Below are positions 1 through 64,000 of a stretch of 64,000 nt of DNA, piece after piece. Origin of the DNA: Bemisia tabaci. Lineage: Eukaryota; Arthropoda; Insecta; Hemiptera; Aleyrodidae. The stretch covers positions 4,402,001 through 4,466,000 of the forward strand of contig NC_092801.1 in the NCBI RefSeq assembly GCF_918797505.1, in the 5' to 3' direction. Position 1 is the stretch's first letter. Every line of letters begins with the position of its first letter. The notes beneath the pieces are model-generated. The model worked only from the letters and a program-made list of their open reading frames with translations, searched no databases and was not told the DNA's origin. The position numbers were made by a program, and so were the translations under genes.

Positions 1-96
1 GCCCTCTTTAAATTATGAGGTCGTAGTGCGTAAAAGGAAGAAGGTTGTGTTTATGTAGCAATGTATGCTCCACAGGAAGAGTAACGACCTATATTT

Positions 97-233
97 GGAC
101 TACATTTTGCAATTTGGGACTACAAATTCTAGCCCAGTTTAAAAATAACGTATGTGCCTTTAGTTTCCCCATGCACATAAGTGTTTTCCCAGAAGAGCCA
201 GAATTTAAAGTTCCAAATTGGAAAATGCAATCC
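97..233. mobile_element. MITE family L, copy 1 (137 bp foldback)
   Basis: Nearly the whole element is an inverted repeat, beginning GGACTACATTTTGC and ending with the complement of a similar sequence. It is flanked by ATTT on both sides (93-96 and 234-237), read as a 4-bp target duplication. Sister copies lie at 11126-11262, 33700-33836 and 34031-34167, and diverged relatives at 51274-51530 and 61515-61649. It has no coding capacity. The mobilising transposase family is not identified. Confidence 0.8.
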
Positions 234-237
234 ATTT

Positions 238-474
238 AATTCCTTAGCAGTGTAGACCAGACGTCCGGTAGATTTTCTAGACGCGTAGTGAATACTACCA
301 GAAATCAAGTTGTAGCTATAAAAGACTTTGCGAGGAGTATAAATCGCTTGACAGTCTAGTAACCACTGAAATACGTTCATCCGTACACTAACACCAAGCA
401 TTTACAAACTGATAGCGTTACACACGATTCGTAAAACAGTAAGTTTGAATTCTTTGAAGCCAGCGTGCATTACA
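238..474. other. no feature recognised
   Basis: Unique-looking AT-rich sequence between two foldback elements. The short ORFs here are shadows, and I see no exon or RNA signal. Confidence 0.4.
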
Positions 475-747
475 AATCAGCATAAACCTGAAAATCTCAA
501 TAAAGAGGGGAAAAAGCTCGTATGAGCACAATTTTCCCTCAAGAAGAAACACTGTTTGGTGCAACTCTAGTAAGGACCATTCAGGAACGACCACCATGGC
601 TCCAGTTAGACCCGAAACTCTTCTGCAGTTGCCTTCCTGAATGGTCGTTACTGGTGGTGCACCAAGCGGCGTATCTCTCTTAGGGTAAAATTTTGCCCAT
701 ATGAACTTTTCCCCTCTATATTGAGATTTTCAGCTTTATGCTGATTT
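475..747. mobile_element. foldback element, family Q copy 1
   Basis: Terminal inverted repeats are AATCAGCATAAACCTG near 475 and the complementary end near 747. An inner inverted pair (ACCATTCAGGAA near 577 and TTCCTGAATGGT near 636) flanks a short core. It is homologous, in the opposite orientation, to the element at 43484-43777. The core corresponds to the hammerhead-like core of that copy, but here the CTGANGA box is eroded while a CGAAAC remains near 610. Confidence 0.65.
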
Positions 748-835
748 AAAGAGCAGGTTAGCTGAAAGAAATTTCACCTTACTGCCTTACTGCCTTAACA
801 CGAAGCATTCTTTAATCAACATTGAAACCTTTCAG

Positions 836-1121
836 GTACTCCAAGAATATGAAGAGACATTCCACCATATCCCGGGATTTTACCTCTAAAGGCATGGACC
901 AGGCAGTCTTTTGGGTAGAGCACGTGGCTAAGCATGGTGGAGCGTCTCATTTGAGACCAGCAACTGCCGATACCACTATGTTTCAATATTTTTGTTTAGA
1001 CATTATATCCATACTTCTGATTTTAATTTCTTTCGTCATCTATACTGTGTATTGTTTAGGTAGGTTTGTTCTTTCTTTCATTGTTTTCAAAGAGTCTCAA
1101 ACAAAAATTAAAAAATCTTGA
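836..1121 (+). CDS. UDP-glucuronosyltransferase, last exon
   Basis: This is the C-terminal exon of an insect-type UGT, a membrane enzyme of the endoplasmic reticulum that conjugates sugars to small lipophilic compounds in detoxification. A splice acceptor (CTTTCAG) ends at 835, and the first base completes a split codon. The translation carries the family pattern of the region before the anchor: AVFWVEHVAKHGGASHLRPA matches the UGT 'A-x-W-x-E-Y/H-V ... H-x-G-A-x-H-L-R' block. A single hydrophobic anchor (about FCLDIISILLILISFVIYTV) follows, then a short basic tail ending TKIKKS and a TGA at 1119-1121. Catalytic and sugar-binding exons lie left of the window. A possible polyadenylation signal (AATAAA) occurs near 1405. 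A related decayed exon lies at 10875-11110, which suggests a local UGT cluster. Confidence 0.85.
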
Positions 1122-1844
1122 TTTTTCCAATATATTATACAATACTTACTAGTTGTTAAGGCGATTAAGTTGTCAAAGAAACAGAAGTCTTGAATAGGCG
1201 AGCTTTAACAAAAAGTGTATCAACCGCAACTTGATGTATACGTATTTATTTTGGTATTGATTTAACATTTATTTAATTTCTTCACGTAAAACATTAATTA
1301 ATTGAAAGCCAAAATATACAAGACTAGTTCCACTTTACATTTTCTTCATTCATTTTGTTCCCCTTCTTTTTAAGTATAAACCAACAGGTGGATATAATAT
1401 TTCATGAATAAAACCAACATTTTGAAAAAATTCTTGGATGATAATTTAGCCTTTACGTAATGATTCAAAAGAGTCTCCCCCAAAAAACAGTCGTTTCTGC
1501 CCCCATCACGATTTCTGAGGATATCATCGACGTATCACTGATATACAATCTTGCAAACAAATACATTGCTGGTATAAGTTTTAGCTTGAGCTATAAAAGA
1601 GTTTAAGGAACAAAAACATTGGTTAGAATGGAATTAAGTCTCATGTAAACTGTGAGCTATGCATAGCTGTCGCTAAAACCAGCAACCAGCTTCACACCTG
1701 TCTCTATGAGAAAACTCAACAAGTAAACAGGGTTGAATGAATTCATGGTTTATGGCGTCATGGTTCAGTCATGACGAATGATTTGGTCATGATTAGATTT
1801 AGCTACTTAAGCTAAACACGAGAATATGGAAGTTCTGCCACAAA
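1122..1844. other. UGT 3' flank and intergenic sequence
   Basis: AT-rich sequence including the likely UGT 3' UTR. It holds one copy (about 1622-1772) of a dispersed direct repeat whose second copy is at about 12422-12562. Nothing else is recognised. Confidence 0.5.
1622..1772 (+). repeat. dispersed direct repeat R1, copy 1
   Basis: About 150 bp that aligns in the same orientation to 12422-12562 (shared words AACTGTGAGCTATGCAT, TATGAGAAAACTCAA and GAATTCATGG). No terminal repeats were recognised, so it may be an internal piece of a larger element. Confidence 0.6.
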
Positions 1845-2777
1845 ATAAGACAAAATCACATCGATGTTAAGGATTATGAGCGGCAATGTGTGCAAACTAC
1901 TGTACGGCTACTATCAGAGAGTGTCGCAAATGCCATCCAGTGGTGTGGCGACCAAAGGTGGCGACGATGAAAAATTAAAATACAGGAACTACGCAGCAGC
2001 AGCAAGATATATCAGAACGACAAACGATTGGTTTGACGTTTTCAATTCTAGTAACAAATTCGATGCTAAAAAGGAACTATGCGGATATGGTATCTACTTG
2101 AAAGAACAAAATGAAGCTCTTGACAAAATGTATCGGATGGTAAAGGATATGAGGGAGATTGAACCAAAGATTCCTAAAGATATTCTACCTTGCCAAAGGG
2201 GAGTCCTATTTTCCATTGATGCTCTTAGAGGTTTATACATATGTATCAATAATTGAAGTAAACCTATGGGATCGATTACATCCTTACTGAAAGGTTGAAC
2301 CAAGATTGTCTTGAGAATTTATAGGCATTTTTAAGAAAAGCTGGTGATCTGAACGATGACCCACTTCCAACCGATGTCCAGAATCATGTAAAAAAGTACA
2401 TCCTTGGCAGACATTCAAGTGTCGCTTTCATAGAGGGACGAAATACAATGGAGCCAACTCAAGAGACTGACCTTCTAGCCCCTACGAAGAGCTTGAGAAA
2501 ACGTGCAAAAACTGGTTTCCATGCCAAAAAATAATGACAACTCAGTTGCTGGACAAGAAAACACTGCTAATAAACCGGACAGTGGCACGTGCATAACTGC
2601 AGAAATGATGGCCAACTTGGAGGAAGTAGTGAAAGAAACTGGTGGTGGCGAAGAGGACTCATAGACGACGAGCGCCCAGAGGACGAGAGAGTAATTCTAG
2701 ATGAAATTGAGAGGGAAGCTTTTCGCGATTTCGTCGGCTTCGAAGCTTACAAATTGCGCTTGAAGTATGCTCAGTAG
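1845..2777 (+). pseudogene. P-element/THAP9-type transposase remnant
   Basis: The longest intact piece (about 1970-2256) reads RYIRTTNDWFDVFNSSNK ... ALDKMYRMVKDMR ... RGVLFSIDALRGLYI. This matches the region of P-element/THAP9 transposases around 'N-D-x-F-D-x-x-N-S' and the following 'x-G-x-x-x-S-I-x-x-L-x-x-L' block. Upstream of about 1965 the similar reading (VKDYERQCVQTTVRLLSES) is in a different frame. Downstream, DPLPTDVQNHVKKYILG (about 2355) and a final helix ending AYKLRLKYAQ (stop at 2775-2777) are in yet other frames. At least three frame breaks and no THAP zinc finger make it a dead fragment. The identification comes from motif recall, not a search. Confidence 0.6.
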
Positions 2778-3139
2778 CAAAAACCGCAGATGCCATCCCA
2801 TGACAACACTAAAATGGTGATTACATCCGTAGTTTTTTCCCAATGTGAATGGATATTCCAGTGATACCACTTTCTCCCAATAAAATGTATATTTTCGAAG
2901 AAAACTACGAATGCCTTTTACCTTGTTTTTTTAAAAAAATTGCGTTTCATTGCAATGTCCTAAAAACTTAAATGATACAATCCCATGCCATCTAGAAAAT
3001 TCGCATTTTGCTCAAATATAACGGCAGCGTTCGAGTGTTCACACAGCGCTTTACCTCACACTGCTGCTCCTTGAATTCCTTCGCCTAATACTGACAACAA
3101 CTTCAGGAGCGATCATTTTCTTTGAATATCCACGATAAC

Positions 3140-3395
3140 TCGTCACCTTCCAGGCAAAGTATCACAAGCGCCATGCGACGTTTAAAAATTTCCGCCGCCA
3201 TTTTATTTCTTTACTAAGAAATTGTTGGTTGAATCTGTTTGGAAATTTCACTAAATTTTATCGGCAGCACAAAGAAAATTCTGTGAAATTTTCGGACAGC
3301 TTCGTGGAACAATTTCTCTGTAAAAAAATAAAATGGCGGCGGAAATGTTTAAACGTCGCATGGCGCTTGTGATACTTTGCCTGGAAGGTGACGAA
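3140..3395. mobile_element. foldback MITE family P, copy 1
   Basis: Inverted repeat of about 110 bp per arm with ends CGTCACCTTCC / GGAAGGTGACG, flanked by AACT on both sides (4-bp duplication). Internal words include AAATTTCCGCCGCCATTTTA and its complement. A degraded relative lies at about 16670-16915. Confidence 0.75.
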
Positions 3396-3405
3396 CTGTC
3401 GTTCT

Positions 3406-3634
3406 CACTGGGAAAAAGGCCCTTGGAACTGGAGTCTAGACTCTTAAAAAGATCAAAAAGAAAAAATGCTCTTGATTCAATCGGGCTTTGTGCTTGAATC
3501 GAAAGGAAATCCGCCCAAATCAAGAGGCTCGGCTCTTCAATCCAGGGAAAAATCGGATTGAATTAAGAGTGTTTTTTCTTGTGAATGTTTAGAAGAGTCT
3601 AGACTCTAGATCCAAGCGACTTTCTTTCCAAGTG
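3406..3634. mobile_element. MITE family A, copy 1
   Basis: Palindromic element with CACTGGG / CCAAGTG ends, inner words GAGTCTAGACTCTTAAAAA and GATTCAATCGG, and their complements. Members of the same family lie at 28057-28262, 42816-43047, 46600-46855, 54384-54612 and 60418-60566. No clean target duplication is visible at this copy (CT versus AT). Confidence 0.8.
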
Positions 3635-3869
3635 ATCTGACGGCACTATATCCAGTCTTCAGCGTTCATCGCTGCGACGGTATTCAATGGCATGTGGCTG
3701 CGGCACAGAACGCTAGATCCAATGAAACGCCCGCCAAAGCTGATTGTACTGATTTTCATACACCTACGCATCGTCGCTATACTTGGAGGGGGAAAAAAAA
3801 CTTGCGAAGTGAACAAAATGAAGAACAACACAGTGAAGTAATCTGACTATAACAACAATTTTGAAGCAT

Positions 3870-4150
3870 TTAAAGTTGAACTTCTTTTTATCGGGATGCA
3901 TTTTATCTTTGATGATTTTACCTTTTTCCCGATCACTGCTTGTCTTCAGATTTTAGGCGATAGCCATTTCGATGGTGCGTACACATCATCTTCAGGCCAC
4001 TTGGTTGGTAAACGCATAGTCATATTCTATACTATTATCAAAAATGTTTACTAAAATTTATTAAAAACAGTAATTAAAACACGCGCAGGTGCACAAGTAG
4101 CCGCGAACGCGTCTTTATCACCTGTTTTCCGGCCGTTGCGTCATCGAGCT
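3870..4150 (-). repeat. one arm of foldback family S
   Basis: Aligns with the arms of the large foldback at 9195-9940 (TCGGGATGCATTTTATCTT, CCACTTGGTTGGTAAAC). On the minus strand it includes CTGAAGA, a hairpin GATGTG/UACG/CACCAUC, then GAAA, and reads on to GCAGTGATCGGGAAAAAGG. Confidence 0.6.
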
Positions 4151-4192
4151 GCCCGTTCGTTGTTGGTGCATACAGCCGCTAACACACGTACA

Positions 4193-4405
4193 CTCGAAAT
4201 GTACATTCTGGCGTACTGCGTATGCGCGGGCATCGCGAATGTACACTCATCATTCTCTTGAGAAATAATGTACAGTTTGACGAGAAGCAGAAGATACCCT
4301 CGATGATCTTTTACTCATTCCTGTAACTTATGGTTGTTCAAGTGAACAAAATGAGGAACATTCTCGATGCCCGCGCATGCGCAATAGGCCAGAATGTACA
4401 TTCGG
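4193..4405. mobile_element. foldback element
   Basis: Inverted pair: CGAAATGTACATTCTGG with GCGGGCATCG on the left, against CGATGCCCGCGCATGCGC and CCAGAATGTACATTCG on the right. Arms are about 45 bp and the spacer is unique. The element family is unknown. Confidence 0.6.
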
Positions 4406-4424
4406 AGGGCGCCATCCAATTCCC

Positions 4425-5428
4425 TCCTCCGATTCCCTCATGCGGCCGGAACCGATTTCCGATTACCTCCCGGCTTTGAAGTAAATTGAAAATATGTGGC
4501 AACGTCGCAACAATTGATCAAGTAGTAAGACGAAATAATCAAGATCCAAAATAAACTCACCATTCCCGGATACACCTGATACCGCACTATGTGGCTTAGA
4601 GGAGGAGTAGAAATGTGCGTTTATGCGGCAATTCAGATAACGCTGATACAATGCACCTAGAGACTGGACTTAGTGCAGCGAAGCTGGACACTGCACTGCA
4701 CCGCAATGTGTTTACCCTCCCAAATCAGTTTAGTGTACCCGCGCGCACCGTCTCACGCGTCCCGCGAAAATGGCATCGGGTTTTACAAAAATAAAAGTGA
4801 GCGTGATAACGATTTGTTCGTAATACAAAATATAAAGTTTTCTTTTCATAAAGTGTACGTGTACGTTTTTTTACTTTTATGATTTCTAGACTTTTCGAGA
4901 TTTATGATCCTCATAGATTTTTCTTTCAATGCTTGAAACCTTAAGTGATTTCCTATTTCTACGTGACTTTTATTGATTATGTCAATTTCTGAGTTCTGGT
5001 GTTTAAACTCTGGTTTTTAGTTACCGTCTCGGCTGGATATATCTATATTGCACAGTTTTCTGAACTACTGAATTTAAGTCGAGTGTTTAATCGATTATAA
5101 TAATAATAGAACTCAGAGTTTGTATATTTGATCTCTTTATTTTAATTTATGTTGTTTATTAATATTTTAGTTTGGTTCCTTATATTTCTCACTTGTTCTT
5201 CACATTTTGTGTTTTCTGTTAGCTTGGTTGTCCTTTTGGTTGGCCTATTTAGTTTTGGGTTGAAAAAAAAAAAAAAAAACTCAAAAGTGATTTGTACCAG
5301 TTAACAAGTGTAAGAGTTTTATTAACTAATGCTGCTGAGACTGAAGTGTTAGACAAAAACATTAGTGTGCGAGCATCCAATAGACAGCGACGGAAATCGG
5401 TTCCGGCCGCATGAGGGAATCGGGCGCC
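4425..5428. repeat. inverted repeat pair beside the Penelope-like element
   Basis: CGATTCCCTCATGCGGCCGG at about 4434-4453 recurs as its complement at about 5396-5420, roughly 950 bp away. The right arm falls in the downstream reading frame of the GIY-YIG fragment. The intervening sequence is AT-rich with no recognised gene. Confidence 0.5.
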
Positions 5429-5975
5429 CCATTCAGAGTGTACGTGCGTTAGCGACTTTTCTCTGAATGGGATCGGAGGGGCTATCAGTGCTGCCACCTC
5501 ACTCTCTTGTTGGTTATTGAGCAGGTTGTCACCTTTCTGGGACTCAATGTAAAATTTCTCATAGAGATTCATTCTCTTTCCTTTGGCGCCTTTTTTCCTT
5601 ACTTGTACTTCCGTGGCTTCCGGGTCATGTTTTACGCTTATTAAATGATCCACCAACGACGATTGGCCCGCTTTTTGAAGACGGGCACAGGCTAGGGGTT
5701 CTTTAACCCTGGTCGCAATTTTTCTTCCTGTTTGTCCCACGTACGTCAAGCCACATTTGCAATTTATTTGGTAAACACCGCTGCAATCCATTGTGTCCTT
5801 CTTTTGATTTTTGGTGTTAATAAGGACCCTACCCAGATTGGGTTTGTTGCTAAAGGTAATTTTATGCTTGCTCCCCTCTTGCACCGTTTTTTGAATTTCT
5901 TTTTCTGAATATGAGGAGAGGTCTTATGGGTTTTAATATATATCCTTATAGGCTGGGTGGGGACGGATTCATATT
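5249..5975 (-). pseudogene. Penelope-like element: GIY-YIG endonuclease part
   Basis: The minus-strand ORF (5249-5884) has a GIY-YIG nuclease block: CSGVYQINCKCGLTYVGQTG, with the GVY and YVG halves and a following Arg (R in GRKIATRVKE). Just downstream is a SLVDH...H-type His pair, as in Penelope-like retroelements. Reading back across 5885-5975, the frame contains PSL-stop-GYI...KPI, which looks like the 'P-x-x-Y-G-x-x-K-x-H-K' entrance of the reverse transcriptase, joined almost directly to the spacer before the nuclease. The catalytic core of the reverse transcriptase is therefore missing. An A-run lies at about 5262-5279. Confidence 0.75.
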
Positions 5976-6471
5976 ATTCATTCTCTCTGATTTTTCAGTA
6001 AGGAGTGACTTTTTGAGGATCTTGCGAGGTTCTTTACAAATTATTTCCTTGGTGTCTTTTTGAGATTTTTCCACCACCTCTTGTTCAGGGAAATTTTCCA
6101 CTTTTTTGGTGCATTCCTGTTCCTCCAGAATCACTAGTGCATTATTTTTGTCAGCTTTGGTGTTAATTAGGTTGTTCTCTTTTACTTTCTTTTTTATTCC
6201 AGAGATCACTTTCTGTTCCTTCTTCTGATTAACACTTTTGTTGGGTTTAGTTTCAATACACTACAAATTTACCTGCTTTATGGCGTGCGCTATGGATAAG
6301 TGAGGGATTATCGATTTTCTCATTATCTGAGATGACCAGATCAATGAGGTTCTCTTTCATGTCAGAGGAGGTTGGTGGTGGAGTATATTTGATGCCTCTA
6401 TAGAGGAGATCTATCTCCTCCTCCATGAAGATTACATCAGAAAAGACAACTAGTCGGAGTATTACTTCCAA
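5946..6471 (-). pseudogene. Penelope-like element: N-terminal and early RT part
   Basis: Two minus-strand readings: 6253-6471 has EEEIDLLYRGIKYTPPPT, the usual 'L-x-x-G-x-K-Y-x-P-x-P' region before the RT. Then 5946-6209 has TKADKNNALVILEEQE, the 'A-D-K-x-N-x-x-V-I-L' motif of Penelope-type RTs. They are in different frames. Together with 5249-5975 they form one minus-strand element with an internal deletion. Confidence 0.7.
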
Positions 6472-6659
6472 GCATTCCGGAGCGAAGCCCTATATCTAAA
6501 ATAATGAAATGAATTAGTTCTAGCCCATGACAAAAGGCACCCTCTTTTTGCCCTTTTCTTGTCTTTTACATCGTAAAGGGCAAATTTAATACCCAGGCGG
6601 TTTTTTGTTTTAAATCGCACCGGGAAAAGCAGCAGGAAATGTGTCATTCCCTAATCTTT

Positions 6660-7085
6660 GTATAGTTTATTAAAACATTTTAATTTTCATTTCTTGTACT
6701 GTTATCAACCGTTATTTACGTGCCTAACGGATGTTTGCTGGATGCACGTTTCCTGAAAGTTTTGGGGCTATCTCATGCGAGCAACAATTACACACGCACA
6801 CACATGCATGTATATACGCGTAAAAATGGTTAAACCACCGCCATGCGTCATTCGCCGGAACGCCTTCAAAATTCGCAAAAATAATAGTTGGAATATTCGT
6901 AACATACTTCTCAGATAACAATATCTAAGTTCAAGAGAATGCGTCACGCAATTCCACAGGCAGTATGTTCTGTTATACATAAATACGTACGAAATTGTGA
7001 CAAAAGTATCACAGTATTTTATTGCGGCTTGCGTTCATATCCCGGTGCATTCGCTGTTGGAACTTCTGTGACACTCGCTTGTGAA
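6660..7085. other. intergenic sequence with short CA-rich tract
   Basis: A small alternating purine-pyrimidine tract (ACACACGCACACACATGCAT, about 6790-6809) is the only structure seen. The last ~70 bp, with TATTTTAT near 7013-7020, may be the promoter of the small ORF that follows. Confidence 0.4.
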
Positions 7086-7087
7086 AA

Positions 7088-7315
7088 ATGTTTGCGTTGA
7101 GACAGCCAATCAAGTTTTTCATTTACCTCTTCGCGTTTACATTCATTTGTTCCATGATGGTCAGTGCGGAACTCAAGGGACGTGAAACGGACACTAACTT
7201 ACCATGTAATACCGCGGGAGGTTGTGGGCAAAAGTATCTTCCTTGCCCAGGTTGCCTAAGTTGGTTTGCAAAAGTTGGCAGTAGATCAAAATTACGCAGT
7301 GCACGGAATTTGTGA
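7088..7315 (+). CDS. small putative secreted Cys-containing protein
   Basis: A 75-residue ORF starting at ATG 7088. Residues 1-27 look like a signal peptide (KFFIYLFAFTFICSMMVSA), followed by a short mature part with four cysteines (LPCNTAGGCGQKYLPCPGC). A TATA-like TATTTTAT lies about 70 bp upstream. No family is recognised. The downstream +1 frame stays open past the stop and is also Cys-rich (GICESNRCICGCEK, about 7308-7349, stop near 7357), so the gene may be frameshifted, or spliced in a way I cannot see. Without transcript support it could be chance. Confidence 0.4.
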   Translation: MFALRQPIKFFIYLFAFTFICSMMVSAELKGRETDTNLPCNTAGGCGQKYLPCPGCLSWFAKVGSRSKLRSARNL

Positions 7316-7563
7316 GTCCAATCGTTGCATTTGCGGCTGTGAAAAAGCACAGCTATAGACCCTGTCTAATTGGGACTTATTTGTTTCATGATTTCTGGAA
7401 TGTTAATTGTTTGTAAAATATTATTAACGAATGTGTGCTCATGAATTATAAAAATTATCTCCTATTTGCGGACCTATTTTTTCTGACATGTTGAAGACAA
7501 AATGCAGGTACCTCGGAAAAAAAATTCTAAGAAATCTATCACACGTGTTAAGGTGATTCGATG

Positions 7564-7981
7564 GACGCCATATTTTGTGTCAAAACGGCATGCGATATAT
7601 CGCATCAATTGGTTCCATTTTTTCAGCTACTCGTCATATTTCTCCAATTTCGAGATCGCAATTCTGTTGTCAGGGACTAAAGCACTCACTTACCAATTTT
7701 AACAAAGAAATTCAATGTACCAAAGGCGTGGTTTTTTTTAGAGAGAAAACATCACATTCGATACTGATATTGAAACTGCACTCGAATGCGATATTTTCTC
7801 TCTAAAAAAACCACGCCTTTGTTATACGTTGAATTTCATTGTTAAAATTGGTATGTGAGTGCTTTAGTCTCCTGACAACAGAATTGCGATCTCAAAATTG
7901 GAGAAAAATGACGAGTAGCTGAACGAATGGAACCAATGGATGCGATATATCGCATGCCTTTCTGACACATAATATGGCGTC
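7564..7981. mobile_element. long foldback element (418 bp)
   Basis: Almost perfect inverted repeat with arms of about 190 bp: GACGCCATATTTTGTGTC ... against ...GACACATAATATGGCGTC. Inner ends are AAAGGCGTGGTTTTTTTTAG / CTAAAAAAACCACGCCTTTG around a ~45-bp loop. No coding capacity. RNA from it would form a long hairpin. Confidence 0.8.
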
Positions 7982-8839
7982 ATCCCCATCCGCGGAAGAG
8001 AGAACCTTTTGCACGCCGGGCGGTGGGTTGAATCAACGGGAGAGGTCGGACAAAATTTAGAAACTTTAAAAGCTTACGTTTTCATTCATACAAAACTTTG
8101 AGGTTTCAAAAGTGGTTCCATTGATTTCCTCGTGAAATTTTCTTCTAGAAAAACCTCTTACAATTTAACAAATGATGAAACTAAACATTAAAATTTGCTT
8201 TTATGTAAAAAATGTCATGTTTGAGCTCTCTTCTTGGCTTGATCCACTGTTGGCCGGAGGACATTTTTCAAAATAGCTACTACTAATACTGTAATTTTTA
8301 CAGATTGACTCCAGTGTCATTAGTCTTAAAGGGGGAAAAAGAAGAACTGGAGCCTTACTCGGATAGGAAAACGAGAACGCTTATTTTGAATACCCTTCAT
8401 TCAAACTATCATAACTTCGTCAATTTTTTACTATTTTAGCTTGCAGACCACCCAATTGACGGTAAATTACACCAGCTTTAACATGAGACCAAGATCATTT
8501 CGATAGCTATCTTAGTTAGAAATTAAAACAGAAACTTTGAGTCAATAATTGTATCAGCCTCTAATAAGCGTTAAAAAATACAAAAAACGGTATATTTCTC
8601 CAGGAGCTTGAACAACCTGTTTTCATTTATAGCTAGAATGACTCCATTTTCACTCTATTTTTCGAATCCGTAAAGACTTTGTGAGTGATAGAAAATTTCA
8701 GTTAAGTTTTACTCAAACGAACCGTGAAAGATTTAGGAACCTGGGATTCGATAAGAGTAGTGTCCTGTAATTTTTTGGACTGGGGGGTTCAAGGTTCTCA
8801 AATTTTCTCGAATGCTTGAATCTTTTTACTTCCATTGTT
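7982..8839. other. no feature recognised
   Basis: AT-rich sequence without exon-like ORFs. It may include highly decayed downstream parts of the minus-strand Penelope-like fragment that follows, but I cannot align it. Confidence 0.35.
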
Positions 8840-9190
8840 TCTCTGACCTTTCGTCGTACTTTTTCGTCAAGGGTCTAAATTCTAGCCAGTTGAGTTTGTC
8901 TAACAATTCAATAAGTAAGAACGTGGCTCTTTTATAAAGGGCATCCCTAATGGCATGTTTATAATAAATTTCAAACCTGAGGGCAGTTTTCATTAGCTTG
9001 AGTTTGAGTTACGGGTGGCCTTCACATTTGCTGAGACTGTTTTTAATAAAGTTTGGGTAGGTGTGAGATCTTAGGCATTTGCTATTAAATTCAATATCTG
9101 TGTTTACCTCACCGATTTTCATCAGAACGGATTCGTAATTTCTTATAAATCTTCCGAGGTGGGCACCTTGAAAGCCTCTAGTCGAGCTGT
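8840..9190 (-). pseudogene. Penelope-like element N-terminal fragment
   Basis: A minus-strand reading from about 9190 gives TDIEFNSKCLRSHTYPNFIK, then one in-frame stop, then KTALRFEIYYKHAIRDALYK and LLDKLNWLEFRPLTKKYD. This resembles the 'D-I-x-F-x-x-x-C-x-x-x-x-x-x-P-x-F-x-x' N-terminal region of Penelope-like proteins. It has the same strand as the fragments at 5249-6471, so it may be the 5' part of the same element separated by later insertions, or a second copy. Confidence 0.45.
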
Positions 9191-9194
9191 TTAA

Positions 9195-9940
9195 TTCAAA
9201 GTTGAACTTTTTATATCGGGATGCATTTTATCTTCGTTGATTTTACCTTTTTCCCGATCACTGCTCACTGGTAAAAAAAAAAAAAACCTCTTGGACCAAT
9301 GCCGCGGTGCATTGACTTAAGAGTGCAGTTTCTTGTCGCCGGATTTAAGAGTCTTAAACTTTTGTATCAAGCGGATTTTGCATTGATTCAAGCGGATTTT
9401 GTAATGAAACAAGAGCTCCGGCGACAAGAAACTGCAATCTTGAACCATGAGGTTTCTTTTACCAGTGGCTTGTCTTCAGATTTTAGGCGATAGCTATTTC
9501 GATGTTACGTACACATCATCTTCAGGCCACTTGGTTGGTAAACACATATATAAAACACAATGGTCATATTGTATACTATTATTTAAATTGTTTATTAAAA
9601 TTTATTGAAAACACTAATTGAAGTGATTTGAGATAAACATTTAAATTAGTTGAGATATGCGCACGCACCAACAACGAGCGGGCAGCTCGATGACGCAACG
9701 GCCGGAAAACAGGTGATAAAGACGCGTTCGCGGCGACGGGTGCACCTGCGAGTGTTTCAATTAGTGTTTTTAATAAATTTTAGTAAAAAATGTTAAAAAT
9801 AGTTTACAGTATGACTATAGTGTTTTATATATGTGTTCACCAACCAAGTGGCCTGAAGATGATGTGTACGTAACACCACAATAGCTGTCGCCTAAAATCT
9901 GAAGATAAGCAGTGATCGGGAAAAAGGTCAAATCAACAAA
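9195..9940. mobile_element. foldback family S, complete copy (with MITE B inside)
   Basis: Large inverted repeat: left arm from about 9195 (TCGGGATGCATTTTATCTT, ...CCTTTTTCCCGATCACTGC), right arm ending at about 9940 with GCAGTGATCGGGAAAAAGG. Each arm carries CCAACCAAGTGGCCTGAAGA or its complement. The inner part has ACCTGTTTTCCGGCCGTTG-type sequence shared with 3870-4150. The left arm is interrupted by a 202-bp MITE at 9266-9467. Confidence 0.7.
9266..9467. mobile_element. MITE family B (CACTGGT ends)
   Basis: Palindromic element with CACTGGTAAAA / TTTTACCAGTG ends and inner TTTCTTGTCGCCGGA / TCCGGCGACAAGAAA. It splits the word CACTGCTTGTCTTCAG that is continuous at about 3945, with GCT on both sides (9263-9265 and 9468-9470). 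Its termini resemble family A but the internal sequence differs. Confidence 0.75.
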
Positions 9941-10874
9941 AAATGGAGATGTTGCATGTGTGAGGGATTTGCGATTTGACTGTTGATTCTTATGAAAAAG
10001 TTCGCGAGAAACACGATGGTGCCACTGGTTTTCTCTGAAATCATCTCCCAAGCTCAAAAAAAGCTCTCAAGTTGAGGCCAAAATGGAGGAGATATCTCAC
10101 TCTATCCCGAGAGTCCACGTCTAGATCAAGACAAACTCTCCATGCAAAGATGGGGAGCAAATACATTGACAGGGCTGCCACCTTATTTGGGGACTCCAAA
10201 ACTGGGGGAAATGCTTAACCAGGAAAGTGCTTAGAAGTGGCACCAGCTCTCCCACTTACATTACGACTCTATGTACTCTATGGAAGAAAGTGTCCTGCAG
10301 AATTTATGTACCCCTTTTTTTCTCCACTCCGACATCGGTGGCGAATCTTGGAATTTGGTAAAATGGTTTTATCTTCCATTTACAGGCATTAAAAATATCG
10401 ATTTTCGGTGAGGTAATTTGTCTCACCGAGGATCGATCGGTTGACACAGTTTTAAAGGGAGGAACAGTTTTGCCAACCCTTAAATGTTGCCACTGCCCGT
10501 CATTGACAGGTTGTGACTTGCGGGTGCTGACGCATTAGATTATCACCGATTCAATATTGACGGCTGGGGCCTAATTTTAGCGAGATCGCATATTTTCAGC
10601 ACAAAAAATGTGTCGCTACAACACAAAAATTCGGTCAATTTGGAGCACAGGGGAAACTAACACAAAAACAATTAACAAACAGCGTGTGATACCTATACTT
10701 TATGATCTACTACACATCTACTACACATTAACACAAACTTTCGGTAACTTTTTCTTACGGTGTGTTACGCTCAATGACGATACAGCGCAGCTCCTCTTGC
10801 TTGGCCCATCTACGTTTACACAAAAATCATACACTTCACACATATAATCATAATTGTATTATTCTCATGAACAG
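9941..10874. other. no feature recognised
   Basis: About 930 bp without recognised exons or repeats. The ACACAAAAA-rich stretch around 10610-10830 is mildly repetitive. The last part would be intron just before the decayed UGT exon. Confidence 0.35.
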
Positions 10875-11110
10875 AAGCTTCAAGACTGGCTAGATGGAGC
10901 AGAAAGAGGAGCAATTTACTTCAGTCTCGGAAGCAATTTCAAGAGCAAATCGCTGTCTGCTGAAGTGAGGTCAAACTTTGTGAGGTTTTTCAGGGAGCAC
11001 TCGGATTCCCGCGTGGTGTGGAAGTGAGAATTGGATGGAGAAATTCCCGGCCAATCAGATAACATATTGACACAATAGTGGCTGCCACAGGACGGCGTTT
11101 TAGGTGGAGG
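10875..11110 (+). pseudogene. decayed UDP-glucuronosyltransferase exon
   Basis: After an ACAG acceptor, the frame reads LQDWLDGAERGAIYFSLGSN, the UGT 'L-x-x-W-L-D-x-A-x-x-G-x-I-Y-F-S-L-G-S' block. It continues to SRVVWK, where the family has W-K-W-E. The second Trp is TGA here. Reading on gives ELDGEIPGQSDNILTQ, then TAG where the family has Lys or Arg before WLPQ. Two stops in otherwise well-kept sequence argue for a recent pseudogene. Beyond WLPQDGVL the similarity is lost, and a MITE has inserted at 11126. Confidence 0.8.
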
Positions 11111-11125
11111 ATCTCACGATCAAAT

Positions 11126-11262
11126 GGACTGCATTTTTCAATTTGGAACTATAAATTCTGGCTCTTCTGGAAAAACACTCATGTGCATAGGGAAAATAAT
11201 GGCACATACGTTGTTTTTAAACCGGGCTGGAATTTATAGTTCCAAATTGCAAAATGTAGTCC
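11126..11262. mobile_element. MITE family L, copy 2
   Basis: Palindromic 137 bp, GGACTGC ... GTAGTCC, flanked by AAAT (11122-11125 and 11263-11266). Inserted just after the decayed UGT exon. Confidence 0.85.
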
Positions 11263-11579
11263 AAATCATCTTCTATATATTGTGTTTTCGCCTTAGTGAT
11301 TTAGCTTTAGGTTCATCCGCATTCTAGGATATTGTGTAAGTTCTACATTTTAGACGCGATTTAACTCGGAGTCTCGACAAAGTAACCAACGTCTTGTTGC
11401 AAGGCACACGTTCCGCACACACCATTTAGAATGCGCTATCTTAGGAAAGCCAACATGGCGTTTGAAAATAAACCCACCTGGAAAATGAGTGCAACTGAAC
11501 TAAATCTTGGCAGAGGGATTACGCGGTCGGAGAGATATCGTCACCTTCTGGGTAACTTAACACAAGCGCCATGCGTAAT

Positions 11580-11890
11580 CAATAACGTTTAGCATGATTT
11601 TTGAACTTCATTAGAGGAAAAAGTGACTTGATTCAAGCAGAAATATGCTCAAATTTACCGCCGAGAAGATTTCCTTATGAAGCAATGAAGAAAAAAATGC
11701 GTGTGTACAGAGGAAAAGATGCGTGAGTAAAAAGGAAAATCACTTACATCAAGCAGAAACCCGCTTTCATTCAGCGATTTTATTCTTGATTCAAAATAAG
11801 ATCTTTTTGACGGCATACTCAAGAATGTGTCTAAATCAAGTCACTTTTTTCTCTAATGAAATTAAAAAATTAGGCTAAACGTCATTGAAT
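11580..11890. mobile_element. foldback element
   Basis: Inverted repeat: AACGTTTAGCATGATTTTTG and GAGGAAAAAGTGACTTGATT on the left pair with AAATCAAGTCACTTTTTTCT and AGGCTAAACGTCATTG on the right. The middle has a further GCAGAAA/TTTCTGC-type pairing. Confidence 0.6.
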
Positions 11891-12074
11891 ATGGATGCTA
11901 GGACTAAGTAAGTTTTTGGACTTTCGCTCTCTTTTCGTGCCGTAGTATCTTATACTTTGCGAGGAAAGCTCCGTACTTTTTAAGGATGCCTTTTATTCTT
12001 CATTGTTGGAGCGCCTTCAATTTCGTATGATACTGTGCAGTACCTCTGGCGTGAAATAGTTGCTTGAGGCGCCT

Positions 12075-12190
12075 TGGCACGCTGCGCATTAGCGCCTACA
12101 AACCTAACTAGGATACTTCGCGCATTGCGCAATGCGTGAAGTATCCGTTTAGGTTTGTAGGCGCCAGTGCGCGTTTTGCGCTGGCAGCAC
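12075..12190. mobile_element. hairpin repeat family C, copy 1
   Basis: GCGCCTACAAACCTAA and its complement TTAGGTTTGTAGGCGC surround GATACTTC / GAAGTATC and the self-complementary GCGCATTGCGCAATGCG. Related sequence with two tandem hairpins lies at about 61965-62125. Confidence 0.65.
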
Positions 12191-12421
12191 GTCAAGCCGT
12201 TCCGTTTTGTGTTAGGCTCTAATATTAAAAATCGGGGAGTCAGCGTTTTTCAACTCATGATTTTGAAATTTTTGCACACTCTGTATGGATTATTCTCATT
12301 TTAATTGATGAAAAAAATATGTATTAAAGGAAAATATAATGTGTGTTCTATAAATGTTCAGGTCTACATGGAGCTCTAAGAGAATTGAGTGACCCACCAT
12401 TGCAAATTTAACATCTTTTAG

Positions 12422-12562
12422 GATGGAATTTAGTCTCAAGGAAACTGTGAGCTATGCATTGCTATCACCAAAAAAAGCAACCAGCTTTAGCTTTCGCTAT
12501 GAGAAAACTCAATAAGTATGTACGGTTAAATGAATTCATGGTTCATGGCGTCATGGATCAGG
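12422..12562 (+). repeat. dispersed direct repeat R1, copy 2
   Basis: Aligns with 1622-1772 in the same orientation. No coding capacity seen. Confidence 0.6.
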
Positions 12563-12862
12563 GTTCTAAGTATAGAAGGGTTTCTTGTATATCATTCCGA
12601 CGCTTCTTATGAACCATACGTTCGATTTATACTGCAAATTTCTGAAAAACTGACAACCATGCGTTGATGGTTCTTTTGTAGGTGTATGTTTTAGATGGAT
12701 TTAGGGATAATATTTTAACAACAAATCAGTAAAATGCACTCTTATTATATATTCTTAAGTTACAAAATACGCAACGAAATACATAAATTTCAAAATTTAT
12801 AACCACCAGCTCCACGTTTTCCCACCAAAACTCCGTCTGCGCTGCCGTGAGCAGTCAAAAAT

Positions 12863-13115
12863 GGACCGCGTTTAACAGAAAGGAACCAAGCCACATCAGC
12901 TATTGCCAAATTTAATTGGGCAATTTAATTTTTTACGAGAGAATGTTTGTGTGGATTCCTTTGAAAATTTTAAGGAATTTGCTTTGCACTGTAGAGAAAA
13001 TCCACTGAAATTTGCACGAAAATCCGCACATCCGTTTTCATGTAAAACATTAAATTGCTCGATTAAATTTGGCAATGGCCGATGTGGCTTGGTTCCTTTC
13101 TGTTTAACGCGGTCC
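12863..13115. mobile_element. MITE family M, copy 1
   Basis: A 253-bp near-perfect palindrome. Ends are GGACCGCGTTTAACAGAAAG / CTTTCTGTTTAACGCGGTCC, flanked by AAAT on both sides. Other copies: three in tandem at 43837-44604 and one inside a hAT MITE at 55163-55558. Confidence 0.85.
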
Positions 13116-13339
13116 AAATATGCACCAGGAAAGTTTTACGGGTAAGATCACCATATAGATAGTGTAACTTTATAAATACACTTAATTGATAGCGGTCAAA
13201 ACCAATAACATGTTGATTATACCATTGAAAGATGAATTTACTAACGTCGTGAAAAAATAACCAACGTAGTGATACAAATACCACTATCAGGAGTTTCGAC
13301 AACTACTCATTCAGAGTTTATTGACATTAATAAAATGGT

Positions 13340-13830
13340 TATTTTAGCCATAGTTTTTCACCAATGTGTACGGATATTCCAATGCTGCCAACTTTCTCCC
13401 GATAAAATGTATATTTTCGGAAAAAACTACGTATGTTATACATCTTCGTTTTTAAAAAAAGTTTGCAATTTCCGCAAAAAATTTAATGACAAAATCCCAT
13501 GCTATCTAGAAAATTCTATTATTCTATAGTCAGCAGCGTTCGAATGTTCACAAAGCGTTTTACCGCACACTGCTCCTCCTAGAATTTCTTCGAGAGCTAT
13601 CATTTGCTTCGAATACCCACGTGCCTATTTGTCGTCCTCCGGTGTTACCAGTCGCCCAGTTTTCAGTGTCCATCGCTGTGACGATATTTGATGACATGCG
13701 GCACGGTTAATAATCTACGCGTGACTGCTTGATCCAATGAAACGCCCGCAAAAGCTGATGATACCAATTTTGATACAATTGTAAACCGCCGCTGTAGTTG
13801 AAGAAAAACCTTGCGCCTGATGTCTGAATA
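13340..13830. repeat. dispersed repeat R2, copy 2 (uninterrupted)
   Basis: The unbroken counterpart of 2820-3815 and the empty-site reference for the two insertions there. No coding capacity recognised. Confidence 0.6.
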
Positions 13831-14691
13831 GTCCAGTTGCCCAAGATGGTTCTTTAATCTGACTTGCTGCTTGAATTAAACCTGCCAAATATGCTTTGAG
13901 ACATCTTGAAGTTAAGGTAGCCAGTTAGGAGGGGCAAAATAGTTCCTCGAACGAAAAAGGATTCATGGGAATGGGCACTACATGATTAGTGCTCCGCATT
14001 TCTCTTTTGAGATTATGATTCATTTTCAGACGCAAAAAGTAACGAGTTAACCAGAAACCGGGGACATTTTTATAAAAATGCAAAAATTCAAGTTTGTAGA
14101 GAAAACATTAATTTCCATGAAAGGAATAAAAGCAAAACAATCAAATGACATTACCATTAGAAATTCTTTGATACCTAGAAATTAAAAGCAAAACAATAAA
14201 ACCAGTGGACCGATTGAAAAATTACAAACTCGAAAAAATGGAAATGCGAAAGGCATTACTCAAAAACAACTTGAGACACTTGATCCAGGATTCGTTAGGG
14301 GTTTTTTTTTTTTTTTTAGCTTCTTGGCAAATAGTTCGGAAAAAATGTACATTCCTCGCCTGGATAGTGTCTCACATTACCCCAGTAAAAATTGCCAGCC
14401 AGCATTAGTTTTTATTTACCAGGAACGCTTCCCAGATTAAGTTTCAATTTGCACTTCTCAAAATATGAGTAGGTAAATTTTCTCCACTAAAAAAAAAACG
14501 ATAAAAACTATTTTGAATATGAAAATTGGATAAAAACTAGAACATGCTGAAAATATTGGTACGTTGTAAATATTATAATATCAATTTACATTCACCCTCA
14601 CGAATGCTTCATTTTCCTACGGATAAAGAATGACTCAACGCTTTGAATCCAATCAGAATCCCTTCGTGTTCATCTGCTTTCATCACTTACT
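13831..14691. other. no feature recognised
   Basis: AT-rich sequence with a T-run near 14302-14318. The portion nearest 14691 is the 3' flank of the minus-strand gene that follows. No canonical AATAAA is seen on the minus strand within ~100 bp of its stop. Confidence 0.4.
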
Positions 14692-15249
14692 TCAATATCC
14701 GTGTTTCTTATCGTGATGTTCCTTGATATGATCGACGATTTCATTATGCTTCCTATCGTGATGTTCCAGGACCTCTTCTAGGATTTCATGCAATCCAGGT
14801 CTCGAACATTCTTGTTTTCCTTCGTTTTTGACACTCCAATTTTCATCGGGCAGATCACGAACGGGTCCTGTCGAGATGGTTCTAATCTCTTTTGCGTTGA
14901 TCGTGAGAACTTCAAATTCGAACATATTATGTACTGTATTATGGGCGGCAATTTGACAAAACAGTTGACCGTTACCTCCTGAGTACAAACCTCCTGCATA
15001 CCATGTGCCGGGGCTGCGTTGCGATTTCACTCTGCAGATTCTACTATTATTAGGACCTTTTTTGTAGACTTGATTCTGGGAAACCCATTTTATTTCGCAA
15101 GTGGAACAACGGTCAAAAATTTCATGGAGGCGATGGAGAGGATCGTGGTGTGGATGGTGTTCAGGATCGTGGTGTGGATGTTCATGGTGAAAATGAGCAA
15201 AAGTAATTTGAAGCAAGCACGTTATTGCGAAGAAAAGTAAAACTTTCAT
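14692..15249 (-). CDS. His-rich secreted protein, possibly DM9-like
   Basis: A 185-residue ORF. I take the ATG at 15249, not the upstream one at 15294, because it starts a textbook signal peptide (MKVLLFFAITCLLQITFA). A His/Asp/Pro-rich stretch follows (HFHHEHPHHDPEHHPHHD), likely metal-binding. The middle domain (about residues 50-125) reads CRVKSQRSPGTWYAGG ... LFCQ ... MFEFEVLT. This has the 'C-R-x ... W-x-x-G-x ... F-x-x-Y/F-E-V-L' layout of DM9/DUF3421 domains, a weak resemblance. The C-terminus repeats EHHDRKH / EHHDKKH. A TATA-like TTTTAAATAG lies at about 15355 with a plausible 5' UTR of ~80 nt, so the gene may be intronless in its coding part. A GTAAGTG directly after the stop may be a 3' UTR donor. 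Salivary or haemolymph secretion is inference. Confidence 0.6.
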   Translation of the reverse strand: MKVLLFFAITCLLQITFAHFHHEHPHHDPEHHPHHDPLHRLHEIFDRCSTCEIKWVSQNQVYKKGPNNSRICRVKSQRSPGTWYAGGLYSGGNGQLFCQIAAHNTVHNMFEFEVLTINAKEIRTISTGPVRDLPDENWSVKNEGKQECSRPGLHEILEEVLEHHDRKHNEIVDHIKEHHDKKHGY

Positions 15250-15370
15250 TTTGTGCTCAGAAATGAGAATAATATAACAGATAAAACCGCGCACGGAGAT
15301 TTAAAGACCAATTTATGATGAAAACACAACTGTAAGCACGTTTTCGTTACACTATTTAAAAGTCAAAGGG
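15250..15370 (-). promoter_or_regulatory. candidate promoter and 5' UTR of the His-rich gene
   Basis: On the minus strand TTTTAAATAG occurs about 105 nt before the ATG, followed by GTGCTTACAGTTGTG, a possible start region. This is position and composition only. Confidence 0.35.
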
Positions 15371-16305
15371 ACTTGAACTGAACTTAAAATAATGGAGGAA
15401 TGAATTCATATTCGTCTTTTATATTAAAAAGAGGTAGATGCTTATTTTTAATGCTCTCACGGTCACAGGATGTGCAGACGGAATGTCTAGCATGATAGCA
15501 GCAGTTATCAATTTTTAAATCATCCTTCTTTACTTAAAAAGTACGTTGAGACCACGGAATGCCTACAAAATTTTGAAAAAAACCCACAATACGAAGATAG
15601 TGGCCTGCTGACCAACAAAACTGATAACATTTTTCCGGCCGACAAAACTGAGAAGTAAAAAAGTTGTATGGCGAAATATTTTTGCAGATTTTCATTTGTC
15701 ACAATTTGGACTATGGCGAGAGGAAAAAAGAAGGCACACAAAATACTATTAGGCATGGTGTTCAAATAGCCATTGACTCACGCCATGTTAAGGGAAATAC
15801 GAAGTAGAAATGGCGAAATATTTCAATTGAAATGAAAATGCATGCGTTCAAGTTTAAAATTAGGTGAAAAGATCGTCGAAAAGTGTTATGAAGATACCTC
15901 GCCGAGAGAGTTGCTCTAATTTTCTATGTGTGGAATATGTTTCACGTTGCAATTCTTGGATTATAAAAATCAATTCCGTTTGTGAGCCTCAGTGGTATCA
16001 CTGTGTCTCCTGTATGCGCTACTGTTAACAAAAAAGGGAAGTTTTAGTGAGGCGAGATACTTCACTTCACTTATTGTTGGTGTCAGTCAGTTTTCTGTTG
16101 CTCGCTGCAAGAGGAACACAGTCGTAATAGTGAATAGAGCAGTAAGTGCATGCTGAGATGAATCTCGAAACACATAAAGAATGTGCTAACCATAGCTCAT
16201 ACACAAACGCAGTTACGGCTCTCTTCACTAGCACGGCAGAGCGGCCTGCAATGCAACTCCAAGTGCCATTTGGGCCCTTGTAACAACAAGTAACCACTGT
16301 ACACT
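15371..16305. other. no feature recognised
   Basis: Sequence upstream of the His-rich gene. The several short ORFs have no recognisable similarity. Confidence 0.35.
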
Positions 16306-16420
16306 CAAAAAGACGGCAATTCTTCGAATAGTGTTAAAAGGACGACAATTCTTCGAAGAATGTTAAAAGGACGGCAATTCTTCGAATAATGTTAGAAGGA
16401 CGGCAATTCTTCGAATATGT
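16306..16420 (+). repeat. 29-bp tandem repeat, about four units
   Basis: Four imperfect copies of GACGGCAATTCTTCGAATA followed by TGTTAAAAG. Unit length is 29 bp and the last unit is partial. TTCGAA within the unit is self-complementary. Confidence 0.8.
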
Positions 16421-16669
16421 GATTCTTAATGAAGTTTGGCCTGAAAATTTTCATGCATAACGCAAAGCGTTCAGGGGGCCAGCCCCCTAATATAACATCA
16501 ATTCTAAATCGAACGACATATGGGCCGAACAACGAACGAGTTAGTACCTGCTTTAAAGAAAATGAATAAAAAAAAAAAAAATTATTGTTATTTGGCCTAG
16601 GCTGGATCTAAAAAAGTGACGTGCCGTGATAAATGAGGATTTTTTTTGTTTTGCACACAAGATGTCTTC

Positions 16670-16915
16670 ACTTTCCGTCCTAGGTATCGCAAGCGCTATG
16701 TGACGTTTGAAATTTCCGCCGCCGTTTAATGTTTTTACAGAGAAATTTTTGGTTGAATCCGTTTAAAAATTTCAATGAATTTTATCGGCGGCACAAAGAA
16801 AATTTCACTGAATTTTCGGACAGCTCCGTTGAACAATTATTTTTCTGTATAAAAATAGAATGGCAATTAATATACGTCGCATGGCGCTTGTAATAATTCG
16901 GCCGGAAGGTGACAA
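16670..16915. mobile_element. foldback MITE family P, copy 2 (degraded)
   Basis: Shares GCGCTATGTGACGTTTGAAA, TTTCCGCCGCCG, GGCGGCACAAAGAAAATTTC and GTCGCATGGCGCTTG with 3140-3395. One arm has lost part of its end. Confidence 0.6.
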
Positions 16916-17698
16916 TATGATCAGAACGCTTAATTGGTGGCGCGCGGGAAATTGATCTAAGGAAGCGTACGTTACGAGTTTACGCCAGGCATGAAACTCT
17001 CTCCGGGTGCGAACCAAACGGGTTCCTAAAAAACCTAACCTAACCTAACTCTTGACTCTTCACTTTGCTCTACAATTTTCTCTGTTCCTCTGTTAAAGAA
17101 AACTTCATAGTTGGCGTGGGGCTCAGAATTGTTATTGATATGTATATTGACGAGAGGTCAGAAGATAAGTTACAGCAGTTATGAGATTAGGGAATTACTT
17201 TATCAAAACATGTCTTTGTTTCAAGTGAACGGATCTTATTCGTTCGTTTTGATAAGTCGACTGAAAAAGCTGTTGGTGGATTGAGAAAGATTGTGCTGCG
17301 AATTGTAAAAAAATGTGCATGATTTCCCTCGATTTCAGTTGATGCAAGCAAACGATCTCATAAAGGTAAGTGCGCACGTATTGTAATGCACCCCATAAGA
17401 ACCGAGTAATAATACTCTTAGTTTCAATATACATAGACACGGAAAAGAATTTAAGAATAGACGAAAACTGTAAAAGTCAATTACACTGTTAAAAATCGTT
17501 GATTCCGTCCGACGGAAAATCCGGAGTGAGAATGAACGCGGGAGTGCGGTTCAGCGCGTAGGTGCTGAGACGGGCTGCATGTGTAGTCAAAGCACTCCGC
17601 ACCGGAGCTGCAGTACGGCCCGGAGTCACGCGCACCTTCTCTCCCTCGCACTAGCGCTATATACTGTCTCTTCTCCCCTTTAAGCCTACCACTCTCAG

Positions 17699-18165
17699 AA
17701 TGAAAATGAAAAATTTAAAGAGAAAAAAATAGAAAAAATAATAGAATAGTGGAAATAATAGAATAGTCGAAATTATGGTATAACAGAGACAATAGAAAAG
17801 AAATAAAATAAAGTAAATCAAATATATGATAAAATGAAGTCAAAGACTAAATTGAAGTAAATAATTAGAGGGAGCAAGGAGATAAAGAAAAAAATAAAAT
17901 AAGGGAAACAACTAAATGATGTTAAAGAATAGAATGAATTTTAAGAGTAAAGTGAAGTCCAAAAATTATGATGAAGTATTAAAAGAGATCACAGTAAATA
18001 TAAAACAAAGTAAAGGAATGAGAAGTAAATAATTAAAGAAAAAAAAATGAAGTGCTTGAAAAAATAAAATAGAGTGAAGAAAAAATAGAGACAACAAGGA
18101 AATAAAACGAAGTAAAACGATAAAATATAGTTAAAAAATATAGTAAAGTAAACTAAATACACGGA
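17699..18165 (+). repeat. strand-asymmetric purine-rich low-complexity tract
   Basis: About 470 bp of A/G-rich sequence with some T and very little C on the plus strand, made of degenerate words such as GAAATAAAA, AAAGTAAA and ATAGAATAG. It lies between two G+C-richer stretches (17490-17690 and 18420-18640). No ORF. Confidence 0.7.
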
Positions 18166-18247
18166 CAAATCCAGGTAGATTGAAAATATCTTAGCGGCCC
18201 GTTCAAATCGACGTTAAATACCGTTTTTGCGTCCCACTCATGCATCG

Positions 18248-18320
18248 TTCGCTATAGCTCAATCGGTAGGGTCGACGGTTAGTGTTTGGTAGGTCCCGGG
18301 TTCAATTCCCAAGGTAGATA
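18248..18320 (+). other. tRNA-derived sequence (SINE head or tRNA pseudogene)
   Basis: A pol III A-box-like TAGCTCAATCGG at 18255-18266 and a B-box-like GGTTCAATTCC at 18299-18309 are spaced exactly as in a tRNA (positions 8 and 52). The D-arm can pair (GCTC with GGGT), but the anticodon stem (GACGG versus TTGGT) and the outer T-stem do not, so it is not a functional tRNA. A tail-like T-rich stretch begins near 18365. This fits a SINE head, but no second copy is in the window. Confidence 0.5.
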
Positions 18321-18639
18321 GAAAATTTCTAACCTTCAAATTCGGTTAAATCACGTACCAATGGTTTCTTTATTTTTATTTTTCATGGTTTCAAAAATTA
18401 TTTCCACAATTAACCCCTTTCCACCATCCCCTAGCTGCGAACCCCTAAATTTGCGGCTCCCGCGAATCCGTCCGGCGTCGGAGTGATTTCTATGCGTACG
18501 GCACCCAAAATCCGTCCAGCCGATTCTCCGTCGGAGTGACTCCTCGGTCCGGCGAAGTGAGGGCCCGTTCTTACTCGCGCTTGTGCTGAGTCTCACTCCG
18601 TTATTTAAGCGCTCAGCCGATAGGCGGCGCTTTTTGATT

Positions 18640-21600
18640 TCGATTTGCCACTAGAGCTCTAGTATAGTAGGGCGCTCAAGCGATCAAATGGCGCACCAAC
18701 TCATCGATGCACGAAACGCCATTTATACTTTTTTTTTTTTTGATTACCTCATTATGCCTCTGTGAATACGATTAAATGCAAATTAGCGTAAGAAATAAAT
18801 AACAGTCCTAAAACTCTCTTTGCTATGCGGTTTATAGTTATCCTATAATTACTTCTGAAAGTTCAAGATTCGCGTTCTGTTTTCCGAAAACTTTTCCACC
18901 GGTGATAACCTTATTCGGAGACCTTAGTAGAATTCGCCTACATCTAGGTTATGTGTCTTTGACCTAGGTACTGGAGAGTATTGCCATCCTTTTGCCCTTC
19001 TCTGATTGGTTCATGAGTTTTGGCGTCTTTGGCCCTCTTCTGGCTTAATAAGATCAATGTTCATTTTCTGTAGGTACATAGCCGCGATTCAGATTCAGAT
19101 GACACTACTCTCCCGTATTTGCTTCTCGCGTCTCGCTTACTCCTTTGTGTTTTCATATTTCGTCCATCTCCCTCCATCCATAATTAATTCCATAATCCAT
19201 CCGCCTCGTTTAAGATTGTGTTGTGAAATTTAAGATTGTGAAATTGTCTGAAATTTGAAGCATAATATTTTGGAATTATTCAAAGTATGTCGTGTCTTGT
19301 CTTCAGACTCGTTCTGCCCACCTCGTGAAGTTTGTGAAAGTTTCTGAAGTATAATGCTGTGAAATTATTTGACCAATTATCATGCTACCTCAGAGACTGT
19401 TTTAGTGTTTTTGGGTTAATTAAAGTATGTCAGGTAGGAGATCTGCCATTTGCGATACATGCAAAATGCTTCATTATACTAGTGTACCACAGTTGTTCTC
19501 AAGCACCAATTACAACACGGTTTGCATTTTTATGCTGAATAGCATAGATAAACGACTGGAGCATTTTGCGCAGCTCAAGCGCAGGGATTTGTACCTTCGT
19601 AATTGTCACCACCTCATCGCTGCAAATTATGAAAAGGACCGCTCGAGTGTATCCTTGATCATAGAATATCTGTTATTCTCAAAGCGATGTCGTCATCACA
19701 TCCCTGTCAGTTCACAACTTCTAATTATTGAGTTTAACTAGGTGTCAAAAAATCTGAGATATCTGAAGTAGCAGAAAATTGTGTACCTACTTTCAAAGTC
19801 TAAGATTTTTTGCGGCACCGACAGTTTCATAAATCTTCCTTATAACACTCTACTCTGAAACCGCTACATTCTACCTCTCACATTGCTCCATAACAAAGGT
19901 ATGTGTTAGCCTCTTATTTGTACTAAAAATTCTAGGTTTCATGACTCATTTACTCATTCACTCTCTGGTGAATTTGGTTCCGTCAGATTCATTGCAAGAC
20001 ACCTTATGTGTTATCTCCGCAGACCTAACACAGACATTTGAACGCTCAATGAGAGCAAAATTTCAACTGGCCTGTTGTCTACTTTTCAGTAAAGAGGGTA
20101 AATAACCTTCCTTAAGGACTCCCTTTGAGACGATAAAACAAGGTTTCTCCATTACTTACCGTAAGACGATAATAAGTGTTCCACCAGACTATGTAGGAGA
20201 TGAGGTTGAAAGTTACATCACCTCCATGTGTGAGGAAGTTTTCTTACCTACAACCTGATTTTATGACTTACAATAACAAAAGATACTGCTTTCGCCTGGC
20301 ATTTTTTCATGTGTCGCATCGTCTAATAAACGGGGACCTACATTTACTTGATTCCATGAATAGGTAAAATGGCAGAGAGAATTTCGTCGAATGATCACTA
20401 CGGCCATCTCTCATCCAGTTGGAGAACTTTTACTTACCTTTGATTAAAAAATTCATGAACCATAGAGTTTTTGGAAATTGAGTACACAATATTATTGTGA
20501 AAGATTTTTGAGGTTGAGTCTTTGTTTACATTCTCAAAGTATCAAAAGTTCTACAGTTTCATCGTGTTTCCTCCTAACTTTGTCAGCTTATGAGCAATGG
20601 CTCCTAATTTACTCAACTCCTCAGCAGGCCAAAACTCTATACCTCTACAGATACATATGAGAATCATGCGTTTCAACGAAACCTACGAGTCCTCTTATCA
20701 TCACTCAGGAACCACCGATCTTTTCTGCAGGTGTCATGGACCATTCATGACAAATACTGTTGCAACCACCCTTATCCTAGGTACATATCTATGCATAGTA
20801 ATTCTAGTGATCAGCTCCATACTCACAATGTAATTTCTGTAAAATACAGTTGGACGGTGGAATTACCAGACCCCGTATCTCGGTTTGCGACGTTGTAGAC
20901 TTCCTTTCATACTTTCTTCTTTACACAGAAAACCAACCAACATCAATTTATAAAAACTTCTGCAATTTTTCTTCTCTGTGCAAAGAAAACTCTGTGAAAA
21001 CCAAGGAGGAAAAATGATTTGTTCTCTGTCAAAAGAATAAAATGGGAGCGGAGATTTTTAAGCACCGCAAACGAGATACATGGTCTGCTAGTTTCACTGT
21101 TGACTTGTTACGACATACCTATACCTACAATATCCCTATAGATTACATTGAAGATATTACTGTCCCTGTAACAGTGACTGATTCGAATGTTATCACAGTA
21201 GAGGGTTTCAGATATTTGGGCCAGCATGGTTTATTAATTACACAGAACGTAAGTTACCTTTATAAATTAAGGCGTAGAGGCAACTTCTGCCTTTGGTTGG
21301 CCAGAAATTTCTGTAAACGCATTTAAATTCCTAAAATTTATGAGAAATTCCGAATCTACTAAATGAAAGCAAGGATTTCAGGAGAACATGATTAACAATT
21401 AGCTGTCAGAAGGAAAACTGCGGAAGGAAAGTGGGAAAGATTTTTCACTAAGGCTCAACATAATATGAGGAGGAAAAAATGAATGTAATTTCCGTTTACC
21501 CTGGTTATAATTCTGGTATTGCAAGAATTCTCTTTCTCTATTTACGTAATTACGTATTAGATTATTGTATTGTATGAAATCCTGTTATCACGAAGACAGA

Positions 21601-22259
21601 GTATCATAGAGCATAAACAATAAACATAGGAAAGGTTGTGTCTGATCATGAGTCATTAGAAGGTTTTAGCGTAGTGTGCTGCAACCTAGCGGACACATGG
21701 TGCCTTCGATTCGCGAAAAGTTACCTTCAGTACTCACAATCAGTTGCAGTTGATTGATTTCGTTTATTGTCTCATCATTTACCTCTTAATATTTATATTT
21801 CGTTCATTTATTTACGTATAATATTTTTTACGTGTCCAATTAGGGCATCATTAAAACAATTAATTTGGCCTCGTTAAGTGATACGTTCATCTTTGATACA
21901 TTTTCTTCAAATGATCTAGAAAAGTTATTTTTTTGGAGCCGTAATAGTTTTCTCTGTTTTTATGAGAAATCGAGGATTTTTTATGTATTAATATTTCGGT
22001 ACTTAAGTAATGGATCATTATTTTTCTTATGGATCTTGGATTTTTTTCGGGGGGGGGGGGGAGGAAGCACAATTTTAGATGTTTTAATTATTGCAAATTT
22101 TAACATACTCAGTTAATAGGTAGTAAATTAAATCTGGGACTCATTAAAATTGCGCTCACCGCTGAGCGCTTCTCTAATACCCACGTATTAGAACTTTCCC
22201 GCTTGTTTTAACAGTGTACTCAGTAATCAAAACCTTTAGGCATTTAAGACAGAGCAAAT
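18640..22259. other. long stretch with no firm gene
   Basis: About 3.6 kb lying upstream of the LINE tail at 22260. Two ORFs stand out but are not recognised: 19427-19741 (104 aa, begins MSGRRSAICDTCKMLH) and 20597-20833 (78 aa, ending in a hydrophobic segment LILGTYLCIVILVISSILTM). The T-rich leader before 19427 could be a LINE 5' UTR with the first ORF as ORF1, but no RT motif was found between them. One foldback lies at 20860-21095. Confidence 0.4.
20860..21095. mobile_element. foldback family E, copy 1
   Basis: Left ACCAGACCCCGTATCTCGG with GTTTGCGACG pairs with the right CGCAAACGAGATACATGGTC. The middle GAAAACTCTGTGAAAAC region matches 56080-56140. Relatives: 55975-56233, 60598-60762 and a fragment near 22955-23030. 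Confidence 0.65.
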
Positions 22260-22850
22260 AAAACAAAAGTTCGAGTGCTCCCATCAGACATGCCCAACTT
22301 TCAAATAGCATGCACAAGAGCTGGGGTCAGTAGAGCAGGTGATTTGCGAGCAATTCTACCGACCACACGTCTAGCACTCTCTGAGAAAAATATTGCCTAC
22401 AATTGGCCTTTGGTGTTCAACCTACTGCCTGAAGCCTTCAGGCGTAGGTTGATCACCGAGGGCCGGTTGAGTGCACCCAGTCTTCTCAGAGAGTGGCTTA
22501 GTAACGCGTCCTAAAACGAGCAGCAATCCAAAGTCTCTCTATGCCTTCATGTCTAAAATCAGTAATTAGGGTCTTAAATTTTAATGTGTTCTTTCTTTTT
22601 CTTCTCTTTTGTTTTTTACCTACTTTAATTGTCACTAAGTTGAACTAAGTTCTTAGAAGACTGAGCTAAGTAGGCAGTGGTGCCAATCGTCTATGATTTC
22701 TTTGGTTTCATTTACAATTAGTTTATGCTTTACTACTTTTGCCGCACGAGGCTAGACCTCTTGGCATTTTTATTTGTAGTGGCCTTAACTTAATTTGTAT
22801 TATGTTTTTCTTTTATGAATAAATGAAATCTGAATCTGAAATCTGAGTCG
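22260..22850 (+). pseudogene. CR1/Jockey-type LINE 3' end
   Basis: The ORF at 22275-22514 resembles the extreme C-terminus of CR1-like non-LTR retrotransposon proteins: LPTTRLALSEKNIAYNWPLV, then FNLLPEAFRRRL and LLREWL. The following ~330 bp looks like a 3' UTR with a GCCGCACGAGGC...GCCTTG-type hairpin near 22740. It ends in AATAAATGAAATCTGAATCT, the short tandem tail typical of this group. The 5' part of the element is not recognised. Confidence 0.65.
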
Positions 22851-22954
22851 TTCCCTGAGGGTAAATGAGCCTGATGCCTGAATCGACGTTATTTTTGAGT
22901 GTGGGGCTCATTTGCATATGTTGTTGTCAACGCTGGAACTGCAAAAATGTGTAT

Positions 22955-23030
22955 ATGTTGGTTTGCGACGCTGCAAACTTGCTGTCATGATTCATTATCT
23001 AGAAAGGAAAAGTACTGGACGTCATATCAT
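22955..23030. repeat. fragment of foldback family E
   Basis: GTTTGCGACGCTGCAAACTT and the following CTGTCATGATT match the left arm of 55975-56233. The other arm is missing. Confidence 0.45.
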
Positions 23031-23211
23031 TAAAATGGTCATGATTTTTATATTCTAACTTCTCTCGCGGCCGGAGGAAGTGCTTTTTATTATTTAATTA
23101 GTATTTTTTCTTTATTAATGCCGGAGGAATATGCGGCTGAAGGTTGTTAGGCAAAATTTGAAACCCGGGTCTGCTCGATTCTGCCGGCCTATTTGAAATA
23201 GATTCACGAAG

Positions 23212-23670
23212 GGAATAGAAGAAACTCTAATTAATGAGATAGCATTAGTCAAAGCGGAGGTTGCTAACTTCATTACATTGAAAGTGACGTTACTGTATTT
23301 TAACGAAACTTCACAAATCAAACACGTTTTGAAGTTGAACATGATTGATGAAGAGACGTATAGTCTATTCGAATAATATTCACCAGGGAAACAGAAGAAA
23401 CTCTAATTAATGAAAAAGCATTATTGTCGAAGCGGAGATTTCTGACTTCATTCCAATGAAAGTGAAGTTACCGTATTTTAACGAAACTTTACAAATCGAA
23501 CAAGTATTAAGTTGAGTTTTAAGTTAACTCAACTTTTTTATTTTTCTACTATATTTTTCTGTTTTTCTATGTACTTTGTTTTCTTTATTACTTTTTGCAA
23601 AATTTCAATTTTTAGTTCTATTTAGTTATGATTTTCATTGGCACACGTAAATATCTTATTCGTTTTTGTT
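23212..23670 (+). repeat. first unit of tandem leader / 3' region duplication
   Basis: Contains the leader GTATTTTAACGAAACTTCAC ... TTTGAAGTTGAACATG (23296-23344), a very short ORF (MIDEETYSLFE, then stop), and a 3' region (23355-23670) that matches 24140-24455. It looks like a copy of the downstream orphan gene whose coding part has been deleted. Confidence 0.6.
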
Positions 23671-23719
23671 TTTGTATTTTAACGAAACTTCACAAATCAA
23701 ACACGTTTTGAAGTTGAAC

Positions 23720-24133
23720 ATGAGCGATACCCCCAACTGCATCCAATCCCTCATGATCCGCTACGTCGATTGCGAAACTGAAGTTGAAGCCTGCTCCAAA
23801 TGTAGCGCATGCTTAAAGCCCGAGAATTTCCCAATGTTGAAGTTGTATCCAGTCATGTGGATCCTCCTTCCGAGGCTGCAGTTTATGGACGACCCGGCGA
23901 AAGGATGCCTCCTCTGCATTGCGAAACTTTTATGCGGCAGGGAATGCAAACTTGTAGAGGGCAACAAATTGCATCACTACAAAGAAGTAGGCATTTTCGC
24001 TTTCTACTCGATACAAGACGTCCTCTACAATCTTTGCGTTCACATCGCGAGCGGCTTACTTGTAGGTAACCTATCGTACGATAAAGGAAAGGAAGGCGTT
24101 TCGAATTTTCATTGGATGGTGAAAGACGTCTAG
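23720..24133 (+). CDS. orphan Cys-rich protein, 137 aa
   Basis: ATG at 23720 follows the duplicated leader TTTGAAGTTGAAC, which also precedes an ATG at 23342, so this start is preferred over the in-frame upstream codons. The product has ten cysteines, including CSKCSAC (residues 25-31), CLLC (63-66) and CGREC (72-76), which could bind zinc. There is no signal peptide. A hydrophobic stretch (IFAFYSIQDVLYNLCVHIAS) lies near residues 92-111. No family is recognised. The 3' region repeats and a polyadenylation signal AATAAA is at 24577. It may be a lineage-specific gene or part of an unclassified mobile element. Confidence 0.5.
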   Translation: MSDTPNCIQSLMIRYVDCETEVEACSKCSACLKPENFPMLKLYPVMWILLPRLQFMDDPAKGCLLCIAKLLCGRECKLVEGNKLHHYKEVGIFAFYSIQDVLYNLCVHIASGLLVGNLSYDKGKEGVSNFHWMVKDV

Positions 24134-24600
24134 GTTTGACTTATAGCCTTCTCGAATAAGATGCACCAAAGAAACAGAAGAAACTCGAATTAATGAAATA
24201 GCATTTGTCAAAGCGGAGATTGCTGACTTCATTCCAATGAAAGTGACGTTACCGTATTTTAACGAAACTTTACAAATCTAACAAGTATTAAGTTGAGTTT
24301 TAAGTTAACTCAACTTGTTTATTTTTCTACTATATTTTTCTGTTTTTCTATGTACTTTGTTTTCTTTATATTACTTTTTGCAAAATTTCAATTTTTAGTT
24401 CTATTTAGTTATGATTTTCATTGGCACACGTAAATATCTTATTCGTTTTTGTTTTTGGTTCTTTCTTAATTGTAACTGGATCCAGACCCATATTTTGGTC
24501 AAGTAGAAATTGTGTCATTAAGGTATGTTTCGGGGCTCTTGTGGCCCCGTATATCTTTGTATATGAGAATTAAACAAATAAAATTCTTCTTGCCGACTTA
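24134..24600 (+). repeat. second unit of the duplicated 3' region
   Basis: 24140-24455 aligns with 23355-23670 (shared AGTTGAGTTTTAAGTTAACT, TCATTGGCACACGTAAATAT). It ends with a GGGGCTCTTGTGGCCCC hairpin near 24533-24549 and AATAAA at 24577-24582. Confidence 0.7.
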
Positions 24601-24639
24601 AGAAAAATTATCTTTCTTAGAAATCAAAATAATTTGTCG

Positions 24640-25910
24640 TTGTTGCGGAGAAGAAGGTTGCCACTACCCTTCCTTAATGTTGCCACAAGATGGAATTCAG
24701 CTGTGCACATGTAGATTTCTTTCCCTAATTTAAAACCCAAATGTACTGAATTGAAAGTTGACTTCACTGAAGAAGATTGAGCTGCGACAGAGGCTTTAAT
24801 CAAATGTTTGGAGCGTTTGAAAATCGCCGCCAAAGTGTTCGAATCGGAGCAGTTACTTATGGGTGAGTTTGACAGCTTTTGGATCTTTGTGAAGAGACTT
24901 TAGAGGAGCTAAACAAAAATTTGGAAGTCGTAGATGAGGAGTTGCCCCTTTCCGAAAGATCAGTAAATAGGCAAACAACAGTCTACGCTGATCTTCTGTT
25001 AGAAGCCATGGAACGCCGGGAGTCAGAGCCGAACCTAGCTTTCACTCAGGAAGGAATAACGTTCCTTAATAATCGCGCAGTTGTTGCGTTAGAATATTTG
25101 GACCAACGATTTTTCCCAATGCTGTCCGAAAAAGCAAAAGATACGGCGGAAAGGATACTGAGAGTACAAATATTAAAATTTCATGTTCCGGCAGTGATGT
25201 GTGCGCGGCATTCAATCATGGGCGTGTTGGTTGAAATTTCGGCGATAAGACATTCAGAAGTAGCCGACATTATCAAATACAAAATCAAAATTCATAAATC
25301 TCCCGGTCTTGATTTAGTAAAAGGTGAGTTTTTTACACTTTCTTTTCCTGAAAAAGATGTATATTTCAGTCAAGAACATGATGATCTCCACCGAGAATCG
25401 AACGGAAGATGCAACTAACTCTAAAGAAGCCGCAGACGAGGCTCCTACGTCTAAACCAGTCGATCCAAATTCCAAAAGGAATATTTTACGAGAAAAATTT
25501 TCGAGAACCGGCAAAGAAACATAGTTCCTCTGTCGAACGATCGAAACGCAATTGACGAACAGCTTCTCAGCTATAGAAACAGCGTTGAGCTCATCGAAGA
25601 TGTATCCACTCTAATGAATTGTGCAATATTTTGTGAAGCGGAGAGCTGTTTTTTTCTAAAGAAAGAAGAATAAGAGTATTAGATTGAAACTATTAAATTT
25701 GTATGATGTATCTCTTAGTCTGTCCCTCACTCTAACTTGAGCTTTTTGAGTGTGTAGCAAAGATTTGGATACAAACATTCTGGAGTGGTGGACGGAAATA
25801 GATATCTTGAAGTGGTCAAAACTGTACCCATTATCAAGGATAGTTCATGCGGCTCCTGCCACCCGAGTGACTGTAGAGAGACATTTTTCTTAGTTTGAGT
25901 TTAGTTTCTC
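24640..25910 (+). pseudogene. hAT-family transposase remnant
   Basis: The C-terminal dimerisation motif is clear at about 25770-25895: NILEWWTEIDILKWSKLYPL, then PATRVTVERHFS, followed by a TAG where the family continues. Upstream pieces in other frames fit the middle of hAT transposases: RWNS near 24690, EALIKCLERLKIAAKVFESE near 24790, and the ORF 24879-25418 with ITFLNNRAVVALEYLDQRFF (degenerate 'A-x-x-L-D-P-R-F'). Frame changes near 24870, 25330 and 25525 and a ~150-bp gap before the terminal motif show it is dead. The possible donor GTGAGTT at 25323 could mark an old intron. Confidence 0.7.
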
Positions 25911-26097
25911 CGCATTGCATAACAATGTTTAAAATTTCCTGAACTAAGATAGGTAGAAAAAATCTATAATAAATGTTGAAACGCCACTACACTGGTTCTC
26001 TAACGCGATATATATTTTTAAATTTGGCTTGATAGTACTCTAGAAAGGTGGGATTTTCTGAACCCACCTCTTCTCCGCATGCGTTCAAAATTTTATG

Positions 26098-26141
26098 GAG
26101 CTTCATTTGCAAGTGAGCCGGCTTACTTGCAAATGAAGCTC
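26098..26141. repeat. 44-bp near-perfect palindrome
   Basis: GAGCTTCATTTGCAAGT and its exact complement ACTTGCAAATGAAGCTC, separated by GAGCCGGCTT. An ATTTGCAAAT-like octamer half is present in each arm. Confidence 0.8.
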
Positions 26142-26579
26142 ACTCTATCGCTCAAGACAAAAAAGTGGCTTAGAGGTGGTTGAATACATGTAAAACATAC
26201 CTACTTAAGTAAGGACATTTTCCAAGAAGGAAATAGCAGGATTAGCCGTGTTTACTTCAAAATCAGTTGCATCCGAGCAAAAGATTACAAGATTGTCAAC
26301 GTTAATTCTCACTAGTTAACTGAATCCTTCATAAGAATTTAAGTTATCCTGCCCGTTTTCAAAGAAAATTCGTCAAAGATGAATGTTTGGAAAAATATGC
26401 AGCTTTTACAACTCTTTACCATAAATAAACCTGAATTTGACATTTCCTTGTTCTCCTAACATTGAATTGATCCCCTTACCTTTTGCTTTTCTAGGAAAAT
26501 AATGAGCAGCGATTACCAAAAAGCAAGAGGTCCGGCTGAGAGATTTAGAGGCAGATATGCGGAGAATAGTGAAGTTGAT

Positions 26580-27170
26580 GACAGAACTTTCACAGCTTGC
26601 GAGTTACAAAAAAATCAATTACATCAGGCTTTTTAATTGGGTCTACCGGGTAATGCGTAGGGTTGCCTGAAGGAGCATAATCCGCATGGATAGCGTTAAC
26701 TGCTCTATCTAGTGCTCTCCCCCTTGTTAGTGTCATTCGTGAACCCGCATAAGAAGATGTAAATGAAGAGCCCGAGCTGTAGCAGTGTGAGGTATCAGCT
26801 ATCCATGTAAATGTGAACCCCACTTGAGGTTTTTTGCGTTCCAGTCCCCTCCCACGATAAAACGATCACCTAGGGAAGAGAGATACTCAGAAAAGTTACC
26901 TTGCGTTATTTTTTCACCTGGCCCAGATGGGGGACAGTAAATTGACGCAATAGTGACGTAGCCCACTTTTGTTTTGACTGAGGTGGCGATTGATTGAATG
27001 ATAGAGGTTTTGACTTCGCTATGAATGAAGTGTTGGATGAGTTTTTAAACCAGTAATTTTTTCGTTTTTTAAGGTTTCTTACTAGGAAAACAGGTACTAT
27101 AAAACAGTAGTGTCGAAGTGTTTTGCACAACACATCTCCTCTCGTCGAAATCATTTCTCCTCTTGTTGTG
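26580..27170 (-). pseudogene. Jockey-type LINE endonuclease fragment
   Basis: The minus-strand reading from about 26990 gives KTKVGYVTIASIYCPPSGPG, FSEYLSSLGDRFIVGGDWNA, then KNLKWGSHLHG and a stop. After a frame change it gives HADYAPSGNPTHYPVDP and PDVIDFFVTRKL. These are the 'I-x-x-x-Y-x-P', 'G-G-D-x-N-A-K' and 'P-T-x-x-x-x-x-x-x-P-D-V-I/L-D-F' blocks of the APE-type endonuclease. The N-terminal part near 27070-27160 is in a further frame. No reverse transcriptase is attached. Confidence 0.75.
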
Positions 27171-27179
27171 TATAATTTG

Positions 27180-27980
27180 TGGATGTGTGATCTTCTTTGA
27201 GGTTCATTGTTTAATTTCTTGTGTAGTTAAGGATGGGAATGATAGGATTACACCTAGCCGTAATTAATTGGTGGTTGGTCTGCCCCCCGAGTTTGACCTT
27301 TTCAGAAGGTAGTTCGTTTGCGGCAAACATCCTGGGGTCTGACCGCAAATCAGTCACCGAAAACACCCGATTTTGTCCTTAGTTTAGGTTTTGCTTAGTT
27401 TGGAACTCATTTCAAATGAGATCACTTTAATATTTAATTTTTTCTGTAATACTAGTTTATATTATAATAATTTGTGATGATTAATAATTTGTAATGCTAT
27501 CTTATTTTCAATTTTAAGGTTGCCGTCCCCTTTAATACATGGAGATTGCACTTTTGAGAGTTTATCACGAAAATCTCGAATTTCCGTACCTTGTAACGGA
27601 AAATCCAGACCTTCTCCTTACTCCCGTACCGATCTTTCGAAATCCGTGCTTTAACATTGTAGGTATCCATACTTTTTCCGTACAGGAAACACCCTGAATA
27701 CACCACTTTTCTCATCAAATACAGTCCTAAGCTTCATTTTCACAGCGCGACGATCCGCTATTTGATTCGTTCCTTTAAAAAATGCCTCCTCATAAAATGC
27801 CTAGTCAAATAGGCAATCATCGTCTTCGATGAACATTTTCTCCTCGTGTTCACCTGGGCATGTTGATAGATGCCTAATTTTCCTATTGCTCTGCTGCATG
27901 TCCAGGAAGATGAATGAATATTTACTTGGAAGAGTTCTGTTGCGCTTAAATCGGCTTCATCATTATCTGAGTGGAAGAAT
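27180..27980. other. no feature recognised
   Basis: AT-rich sequence without exon-like ORFs or clear repeats. Confidence 0.35.
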
Positions 27981-27982
27981 TT

Positions 27983-28308
27983 CTGCCAAATGGAAAGATG
28001 TGCATTAAGGTATGAGCCCTGAGTCCCATGAGAATATGTGCATAACAGGGCTCGCGCACTGGAAAAAAAAGACACATTGGACCTAGAGTCCAGACTCTCA
28101 AAAACATCGACCAGAAAAAGTACTCTTGATTCAATCAGAATCTAGCTTAAATCAAGAACCGAGCCTCTTAATTTCAGCGGATTTCGTTTTGATTCGAGCA
28201 AAAATCCGATTGAATCAAGAGTATTTTTTCTTGTCAATGTTTTCAAGAGCATTTCTCAGTGCGCCGTAACGCACATAGTTCCGATTGGCAGAAATACATC
28301 CAAATGGT
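27983..28308. mobile_element. foldback family F, copy 1, interrupted by MITE A
   Basis: Ends TTCTGCCAAATGGAAAGATG and CACATAGTTCCGATTGGCAG, with an inner half GTGCATTAAGGTATGAGCCC. The uninterrupted relative is at 62766-62898. The insertion at 28057 separates ...AACAGGGCTCG from the rest. Confidence 0.7.
28057..28262. mobile_element. MITE family A, copy 2
   Basis: CACTGGAAAAA start, CTCAGTG end, shortened right arm. CG on both sides (28055-28056 and 28263-28264). It lies inside foldback F, and the relative at 62766 supplies the empty site. Confidence 0.8.
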
Positions 28309-28309
28309 G

Positions 28310-30568
28310 GTGCTCGACGTACGCATTTTCAAATTCAGAGGTTGAAGGGGAGCGCTCGGACCTTGAAAAAAGAAGAAACGTCGAATTTTTAAAAACAGTT
28401 TTATTTTCAAAAAGAATAAAATAGCTTTAAGCAAAACTCGATTGTGATGGAACCAACAGCAGAGGTACGATGCAGCTGTGGTTGGGGTTGGGTGATAAAC
28501 ACGTTTAGCGTGTATGAAAACTGATTTAATTTGATTCTTGTGAGTAATGATTTCAAATGATGCGATCTCAAAAACATTTACATTCAGCTGCGCAGAGGCA
28601 CAGGGGTAGGGGATCAAAAGTTACAATACATGGTGCTTTGTTTCAATTAAATTGAAAGGGATGAAAAAAATGCGAGGCCAATTCATGTCAATTATAACAC
28701 ATAGGGGGTAACGCTACATGCGTTTCCGTCGTGGTACAAAGCGGGTAGAAATCATAATTGTAAGAACCTATAATACAGGGACAATCAGACGAGGTAAAAA
28801 GATGGACATTTTTAAGGGAAAAAAAAGGTGAGAATTAAATAAAAGCGGATGGTAAGATAGAGGTTGGGGAAGATATTCTGTGCCCTGCTGAAATACTCGC
28901 AAATCTATAATATCTGATTATGTGAAAGTTGAAAGGGATATTATTGCATGCATGTTGTGACATTAGAAGTAACAGCTATCATTACACATATTCTGTTTCT
29001 TTACCGCACTTTCTTAAACATGCCGAACTTTTCCCGAGAACATTTTAATCTATCTCTCTCCAAGATGTAAAATTTGTACCGATTCTGGCGATCTGGAAAC
29101 ACTGATTTTCCTCCTTTAAAGATTTTGGCAAGCTAGAAACACTATTTTTCCGCCATTTAGACGTGCATATGTCGCAGGCAATTAGGAATCGCCGGTAATT
29201 TGCAAGCCAGTGGTAAATAAAAATAGAAACTCATAAAATTCAAAAATTAAAGTACAAGATTAGAGTGCTGATTATGTTGCCTATGATGTGAATAGACACA
29301 ATCCCATCCTTAAAGACATGAAAGAAATATGCACACTCAGGAGAGCTTGCATAAAACTCCGTGACATTAGTCGGGTTGAGATCGGACAGGCAACTAAACT
29401 AACTACTTGACAAAGCGGAGAGTATCACGAAAAATGAAGGCGCTTCAAGCCGAGCTCATGCTTTTGAGGACCATCACTCTTAAAAAATGCATCATGCCGA
29501 TGCGCATTATTGCAATGTATTGAAACAACATGTGAACCGCTTGTTAAGTGTTGGCGACTGCTAAGTGCCTGCGACACATGCATATGAAGCATGTTTGCCT
29601 GGCTTAGAATCAATTTTATAACATAAAATATTTAAATCGAAGAAAAGGAGGCCTGTCAACATCCTAGAATCGCCACTGGCGTAGGTTCGTTACAATTTCT
29701 TCAAATTTTCAAAGGGAAGTTCATTTTTTAAATAGGTGGTAAAATGTGCAAATTCTCTGAAAGAAGAGAGAATCTTCTTTTCTTAAAAACAACTAAATAT
29801 GGTAGAATTTCCGGGGAGATTCAATGAAGCGTTGGCCGATACAAACATGTAACTATCCGTGGGAAACCGTTTCAATGAGCTTGCACTCTGTAGGTGCAAA
29901 ATTGATTCGTTTAATTTTAATGCACGTTCCGTACTTACATATTTACTTACTTACTGGAAACCAAATCCAAAAATCTCATATTTTACTTATAACAAAATGT
30001 GTCAACAAAAATAAACATTTCCCCTTTACAGTAACTCGAACTAAACCCAAACTACATGTCAGCAGCAACAAAACAAAAACAACTCTATGCTTATCACATT
30101 GTTGGGGAAAACAACAAAATCAGCCAATAACGTGAAATAATAACGGCACAGTGCAGACAAAAATGGACAGCAGTGCTGCAAAATCACGTGTAGCTTAGAA
30201 TATGAACAATCGACTTAGACAATACGTAGTTATGATTTAATCAACACTTAAATTAGGCACATGAGTTAACCAATTTTCACTGATGATGAAATACAAAACC
30301 AATTTACATTATAACTAATTGGAACTAAAAATGGGTCGGACGCAAACAAGAGAATAACAGCTAACTGAGTAGATTTCACGAAAAGTAGAATTGCAAGAAG
30401 ACCGCGTCGAGCTAATCACGAACATCTAAAATTTCTCATTTATGCGCAATTTGCGTGGTTTGAAACACGCTTTTTCAAATTTTCCGTGTCAGTGGTCGAT
30501 TGTCCTAAGTGTCCGGCAATCAGTTTTCCTCATTCAGTGACGTACGGAACCCAACCTCAATGAAAAAA
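28310..30568. other. no feature recognised
   Basis: About 2.2 kb of AT-rich sequence. I find no coding similarity, RNA gene or large palindrome. Confidence 0.35.
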
Positions 30569-30650
30569 CACTGGCCGATCCAGCAAATTGGCAACATTGT
30601 TTTACTCCATTTAAACCGGATTAAAGTTCCGAATTGCAACATGCAGCCAA
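30569..30650. repeat. half copies of hAT MITE G and MITE L
   Basis: CACTGGCCGATCCAGCAAAT with TTGGCAACA matches an end of the element at 41912-42076. TTAAAGTTCCGAATTGCAAC just after it matches an end of family L. Confidence 0.45.
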
Positions 30651-30708
30651 TCTCAAAGGAAATTATTTCATATTGTGTTGTTAACTCGATTGCTAGTCTT
30701 AGTTTAAT

Positions 30709-30963
30709 ATGAATACTTCGTGAGCTTACCACGGACAATACGATCCAATTGGAATATGTAGCAAGTGAGAACAATTCAGCTGACTTGTTCACTAAGTCTC
30801 TCAGCGGGACTAAAACTCATTCCTTTGCCAAACGTATTGGGCTCCAACGAGAAATTTTGAACTAGTATTCAGAGTATTTTTTCCCCACATATATATCCAC
30901 ATAAGTACCGTGGACTCCCTGTTTTGTCAGCTACTAAAATTTTTGTTCCAAAATTGAGGGGAG
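30709..30963 (+). pseudogene. Copia-type pol C-terminus (RNase H) and polypurine tract
   Basis: The reading ILRELTTDNTIQLEYVASEN, SADLFTKSLSG, FAKRIGLQREILN and stop is the Ty1/copia ending 'I-x-L-x-Y-V-x-S-E-x-N-x-A-D-x-F-T-K-x-L'. A polypurine tract (TTGAGGGGAGG) at 30954-30964 follows. Upstream the pol gene is lost. Confidence 0.8.
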
Positions 30964-30964
30964 G

Positions 30965-31330
30965 TGTTTTTGAGAACTTAATGTAAAATTTACTGTAATT
31001 TTGTGTTTAAAGCACTCGTTTGTAAAATTTATTGTGATTTCAGTTATATTTTTTTGTAAAAATTCAGCAACCGAGGGGAGGTGTAGAAGTACTTGTAGAG
31101 AATTTATCAGTCTTGCGGGATTTTTTGTTTTTCCCTATTTCCCCTCTTATTGTTCACTCTGTCCCCCCCCCCCCTGCCTTAGCAGACTCTCTCTGTGTTG
31201 GTGTGTGTTCGATGTATGCTCCTCCGCTATGTAAAGTTCTTGAATAAATCAATCTCGGGGCCGGTGAGACTCATCCTCACTAAATAATAAATAATCAATT
31301 TAGTTCAATAATTATTTTTATTCTAGAACA
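30965..31330 (+). mobile_element. Copia-type 3' LTR
   Basis: Starts TGTTTTTGAG right after the polypurine tract and ends TTCTAGAACA, giving TGTT/AACA ends and 366 bp. It carries AATAAA near 31244 and a C-run near 31164. A second PPT-like CGAGGGGAGG directly before TGTAGAAGTAC (near 31085) is an alternative LTR start. No 5' LTR is in the window. Confidence 0.6.
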
Positions 31331-31544
31331 CTCGACTTATCCTGGTTGGATTACATATTGCGATTAGAAACTATAATTTCTTGCTTATTTTAGAAACAGC
31401 TTATTTGCCATCAGTTTCCCGGTGCACATAGGTGTTTTAACGTATGAGCCAGAAATTGTAGTTCTTCATCGCAGAAACGTGAGAGCCCCGTCCCGATGAG
31501 ACGGTGACTGAAGAAAATCACCGGAGTTTCACTCCCGAGATTTA

Positions 31545-31709
31545 CAGTGGCTTGGCGTGAATTACGATAAATCGATTGTTATGCCATTTACACCTATGGA
31601 AAAGGATCGATAAACAGGGTGTTCGCAACGAACACCTAAATAATCGATTCTTTACCATAGGTTTAAATGGCATAACAATCGATACATCGCAATCCACGCC
31701 ACGCCACTG
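31545..31709. mobile_element. hAT MITE family H, copy 1
   Basis: CAGTGGCTTGGCGTG / CACGCCACGCCACTG ends and a CGAACACC/GGTGTTCG centre. The flanks GAGATTTA and GTGATTTA match at 7 of 8 bases, the 8-bp duplication of hAT elements. Other copies: 55119-55683, about 58863-59019, about 61294-61457. Confidence 0.85.
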
Positions 31710-31997
31710 GTGATTTATCTCATGAAAACAAGTTTCTGACAAAGCTTCACAAAGCGATTCGAATCATCCCAAGAAGCATTTTTCAACTGAAAAATCTCGG
31801 TATTTAACAATTCAGATGCGAATATTTGGCGATAAAATTGCTAGGATCATCGCACTGGTGATATCTCGTGGAAACAAGCTTTATACAAAGCTTCACAAAG
31901 CGATTTGAATCATCCCAAGTAGCATTTTTCAACTGAAAAATCTCGGTATTTAACAATTTAGATGCGATTATTTGGCGATAAAATTGCTAGGATCATC
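31706..31997 (+). repeat. tandem duplication, ~144-bp unit, two copies
   Basis: CACTGGTGAT...CAAAGCTTCACAAAGCGATT ... AAATTGCTAGGATCATC occurs at about 31706-31851 and again at about 31853-31997. The first unit begins inside the right end of hAT MITE H. Confidence 0.75.
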
Positions 31998-33699
31998 AAC
32001 ATCTGGGGGATTTTCCTCAATCTTGTCGCATCTAGATTAAATCGCGTTCGATAAAATCGAAACTTTAATCCTACATAAATTATTGTACGTCAAGGAGTAG
32101 ATTTCAGACAATGGTGATGTGATTGGCGTGATTTCCGTGCGATTATATTTGTGAAAATCCTTCTCAGCTTGCTATATTTCTTGTGCGACAGATCCAATGA
32201 ACAATAATCACACACAAAATTGAACGTCCGGGGAAATGACTGTACACAAGTAGACAAAAAATGAAAAGTCAGAAACGAACTTAAACTCAAGCGTTTCAAC
32301 TCGGGTCGCATCCTGCAAGAAGGACCCAGTTTTTGGCTAACAAGGAGTCAGTCGGGTTGCGAAATTCTCCGTAGGCATGACAGTCGGTATTAATCAATGT
32401 ACGAATTTAGTAAACTGAGATTGAGCTGACAGTAGTCAGCTCGTGCGATTCAATTTTTCACTTGCACACTCAACAGGGAAGAAACATGACTTAGTTGCAG
32501 CCAGAATTGGAGAGGAAGGTTAACTGGCTGATAAAATGAGGAAAGTTTAACTTGCGGTGTGTAAGTAGGTGTTGTAAGCAATTCAATTAGGAAAAATCTC
32601 AAACAAAATTTCGATACGCCTTCTTCATAAATCCATTTCGGAGTCTCGTTAGAAATTTTACGATGAAAACGTGCCTAACCTTGACAGGAGAGTTGAAGAA
32701 ACTTGTTAACGTAACCATTCTTCGACTGATGTATTTTCTACCACGGCTCTTACTAGCACACCTTTACTCTTCAATAAAAGATTTTTATGAATTTATAGGT
32801 AATTGTTTTACTGAGGGCTATCCATTTCGAGGTTTTGAGCCGCAAAATGCGCGGTGCAGTACCGGACTAAAAAATACGCCACAAGACTGTCAGAGCAGGA
32901 ATGGTTCCAAGTAAACTTTCTAGCTTCACAGCATGAAAATAAACATGAAAAGGAATTGTTTCAAGAATCAGCATACTGGCTTCTTTAAGTTTAAGCCACC
33001 AGTAGCATCAAGTTTCCCTATCACATTAGTCCCGTATAATAGATGAATTAATGGTTTTGCAATTTATTTGATGACTTTCTCACAATAATTTAGAATTCAC
33101 ACGTTTCCACTATGGGAATCAATATTTAATTGACTGAAGGCTGGACGCATTATGCCAAAGACGCTTAAAAACTCTTGAAATTTTCAGAGAGATCGATGTA
33201 TTCCAGGCAAGATATCAATTTGAAGATTTGATTTTAGTTGAACGATTTGCCCCATGCGCACGTATTGTACATAACTTGTTAACTTCAGATGCCTATTTAT
33301 TGTGGTTGCATACTTCAAGCGCGAATGTATTGCGAATAGCTATCTTATTGGTACTTATTGCTTCGTTTCTGTTGAAAATGGGAGGGGGCGCATGGGGGGA
33401 ACCAGGTTCAACCATCAGTGACGATTTAATTGTAGGTAAACGAAATTTCTATGAATTGCATTTTGTTCACCTAGGCGCATTGGAAACACGACAAATAGGA
33501 AACTGGAGATCGAAAAAAAAATAAAAAGTTTAAACGGTTATGTTAGGAAGTTTTTGTGCATTTACTTGCCTCTCACATAATTAACATGTTTCATAAATAA
33601 TCGTAACCCACAATTGTAGTTTCAATCTTAGCTGTGCCATCAATTTCAAACCGTTATACGTGTAAATATTTTTGCGGCATTACTAGTAGACTGACTCTT
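31998..33699. other. no feature recognised
   Basis: AT-rich sequence. The ORFs at 32663-32914 and 33228-33524 show no recognisable similarity or clear splice context. Confidence 0.35.
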
Positions 33700-33836
33700 G
33701 GACTGCATTTTGCAATATGGAACTATAAATTCTGGCTCGGTTGAAAAACAACGTATGTGCCATTAGTTTCCCAATGCACATAATTGTTTTTCCAGATGAG
33801 CCAGAATTTATAGTTCCAAATTGCAAAATGCAGTCC
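33700..33836. mobile_element. MITE family L, copy 3
   Basis: 137-bp palindrome beginning GGACTGCATTTTGCAATATG. No clean 4-bp duplication at this copy (TCTT versus ACTT). Confidence 0.8.
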
Positions 33837-34030
33837 ACTTCTTGCATCAACACGTCCAAATCCGGACCCAAAACAAACACAAAATCTGACTCGAAGGAAA
33901 GCCACTCAACCATTAACGAATAAATGAATTTGCCTGCTAGCAAAATTATACCTTAAAACAATATTAAATAAAACTGCCTCTAGTTTATGTACAATATCAC
34001 AATATTGACGGGAGGGAGCCTCCCCAAAAT

Positions 34031-34167
34031 GGACTGCATTTTGCAATTTGGAACTATAAATTCTGGCTCATCCGAAAAAACACTTATGTGCATAGGTAAA
34101 CTAATGGCACATACGTTGTTTTTAAACCGGGCCAGAATTTATAGTTCCAAATTGCAAAATGCAGTCC
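34031..34167. mobile_element. MITE family L, copy 4
   Basis: GGACTGC ... GCAGTCC, with AAAT on both sides (34027-34030 and 34168-34171). It lies only ~200 bp from copy 3. Confidence 0.85.
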
Positions 34168-34171
34168 AAAT

Positions 34172-36849
34172 AATCTCATTTGAGAGGGAAAAATCATAAC
34201 TAAGCCTGGTTGCCTTAAGAGATACTTGAAACTATTATTGATATTAAGAATTGGTTGCGAAGGGGCCACATTAAATCGAAAGGCGTATACAGGTTTTAAC
34301 ATGATAGAAAAAGCAATGGGGAGATTACGCGAAACTTTCTGCAAGATCTATTATAGATACTTCGTTGAGTTAGTGAAGGGATAAGGATTTCGGTGGCATG
34401 ATTTTCTTCGGGGTTCATTTCATAGGGAAAGACAACGGCAGGTACAGGTGTGGATTTAGTTCGTCCCTTATAACTGAAGAACGTCAACACATTTTCTGTA
34501 AGGCGCCTTAGTCCTTACGAAACGCTTGCGGAATTGAGATCAGAGCATTAAAAGAAAAGGTGGGATTGCTTGAACATCATGCATAATAATTGCACACATG
34601 TCTACAACTAATGTTAGAATCAATGTAAAAGTAGGTACACAATTTTGAACAGAGACCTGACGAATAAATTGCCGAGCAAGGTACAAAGATTCTAAGGGTG
34701 ACTTAGACTTCTTCGAGGGTTCTACAATAACCAATCCCAGCCTTGAGAGAACCGGGTAGTTTAATAAAGCTGCATCTGCTTTATCAAAAACAATGCTTCG
34801 ACCTTGATCTGTTGCATTATTCAGTTTACTCCGATAGGAAAGTGATTCAAGTCTCTGGATTAGTGTTTTCAGTTAAAAGAAGAAACTGCAAATAACACTC
34901 GTTAAACAGGGTGGATTTTAAGAGCCATTTACAATAGAAATGAGATGACATGATTTCGAAATCCACGGTTCACACATGGTGGTCTTTCAACGGGGGAGAA
35001 GTAATCGGAGACATTTTCAGTAGCCTAAACATACATCCCAATTCAATATTAAGGGTATACGTTCATGTCATTTTTCAAAAACACATCAAAGCGCGGACGA
35101 ACGCCTTTGTCATGGACAAGTCGTAAATCCCCATTAAGCACATGTCTATCAGCATATTTTAACTTGGAATTAGTTAAAATTCTGTTAATATTTTTCTGAC
35201 AATAAATCGATGAGCTTCGGCTTATGTGGTACCGGTATTCAGCTACATAATACAGAGACTTAAACCGATCTTAAGTCACCCTAACGAATCGATTTCTGAC
35301 GCGAGAAACACGACCTCACGGCTTTCTGACGGTTACAGGCCTCACCATCATCGAACGACTTTGTCTCTACCTCCTCATCAGACTTATGAAAATATATCTT
35401 GACGTAAAAAACAGGAATAAATGCAGGAAATGGAATGACTTTGACAGATAAAGATCTGAAAAAAAATTACAAATACAGACGAGAGATACTCAAAAAGTTA
35501 GTGTAAAATCAAAATGCTCAACTTGCTTGGCCTTAAACGTATGTCACAAAGTTAGAATTGGTTTTCAAGAACACCAAGGGAGAAGATAAAGCAAAAGGTA
35601 CTCTTTGATTTCAAAAGGATGTGACTTTTTAGAGAGAAAGGCTAAGTCAGAAACGTTACTTGTAAAATCGGTAATTGGGACTTAACAAAATTGGGTATTC
35701 TCTGGGAGAATGTGGGCAGGGAATCAGTGGCAAGTTAAGATCTCAACTTTCGTAGGAAGGAAAATCTCATTTGTAGGGAAAACCGATTATCAAGGCTTAA
35801 AAAAAAATCTTAAAATTATTTCATCGAATGGTAAAACAACTGTTCAACTTGAAAGTAAATATAGACTAATTAGTAGATGAAGTCCAGTACATGTTCCGGG
35901 TCGGGGTGAAATACGCTAACCGAAACTAGATGCTGACGCGATTAAATTTAAACAACAACCGGAAAAAGAAATCACGGGATAATACACATTTCTTGAAAAT
36001 TATAATACAGAGACCGAGAGGTCTGTACAGTTAGGGTGCTGAAATTGACAGCAGGTATGGGACATAACTGTTTTGGACAAGGGTGTTGCCGTAAAGTTTG
36101 AATGCAATAGAACTTGAACATACTTCCAACCGGGGCTTTCAACGTCGATCATTCTCTGCTTGGTTCAAACTTCTTAAGAATCGAGGCAACAATTCAACGT
36201 GAACGAATTGGGGGGGGGGGAGGGGAGGGAATGTTGAATCATTTCTTATCAATGTGGGTAGGAAGTCCGGAAGTTTTGAAGGCTTTGAGCTTTGAACATA
36301 TCAGTGGGTGAAACAACTCCAAGAAAAGATCAAAGAAAATTTCAAATTAGCAAACTTTGAAAATGAATAAACCTGTGAGATGGATACAACGGGGCACAGC
36401 TTTAGTTAGCTGTAATTGCTCGTTTACATAATCAAGCAAATGGTCAAACGCAATTTTTACAGGATCCAAAATATTAGGAAAAAGAGCTCCTAGCTAACTA
36501 GTAGGTATAAAATGGATATAAACAGGTAAACGTGAGAAAGTCGTTGTTTAGAGGACAATAAACTCGATTATCAGTAGAACCGTTTCGGTAAGAATGCACT
36601 TGAGTCATCAATGTCATAATCTTTACAATAAACTTTTAGTAACTTCATAACTCACTAACAATAATGATAAAATTTTTCAGCCCCTCTACGACTAGGGCAT
36701 GATGATTGAGCTTAAGAACTAAATATCACTTTGGTTTCACGGGTTCAAGTACAAGGTATCAAGGGTAAAAAAAAACCAAGTAGCGGTCTGAACCGGTTTC
36801 TAAGAGGAAAAAAGCACATGTAAAGGAACTTTCATCGAGATTGACAATT
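34172..36849. other. MCTP 3' flank, no other feature recognised
   Basis: The first bases left of 36850 should be the 3' UTR of the minus-strand MCTP gene, but no AATAAA on that strand is evident nearby. The rest is AT-rich with a G-run near 36209. No gene seen. Confidence 0.4.
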
Positions 36850-36945
36850 CTAAGAGCCTTTGGGTTTCTTGCGGAGATCTCTTTTGCCAGCACCACCGGT
36901 GTTGGGATCTGATGTTTGTTGAACTCGCAGCTCTCTGAAGGCAAT
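36850..36945 (-). CDS. MCTP: MCTP last coding exon
   Basis: Acceptor TCACTTTTAG. Encodes [20 protein letters not shown] and the basic tail [11 protein letters not shown], ending in TAG (36850-36852). Choice of this exon rests on the acceptor, matching phase 0 and the typical MCTP short tail. Confidence 0.88.
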   Translation of the reverse strand: MAFRELRVQQTSDPNTGGAGKRDLRKKPKGS

Positions 36946-39405
36946 CTAAAAGTGAGAAATTGAAAGTCAGCGTAATGAAATGAAAATTTCAATGGTAAAA
37001 GTGTACTGCTTCAGAGAGAGAGACCGAGAGAGACGGAAGAGTATTATTCCTTTGTTTAATTGTTTCTTTCTTTCTTCTTTTGGATTCTTTTGCTATTGAC
37101 TACCTGCAATATATAGACACAGTAACAATACCCTGGCAAAAATGTTTTCTGTCTCATTAGTAATGTTGCATCAACGTTGCAACAAATTCTCTGTCGATAT
37201 TGCCAGGACTTGTAGCAGCGTAGATGCAATATTCCTTTGCAGATGGAAAGGCATAGTGAAATTCGTCTCTAATTGGCTGTGATATACGCCTCTTTGGGCG
37301 GTGATTGCATTTCTAAGAACACGACTCATCGTCCAATATTCTGCAAAAACTCGACGAATCCTGCTCCAACAACCAGAACTGACAACAATCCCCAGAAAAT
37401 TCTCATGTTGGCAGTTCAACAACATTACGGCTACTATTTTCAGCGATCAAATCTCTCCTTTTCCCTTCCACCATTGATTGATAGACAAATCTATAGGCAA
37501 AGAGAAAATGGGCAATCTTATGGTAGGGACCGGGTGGTTGCAACGGACTGAGAAGGTTTAAGTAACATAAACTAACTAACGGCAACCCACGATAGGCCCA
37601 CTGAGGAAGTTCATCTATTTTTCCACCTCAAAGAATCATCCGTTTTAAGCGATAGGATCGCTAAGTTTTCCTTTGGTTATTTTCGTCCAAAGCTTTGCCC
37701 ATAATTTGATCACAACGGCAGGTGCAGTTCCTCATTGCAGTGCAATGATAATTGTGTTTTGATCAAAACAAGAACTTACGAGCTCTTCATTATCAGGTAC
37801 CCTGGAGAGGAGGTCCAAGACTTCGTTGTTGGGAACGGTGTGCGGGCGGATGAGTTTGCGCGCGAATTTGTTGATGCCCCAGGCCATGATGAGGTACCTC
37901 ACGGGCACCCAGTACAGGACGAAGCAGATGAGCGTGGTTAGGAACATGGCCAGGAAGCTCAGGAACGGCACGGTGAAGTTGAACGTGCTGGAAACGAGAG
38001 GACTTGCTTAGGTAGGCACGTTTTTGAAAACAAAAATAACTTAGCGACGTTACTTTTCCTCCATCGGCAATTTCAAACCCAAAACGTTATAACTAGATAG
38101 ATGCTTACAATTTCCCAAGTTCAAAGTATAGCATATTCAACGAGAAAATCTCAATTTTTGCTATCAAGTTCAGATTTTGGACGATTTGTGTACGATAAAA
38201 TCGCTAGAATCACCGACATCTGAGCGATTATCCTCATCTTAACGTAGTTTGGGTCATTTCCTAAGTAGCACTTCCAATGGAAAAATCGCGATATTTTGAA
38301 ATTGAGTTGCGATTTGTACACAATTTTTTCGCAATAAAAATTCCAAAAATCATCGACAATCTGCATAATATCGCGTTTGATAAGATCGAAATTATGTCTC
38401 AGATTATCACGATTTTTGGTTGGATAATATTGCAATCAATCGCCGTCAATAGAATGGCGATTTTATTGCAAAATGCGATGAAATCGCCATTTTTTATCCG
38501 ATGATATTGCAATAAATCGACGTCGATAAAATCGTGATAGGTACATTCTCCAATCAATTTCGCAACCTATCGCGATTGCTGCTTTCACGACGCGAGTGTA
38601 ATCATCAGATTATTGCTCCTGATTCTGAAGTTATTTGCACAGAGTGATCAGGTAGAAGGACAAGTAACGTTTGCGATATCATTTGTCCTGATATAGATGG
38701 TAAAATTAGATATAATTTGAAAAATATACTTCTCACGGGTAAGAGGGTGGTAACTCGGGATGAGAAGCAAGTTACCTTTTTAAGCGAAACGGTCAATTGC
38801 CACTTTATATGTTCTTTGAAAAACTAGTCAAAGTAAAATTGCAATATCATTTATCCCGATGCAGATGAGAAGATCGGACCAAATACAAAAATGAACTTCT
38901 CAGAAGTTAAAGGTGATAACTTAGGATAAAAAAGTGAGTTATCGGACGGACGAAAAAGTCAATGACCTCTTAGTATTTTCTTTGAAAAACTAGTCAACGT
39001 GATTTCTTGAAAACTTTATTGATTTTCCTTCCCTACTAGGAGAATATTCTGCATGAATTTCTAACTATAAAGATAGTTTTTTTTTATTCAGGAAATGAAG
39101 TAGGAGATAAGGCATTGCATCAGAGCTGAATTGAATCACTAAATACAAAAAAGGCACATGTCCAGAAAACCATATTGTTCAGGAGACATACAAAACTGTT
39201 TATTTCGCGGTAGATATCTTTTGGAAAGTCGTTATGTTTAAAAAAATATCTACCACGAAATAAACAGTTTTTGGTGTCTCCTGAAAAATTTGGTTTTCTG
39301 GACATGTGCCCTTTTTGTACTTAGTGATTCAATTAGGAGCGAATCCCAGATCGTTCCACAACACTCATTATATTTTTCAAAGTCATATTCACGTAAATAA
39401 ATAAA

Positions 39406-39450
<45 letters not shown>

Positions 39451-42400
39451 GAATCTACTTTACACAGGCAAAAGTTTGCAATAGACTAATTAGACGCATA
39501 TAAAGAAAAAGGCACTATATCCACTTTCACAAACTCCCTCAGGTCCATAAGAATACACGCATGCCAGAACTCATGTCAAAATGATATACTTCCTTCTGAT
39601 TTGAACGCGTCCGGTTTGAAGTGCCACCGGAACCGCTCGGGAACACAGCTTAAACTGTTTACCTGGGGTTTAAAAACCGTTTTCTTCAAGTCAACGACGA
39701 GCCTCATAAAGCAGTGTAAACTTTCACGTTACATCCTCCACAGAGCGCTTACTTTGAAGCACAGTATACTTGTATACTGGAATGTAACATTTAAAAGCTG
39801 GAGAGTAATTTAGACTGACTGCGTTTGTTCCGGGAAGTATTTCAACCCGTGCAAGCGGCATAGCTTGAATTTAAGGCTCAGAAAAGGAAGGATGAGAAAG
39901 TTGAGGTTGATGAAATGTTTGAACCTTAATTGCGGTTCTGAAAATTAAATAAACCGCAGGAATATTTGAGTTTCAAAATCGTTTGACTTACTTTTTAACC
40001 TGCTCCCCGAGGGATGCGATAAAACCGATGGAGTTTTGCACCGTCTGGGTAACTTCCTGGATTGCCTGAAGTTTCTCTTTCAGACTTTTCTTCTCTTCCT
40101 GGCGGTAGAAGATAAAAGCACGATTAAACAAATAGTTTATCTTTTACGTATAAAAGAAAAATTTTCAATTTTTTTTTTTTTTAAGTTGAGGAAGCGTTTT
40201 CTGCGGAAGCTGTTAAGAAATTAAAATGTTAAAACATTTGATCCCTCACTTGCGACGCAGTTAAATTACGTTATTTAATTACCTCCCGAGTGAAAGAACA
40301 AATTTTTAAAAATTTTAATTTAAAATACAATGGTTCTAAGTCCTCAAAATCAAGATGAAAGAGAGTGCTTCAAATTTGTTAGTTTTTTTTTTTTTTTTTT
40401 TTTTTTTTGATCAACTGAGATCTACGTCAATCATGATGGAAATTTTCAAACTTTTGGGAGCGTTTTAATTTTCTCAAAAAACAATTCTGACACAGTGCTT
40501 AATCTAAAATGATTCAAATTTTACTGAATTCACGATCCCGACTTTATCTTTAAACATATAGTAAACTATTTAATAAAACTGTGTAGTTTTTCACGAATTG
40601 AGTACCTATCCTAAAGCGCTGCCATGCATTTGTCCCCGAAGTTTTCTCCGCAACTGTGTGGCAGTAATACGATTGTGAATGAATCGCATTCGCTGCAAAA
40701 AACTACTGAATATTATCCAGCATTTCAAACCAAGGGAGGACGTCTCAAGTACTGAACGCGTTTGGATAGATACAGAAAAATCGAAGAGTAGCAGTTACGA
40801 CATGTTTCTTTAATAAAAATTCTTCGTGGGGACGGACAAAAAGAGAAACAGATAACTGTTTCGTTTTCTTTTGGACGACGGCGCGATGTTAACGCAAGGT
40901 CTGGGTACAATTATACGTGCTCGGGGAATGTGCGTGTTGCGTGCGAAAAAAATGAAGGCGCTTCAGTTTTTCCTGTCTCCAACACGCAAAACGTGCGTAA
41001 TGGTGCCTTACGTTGGTGTTGAACGTGTCATTGGTACTGAACGCGTTTGGATAGATACAGAAAAATCGAAGAGTAGCAGTTACGACATGTTTCTTTAATA
41101 AAAATTCTTCGTGGGACGGACAAAAAGAGAAACAGATAGCTGTTTCGTTTTCTTCGGGCCACGGCGCGACGTTAACGCAAGGTCTGGATACAATTATACG
41201 TGCTCGGGGAATGTGCGTGTTGCGTGCAAAAAAAATGAAGGCGCTTCAGTTTTTCCTGTCTCCAACACGCAAACGTGCGTAATGGTGCCTTACGTTGGTG
41301 TTGAACGTGTCATTGGTACTGAACGCGTTTGGATAGATACAGAAAAATCGAAGAGTAGCAGTTCTGACACGTTTCTTAAATAAAAAATATTCTTCGTGGG
41401 GACGGACAAAAAGAGAAACAGATAGCTGTTTCGTTTTCTTCGAGGCCACGGCGCGACGTTAACGCAAGGTCTGGATACAATTATACGTGCTCGGGGAATG
41501 TGCGTGTTGCGTGCAAAAAAAATGAAGGCGCTTCAGTTTTTCCTGTCTCCAACGCGCAGACCGTGCGTAATGGTGCCTGTCAAAGGCTACAAAAAGCAAT
41601 GACGTACCCTGTCCTTGTCTTCGTCGTCATCATCATCATCACCGGTTGGCTCGTCGTCATCCTCATTGGCGGACCAATTCCCCATCAAAGTTTGCACCTG
41701 CGAATAAACCCGACTTGCGTTAAAAAGGACACTCTTTCTGAGTGGATTCCAGTGAAATCTCGCAAGTCAAATTGTCAACAGTACACCAGGAGAAATTGCA
41801 ACTAAGGCGGCTTTCCGTCTTATCCGCTTCACTGCTTAGCACGATATGACCTCGAAAATCCGGGCTAAGCTATGTGAAGTAACTTATGAGCATTGTGTCT
41901 CGAGTCGCTGACAGAGGCGGATCCAGAAATTTGGCAACACCGAATTTCCTCATTTAAACCTATGCTAAATAATCGATTCTTGACGGAGCACCTGGCCCCT
42001 CCAAGAATCGATATATTTCCGTAGGTTTAAATAATGGAGGAAATCCGGTGTTGCCAAATTGCTGGATCCGCCAATGGTCGCTGACCATGATTTTTCCCTG
42101 ATTTTCAAGAGCTCATTGTCGGATCGAAAATCAAGTTTTCCCCACTTTTCTAGGCTCTTCTTGCGAAAAGCTCATACTTTCCGGAATTCCAGACGAGAAA
42201 ATCGTACTCTTTTCATCTTTCCACCGATTCTTCTACGCACACTAGAATATTACATTCCAAATGCTTTTCGATGTTACATTATCCGACCAATAAAAGCTTC
42301 TCTTTATTCTGACGATTTGAAGATTTAAGAGGTCAAGTCAGTGTTGGCGGCCCACGTGCAATGAAATAAACCTTAAAATGGTCTGAAAGCGGAAGAACAA

Positions 42401-45400
42401 GAGAACCTGGTTCTTGGAACAGTCCTTGCTTATACCCTGATTTTCCATTCCCTCAAGATTCCCGAATTTCAAAGGCTTTTAATTTCCTAAGGAATTTCGA
42501 TTTTCCGGGGTAATATCCCGGTCCTGCACACTAGGTGCAAGTAGTTACTTTGGTAACTTTTCCAATTTGCACTTTTCCGGGAAAATTAAATTTCCGTGTT
42601 TCACTTAGCATCGCTTCGCTATAATAGCGAGCGCTCAATCATTCTTTCTCGAATCAATTCAACAAAAATCACTCTGTAAAAATAGAGCGTTCTACAGCTG
42701 ACAGGGTTAAGTTGAATGATTTCAGATAGGTTTCACTCTTAACGCGACATTCGCAAAGGTTCCTTCCCCCGTGGGTGCGGTCAAAATTATGATGATCATG
42801 GATAGTGTTTTGGTTCACTGGGAAAAAAAAAAACACATAGGATCTAGAGTCCAGACTCTTAAAAACATCGAAAAGAAAAACTACTCTTGATTCAATCAGA
42901 ATCCAGCTTAAATCAAGAACCAAGCATCTTAATTTAAGCGGAGTTCGTTTTGATTCAAGCAAAAATCCGATTGAATCAAGAGTATTTTCTCTTGTCAAAG
43001 TTTTCAAGAGTCTGGACTCTAGATCCAATGTGTTTTTTTTCCCAGTGTTCATAAACGTGTTTTCTATTCTACTAAATTCCAGCCGGAATACCGCGCCATG
43101 CAACAGGTGGCCTTGGACCTCCGAACACTTGAGCTTCGTGCAAGATCCCTCCACCCTCAAAGGAAATTACAAAGGCTGTCAAAGGAGCCCGGAGGAAGAC
43201 GAACACAGGCACTTACAACGTAGCACTTGAGGAAAACGAGGATCATCGCTAGCGGAGCCATGTAGGGTTCAAAGTAGTAGCACAGTAAAATGAACACAGT
43301 GAGAGCTATTATACTTTGTATCGTTGACTCCCACTCCAGCCATCGCCTGTGAAAAAGAAACATCAAGGATTCGTTATTCATGACGTCGTTAGTGGAATGA
43401 AGTTCTGCTTCGTTCGTAACATCGTTAAGAATCCAAGACACTTCGAAGTCTTCCGCTGGATTAAGAATCGACGACTTTCAGTATGTTGGAGTTTTTTTGC
43501 CAACGTGCGTTGAAAATTCAGCATAACGCTGAAAATCTCAAAACAGAGGGAAAAAGCTCATTCGAGCAAAGTTTTCCCTAAAAGAGACATATCTCTTTGA
43601 GTTTGTGTTTGGTGCATCACTAGTTAAGTCCGTTCAGGAGGGCAACCGCAGACGCGTTTCGGCCTTGTTGGGCCAATCCTCAGTGCAGTGCAGCCTCCTG
43701 AATTTTCGGCCACCAAGCTCTAATGAGATTTTCAGCTTTATGCTGAATTTTTAACGCACATAGCAAAAGACTCCAACACACTGTCTTACGACCCGTGCGT
43801 CCACCGCAATCGGTTTGTGCGCGACGACTTTCATTTGGACCGCGTTTAGCAGAAAGGAACCAAGCCACATCAGCTATTGCCAAATTCAACTGGGCAATTT
43901 AATGTTGTATAAGAGAACGTTTGTGCGGATTCCTTTGAAAATTTTAAGGAACTTGCTTAGTACAATGCAGAAAATTCCCTCTTTTGCACACAAATCTGCA
44001 CAACTGTTTTTTACGACAAAATTTAATTTCTCAGTTAAATTCAGCAATAGCTGGTGTGACTTGCTTCACTTCTGGTTAACGCGATCCATTTTATAACCGC
44101 GTTTAGCAGAAAGGAACCAAGCCGCATCAGCTACTGCCAAATTCAACTGGGCAATTTAATTTTTTACGAGAGAACGTTTGTGCGAATTCTATTGAAAATT
44201 TTAAGGAACTTGCCCCGTAAAATACAGAAAATTCCCTCTTATTTGCACAAAAATCCACACAACTGTTTTTTTACGAAAAAATTTAATCGCGCAAGAAACC
44301 TTGGCAATAGCTGATGTGACTTGCTTCATTTCTGGTTAACGCGATCCATTTTTAACCGCGTTTAGCAGAAAGGAACCAAGCTACATCAGCTATTGCCAAA
44401 TTCAACTGGGCAATTCAATGTTTAACAAGAGAACGTTTGTGCGGATTCCTTTGAAAAGTTTAGGGAACTTGCATTGTACAATGCAGAAAATTCCCTCTTA
44501 ATTGGACGAAAATTTACACAACTGTTTTTCTGAAAAAACATAATTGCCCAAGAAAACTTGGCGATAGCTGATGTGACTTGCTTCATTTCTGGTTAGCGCA
44601 ATCCATTTTTCAACCATAGATAGTACTTTTATTACATTCTCTACACGACAAGTGTACCGTCTGTGTGCCGTATTTTGCATGATTAGGATGACTTGTTGGA
44701 CCGGTTTGTGACGTTTTTCCTCTTATCCAGGAGAAAACTTTTTTAGGTATTTTCCATTTTTTGACCCCCTCAGGGGGAGGGAAGCGGATGGCAACTAAAA
44801 ATTTCAAATTGCCACCCCCCTCATGGCCAGGAGTGCGTGACTTTTGAATAATCCTATATATCTTAATTAGAATTAAAGTTATTGCCAGTGGTGCGTGACT
44901 TTTGAATAACCCTGTATGTATGACGCTCTTTTAATTTTGACACTATTGCAAATTATATCCGTGATGTAAAATATCGTTAAAAACTTTAAAATATGATTAT
45001 GTCTATGTTTCAAGGGTAAGCGGAAAGATTTCTAAGTGATACAAATTTTTAAACCACACCACCTGGGTTCGTTTAATTCCACCTTCATTAGAAAACGATG
45101 TTGTCCAAATGGAACTCTAGGAACGAATGAACTGTACGAAAACAGTTGCCTGGCGCGACTACCGAGGTAGATTCAAGAACACCTACATTTCCCTGTAACT
45201 TGGTAAGAGAGGGAGCGAGAGGTGTGGATGGCTTCCGAGGAAGTTCAACTCGGTGAGAGTGTTATTAAAGTTCCAGAGCGGACGGTTAAAGCTCTCCCCG
45301 CGGGGATTCACCCCGTGACGTGCTGACGTCACTGCTCCGGAGCTCTGCGCCAAAAGTTGCGGAGAAGTCGGCGCTTCCTGTACCGTTTGGCGAGACTCAT

Positions 45401-46813
45401 TCACCCTCGTGGGTAACTAAAGAGTTCCAATTGCACTTTGATCCGGATTGCACTCGAATCTATTCGCACGAAAGTAGGCGGAGCAGATTTCTGCCATCCG
45501 GAATAAAAATCTTACTTCATCATCCTTTCACTCTGGTGGGTATCTGAAGAGTTTCAATTGCATTTAAATCGGGAATGTGCTCGATGCTATTGGCACGAGT
45601 GTAAACGGAGCAGATTTCTGCCATCCAGAAAAGAAATCTTACTTCATCATTCTATCACTCTGGTGGGTATCTAAAGAGTTTCAATGGACCAGTAGACAAG
45701 GTCCGAATTGCCGCATTCTGGTACATGTTTCTGAACCTAAATTTCACGTAAAACACAGGGCGCACTGCGAAAATAACAGAAATCAACTCCTCACGAAGAT
45801 ATTTACTGATTCTTGTTGCGTGGATTCAAACCACCCGCTCATTAAAATTCAATGCTATATACGTGATTCACATCGCACGCTAGACGTCATCATAAACCTA
45901 CAAAAACCCTCAGAGACATTTTTCGGGCAAAAATTCCAGTCGAGGAAATTGACGTGTCACTTCCTTTTAATCAAGTATAAGATAGGCAAAAACCTTTGAT
46001 GAATTCCCAAGGTCCACTAAGACTAATAATCATCAAAAAGTTCCAAAAACTTACTCGAAAGGAAAAAAATAAAATGAAAAATAAATCCCTTGCCAAAAAT
46101 ATTTTAAGATACATTTTGGCGAAATTCCCTGACAATTGAGGATGTGACGGATGGTTAAGAAGGCATAATTGACAGTACTTAGAGGCAAAATTTGTCGTTC
46201 GAAATCTCAAACCCATTTTTGAAAGCAAATGAAGGTAATTTAACAAATTTTCCCTGACGTTTTAAAATTCCCGGATAGCTCCCGGTTTTCCCAGACTGTG
46301 GCATATGGCAACCCTGACGAATGTAGGTGGAGCAGATTTCTGCCATCCAGAATAGAAAATCCGCATCTCACTTCATCATTCTTTCACCCTGGTGGGTATC
46401 TAAAGAGTTTCGATTGCATTTTAATCGGGAATGCGCTCGATGCAATTCGCAGGAATGTAGACGGAGCAGATTTCTGCCATCCAAAATAAGGACGCCGGAT
46501 CTCACTTCATCGAACTTTTAATTTCCGTACCCGTTTCAATCACCTGAAGATGGGCGGCCCGCTCGAAATGGTCCTTGTGTATAAAATAAAAGTAAGTCAC
46601 ACCGGAAAAAAAAAACACATTGGATCTAGAGTCAAGACTCTTGAAAACATTGACAAGAAAAAATACTCTCGATTCAATCGGATTTTTGCTTGAATCAAAA
46701 CAAAATCCGCTTAAATTAAGAGGCTTGGTTCTTGATTTAAGGTAGATTCTGATTGAATCAAGAGTATTTTTTCTTGTCGATGTTTTAAAGAATCTGGACT
46801 CTAGATCCAATGT

Positions 46814-46849
<36 letters not shown>

Positions 46850-49800
46850 CCAGTGCATCTAAAATCGATTTTGGATTTTTACCGATGCATGCCAAAAGAC
46901 GGATTCCAGTGTCGCGCACCATAGCCCGAGTTGATTTAAGTAATTCTTATACTTGTAAATTTAATCTCATCATAGCTAATCTCTGTTACTTATAGTCCTA
47001 ATAACTCTTGTTCCTTAAATTCAATTTATCACTTTCATTGTAAGTGAAAACGTATCTGTTCTATATCAAGCGATAATAAACAAACAAAACAACAACAAAA
47101 ATCCGTTTTGGAAAAAATTTCAATTTGCATCAAGTCATGCGCCGGAAAAGGTCGCGTCCGTTTGCTCATACTTACTGGATTCATTGTAAGTGAAAACGTA
47201 CCTGTTCTATATCAAGCAATAATAAACAACAACAAAAAAAAATCCGTTTTGGAAAAAATTTCAATTTGCATCAAGTCATGCGCTGGAAAAGGTTGCGTCC
47301 GTTTGCTCATACTTACTGGATGACTTTACTAATATCGATGATCCACATGATGATGGCTTTGAGCCTCATGACGTTGCGGACGAAGACCTGTCTCTTGAAC
47401 TTGACCTCGGGGTTCATGTACTTGTCCTCCTTGGGGTTGAGGGTCCTGATGCAGGCGCGGATGGGGTTCCAGACGATGTCCATCTCGAGGAGGATCTGCG
47501 GCGAGTTCCCCTTGGCCCGCCCGTAGAGCTTCTTGTCTTTGAGCGCGTACCATCGCTTCTCCCCGTTCTTGATCCGGATCAGCGGGATCGCCACCTTCCC
47601 CAAGAACTCCACCTTGTGATCCTTGTCCTCGTCGTACACCGTCACCTCCAGCACCGAATGAATGTCTTTAACATTACTGGAAAGTAGACCAGTAAATATT
47701 CATGAATTCATTGTGAATGTATACATGCAATAATTTAAAGGCTCTAAATTTGCATTTATACAGGTGAATGATCCCTGATATCAGTGGAATATGTTTGTGC
47801 ATTATAATTTGTTAGGTTTGTGAAGACAACATCCAGCTGTGATCCATATTGTGTTGATACCGACTGTGACGGTAATGCTGAATGAATTTCATATTTATTA
47901 AATAATTCATGATAAATTGTCTTCATGGACGCGCTTCTTGTGAATCAACTAAAAACACAAGATCTGTCAAACAGCAACTCTCTACGTTCAATATTAACCG
48001 AGATATCGGCCTTTGAAAAGTCAGGTTTTTGGCATCATCCGCCTGCCATGATAACGATTCCAATGATTATCTTCATGTCTCATTCGGGGTATCTACTAAA
48101 ACAGGCTGGTCAAAAATAAGTACTCTTACGGTTCTTTTTCAGTACATTCTCAAGAAATTCAGTACCTCCTCCAACAGAAAAATTCCGTACTTTTTCAGTA
48201 TCTCCATCTGACGAAATTAGAAAAATTTCAAAAATTTGAAATTGCGACAAAAATTACGAAAAATTAAAAAAAATTCCGGACCTTTTTGCGGAATTTCCGC
48301 ACTTTTTCAGTACTTCTGGACCGTCCTTAAAAAATCAGTACTATTTCCGGACTTGTAGACACCCTGTCATTACAAGTTGGTATGATGAAGTATAGTAAAG
48401 GGAACTCATTCCCTAACAAATCCTTCCATCACCTTGTGCGCGTGTATCATGCAAATAAGCTTATTTCACTGATAAGCTGGATGCGTAGGACAAACTGAAG
48501 GGGATTATGACTAGAATTAAGTTTTTTACAGTAGATTTGAAGCGTAGAGGCTTTGGAAAATCATGACCTCAAGGAGACATTTTAAGTTTTTGGGGTTTTT
48601 CTTTCCAGGTACTGATTACAGCCGGAGCGGAGAAATCCGCTGAAAACTTTTGGATGCTACTCGTCAAGAAGACGAGCCCTACCTTTCTAGGTAAAGGCGA
48701 GGGTTTTAGTTCAAGAACGCGTGACCACTGCGGTCCTACGCCTTTTCTACCGCCTGATCTAGTCCCCCCAGGCAAACGGCGTTCACCCGTTACCCAAGCC
48801 CTTGTTGAACGGGACATCCTAGAATTCGGGTCCACCTCTTTGCACCGGCCCAAAGATGCAAATTTGGACCGCGCCATTGAGCGCACGCGTAGAGTTTTCG
48901 CTCTACCCAATAAGTTGAGACCATATACGCTTGAGCAAGTCTTAGAGACTGATTTAGACATTTGGAACAAATCGCCAGGTCTGCCTTGGTCAAATTTTCG
49001 TGGCCCAGATAATAAACCGATATTCAAACGAAAGCGTCGGTAGTTCAGAATGACGCTGCTCTCCATTATATCAAGAGACAGATTTCGAAAGTAAAGCATG
49101 GCGAAGCTTACGTCCCACCTGATTTTCAGGCCTCTGTTAGAGCACACATCTGCGAAGAAACGGATACGAAGGTCCGTGCAGTGTGGGGCTACCCACTCGA
49201 AGTAATACTGATGGAGTCTCAATTCGCTGTACCTTGGATTCGCGCATATCAGCGACTCCCTGCTCATTCCACGCCTATTGCTTACGGCCTTGAAACAGCC
49301 ACAGGCGGAGCGATGAAGGTTGTTAGACGCATGCAAAAACAAGGAAAATGGTATTACAGCCTTGACTTTAGACGGTTTGATAAGACCGTACCAGCTTGGC
49401 TCATTGAGTTAGCCTACGATATTCTTCTTGAAAATATTGATATCTCTACTTATGATGACGGCTCAATTCCAAATGCTCAGCGTTTATTGAATATGTTTAA
49501 TTTTACAAAATCGTATATGATCAACACACCTATAAGGACAGCGACTGGGAAACGCTTTCGCAAATCAAATGGCGTAGCAAGTGGGACTTACTTCACAAAG
49601 CTTATAGGAAGCATTTGTAACACAATCTTAATAACGTGGATGATCATAACCTTGACTGGTCATGAACCGGAGGACCTAGTTGTCCTAGGAGACGATTCTT
49701 TGTTTCCCTTATCTAAGAAACTTGATGGTCAGTTCTGCTTCGCGCGCCGTCGGGGAAGGTACCTACACGCGTATCTCGTGGATCTCATGATTACGTGATT

Positions 49801-52800
49801 CGGCTTTGCGGTCTTTTTTCGCGTGATTCGTTTTTACGATTTTTGTCTTGCGATTATTGTTGGTTGATTCTTGTTCTAGTTTCTAGTGATCTTGTAGTGT
49901 AATTGATCTTGGATTGTGGAAATTGGTTTTGTGGAAATTGGATTACGTGATTACGTGATTCTGCTTTGCGGTCTTTGTTCACGTGATTCGTTTTTGCCTT
50001 GCGATTTTTGTTGGTTGATTCATGTTTTTTTTGTTCGTAAGAGATTGTAGACGTAGAGATTTATACGTAATTCTATTTATTTATTTATTTATTATTATTA
50101 TCATGTGACGTGTCGCGCCGCGATAAAATCTTCATAGTGTTTCAAGAAGACCTGAAGATGGATTAATTTCCGAAAAGATCATAGTCTAATCACTCATCAA
50201 CTTAGCTCATCGGGATAAAAAGGTAAATATTTCCGTTTATTATTTATGTTTGTTTCTTGACAAGAAAGGTCGCTGAAAATAAAATTTGAAAAAAACTTTC
50301 ACAACTTTTTCTTATTGTGTGTAATGGACCACTAGACAAGGTACGAATTTAAGTGATCAGATACATGTTTCTTGACCAGAATTTCACGTAGAACACGATT
50401 CACACAACAAAAATTACTGAAAACAACTCCTAACGAAGATATTAACGTTTTTATTTCACGCTGGTTACGAGGAATTTGAACTGCCCGCTCACAAGAAACT
50501 CAAAGCTCTACGTGAGTCAAATCGCGCACTACAACGGTTTCAGCAAGCTTCTCAATCGAGCAATGCTCATTTCCCACCATGTGTTTTTCAAACTATAAGT
50601 AATTTGCTATAGCTGAGCCAAAGCGTCAAGATTGAGGTTGCCAGATTTTTATATCGCAGAGACGTTCATGATAACGTTTAGCGCGCGATGTGAATCACGT
50701 AGAGCATTGAGTTTTCATGAGCGGGTGGTTTCAATTCACGCATCAAGAATCATTAAATATCTTCGGAAGGAGTCAATTTCGGTAATTTTTGTTGTGCGTA
50801 TCGTGTTCTACGTGAAATTTTAGTTACGAAACATGTATCAGAATGCTGGAATTCGTACCTTGTCTAGTGGTCCATTACTTCTAGCCAAAATGAAGTCTTT
50901 CGCAAAGTATAAGGACGTCTCTCTCCCGAGGTGTCGAGCTTGGGGATACTTACAAGGTGAATATCTTCTGCCACGAGGGTGTGAGCGTTTTGTACTCGGT
51001 CTGCGTTTGGAGGCGGGCGTTGACCAACTCGAGGACGCAGAACGGATCCGATTTCCCGCCGAGGTCGGCCGCGGCCAGGCCTTGCGCCTTGTACACCCGC
51101 ACCGTCAGGTGCCCCACGTCTTTCAGGTTGTGGAAAGTCCTCTGCAACGCCTGTTTTCGTCCGCGGAAAGATGCGAAAAATAGAGAGCACAGAAAAAAAT
51201 TAGAGAGCCTCACTGGATTTACGGAGCTCGACATTTAAATCTGACGCATGATTACACTTATGAAACATTATTTGGATTGCATTTTGCAAAAAGGAACCAC
51301 TAGCATTGCAATGATGCTAGGATCGTGCAACTTCATCCTTTGCAATAAAATTGCGGAAATCGTGAAAAACTATGAAATTTAGATGGTAATTTTTGTCTTA
51401 TATTTACAGTTTTTAGCAAGTAAAATAGTAACTATTAATGGATAATCGGGTTTTTCCTCCAAGACAAAAGAAGCTGCACAACCTTAGCAACATTGCAACG
51501 CTAGTGGTTCCTTTTTGCAAAATGCAATCCATTTGTAGAGCGACAGATTTTGACCTTCGGTTAAAACTTGACGGAGACTCTCAAAGTGAGATTCCTCTGC
51601 AACGCCTGTTCGCGTCCGCTTTAATCGGAGTTGTGAAGTACAACTATCGAACAACCTATCAAAGTACCCTAAAATACCAGAAAATCAAACCTCTTTGTCA
51701 CATGATTGTACTTTATTTATACACTTTTCCCCAAGTTATGCACAATGTACATATTCTATTTCTTACAATGTAAATATATGACGTGTACCTAGCCTTAAAA
51801 GGCTCCTTGTGAAGTACACCTATTGAACAACCTATCAAAGTACCCTAAAATACTAGTAAATCAAACCTTTTTTGTTACATGCTTGTGCTTTATTTATACA
51901 CATTTCAATTTCAATTTCAGGTAGAGACGTGTGACCCGAAAAGAACTTCGGCAATTAAGCATCAAGTTTCTGGATTCCCCATCCGAAAACTCCAGCGATT
52001 CATATGATCTGAACTTTGGGTCTCATGGACGAAACCTTTCTCCCTGATCATCATAATCTCGATGGGGAGGGGCCTGTTTCAACAAGCTTCACGACAATTT
52101 GACGTATTTCTGGACGCCGTCCAAAACTTCTGAGCGTTTAGATAGTACTTGTATTTAGTATTGTTTCCCAAGTTGGTCTTTTGTTTTCCTTATTTGATGG
52201 ACCATCGATGTCAGGTTTTCCTAAGTTTGGTAAACCGATGAAATAAATGATTCTGATTATTTTCAGATATCCGATCGCCACCGTGCAAAGGCTGCCCTTC
52301 GCCTGCATTGAAGGGACTTTGCGGGACATCCTACGGGAGAGAAGGCCGCCGGTTCCGCGCAGTTTTGAGGAGATGGATATAAGTCTGGTCCAGAATGGAT
52401 TGACGGTCGACAACCGGCCATTTTACCGAGAGGTAAGTGTATTTTCTACCGATGCTCTAAAGTCAGGAAAGAAGGGAGGTAGAACTTATTATATTTTCGA
52501 AAGCTTGCGTGAATCATTCTTCTGTGAATCATGATCGTTCAGGAGGATTGAGGATTTATTTTTTCCATTCTCCCATACCGACAACGGGGTTTGAGATCAG
52601 GGAGAAAAGTTCGCATTCGATTTTAAAAAATGTGTCCATTGATAAAGACAAAAAAACATGTTTGTCCTAAGGAGCAAGTTATTGCGACATATTAACGACA
52701 TTATAACCACTTCATAAAAGGGACAGGTTGAAATCATTGTCGTAATTAATATATTTATTCTTGTTTTTTGTTTTGAAAGTTTGACGCATTTGTAAAAGCC

Positions 52801-55800
52801 ATGTGCACAAAACAACAAATGAAGCTATATATTATTATATTATGACTTCCATGCAGCGGAAACATTAGCCCCTCGCGAATTCAGTCACAACTCGCCACCA
52901 TGGACTTCAGAATTCTGCAGAGAAAACATACCTCTCCGGAAATACAATTTTCTGCCGACCATCCATAACTCCTTTTCCTGAGGAAAAATCGTTTCCTTCT
53001 CGGAAGAAGTTGCCGCTGTATGAAATCGATTCGTTTTTAAGATTATCAACCTGTCCCTCGGAGGAAAGGCGCCTCTGTGAGCGAAGAAGTTTTCGTCTTG
53101 GACCGATTACCGTCAAGCCCACGAAGCCGTAAGTCGATCGACATTCCCGTGTATCGACCAACGAACCCAGAAATCGATAGACAACCCCATGAATCCATCG
53201 ACAATCCTATGAACTGATCGACAAACTGATGCCGCGAATCTAATTGAATCGGGGTAGCTCAGATAACGTTTGATTTTCGATGGATTCATGTCGATCGAAT
53301 CCAAACCCCCGATCCCACAAAGCCGTGAGTCGATCGACAAACCCGTGAATCTATCGACAAACCGGTGAACTGATCGATAAACTGATGCCGTGAATAGATT
53401 GCATCAACTTTGAATTCTTTATTTGTTGCAGACAATATCCCGCTTAATAGATTGGGCCAAGAGGAATCTGGAGCCGCCCACAACATTCTACTACTTAGCA
53501 AATAACTCCTCGAAATGGCACCCAAAGATTTTTGCTCGCCTCGTGGAAGGAACGGGTATTAGAATCGTTACTAAGAAAACACTTATACATTTATTTATTT
53601 CTGCCTGCTGCACGCCTTAGCTTCAAAAATATAGTTATTTGATAGTTAGTGCTTGTATTTTAAATTTTACGCATTGTTTGTTTCATGCTTGTATGTAGTT
53701 CTGCTTCCTGAAGATGACCGAGTGGGGTCGAAAAGCTTCGGCAATGTGTTAACGCACTTAATAAACTAATCACAGCTAATGGCTATTCTTCTCCTTTATT
53801 CATTATTTATTACTGTTATCCGCACGATGTTTAATTTGTATATTTTGATTGAGTCATGTCGATCGGATCTATGCCCCCAGTGCCCCAAACCCAGAATCGA
53901 TAGGCAAACCCGTGAATCGATCGACAACCCAAAACAGACCCTAAACATTGATATAAGCAAAATAAAAAAAAATAAAGAGATAAATACAATTACAGTAACC
54001 TTTCCTGTATTGTAAACATAAAAATTGATGAGCTCTTTAGTTTAAAAAAATGATAAATAAATATATAGACAAGCAGTAGACGAAAACACCAAAATTCAGC
54101 AACCCTTAATGATGATGCAACACACGTGAACTGATCTACAAACTCGTGTTGTCAATCGATTGAATCGGTGTGGCTCGGTTCAAGTTTTTATTTTTCTATC
54201 GATTCATGCCGATCGAATCGATGCCCCCGATCCCGCAAACCCAGGAATCGATAGACAACCCCGTAAATCGATGGAATCGGTATAGCTTGGTTCACGTTTG
54301 TATTATTCGATCGAATCCATACCCTCAATCCAACGAAGCCTGGAGTCGATAGACAACCCCGTGAATCGATCGACAAACTCGTGCACTTGAAAGAAAACAC
54401 ATTGGATCTAGAGTCCAGACTCTTGAAAACATCGACAAGAAAAAGTACTCTTGACTCAATCGGATTTTTGCTTGAATCAAAAGGAAATCCGCTTAAATTA
54501 AGAGGCTTGGTTCTTGATTTAAGCCAGATTCTGATTGAATCAAGAGTACTTTCACTTGTCGATGTTTTTAAGAGTCTGGACTCCAGATCCAATGTGTTTT
54601 TTTTTTCCAGTGTGCCGTGAATCGATTCAACCGATGTAGCTCGGTTCACGGTTGAATTGTTCGATCGAGTCATGTCGATCGAATCTGTGCCCCAATCCCG
54701 CAAACCCAGGAATCGATAGACAACCCCGCGAATCGATCGACAAACTCGTGCCGTGAATCGATTCAACCGGTGTAGCTCGGTTCACGTTTGCATTGTTCGA
54801 TCGATTCATGTCGATCGAATCCATACCCACATTCCCGGTTACAACGAGGCTCCGAGTGAAGAAAGTCGACTTACGTATCGTTCGAGGAGGACTTCTTTCT
54901 CCCTGGGGTTGACCTCGTAGGTGGTCAAGTCGGAGATCGTCTCCGACGCCGTCGTCCCGCTGATGGTGAGCAGGAGCTGGATGGACCCGGCGCCATCTTC
55001 CAGGTCTTTCTTGATTTTGTGCGTTTTCTCCCGCTCGAGTTGGCTGAGGTCGATCGAACACCTGAACACGGCAACCATCAGGAGAAATATGATTCATCAT
55101 TCGTCGAACCATGGGCATCAGTGGCGTGGCGTATTTGCGATACATCGATTGATCTGCCATTTGGACCGTGTTAAAGAGACAGGGACCAAGCCACATCATA
55201 CATACATTCCAGTCGCTTTACAGCGCGCCCGGGCGCTCTGCGACACCTAATCGCCATCCTTGTCTATCGATCCAGAGGTCATCTGGTAAATGGCATCTTG
55301 TGATTTCATCTTGAATGCCACCAATCCACGATTTTGCTACCACATCAACTATTGCCAAATTTAACAGGGAAATTACAGTTTTAACGAGAGAACGTCTATG
55401 CAGATTCCTTTGAAAATTTTAAGGAATTTGCTAGGCATTACGGAGAAAATTCACTGAAATTTGCAAAAGAAATCCGCACAACCGTTTCCATGTAAAAGAT
55501 TGCTCGATTAAATTTGGCAATAACTGATGGCTTGGTTCATTTCTGTTGAACGCAGTCCATTTAAATCCGTGGAAAAGGATCGATAGGCAAGGTGTTCGCA
55601 CCGAACACCATAATCATCGATTCCTTATCATAGTTTTAAGTGGGGAATAAAATCGATAATCGATCATTCACGCCTCGCCACTGATGGGCATCCCATGGGG
55701 ATAAATATCGATAATAAAGCGCAGCCCGAACTTCAGCTTGAGCAGCAGAGACTAAGTATCATGAAGAAAAACAAGATACAAAAGCGCGACTAAACGATAA

Positions 55801-58800
55801 AATTCAATAGAACAAACAATACATTGCGATACATTAAACAATAAGTGCGCAACTATAACAAGGCTATACTCAAAGTACGTTAAAAAAATTTAGTCTGATC
55901 CGGCAGAATGATTGGGTATCCCAATATGCCGGGCAGAATAATGTTGTTTTTTCTTTTACGCCTTCCGCTTTGAGATATCGACGGTGAAAGTCGGCAATCA
56001 CATAACTCGGTTTGCGACGTCGCAGACTTCCTGTCATATTTTATTTTTTAAATGGAAAACTACTCAACGGCGATTCTTTAAAACTGTCATGATTTTTCTT
56101 CTCAATGCGAAGAAAATTCTGCAAAAACTTCAAGAAATAATATCAATTTGTTCTCCTTTAAAAAATGACGTAGAGGCGGAGATTTTCAGACACCGCAAAC
56201 GAGTTATGTGATTGCCGACTTTCACCGTCGATATATATCTTATCTTAACAGCCATAATCATCCTATTGATTCTAACTATTTGCTTCAGTAGCTTCATTTT
56301 GTCAAACTGTAATGGTGAGGTTACTGAGATAACTTGAAAGTTATACCACCACACCCTCACTACATTTATCCTCTACAATATTTCACATGGAACAAAGAGG
56401 AATAAATAAAATTATCCGCAAGTCCAAAAATGCTTCTTCTCCAGTTAGTCATAGCATTACGGCAAACCGTACCGGTGAGGTAAATCTTGTGAAGGCATCT
56501 AAACAGATGCTATCAGATGCTGGTGAAATTTTAAAGCAAAAAAACAAAAAAAATCTTGAGGTGAACTGTTTACCCTCCTCTATCTTTAAAGTTAACACAT
56601 AGGTCTTTATCACTTAATTTATTAATTTTTTCTTCACACATTGCAGGCCTGTCGTCAATCTTAGGTCATTCAGCTATATGGAAATCCACTGATCAAAGTT
56701 TGATCTAAAGGCGCGGTAAAACCTCGAGGGTTCGTTGGACGGAAAATCACTTACTTACTTTCCTATGAAATCATCTTTGGAGCGGTCCTTGTCCCAAACG
56801 GTGACTTCTAGTTCTTGAGATTGGTCGTCGTAGAGGTGCAAATCGAACTGCTCCAACCACGTTGGGTTCAATGATTTGTAGATGACTTTGCTTTTGTACT
56901 TTTCCTGCCCGAGCCTGGGAAAATAAATTGCGAGTCGTTACACGATATCCGTTCTGGTCGCGGATACCTACGTGACGGGCAAAAGCTGAACTGCGGGCCG
57001 ATTATTGAAATTTATAGACAAAGCTATAAAAAAAGAAGACATAAGAAGTATAGGGCGATCCTATTGGTTGAAATGGGTGGTTTTTATAGACTAAGGGGGT
57101 AAATGATGGACTAACTGTCGGGTCTCTCGTGGGTTGCCGTTAGTTAGTTTACTTAGTCTATTTCTTACCTCCTTTGTCCATTGCAACCACCCGCTTCCAC
57201 CAATAGGATCCCTCCATATCCTTTTTGTCTTCTTTGTCTATTGCTTTGTCTATCTATTTCAAAAATCAGCTCGCTGAGGTTTATTACGACAAGCCAATGG
57301 TTTCAAGAAAGAAGAGTTAGGGGGGGGGGGGGGGGGCTGAATGGGAAATTCGTGTTTTCATAAAAAAAAAACGCAATTAAAGTTTTCACTCTGATGCCAT
57401 TTTTTCCTGGGCTAAAGATGCAGGTTTGACTGTAATCAACACGGAGAAAAAAAACACGGTTCTTCGACGATTACCATGGTAATAAGGTCACACGGGATTC
57501 CACGGTAGTGGAACCGTGGATTTTGGTAACAGTATTGATGAGCACAGTAGCATAACCATGCTCATAATAGCATGTCTGTGCCTACAGTAATATTACGCTG
57601 AACACGGTCATATCACCGTGCTCATCGTTACAAGCATCAAAATCCACTGTTCTACAACCGAGGAATCCCGTGTGACATTACTACCGTTGTAACGGTAGAA
57701 TAACTTGAGTTTTGTTTCTCGGTGAAGTAAGTTGGTCCATATCCTTGAGATTAAGTCGGTACCATTGAGCAATAGTAAGGCATGATCGTGCACGAGTAAA
57801 ATCTGAAATACGAAAAGTCTACTGATGCCGTATGTCCCGAGAACTACCTCCACCATAGCCTTTTTTAATGTTTCACTCTTAGGCTGAAGTTGATTTTCTG
57901 GAGAACAACTTTCAGATCGTAATATGATGCTAACTGAGGTCTTTAAGGGAAAAATATCGAGAAAATTCAGAAAAGAAATTCAATGTTCAAATTATACATA
58001 TTATTGAAGAGGTACGAAGTTAATCAAATTCAACGTTCTCTGGAAAAACGGCCTAAGTCGATTCAGGCCATTTTCCCTCCATACACCTCAATGGTTTGCT
58101 GAAACAAACCTGTACATTGATATTTCAAAAATGGGTCACTAAACCCTTAGTTTTTGATTGATATTGTGAGAGTACCAAGTCGGAAGATTGCGTGACGATA
58201 TTTTCCTAAATTTTGAGGCCAAAATCCTGGACAAGATCGCTGTTAAAAATCTTACGGACTCGAAGGAATTTCAAACGCACCGGAATGACGGAAAAATGAT
58301 GGATGATGTATTAGGGCAGTCGAATCATTATCTCCTCTCAATTTTCACTGAAGTTCGTCAAAATAAAATGTACTTCGATATAAGATTGCTGCTATATTGT
58401 TCACCACAGATAACTCGAATGAGATCCGATTCTTAGATTCTAAAGATATAACTTCCACTTTCGTATTTATATAAAGGCCGAAAGTATAATTGCTACGTTT
58501 TCCTTAGGGATAAAACCCTGAAGTTTTCGACTAATTATCAAGGGCTGTACAAAGTAATTCCAAGTGAAAGAAGAGTGAAAATTTACATGGATGCGGAATG
58601 GTTCATAGAAGACGGAATAACTGAAATTGGGGTCTCTTCTGAATAGCAGGATAATTTCGAATAATTCATCAGAAGTGTTATAAACCCGGGAGCGGAATTC
58701 TATTGGTCCACTTACAGTAATTCAAGAAAAGCTTCAGTTTTTTTTGGCTAGTTTGTGCAAAAATTATACTTTAAACCACTGCATTTAAGAACCTTCAAGG

Positions 58801-60322
58801 AACTTGTAAAGTAGGTGTGTAGCCGAAGTGCTAAAAAAATGGGCTAGTATATGTTAGAGCACAGTGGCGAGGAGCATATTATCGATGATTCTCCATTTGA
58901 AGCTACGAAAAAGAATCGATTATTAAGGCGTTCGTTGCGAACACCTTGGTTATCGATCCTCTTCAATAGGTTTAAGTGGCAGATCAATCGATACATCGCA
59001 AAGCACACCACGCCACTGTTGGATCAGCATGGGAGTAGCAGACCTGTCCTAGGAGTAGCTGCACTACGGCGTGAAAGGAAACAAGGACGCCACAAACTAA
59101 AACCCGTTTTCCGGGGGAAAGAGACGTCATCCTGGAGATCGACCGGGACCAAATCCCGGATTCAAACAGTGAAACTAGTTGGCTGCGAATTCAAGCCGGA
59201 ACGAAGTTGCCGATAATTTGAAAATTCTTCGGCCTAATAAAACGGGACTTAGAATTCGTTAAAAATTTTCCGGAAAAGAGAAAAAAAAGTGGTGTTTCAT
59301 AGACGTTTTGAACGATGCTGAGTAAGAAAACATCGCATAATTATTGAACGATTTTGGAGTTTGAATTTACGTTTTCTTTTAATTTTCTTTAGGACTTGGA
59401 AAAAATTCACAAGAATTTTCGTCGAAAAAGATAATGTGAAGTGGTGTTTTTTAGACGTTTTGACCGTTATGAAATGTTTGGTCAAAGCTATATACGGCAC
59501 AAAACATGGAAAAAATTCACAAGAATTTTCGTCGAAAAAGGAAAAAATATAGTGGGTGTTTCTGAGACGTTTTGAACATTATAAAACGTTTGATCAAAGC
59601 TTTACGACACATAACATGACCAAACATTGTTATCAAATGAAGCAGTGCTATGCAAGTTAAAACTTGCACATTTTTTAGCACTTTGGCTACACACCAAATT
59701 AGTTCGATTAAGTGTTACTACCAATATGTAACAAATTAATAAATTCAGGGAAGCTGAAACTTCGTGATCACGCGACCACGCTCGCGTGAAGGAGAGCTGC
59801 AGAACCTTCTTCACGGTGGTAAATTCGTAAATAAAGTGGTGTTTTTAAGACGTTTTGAACGCTATGAAATGTTCGATCAAAGCTTTACAGCACAAAACAC
59901 GACCAAACATTGTTAACAAATAAAGCAGTATTATGTAAATTAATACTTGCAAATTTTCTAGCACTTCGGCTACACACCTACCTAGCAAGTTCGATTAAGT
60001 GTTACTACCAATATGTTACAAATTAATAAATTCACGGCAGCTGAAACTTCTTGATCACGCGACCACGCTCGCGTGAAGGAGAGCTGCAGAACCTCCTTTG
60101 CGGTGGTAACTTTGTGAATCCGATCATGTGTTTCTCTCGATACATCTGACGAAAATCAATCTCACTTGCTTACCTGAATTTGACGTAAGGATCACTGTAG
60201 CCATCCAAGTCCATGGCGAGGAGGTTCTTGGCGTCGATAAGGACGATCGTAACAACTGAGCTCCATATTTGACTCTTCAGTCTTCTGTTCATGTCGGATA
60301 TCCGACTGTTTCGTTGGAAATA
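36850..60322 (-). CDS. MCTP: multiple C2 and transmembrane domain protein (MCTP), ten 3' exons
   Basis: MCTPs are endoplasmic-reticulum or vesicle membrane proteins with Ca2+-binding C2 domains. In insects and vertebrates they act in synaptic homeostasis and membrane contact. Ten minus-strand exons join with consistent phases: 60174-60322, 56759-56914, 54875-55061, 50954-51150, 47317-47676, 43217-43346, 41608-41697, 39992-40098, 37780-37987, 36850-36945. The total is 1680 nt, 559 residues plus stop. One C2 domain covers about residues 20-150 ([32 protein letters not shown]) and a second about 175-310 ([32 protein letters not shown]), both with acidic Ca2+ loops. An acidic linker (about 400-423) and two hydrophobic regions (about 360-393 and 468-500) follow, then a basic tail. 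The first C2 domain(s) and N-terminus must lie in exons not found, probably right of the window. Introns are up to ~4 kb and transposon-rich, and coding exons are G+C-richer than their surroundings. Confidence 0.95.
37420..37605. repeat. fragment of foldback family J
   Basis: CAAATCTATAGGCAAAGA and AGTTTATGTTACTTAAACC-type sequence with ACTAACTAACGGCAACCCAC resembles the right arm of 57059-57215. Confidence 0.45.
37780..37987 (-). CDS. MCTP: MCTP exon: second membrane segment
   Basis: Acceptor CGTTTCCAG, donor GTAAGTTCTTG. Encodes [20 protein letters not shown] ... [20 protein letters not shown] ... [13 protein letters not shown]. Confidence 0.95.
38100..38560. repeat. AT-rich intron segment with repeated ATCG words
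   Basis: Many near-copies of GATAAAATCG, ATCGCGATATT and CAATAAATCGACGTCG, partly self-complementary. It resembles 31800-32060 in wording. No single period is seen. Confidence 0.4.
39126..39333. mobile_element. foldback MITE in MCTP intron
   Basis: Arms of about 85 bp: TTGAATCACTAAATACAAAA ... AACTGTTTATTTCG, with complement CGAAATAAACAGTT ... GTACTTAGTGATTCAATT. No coding capacity. Confidence 0.75.
39414..39449 (+). repeat. poly-A run in MCTP intron
   Basis: About 36 bp, nearly pure A, after an AAATAAATAAAT tract. A long T-run (about 28) lies at 40381-40409. These could be processed-transcript tails, but no adjacent retroelement is recognised. Confidence 0.6.
39992..40098 (-). CDS. MCTP: MCTP exon: amphipathic linker helix
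   Basis: Acceptor TCTACCGCCAG, donor GTAAGTCAAAC. Encodes [20 protein letters not shown] and [15 protein letters not shown], the conserved helix before the second membrane segment. Confidence 0.94.
40751..41585 (+). repeat. ~285-bp tandem repeat, three units
   Basis: Units start at TACTGAACGCGTTTGGATAG at 40751, 41035 and 41318, and each contains ATGAAGGCGCTTCAG and AACGCAAGGTCTGG. Units are very similar apart from single-base indels. The third unit ends about 20 bp from MCTP exon 41608-41697. Confidence 0.85.
41608..41697 (-). CDS. MCTP: MCTP exon: acidic linker
   Basis: Acceptor TTATTCGCAG, donor GTACGTCATT. A 30-codon phase-0 exon with an Asp-rich run ([15 protein letters not shown]) encoded by a GAT/GAC repeat. 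Lies ~30 bp from a 285-bp tandem repeat. Confidence 0.93.
41912..42076. mobile_element. hAT MITE family G
   Basis: Ends CAGAGGCGGATCCAG / CTGGATCCGCCAATG, inner TTTGGCAACACCG and ATTTAAACC and their complements. Flanked by perfect GTCGCTGA duplications (41904-41911 and 42077-42084), the 8 bp expected for hAT. Confidence 0.88.
42085..42815. other. MCTP intron, no feature recognised
   Basis: Holds short TTCCGGGAAAA / GATTTTCC-type words but no clear element. Confidence 0.35.
42816..43047. mobile_element. MITE family A, copy 3
   Basis: CACTGGGAAAA ... TTTTCCCAGTG with TT on both sides (42814-42815 and 43048-43049). Full-length palindromic copy in an MCTP intron. Confidence 0.85.
43217..43346 (-). 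CDS. MCTP: MCTP exon: first membrane segment
   Basis: Acceptor CTTTTTCACAG, donor GTAAGTGCC. Encodes [20 protein letters not shown] and the following hydrophobic [20 protein letters not shown]. Confidence 0.95.
43484..43777. mobile_element. foldback family Q, copy 2
   Basis: Terminal inverted repeats TGTTGGAGTTTTTTTGCC and AGCAAAAGACTCCAACA, then AATTCAGCATAACGCTGAAA against TTTCAGCTTTATGCTGAATT. The central ~70 bp folds on the minus strand into a hammerhead-like RNA (43633-43702). Homologous to 475-747. Confidence 0.75.
43633..43702 (-). ncRNA. hammerhead-like ribozyme motif
   Basis: On the minus strand, stem I is TTCAGGAGG (43694-43702) with CCTCCTGAA (43633-43641), 9 bp, an internal loop, then CTGCA with TGCGG, 5 bp including one G-U. 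The core follows: CTGAGGA (43677-43683), stem II GGCC-CAACAA-GGCC, GAAA (43657-43660), C-GC-G, and a GTC cleavage triplet (43651-43653). All fixed positions of the type I hammerhead boxes CUGANGA, GAAA and NUH are present. The deviation is two unpaired U between CUGAGGA and stem II. Activity is not shown. Confidence 0.5.
43837..44604. mobile_element. MITE family M, three tandem copies
   Basis: Units 43837-44087, 44097-44347 and 44356-44604, each a palindrome with CCGCGTTTAGCAGAAAGGAA and its complement. They are joined by ATTTTATAA and ATTTTTAA. The whole array is flanked by ATTT (43833-43836 and 44605-44608). The internal junctions lack the GGA of the left end, so the array looks like amplification of one insertion. 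Confidence 0.85.
44609..45400. other. MCTP intron, little recognised
   Basis: AT-rich. GCCAGGAGTGCGTGACTTTTG (shortened to TGCGTGACTTTTGAATAA) occurs twice, near 44830 and 44890. Nothing else seen. Confidence 0.4.
45400..46510 (+). repeat. 127-134-bp minisatellite, at least four units, interrupted
   Basis: The word GAGCAGATTTCTGCCATCC starts at 45481, 45608, 46330 and 46464, each followed by TCACTTCATCAT-type sequence and CTGGTGGGTATCTAAAGAG. The array is split by about 650 bp (45684-46315) that begins with a half copy of foldback family I. Confidence 0.8.
45684..45905. repeat. half copy of foldback family I
   Basis: ATGGACCAGTAGACAAGGTC ... TACATGTTTCT ... ATTTCACGTAAAACACAG matches the left arm of 50324-50875. 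No second arm is found. Confidence 0.6.
46600..46855. mobile_element. MITE family A, copy 4, with long T-run
   Basis: CACCGGAAAA ... TTTTCCAGTG with CA on both sides (46598-46599 and 46856-46857). The right end contains a T-run of about 38, expanded relative to the other copies. Confidence 0.82.
47036..47330. repeat. tandem duplication spanning an MCTP splice donor
   Basis: Two ~147-bp units (about 47036-47182 and 47183-47330) share TTTGGAAAAAATTTCAATTT, CATCAAGTCATGCGC and CATACTTACTGGAT. The unit includes the CCA|GTAAGTATGAG donor of MCTP exon 47317-47676, so a second donor-like sequence lies ~147 bp inside the intron. Confidence 0.8.
47317..47676 (-). CDS. MCTP: MCTP exon: last C2 domain end and pre-membrane region
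   Basis: The largest exon, 360 nt. Acceptor ACTTTCCAG, donor CCA|GTAAGTATG. Encodes [20 protein letters not shown] ... [13 protein letters not shown] ... [12 protein letters not shown] and the helix before the first membrane segment. Confidence 0.95.
48620..49737 (+). pseudogene. endogenous partitivirus-like RNA polymerase (truncated, frameshifted)
   Basis: Two plus-strand frames encode most of an RNA-dependent RNA polymerase of the Partitiviridae type, a dsRNA-virus enzyme that copies the viral genome. Frame one (about 48620-49040, stop at 49041-49043) ends in the SPGLPW region. After a frame change near 49040 the second frame runs to about 49737 with motif A ([11 protein letters not shown]), motif B ([15 protein letters not shown]) and motif C (VLGDDSLF). 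Just after the GDD the similarity ends, and unrelated tandem sequence follows, so the thumb is missing. It lies in the MCTP intron between exons 47317-47676 and 50954-51150, in the opposite orientation to MCTP. The frameshift and truncation indicate a genomic relic, not a live virus. The presumed donor would be a partiti-like virus of the insect, its fungi or its plants. Confidence 0.85.
49787..50025 (+). repeat. two-unit ~157-bp repeat beside the viral relic
   Basis: GATTACGTGATTC, GCTTTGCGGTCTTT, CGTGATTCGTTTTT and TTTTTGTTGGTTGATTC occur at 49787-49875 and again at 49944-50025. It starts just after the point where viral similarity ends. Confidence 0.7.
50068..50101 (+). repeat. ATTT/ATT microsatellite
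   Basis: TATTTATTTATTTATTATTA-type tract in the MCTP intron. Confidence 0.75.
50152..50175 (+). other. CTGAAGA-stem-GAAA motif
   Basis: CTGAAGA, a short GGA/TCC stem, then GAAA. Part of a recurring motif series in this window; see the findings. Confidence 0.3.
50324..50875. mobile_element. foldback family I, complete copy (552 bp)
   Basis: Ends ATGGACCACTAGACAAGGTA and TACCTTGTCTAGTGGTCCAT, flanked by TA on both sides (50322-50323 and 50876-50877). Arms of about 200 bp pair further in (CATGTTTCTTGACC, TTTCACGTAGAACACGA). A TA duplication would suit a Tc1/mariner-type origin, which is inference. Confidence 0.75.
50954..51150 (-). CDS. MCTP: MCTP exon: start of the last C2 domain
   Basis: Acceptor GACGAAAACAG, donor GTAAGTATCC. 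Encodes [20 protein letters not shown] ... [11 protein letters not shown] ... [11 protein letters not shown]. High G+C relative to the intron. A short copy of its 5' end is found at 51592-51619. Confidence 0.95.
51274..51530. mobile_element. MITE family L relative (257 bp)
   Basis: Ends GGATTGCATTTTGCAAAAAG and CTTTTTGCAAAATGCAATCC, with CCACTAGCATTGCAATG-type inner arms. Flanked by ATTT (51270-51273 and 51531-51534). The centre is not palindromic. Confidence 0.78.
51592..51619 (-). repeat. partial copy of an MCTP exon start and its acceptor
   Basis: TCCTCTGCAACGCCTGTT with CGTCCGC repeats 51139-51166, the junction of MCTP exon 50954-51150 and its intron. The two copies flank the MITE at 51274-51530. 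Confidence 0.6.
51622..51905 (+). repeat. ~185-bp tandem duplication
   Basis: TTGTGAAGTACA, GAACAACCTATCAAAGTACC and CTTTATTTATACAC occur at about 51628-51725 and 51810-51905. Confidence 0.75.
52267..52432 (+). CDS. exon of unknown gene nested in an MCTP intron (opposite strand)
   Basis: Acceptor GATTATTTTCAG and donor GAG|GTAAGTG bound an open 166-nt exon: [55 protein letters not shown]. It ends in phase 0 and joins in frame to 53432. Balanced codon use and G+C content above the surroundings support a real exon. The family is not recognised. A transposon-derived gene (FLYWCH/MULE-like) is a weak guess. A possible earlier exon begins after TTTCAATTTCAG at 51921 ([15 protein letters not shown] in one frame). 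Confidence 0.45.
53432..53620 (+). CDS. terminal exon of the unknown nested gene
   Basis: After acceptor TTTGTTGCAG the phase-0 frame reads [40 protein letters not shown], then [10 protein letters not shown] and a stop at 53618-53620. A polyadenylation signal AATAAA is at 53760. Between them, at 53708-53733, lies a CTGAAGA-stem-GAAA motif. Confidence 0.45.
   Translation, partial: TISRLIDWAKRNLEPPTTFYYLANNSSKWHPKIFARLVEGTGIRIVTKKTLIHLFISACCTP
54384..54612. mobile_element. MITE family A, copy 5
   Basis: CACTTGAAAG ... TTTCCAGTG inserted in a satellite unit. The empty site CAAACTCGTGCCGTGAATCG is present at about 54743-54762. The filled site shows TG on both sides (54382-54383 and 54613-54614). 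Confidence 0.88.
54875..55061 (-). CDS. MCTP: MCTP exon: C2 domain end and linker
   Basis: Acceptor CCGTGTTCAG, donor GTAAGTCGAC. Encodes [20 protein letters not shown] and [15 protein letters not shown], then the linker ending EKEVLLERY. The phase-0 end joins [13 protein letters not shown]. Confidence 0.95.
55163..55558. mobile_element. MITE family M copy nested in hAT MITE H
   Basis: GGACCGTGTTAAAGAGACAG ... TTCTGTTGAACGCAGTCC flanked by ATTT (55159-55162 and 55559-55562). The uninterrupted H copies read GCCATTTA at this point. It is longer than other M copies because of a further insertion at about 55204-55338. Confidence 0.85.
55204..55338 (-). pseudogene. short LINE 3' fragment nested in MITE M
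   Basis: Flanked by CCACATCA on both sides. On the minus strand it reads [20 protein letters not shown], like the C-terminal 'D-x-x-x-x-x-x-D-R-x-x-W-R' of RTE-type LINE proteins, and ends in an ATGTATGT-type short tail at the low-coordinate side. Confidence 0.55.
55975..56233. mobile_element. foldback family E, copy 2
   Basis: Perfect ~42-bp ends: ATATCGACGGTGAAAGTCGG, CAATCACATAACTCG and complements. Inner arms are ACTTCCTGTCATATTTTA and similar. Confidence 0.75.
56759..56914 (-). CDS. MCTP: MCTP exon: C2 domain middle
   Basis: Acceptor TATTTTCCCAG, donor GTAAGTAAG. Encodes [20 protein letters not shown] ... [18 protein letters not shown], with the D-K-D...D second Ca2+ loop. Confidence 0.95.
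57059..57215. mobile_element. foldback family J
   Basis: GATCCTATTGGTTGAAATGG with GGTGG ... against CCACC...CCAATAGGATC. It includes GTTGCCGTTAGTTAGTTTAC. A related fragment is at about 37420-37605. Confidence 0.55.
57440..57722. mobile_element. foldback element with CACGGAGAAA ends
   Basis: CACGGAGAAAAAAAACACGG ... TTGTTTCTCGGTG. Internal arms: GTCACACGGGATTCC / GGAATCCCGTGTGAC, and AGCACGGTGATATGACCG / CACGGTCATATCACCGTGCT. Confidence 0.65.
57723..58850. other. MCTP intron, no feature recognised
   Basis: AT-rich. The ORF at 58188-58436 shows no similarity I recognise. Confidence 0.35.
58863..59019. mobile_element. hAT MITE family H, copy 3
   Basis: CAGTGGCGAGGAGC ... CACGCCACTG with GCGAACACC/GGCGTTCG centre. 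The flanks TTAGAGCA and TTGGATCA match at 6 of 8. Confidence 0.75.
59280..60115 (+). repeat. tandem repeat of ~285 bp, two full and two partial units
   Basis: The word GTGTTT..AGACGTTTTGA starts units near 59290, 59445, 59556 and 59840. The last two are long and share TTCGATTAAGTGTTACTACC, CACGCGACCACGCTCGCGTG and GGAGAGCTGCAGAACCT. Confidence 0.8.
60174..60322 (-). CDS. MCTP: MCTP exon (first in window): start of a C2 domain
   Basis: Acceptor TTTGTTGCAG, donor GTAAGCAAG. Encodes [20 protein letters not shown] and [11 protein letters not shown], the first strand and first Ca2+ loop (Asp residues in M-D-L-D-G-Y-S-D-P). Ends with two bases of the Arg codon. Confidence 0.95.
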
Positions 60323-60417
60323 CTGCAACAAAGAAACGAGGGCACCCACAGTTAGTCCTGCTATCCGACGATTATATACACCAAAAGGATTCACGTTGTT
60401 ATACTTGCATATACCCA

Positions 60418-60566
60418 CACTGGAAAAAAAAAAACAGATTGGATCTAGAATCCAGACTCTTAAAAACATCGAAAAGAAAAAATACTCTTGATTCAATCGG
60501 ATTTTTGCTTAAGTCAAGAACCAAGCCTCTTAATTTGAGCGGAGTTCCTGTTGATTTAAGCAAAAC
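60418..60566. mobile_element. MITE family A, copy 6 (half)
   Basis: CACTGGAAAAAA start, inner GATCTAGAATCCAGACTCTT and GATTCAATCGG. The right half is replaced by unrelated sequence ending TGGGACACCCTG. Confidence 0.75.
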
Positions 60567-60597
60567 GTACGTAATTCTGGGACACCCTGTATATTAT

Positions 60598-60762
60598 TTT
60601 TTTGTAGGAGAACAAATTGACATCATTTCTTGAAGTTTTTGCAAAATTTTCGGCGCACAGGGAGGAAAAACAAGGCAGTTTTAAAGGATTGCCGATGAGA
60701 AGTTATATGTTTAAAAAATATAGAATGGAAGTCTGCGAAGTCGCAAACCGAGATACGTGGTT
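60598..60762. mobile_element. foldback family E, copy 3 (partial)
   Basis: GGAGAACAAATTGA ... TTCTTGAAGTTTTTGCA and GAAGTCTGCGAAGTCGCAAA, then CCGAGATACGTGG, match the family in reverse orientation. The outer right end is missing. Confidence 0.6.
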
Positions 60763-61293
60763 TCGGACTTGCACGATCAACATACTGCAACCGTTTTCCT
60801 GGAACTCTTACTTAGTTTCATGCATGTACATCAATAACTGCCACTTCCCAATTACATTAATACATATACTTTGAAATGTCGATTTACTCGGCATGCAATA
60901 ATTCAAGTAGGGTATTCCAATACTTAACGACCGCGAGGCGGCCACAGGCCACTGGTGTACTCGTGATTTTAAATTTTGATTTTGCATCAAAGACGCAGTA
61001 TTTTCCTCACGAACATACACATTTCAGCGATTACAGACTGAGGTTAAGATGCAATGTCTCCAAAAAGAAGCACTATTGTGACGAACCTAACTGAAGTATT
61101 TTCGAAGTGTTAGGTAGTAGAACTGTTCTACTTCAGCGCGTGCAAAGGAGCACGCGTCGACGCGACGGGAAGAGGAATCAAAATTGTTTTTAAGAAGAAT
61201 CAATAGCCTTCTCGCCAACTTTTTCAAACTTTCTTTTTTCGGTTTCTGGAACCAGGAAACACAAGTCAGGCCAACGGCAACTCATCGTTGAAG

Positions 61294-61457
61294 GCAGTGG
61301 CGAGGCGTGAATGATCGATTATCGATACATCATTTGAGCTGTGATGAAGAATCGATTATTAGGGTGTTCGCTGCGAACACCTTGATAATAATCGATCCTT
61401 TTCCATGAGTTTAAATGGTAGATCAATCGATATACCGCAAAGCACGCCACGCCACTG
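61294..61457. mobile_element. hAT MITE family H, copy 4
   Basis: CAGTGGCGAGGCGTG ... CACGCCACGCCACTG. The flanks GTTGAAGG and GTTGAAAG match at 7 of 8. Confidence 0.85.
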
Positions 61458-61514
61458 GTTGAAAGTTCAAAGAGCTTGAGTTCACGTATCCGCGGAAGCC
61501 CATCGGGGCTAATT

Positions 61515-61649
61515 GAATTACATTTTGCAATAAAGGAACCACTGCTTCTGGCCCACTTTAGAAACATCATACATGCCATTGGTTTCTCCATGCAGATATG
61601 TGCTTTTATAAGAGGGCCAGTGATAGTGGTTCTTTATTATGAAAAATCC
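61515..61649. mobile_element. MITE family L relative (135 bp)
   Basis: GAATTACATTTTGCAATAAA ... TTTATTATGAAAAATCC with GGAACCACT / AGTGGTTC arms. Flanked by AATT (61511-61514 and 61650-61653). Confidence 0.65.
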
Positions 61650-61964
61650 AATTATAGTTCTCATATTTCTTGGGATGTGGTAATGTAGTGAGTTCATTCC
61701 GCTGCCCACTGGAGCAAAAAGTCTCTGGGGTTCAGCATCGCGCATGGCGCACGACCTGCCTTTCGTTATTACACTTCATGCAGCGTTAAGAGTTCACGTA
61801 TTACTTCACACGACCAGTGTGTAATTTTAGCGGTCGAAAATTTAAAAAAAATAATAATAATAATTTTAAAAAAAATGTACACGATTTACAAGTTTCTCTA
61901 CCAGGGAACTTGCCGCAAGAAAGTGTTCACTACCCGGCCGCGTCGGGGCCTCCGCGGCGTGCTG

Positions 61965-62125
61965 CCAGTAGGAAACGCGCACTGACGCCTACAAACCTAA
62001 GGGGCTACTTCACGCATTGCGCAATGCTTGAAGTATCCCCTTAGGTTTGTAGGCGTCATCACGTATTGCGCAATGCTCGAAGTATCCCCTTAGGTTTGTA
62101 GGCGTCAGTGCGCGTTTCGAACTGG
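61965..62125. mobile_element. hairpin repeat family C, copy 2 (double hairpin)
   Basis: CGCACTGACGCCTACAAACC ... CATTGCGCAATGC ... GGTTTGTAGGCGTCA, then a second CATTGCGCAATGC ... GGTTTGTAGGCGTCAGTGCG. Compare 12075-12190. Confidence 0.65.
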
Positions 62126-62765
62126 CAACACGCAGCACGTCGCGCCGCAGCGTGCCATAAACTTGCGCACAATTAATAGGTTAGGGTGTTAAAAGGTAGC
62201 CAATTTAACATCTAATTCGAAATTATGACATTTCCAGGTTTTCTCCTTCTCTTTAAAATTCCCTGGAACTTCCCCGTATCCTCTGACTGTGGCAACCCTG
62301 AGGCTATCGGATACACAGGCAAGTGAGCCTGAATCAATCGTTGGTGGAGAGGGAGGGAAGGGATAGCAGGGAGAAAAGGGGAGGGAGGCGCTGAAAGGTC
62401 GTAAAAAGATTATGAGACAGGGGCAGGACGCGACGCTGGCCACGGTTGTCGAGGGTTTTTCATTAAGACCTTTCGACGAAGGACTCACCCGAGAGTTCAA
62501 AAGACACTTCGCAGAAAAAAAGCCCAAATGCAAGATTTCCTCGTGAGGAACAGTTTAAGTGAACCGGCCAAAACTCAGCATTCATAACCTGCTCAAGTCT
62601 AGAATGTAAATTAACACTAGAGGGAATAATGTTCTTATCATCTACTAGATTTTAAAGGTTTTTTTTTTCCTATCACAGAAGTCTGAGTAACTAATTGCCA
62701 CAAAATAATAAGTCAACATGTTTAGCACATGTATTTCCAGGTTCAGTTAACATGTTGCCAGAACA

Positions 62766-62898
62766 ATTGGACGTATTTCTGCCAAACGGAACTATGTGAA
62801 TTATGACGTGAACCCTGTTACGCATATATTCTTAAGGGTCTCAGGGCTCATGTCTTAATGCACACAGTTCCGTTTGGCAGAAATACGTCTAATTATAG
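62766..62898. mobile_element. foldback family F, copy 2 (uninterrupted)
   Basis: ATTGGACGTATTTCTGCCAA with ACGGAACTATGTG against CACACAGTTCCG with TTTGGCAGAAATACGTCTAA. It supplies the empty site for MITE A at 28057. Confidence 0.8.
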
Positions 62899-62899
62899 G

Positions 62900-63126
62900 A
62901 ACAAAAGAGTCCAACTAGCATTCCAGCAGTTTCTGCCTGGTTTAAAAACGTAAGACTTGCTGAATGATACGCGAGGATACCCAGACGTATTAAAGCCTTT
63001 GGTAATTCCAGGTTGCCCGAACTTTTGTATCGATGAAAGAGTTCAAACCAGCCTTTCATCAGTTTCTTTCCAGTTCAAAAACGAACGGCGTACTGAATAT
63101 TATGCGAGAGTACCCCGATGTATAAC
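62900..63126 (+). repeat. two-unit direct repeat, ~135 bp
   Basis: AGAGTCCAACTAGCATTCCA ... TTTAAAAACG...GCGAGGATACCCAGACGTAT aligns with AGAGTTCAAACCAGCCTTTC ... TTCAAAAACG...GCGAGAGTACCCCGATGTAT. Confidence 0.65.
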
Positions 63127-63163
63127 ATGTACTTCATGTAAACATATATTATGTTTTTTTCAG

Positions 63164-63576
63164 AGAAAGTGGAAAAGGTGGATTATGACCGATTAGCTTT
63201 GACTGTAATCAAGACGAGGACACTGAAAAAGACAGAGAATACTCGGCAAGTACTCGTTCCTCAGCTCAGTTATCCAAAAATCACAGTCCAAATCGACAAC
63301 GATTTAATAGGAATATTCCTATACGATAAGAAATTAAAAAATATCACTTGTGGGAGGCATTTGAGCTCCATGATGCCGGAAAATGTATACGACCTCATCC
63401 GCCCAACGCTCGCCCAAGCAGACCATGGAGATGTTTTTTGGAATGGGACGCGATATTTCTCGAAATGTTTTCCAAAGCGCCAATCACTCCTTGATGCAAG
63501 TAGAGAAGATAATTTTTTATTTTACTTATCGTGTTGTAAACAACCGCGGCTAACCTCCAAACATGTGATCCTCTGA
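63164..63576 (+). CDS. candidate terminal exon of unknown gene
   Basis: A strong acceptor (ATGTTTTTTTCAG, ending at 63163) precedes an open frame to a TGA at 63574-63576, about 136 codons. It reads EKVEKVDYDRLALTVIKTRT ... LVPQLSYPKITVQI ... GDVFWNGTRYFSKCFPK. No signal peptide or family is recognised, and no matching upstream exon is identified in the window. It may also be a transposon-derived frame. Confidence 0.35.
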
Positions 63577-64000
63577 ATTCTGAATCTGAAATTATGGAAT
63601 TTATGTAGGGAATTCTCTAGTCTAAAAGTAATACATTTTTGCGAAAATCAAGTTCTCACCGCCAGTGTCTTTTTCCTTCAGTGTCTTCAGTGTCTTTAGA
63701 AAAACATTTTTGCAAGTTTTACTTTGCTGTGAGTTTCTTTTTGGAATCAATTTCGTAATTTTACTCCACTTATAATTTTTAGATTTTCTGCCTTTGATTC
63801 CCCCTAAAAATAATATGGACCTAGCTTTACATTGATTGAAGTCATAAATTTCCTTTCACCTCTATTCTTAGTTTATACGCCTCCCATTCGATGCGATTTA
63901 TAAAAACGTGCAGTTCAAATATTTTCAAGTTAAATTAATTCTTCGTTAGCTTACGTCTCGCAGTTATATGGGTCCTTTCCCATCTAGCAATGCACTTTTC
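63577..64000. other. no feature recognised
   Basis: AT-rich right edge of the window. Confidence 0.35.

Follow-up and report, generated by a model that had tools for sequence, protein, structure and literature searches.

A polymerase fragment inside an MCTP intron

We analysed a 64,000-nucleotide stretch of the genome of the whitefly Bemisia tabaci, hereafter the window, in which a minus-strand MCTP gene holds within one of its introns a plus-strand fragment of what is very probably a viral polymerase (RdRp) gene. The host gene is recognizable from two minus-strand frames that encode the halves of a C2 domain, read at 50950-51234 and 47313-47699. The open frame with the first half covers 50954..51234 (PF00168 profile 1-55; PDB 2ep6 residues 8-65, E=1.9e-18), and that with the second half and the sequence beyond it covers 47313..47676 (PF00168 profile 59-103; PDB 2ep6 66-133, E=4.2e-16), both being open-frame spans rather than exon spans with fixed outer ends. 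On MCTP2 (PDB 2ep6) the two exon frames abut exactly, residue 65 of the one being followed by residue 66 of the other. The intron that splits the domain (47677..50953, minus strand, 3277 bp; GTAAGTATCC ... TCTACTTTCCAG) is of the GT-AG type, and its splice sites, GTAAG...CAG, preserve the C2 reading frame. A further C2-coding stretch lies upstream at 56737..56922 (minus strand, PF00168). MCTP exons and splice sites on either side, all in one contig, flank the fragment with host DNA, as is characteristic of endogenous viral elements.

Two overlapping open frames on the plus strand, 48567-49043 and 49016-49798, carry the N-terminal and the catalytic parts of the RdRp. Combining the Pfam match described below with tblastn comparisons to viral and Bemisia proteins, we delimit the fragment, a truncated gene of an insect partiti-like virus spread over two frames, to 48654..49732 (plus strand). 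Its N-terminal part (piece 1) lies at 48654..49037, and its catalytic core (piece 2), an open frame ending past motif C, lies at 49022..49732. Piece 2, within the frame 49016-49795, matches Pfam RdRP_1 (PF00680, E=3e-32, profile 166-350 of 450). The frame of piece 1 (48567-49040) has no Pfam match up to E=1, and a sequence comparison of this piece with the PDB returned a single chain, not a polymerase, at E=0.43. It matches two B. tabaci proteins (E=1.4e-45 and 5.8e-20) and, by tblastn, the N-terminal ends of many viral RdRps, and it contains the sequence KSPGLPW at 48969-48989.

Four plus-strand motifs stand out in piece 2, which we take to be those lettered F, A, B and C. For the F-like sequence KVRAVWGYP (49169..49195), alignment A1 shows conservation of 90% or more in 8 of 9 columns. 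Motif A (49361..49393) contains D115 and D120, motif B (49580..49624) S187, G188, T192 and N200, and motif C (VLGDDSLF, 49682..49705) the residues GDDS; all of these residues, the motif A and motif C aspartates among them, are invariant in 15/15 rows of that alignment. The catalytic residues are therefore present, with motifs A, B and C in order in one open frame. An initial annotation of this DNA had described a partitivirus-like RdRp with these three motifs in order, lying antisense inside an MCTP intron. That description is upheld by the invariant key residues, by PF00680 together with significant matches to partiti-like viral RdRps, and by the single intron of a minus-strand gene that encloses the plus-strand fragment. 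Searched against the PDB, profile A1 returned 34 sequences; we take these to be picornavirus-like, calicivirus, picobirnavirus and coronavirus polymerases along with a few that we did not place, and recognized no partitivirus among them. Pattern scans of viral contigs gave 7 pattern matches with a single piece and 26 with alignment A1, none of them confirmed.

The viral gene is both degraded and partial, a further mark of an endogenous viral element. Matches of one Bemisia relative (P0042) to the two frames overlap at 49022-49037 (tblastn), which places the frame break at about that point; the initial annotation had put it near 49040, and it lies there or slightly before. It had also read a loss of similarity right after motif C, and matches to close whitefly relatives do end at 49729-49732 (tblastn). 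The breakpoint of viral similarity, beyond which the later RdRp part is missing, falls at 49733..49735, just past the end of the P0035 match at 49732. Matches of distant proteins reach 49738 at most, with the exception of P0041 (33% identity), which extends to 49771. P0035 itself continues as RdRp past 49732, and a tblastn search of the window with this protein as query (E up to 0.01) did not recover the missing 3' part. At the other end, 48654 is a candidate start codon, the 5' end being uncertain and possibly a few tens of bases earlier; firm matches start at 48675-48705, and one weak match (P0022, 27%) begins at 48624. The viral stretch within the span first given, 48620..49737, thus stands, while its start at 48620 is probably too early. 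We are highly confident that the fragment is an insect partiti-like RdRp with this anatomy, fossilized as a non-retroviral endogenous viral element, and hereafter call it the fossil.

Relatives in the whitefly genome and among viruses

We looked for relatives with searches that reach only sequences sharing short exact words, so that a living relative could be missed. Piece 2 gave significant matches to 41 of 377 scored candidates, or to 84 of 316 when longer candidates were allowed, and piece 1 to 2 of 23. The searches brought up five B. tabaci gene models as the nearest relatives, four of them close (58-94% at the amino acid level) and one distant. Piece 2 is 94% alike over 72 aa to P0035 (contig of 47.5 Mb) and 86.7% over 165 aa to P0044 (contig of 42.8 Mb). 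Piece 1 is 67% alike to P0042 over 111 aa (contig of 64.1 Mb) and 67% alike to P0043 over 63 aa (contig of 42.8 Mb). The distant model is P0026, at 42% (contig of 54.1 Mb). Like the fossil, the four close models are genomic, fragmentary and of the same RdRp family; the window's own contig may be among those that carry them. P0035 retains the RdRp part lost from the window copy, and the P0043 model joins an N-terminal RdRp piece to sequence that, as we read it, resembles a Tc1/mariner transposase end.

Beyond the whitefly, 20 of the 27 significant piece-2 rows named as virus or Riboviria carry "partiti" in their names (longer-candidate search). Members of the family Partitiviridae have segmented dsRNA genomes, one segment encoding the coat protein; at the MCTP locus there is just a fragment of the RdRp. 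The nearest named viruses, the partiti-like viruses Hubei 46, Costanza and Pennypacker, are 47-50% identical over 98% of the core. They share the RdRp motifs of the fossil but are free viruses with whole proteins of 473-479 aa, and they sit on other tree branches. Further insect gene models were matched in Chilo, Anthophora, Rhagoletis, Periplaneta and Drosophila grimshawi.

Phylogenetic placement, a check that the initial annotation had proposed, agrees with its attribution: the fossil falls among partiti-like RdRps in a tree of 115 rows and in a second, careful tree of 40 of these rows picked by hand, neither of which resolves its position inside the group. All rows came from the match lists of the searches, with no reference rows of named Partitiviridae genera, and both trees omit P0042 and P0043, as these cover mainly the N-terminal part. 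The window copy, P0035 and P0044 form a Bemisia-only clade (SH-aLRT 100 in the 115-row tree, 100/100 in the 40-row tree), with P0035 filling only 30% of the alignment columns. The stem of this clade measures 1.1 changes per site in the 115-row tree. P0026 is a second, distant partiti-like RdRp of B. tabaci on a different branch; a tree constrained to unite it with the window clade is worse by 25 log units (p-AU 0.047), the grouping having been defined only once the first tree had been seen.

Capture history and route into the genome

Between the window copy and P0044, 20 of 163 residues (ungapped) are different, and 15 of these 20 differences are conservative, where 31% would be expected from the codons (p=6e-5). 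Against P0035, 4 of 4 differences are conservative (p=0.009), and against P0042, 15 of 37 (p=0.039, a weak result); neither P0043 (7 of 21, p=0.41) nor the free virus P0046 (26 of 65, p=0.1) gives a significant proportion, and the test loses power with distance. Eight pairs of RdRp cores that are 80-91% identical served as controls, and 48-62% of their differences are conservative, a range to be read against an expectation of 31% that was computed on the window's codons and not on those of the controls. The control pairs were picked by hand from close pairs in the tree: three consist of two named viruses, one has a named virus on one side, and the other four pair unnamed proteins, encoded on contigs of about 1.4-1.5 kb, which we assumed to come from free viruses.

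The mainly conservative differences between the window copy and P0044 favour separate captures over copies of one insertion. On balance, the divergence of the whitefly loci seems to date mainly from before capture, when they were working virus genes, and they are likely to be separate captures from a related virus group or lineage of which we found no living member. The gene models were chosen by gene predictors and are therefore a sample biased to open, conserved copies, so that separate capture is something we infer rather than observe. It is unlikely that a single capture was followed by copying within the genome, leaving the close Bemisia loci as duplicates that diverged as host DNA. Such copying would account for the 94% likeness of P0035 over 72 aa and for the clade that the window copy, P0035 and P0044 share to the exclusion of all but Bemisia. 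Nor do open frames exclude drift, since 0.2-1.9 nonsense changes are expected under neutrality across the four Bemisia comparisons, and open frames alone therefore say little. The RdRp similarity of P0044 likewise stops just past motif C, but this stop could be the exon end of a gene model; because a splice donor would produce the same end, we rejected it as proof of a shared truncation. Copying fits poorly with the excess of conservative change over the neutral expectation between the window copy and P0044, which resembles that in the control pairs, and with N-terminal pieces of different loci that are only 58-74% alike. It also has to contend with the extension of P0035 beyond the window copy's breakpoint and with the separate branch of P0026, whose joint clade with the window group was just rejected in the post hoc comparison above.

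In our reading, the fossil is a partial DNA copy of a partiti-like RdRp segment that was inserted into the MCTP intron in antisense orientation and today has a broken frame and no 3' end. An RNA-virus sequence in DNA requires some reverse transcription; here a retroelement enzyme probably copied viral RNA in germ-line cells, and the host-retroelement origin proposed in the initial annotation is plausible. The flanks (48500-48700 and 49720-49800) share no word of at least 8 nt that could represent a target-site duplication, and the one 7-mer they share compares with 0.88 expected; there is no poly-A tract at the 3' junction at 49.73 kb. The locus thus bears no hallmark of a given retroelement, and such marks of LINE-type insertion could have been hidden by later decay or truncation. 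Just 3' of the fossil lies a direct repeat of two copies 81% alike (49779..50026, plus strand), which had 0 matches in a scan of genome contigs and through which the junction may be chimaeric.

Two other origins were weighed. The DNA copy could have been made by the viral polymerase itself and not by a host retroelement, which we regard as quite unlikely. A 2025 paper (PMC12027680) argues that partitivirus polymerases may reverse-transcribe, cites work on the reverse-transcriptase activity of partitivirus RdRps, and describes viral DNA in some infected fungal subcultures; that observation is a PCR result on a fungal virus, said in the same paper to need further confirmation, and nothing at the fossil locus bears on this route. 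A contaminating virus or an assembly error is very improbable: DNA assemblies are unlikely to contain a virus whose genome is RNA; the fossil is cut short and interrupted in frame, and a single intron with MCTP exons on either side surrounds it; and its kin lie on contigs of 42.8-64.1 Mb.

Other elements lie near the fossil and elsewhere in the window. The same MCTP intron holds a fold-back element at 50321..50878 with 123-nt arms 85% complementary; a related copy of this MITE-like element occurs at 45683-45897, about 5 kb off. No stop-free frame in the window is longer than one of 279 codons at 48569-49408 on the minus strand, which runs antisense to the fossil in the direction of MCTP. We rejected it as a gene, since it has no Pfam match among the minus-strand frames. 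Leucine and serine codons that give antisense stops (TTA, CTA, TCA) number 0 of 13 in the overlapped part of piece 2 versus 8 of 21 in the rest; the openness of the frame is likely due to chance. Farther away, a 224-codon frame at 5249-5923 (minus strand) has no Pfam match and resembles, as we read it, the GIY-YIG endonuclease of a Penelope-type retroelement. In the plus-strand stretch 1849-2253, PF21788 (a transposase-like GTP-binding insertion domain) matches weakly, at E=0.0028, which does not reach the curated cut-off. Tandem repeats occupy 40749-41578 (period 287), 43839-44615 (257) and 59545-60109 (283 bases), and a tRNA scan found 0.

Possible present role and wider context

The fossil most likely has no protein function at present. 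With the frame interrupted and the gene ending shortly past motif C, a working polymerase is very unlikely. Domestication, in which the host would make a protein of its own from the fossil, is extremely unlikely: the residues of motifs A to C are intact and 239 codons stay open in one frame, but against this stand the frame break, the loss of the polymerase past motif C and the orientation antisense to the host gene. The most likely fate of the sequence is that it would be spliced out with the MCTP intron and degraded.

Antisense placement in a transcription unit raises a different candidate role. MCTP is read from the minus strand and the fossil lies on the plus strand, and the MCTP pre-mRNA accordingly includes sequence complementary to the plus strand of the virus. 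The initial annotation had suggested that this could feed small-RNA defence. The fossil might be retained as a source of piRNA-like guides that act through this pre-mRNA against related viruses, which we consider improbable. Orientation and intron position fit such a role, but antisense orientation has a prior of 50%. Published whitefly data are compatible with it, 28-31-nt reads being the most abundant in B. tabaci and most whitefly piRNA-like reads mapping to non-coding DNA, introns included (PMC9962485 section 5.2; PMC6413925). MITEs are foremost among the transposons in clusters (PMC9962485 section 5.2), and a fold-back element shares the intron with the fossil.

The EVE-derived piRNA systems of Aedes and of the Diaphorina citri densovirus EVE resemble the fossil in placing viral DNA in a transcribed position; they differ in having measured small RNAs (PMC9962485). 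Evidence from two other hemipterans speaks against a defence role: section 5.2 of the same paper describes D. citri EVE piRNAs that did not target the virus with the complement, four kinds of RNA virus that yielded no viral piRNAs in D. citri, and a response of Rhodnius to persistent RNA viruses through siRNAs only (PMC9962485). The word-sharing searches with piece 2 found no living virus of the clade that could serve as a target. The fullest form of the idea, that a partiti-like lineage of the whitefly's own left fossils over several chromosomes and that the MCTP-antisense copy still yields small RNAs directed at that lineage or at viruses related to it, is a slightly longer shot again.

Fossils of this kind are already known. 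As reported in PMC12027680, 52 partitivirus RdRp-like proteins occur in cellular organisms, over half of them in insects, and these reflect the same kind of event, a partiti-like RdRp in an insect genome; the main text of that paper makes no mention of Bemisia or whitefly. B. tabaci is described as carrying other EVEs, pieces of parvovirus BtaDV NS1 and nudivirus-like pieces (PMC12297876). These are likewise viral DNA at several loci on whitefly chromosomes, but unlike the fossil they stem from DNA viruses. The 20 new viruses listed in a survey of the whitefly RNA virome belong to groups other than Partitiviridae (PMC8119434), and among the open-licence PMC matches listed, the titles and abstract openings contain no report of partiti-like fossils in B. 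tabaci. The whitefly fossil, a new member of this known kind, is of interest for its Bemisia-only clade, for which no living member is known, and for its antisense position within an intron.

Through this finding, a set of related RNA-virus fossils joins what is known of the genome of a major vector of crop viruses. Some insect partitiviruses kill males (PMC7854922; PMC10497914), and some are conditional mutualists or parasites (PMC7332103); given such effects on insect hosts, signs that the whitefly has encountered this group are useful. The antisense position of the fossil within the MCTP intron, moreover, makes the idea that EVEs feed small-RNA production directly testable.
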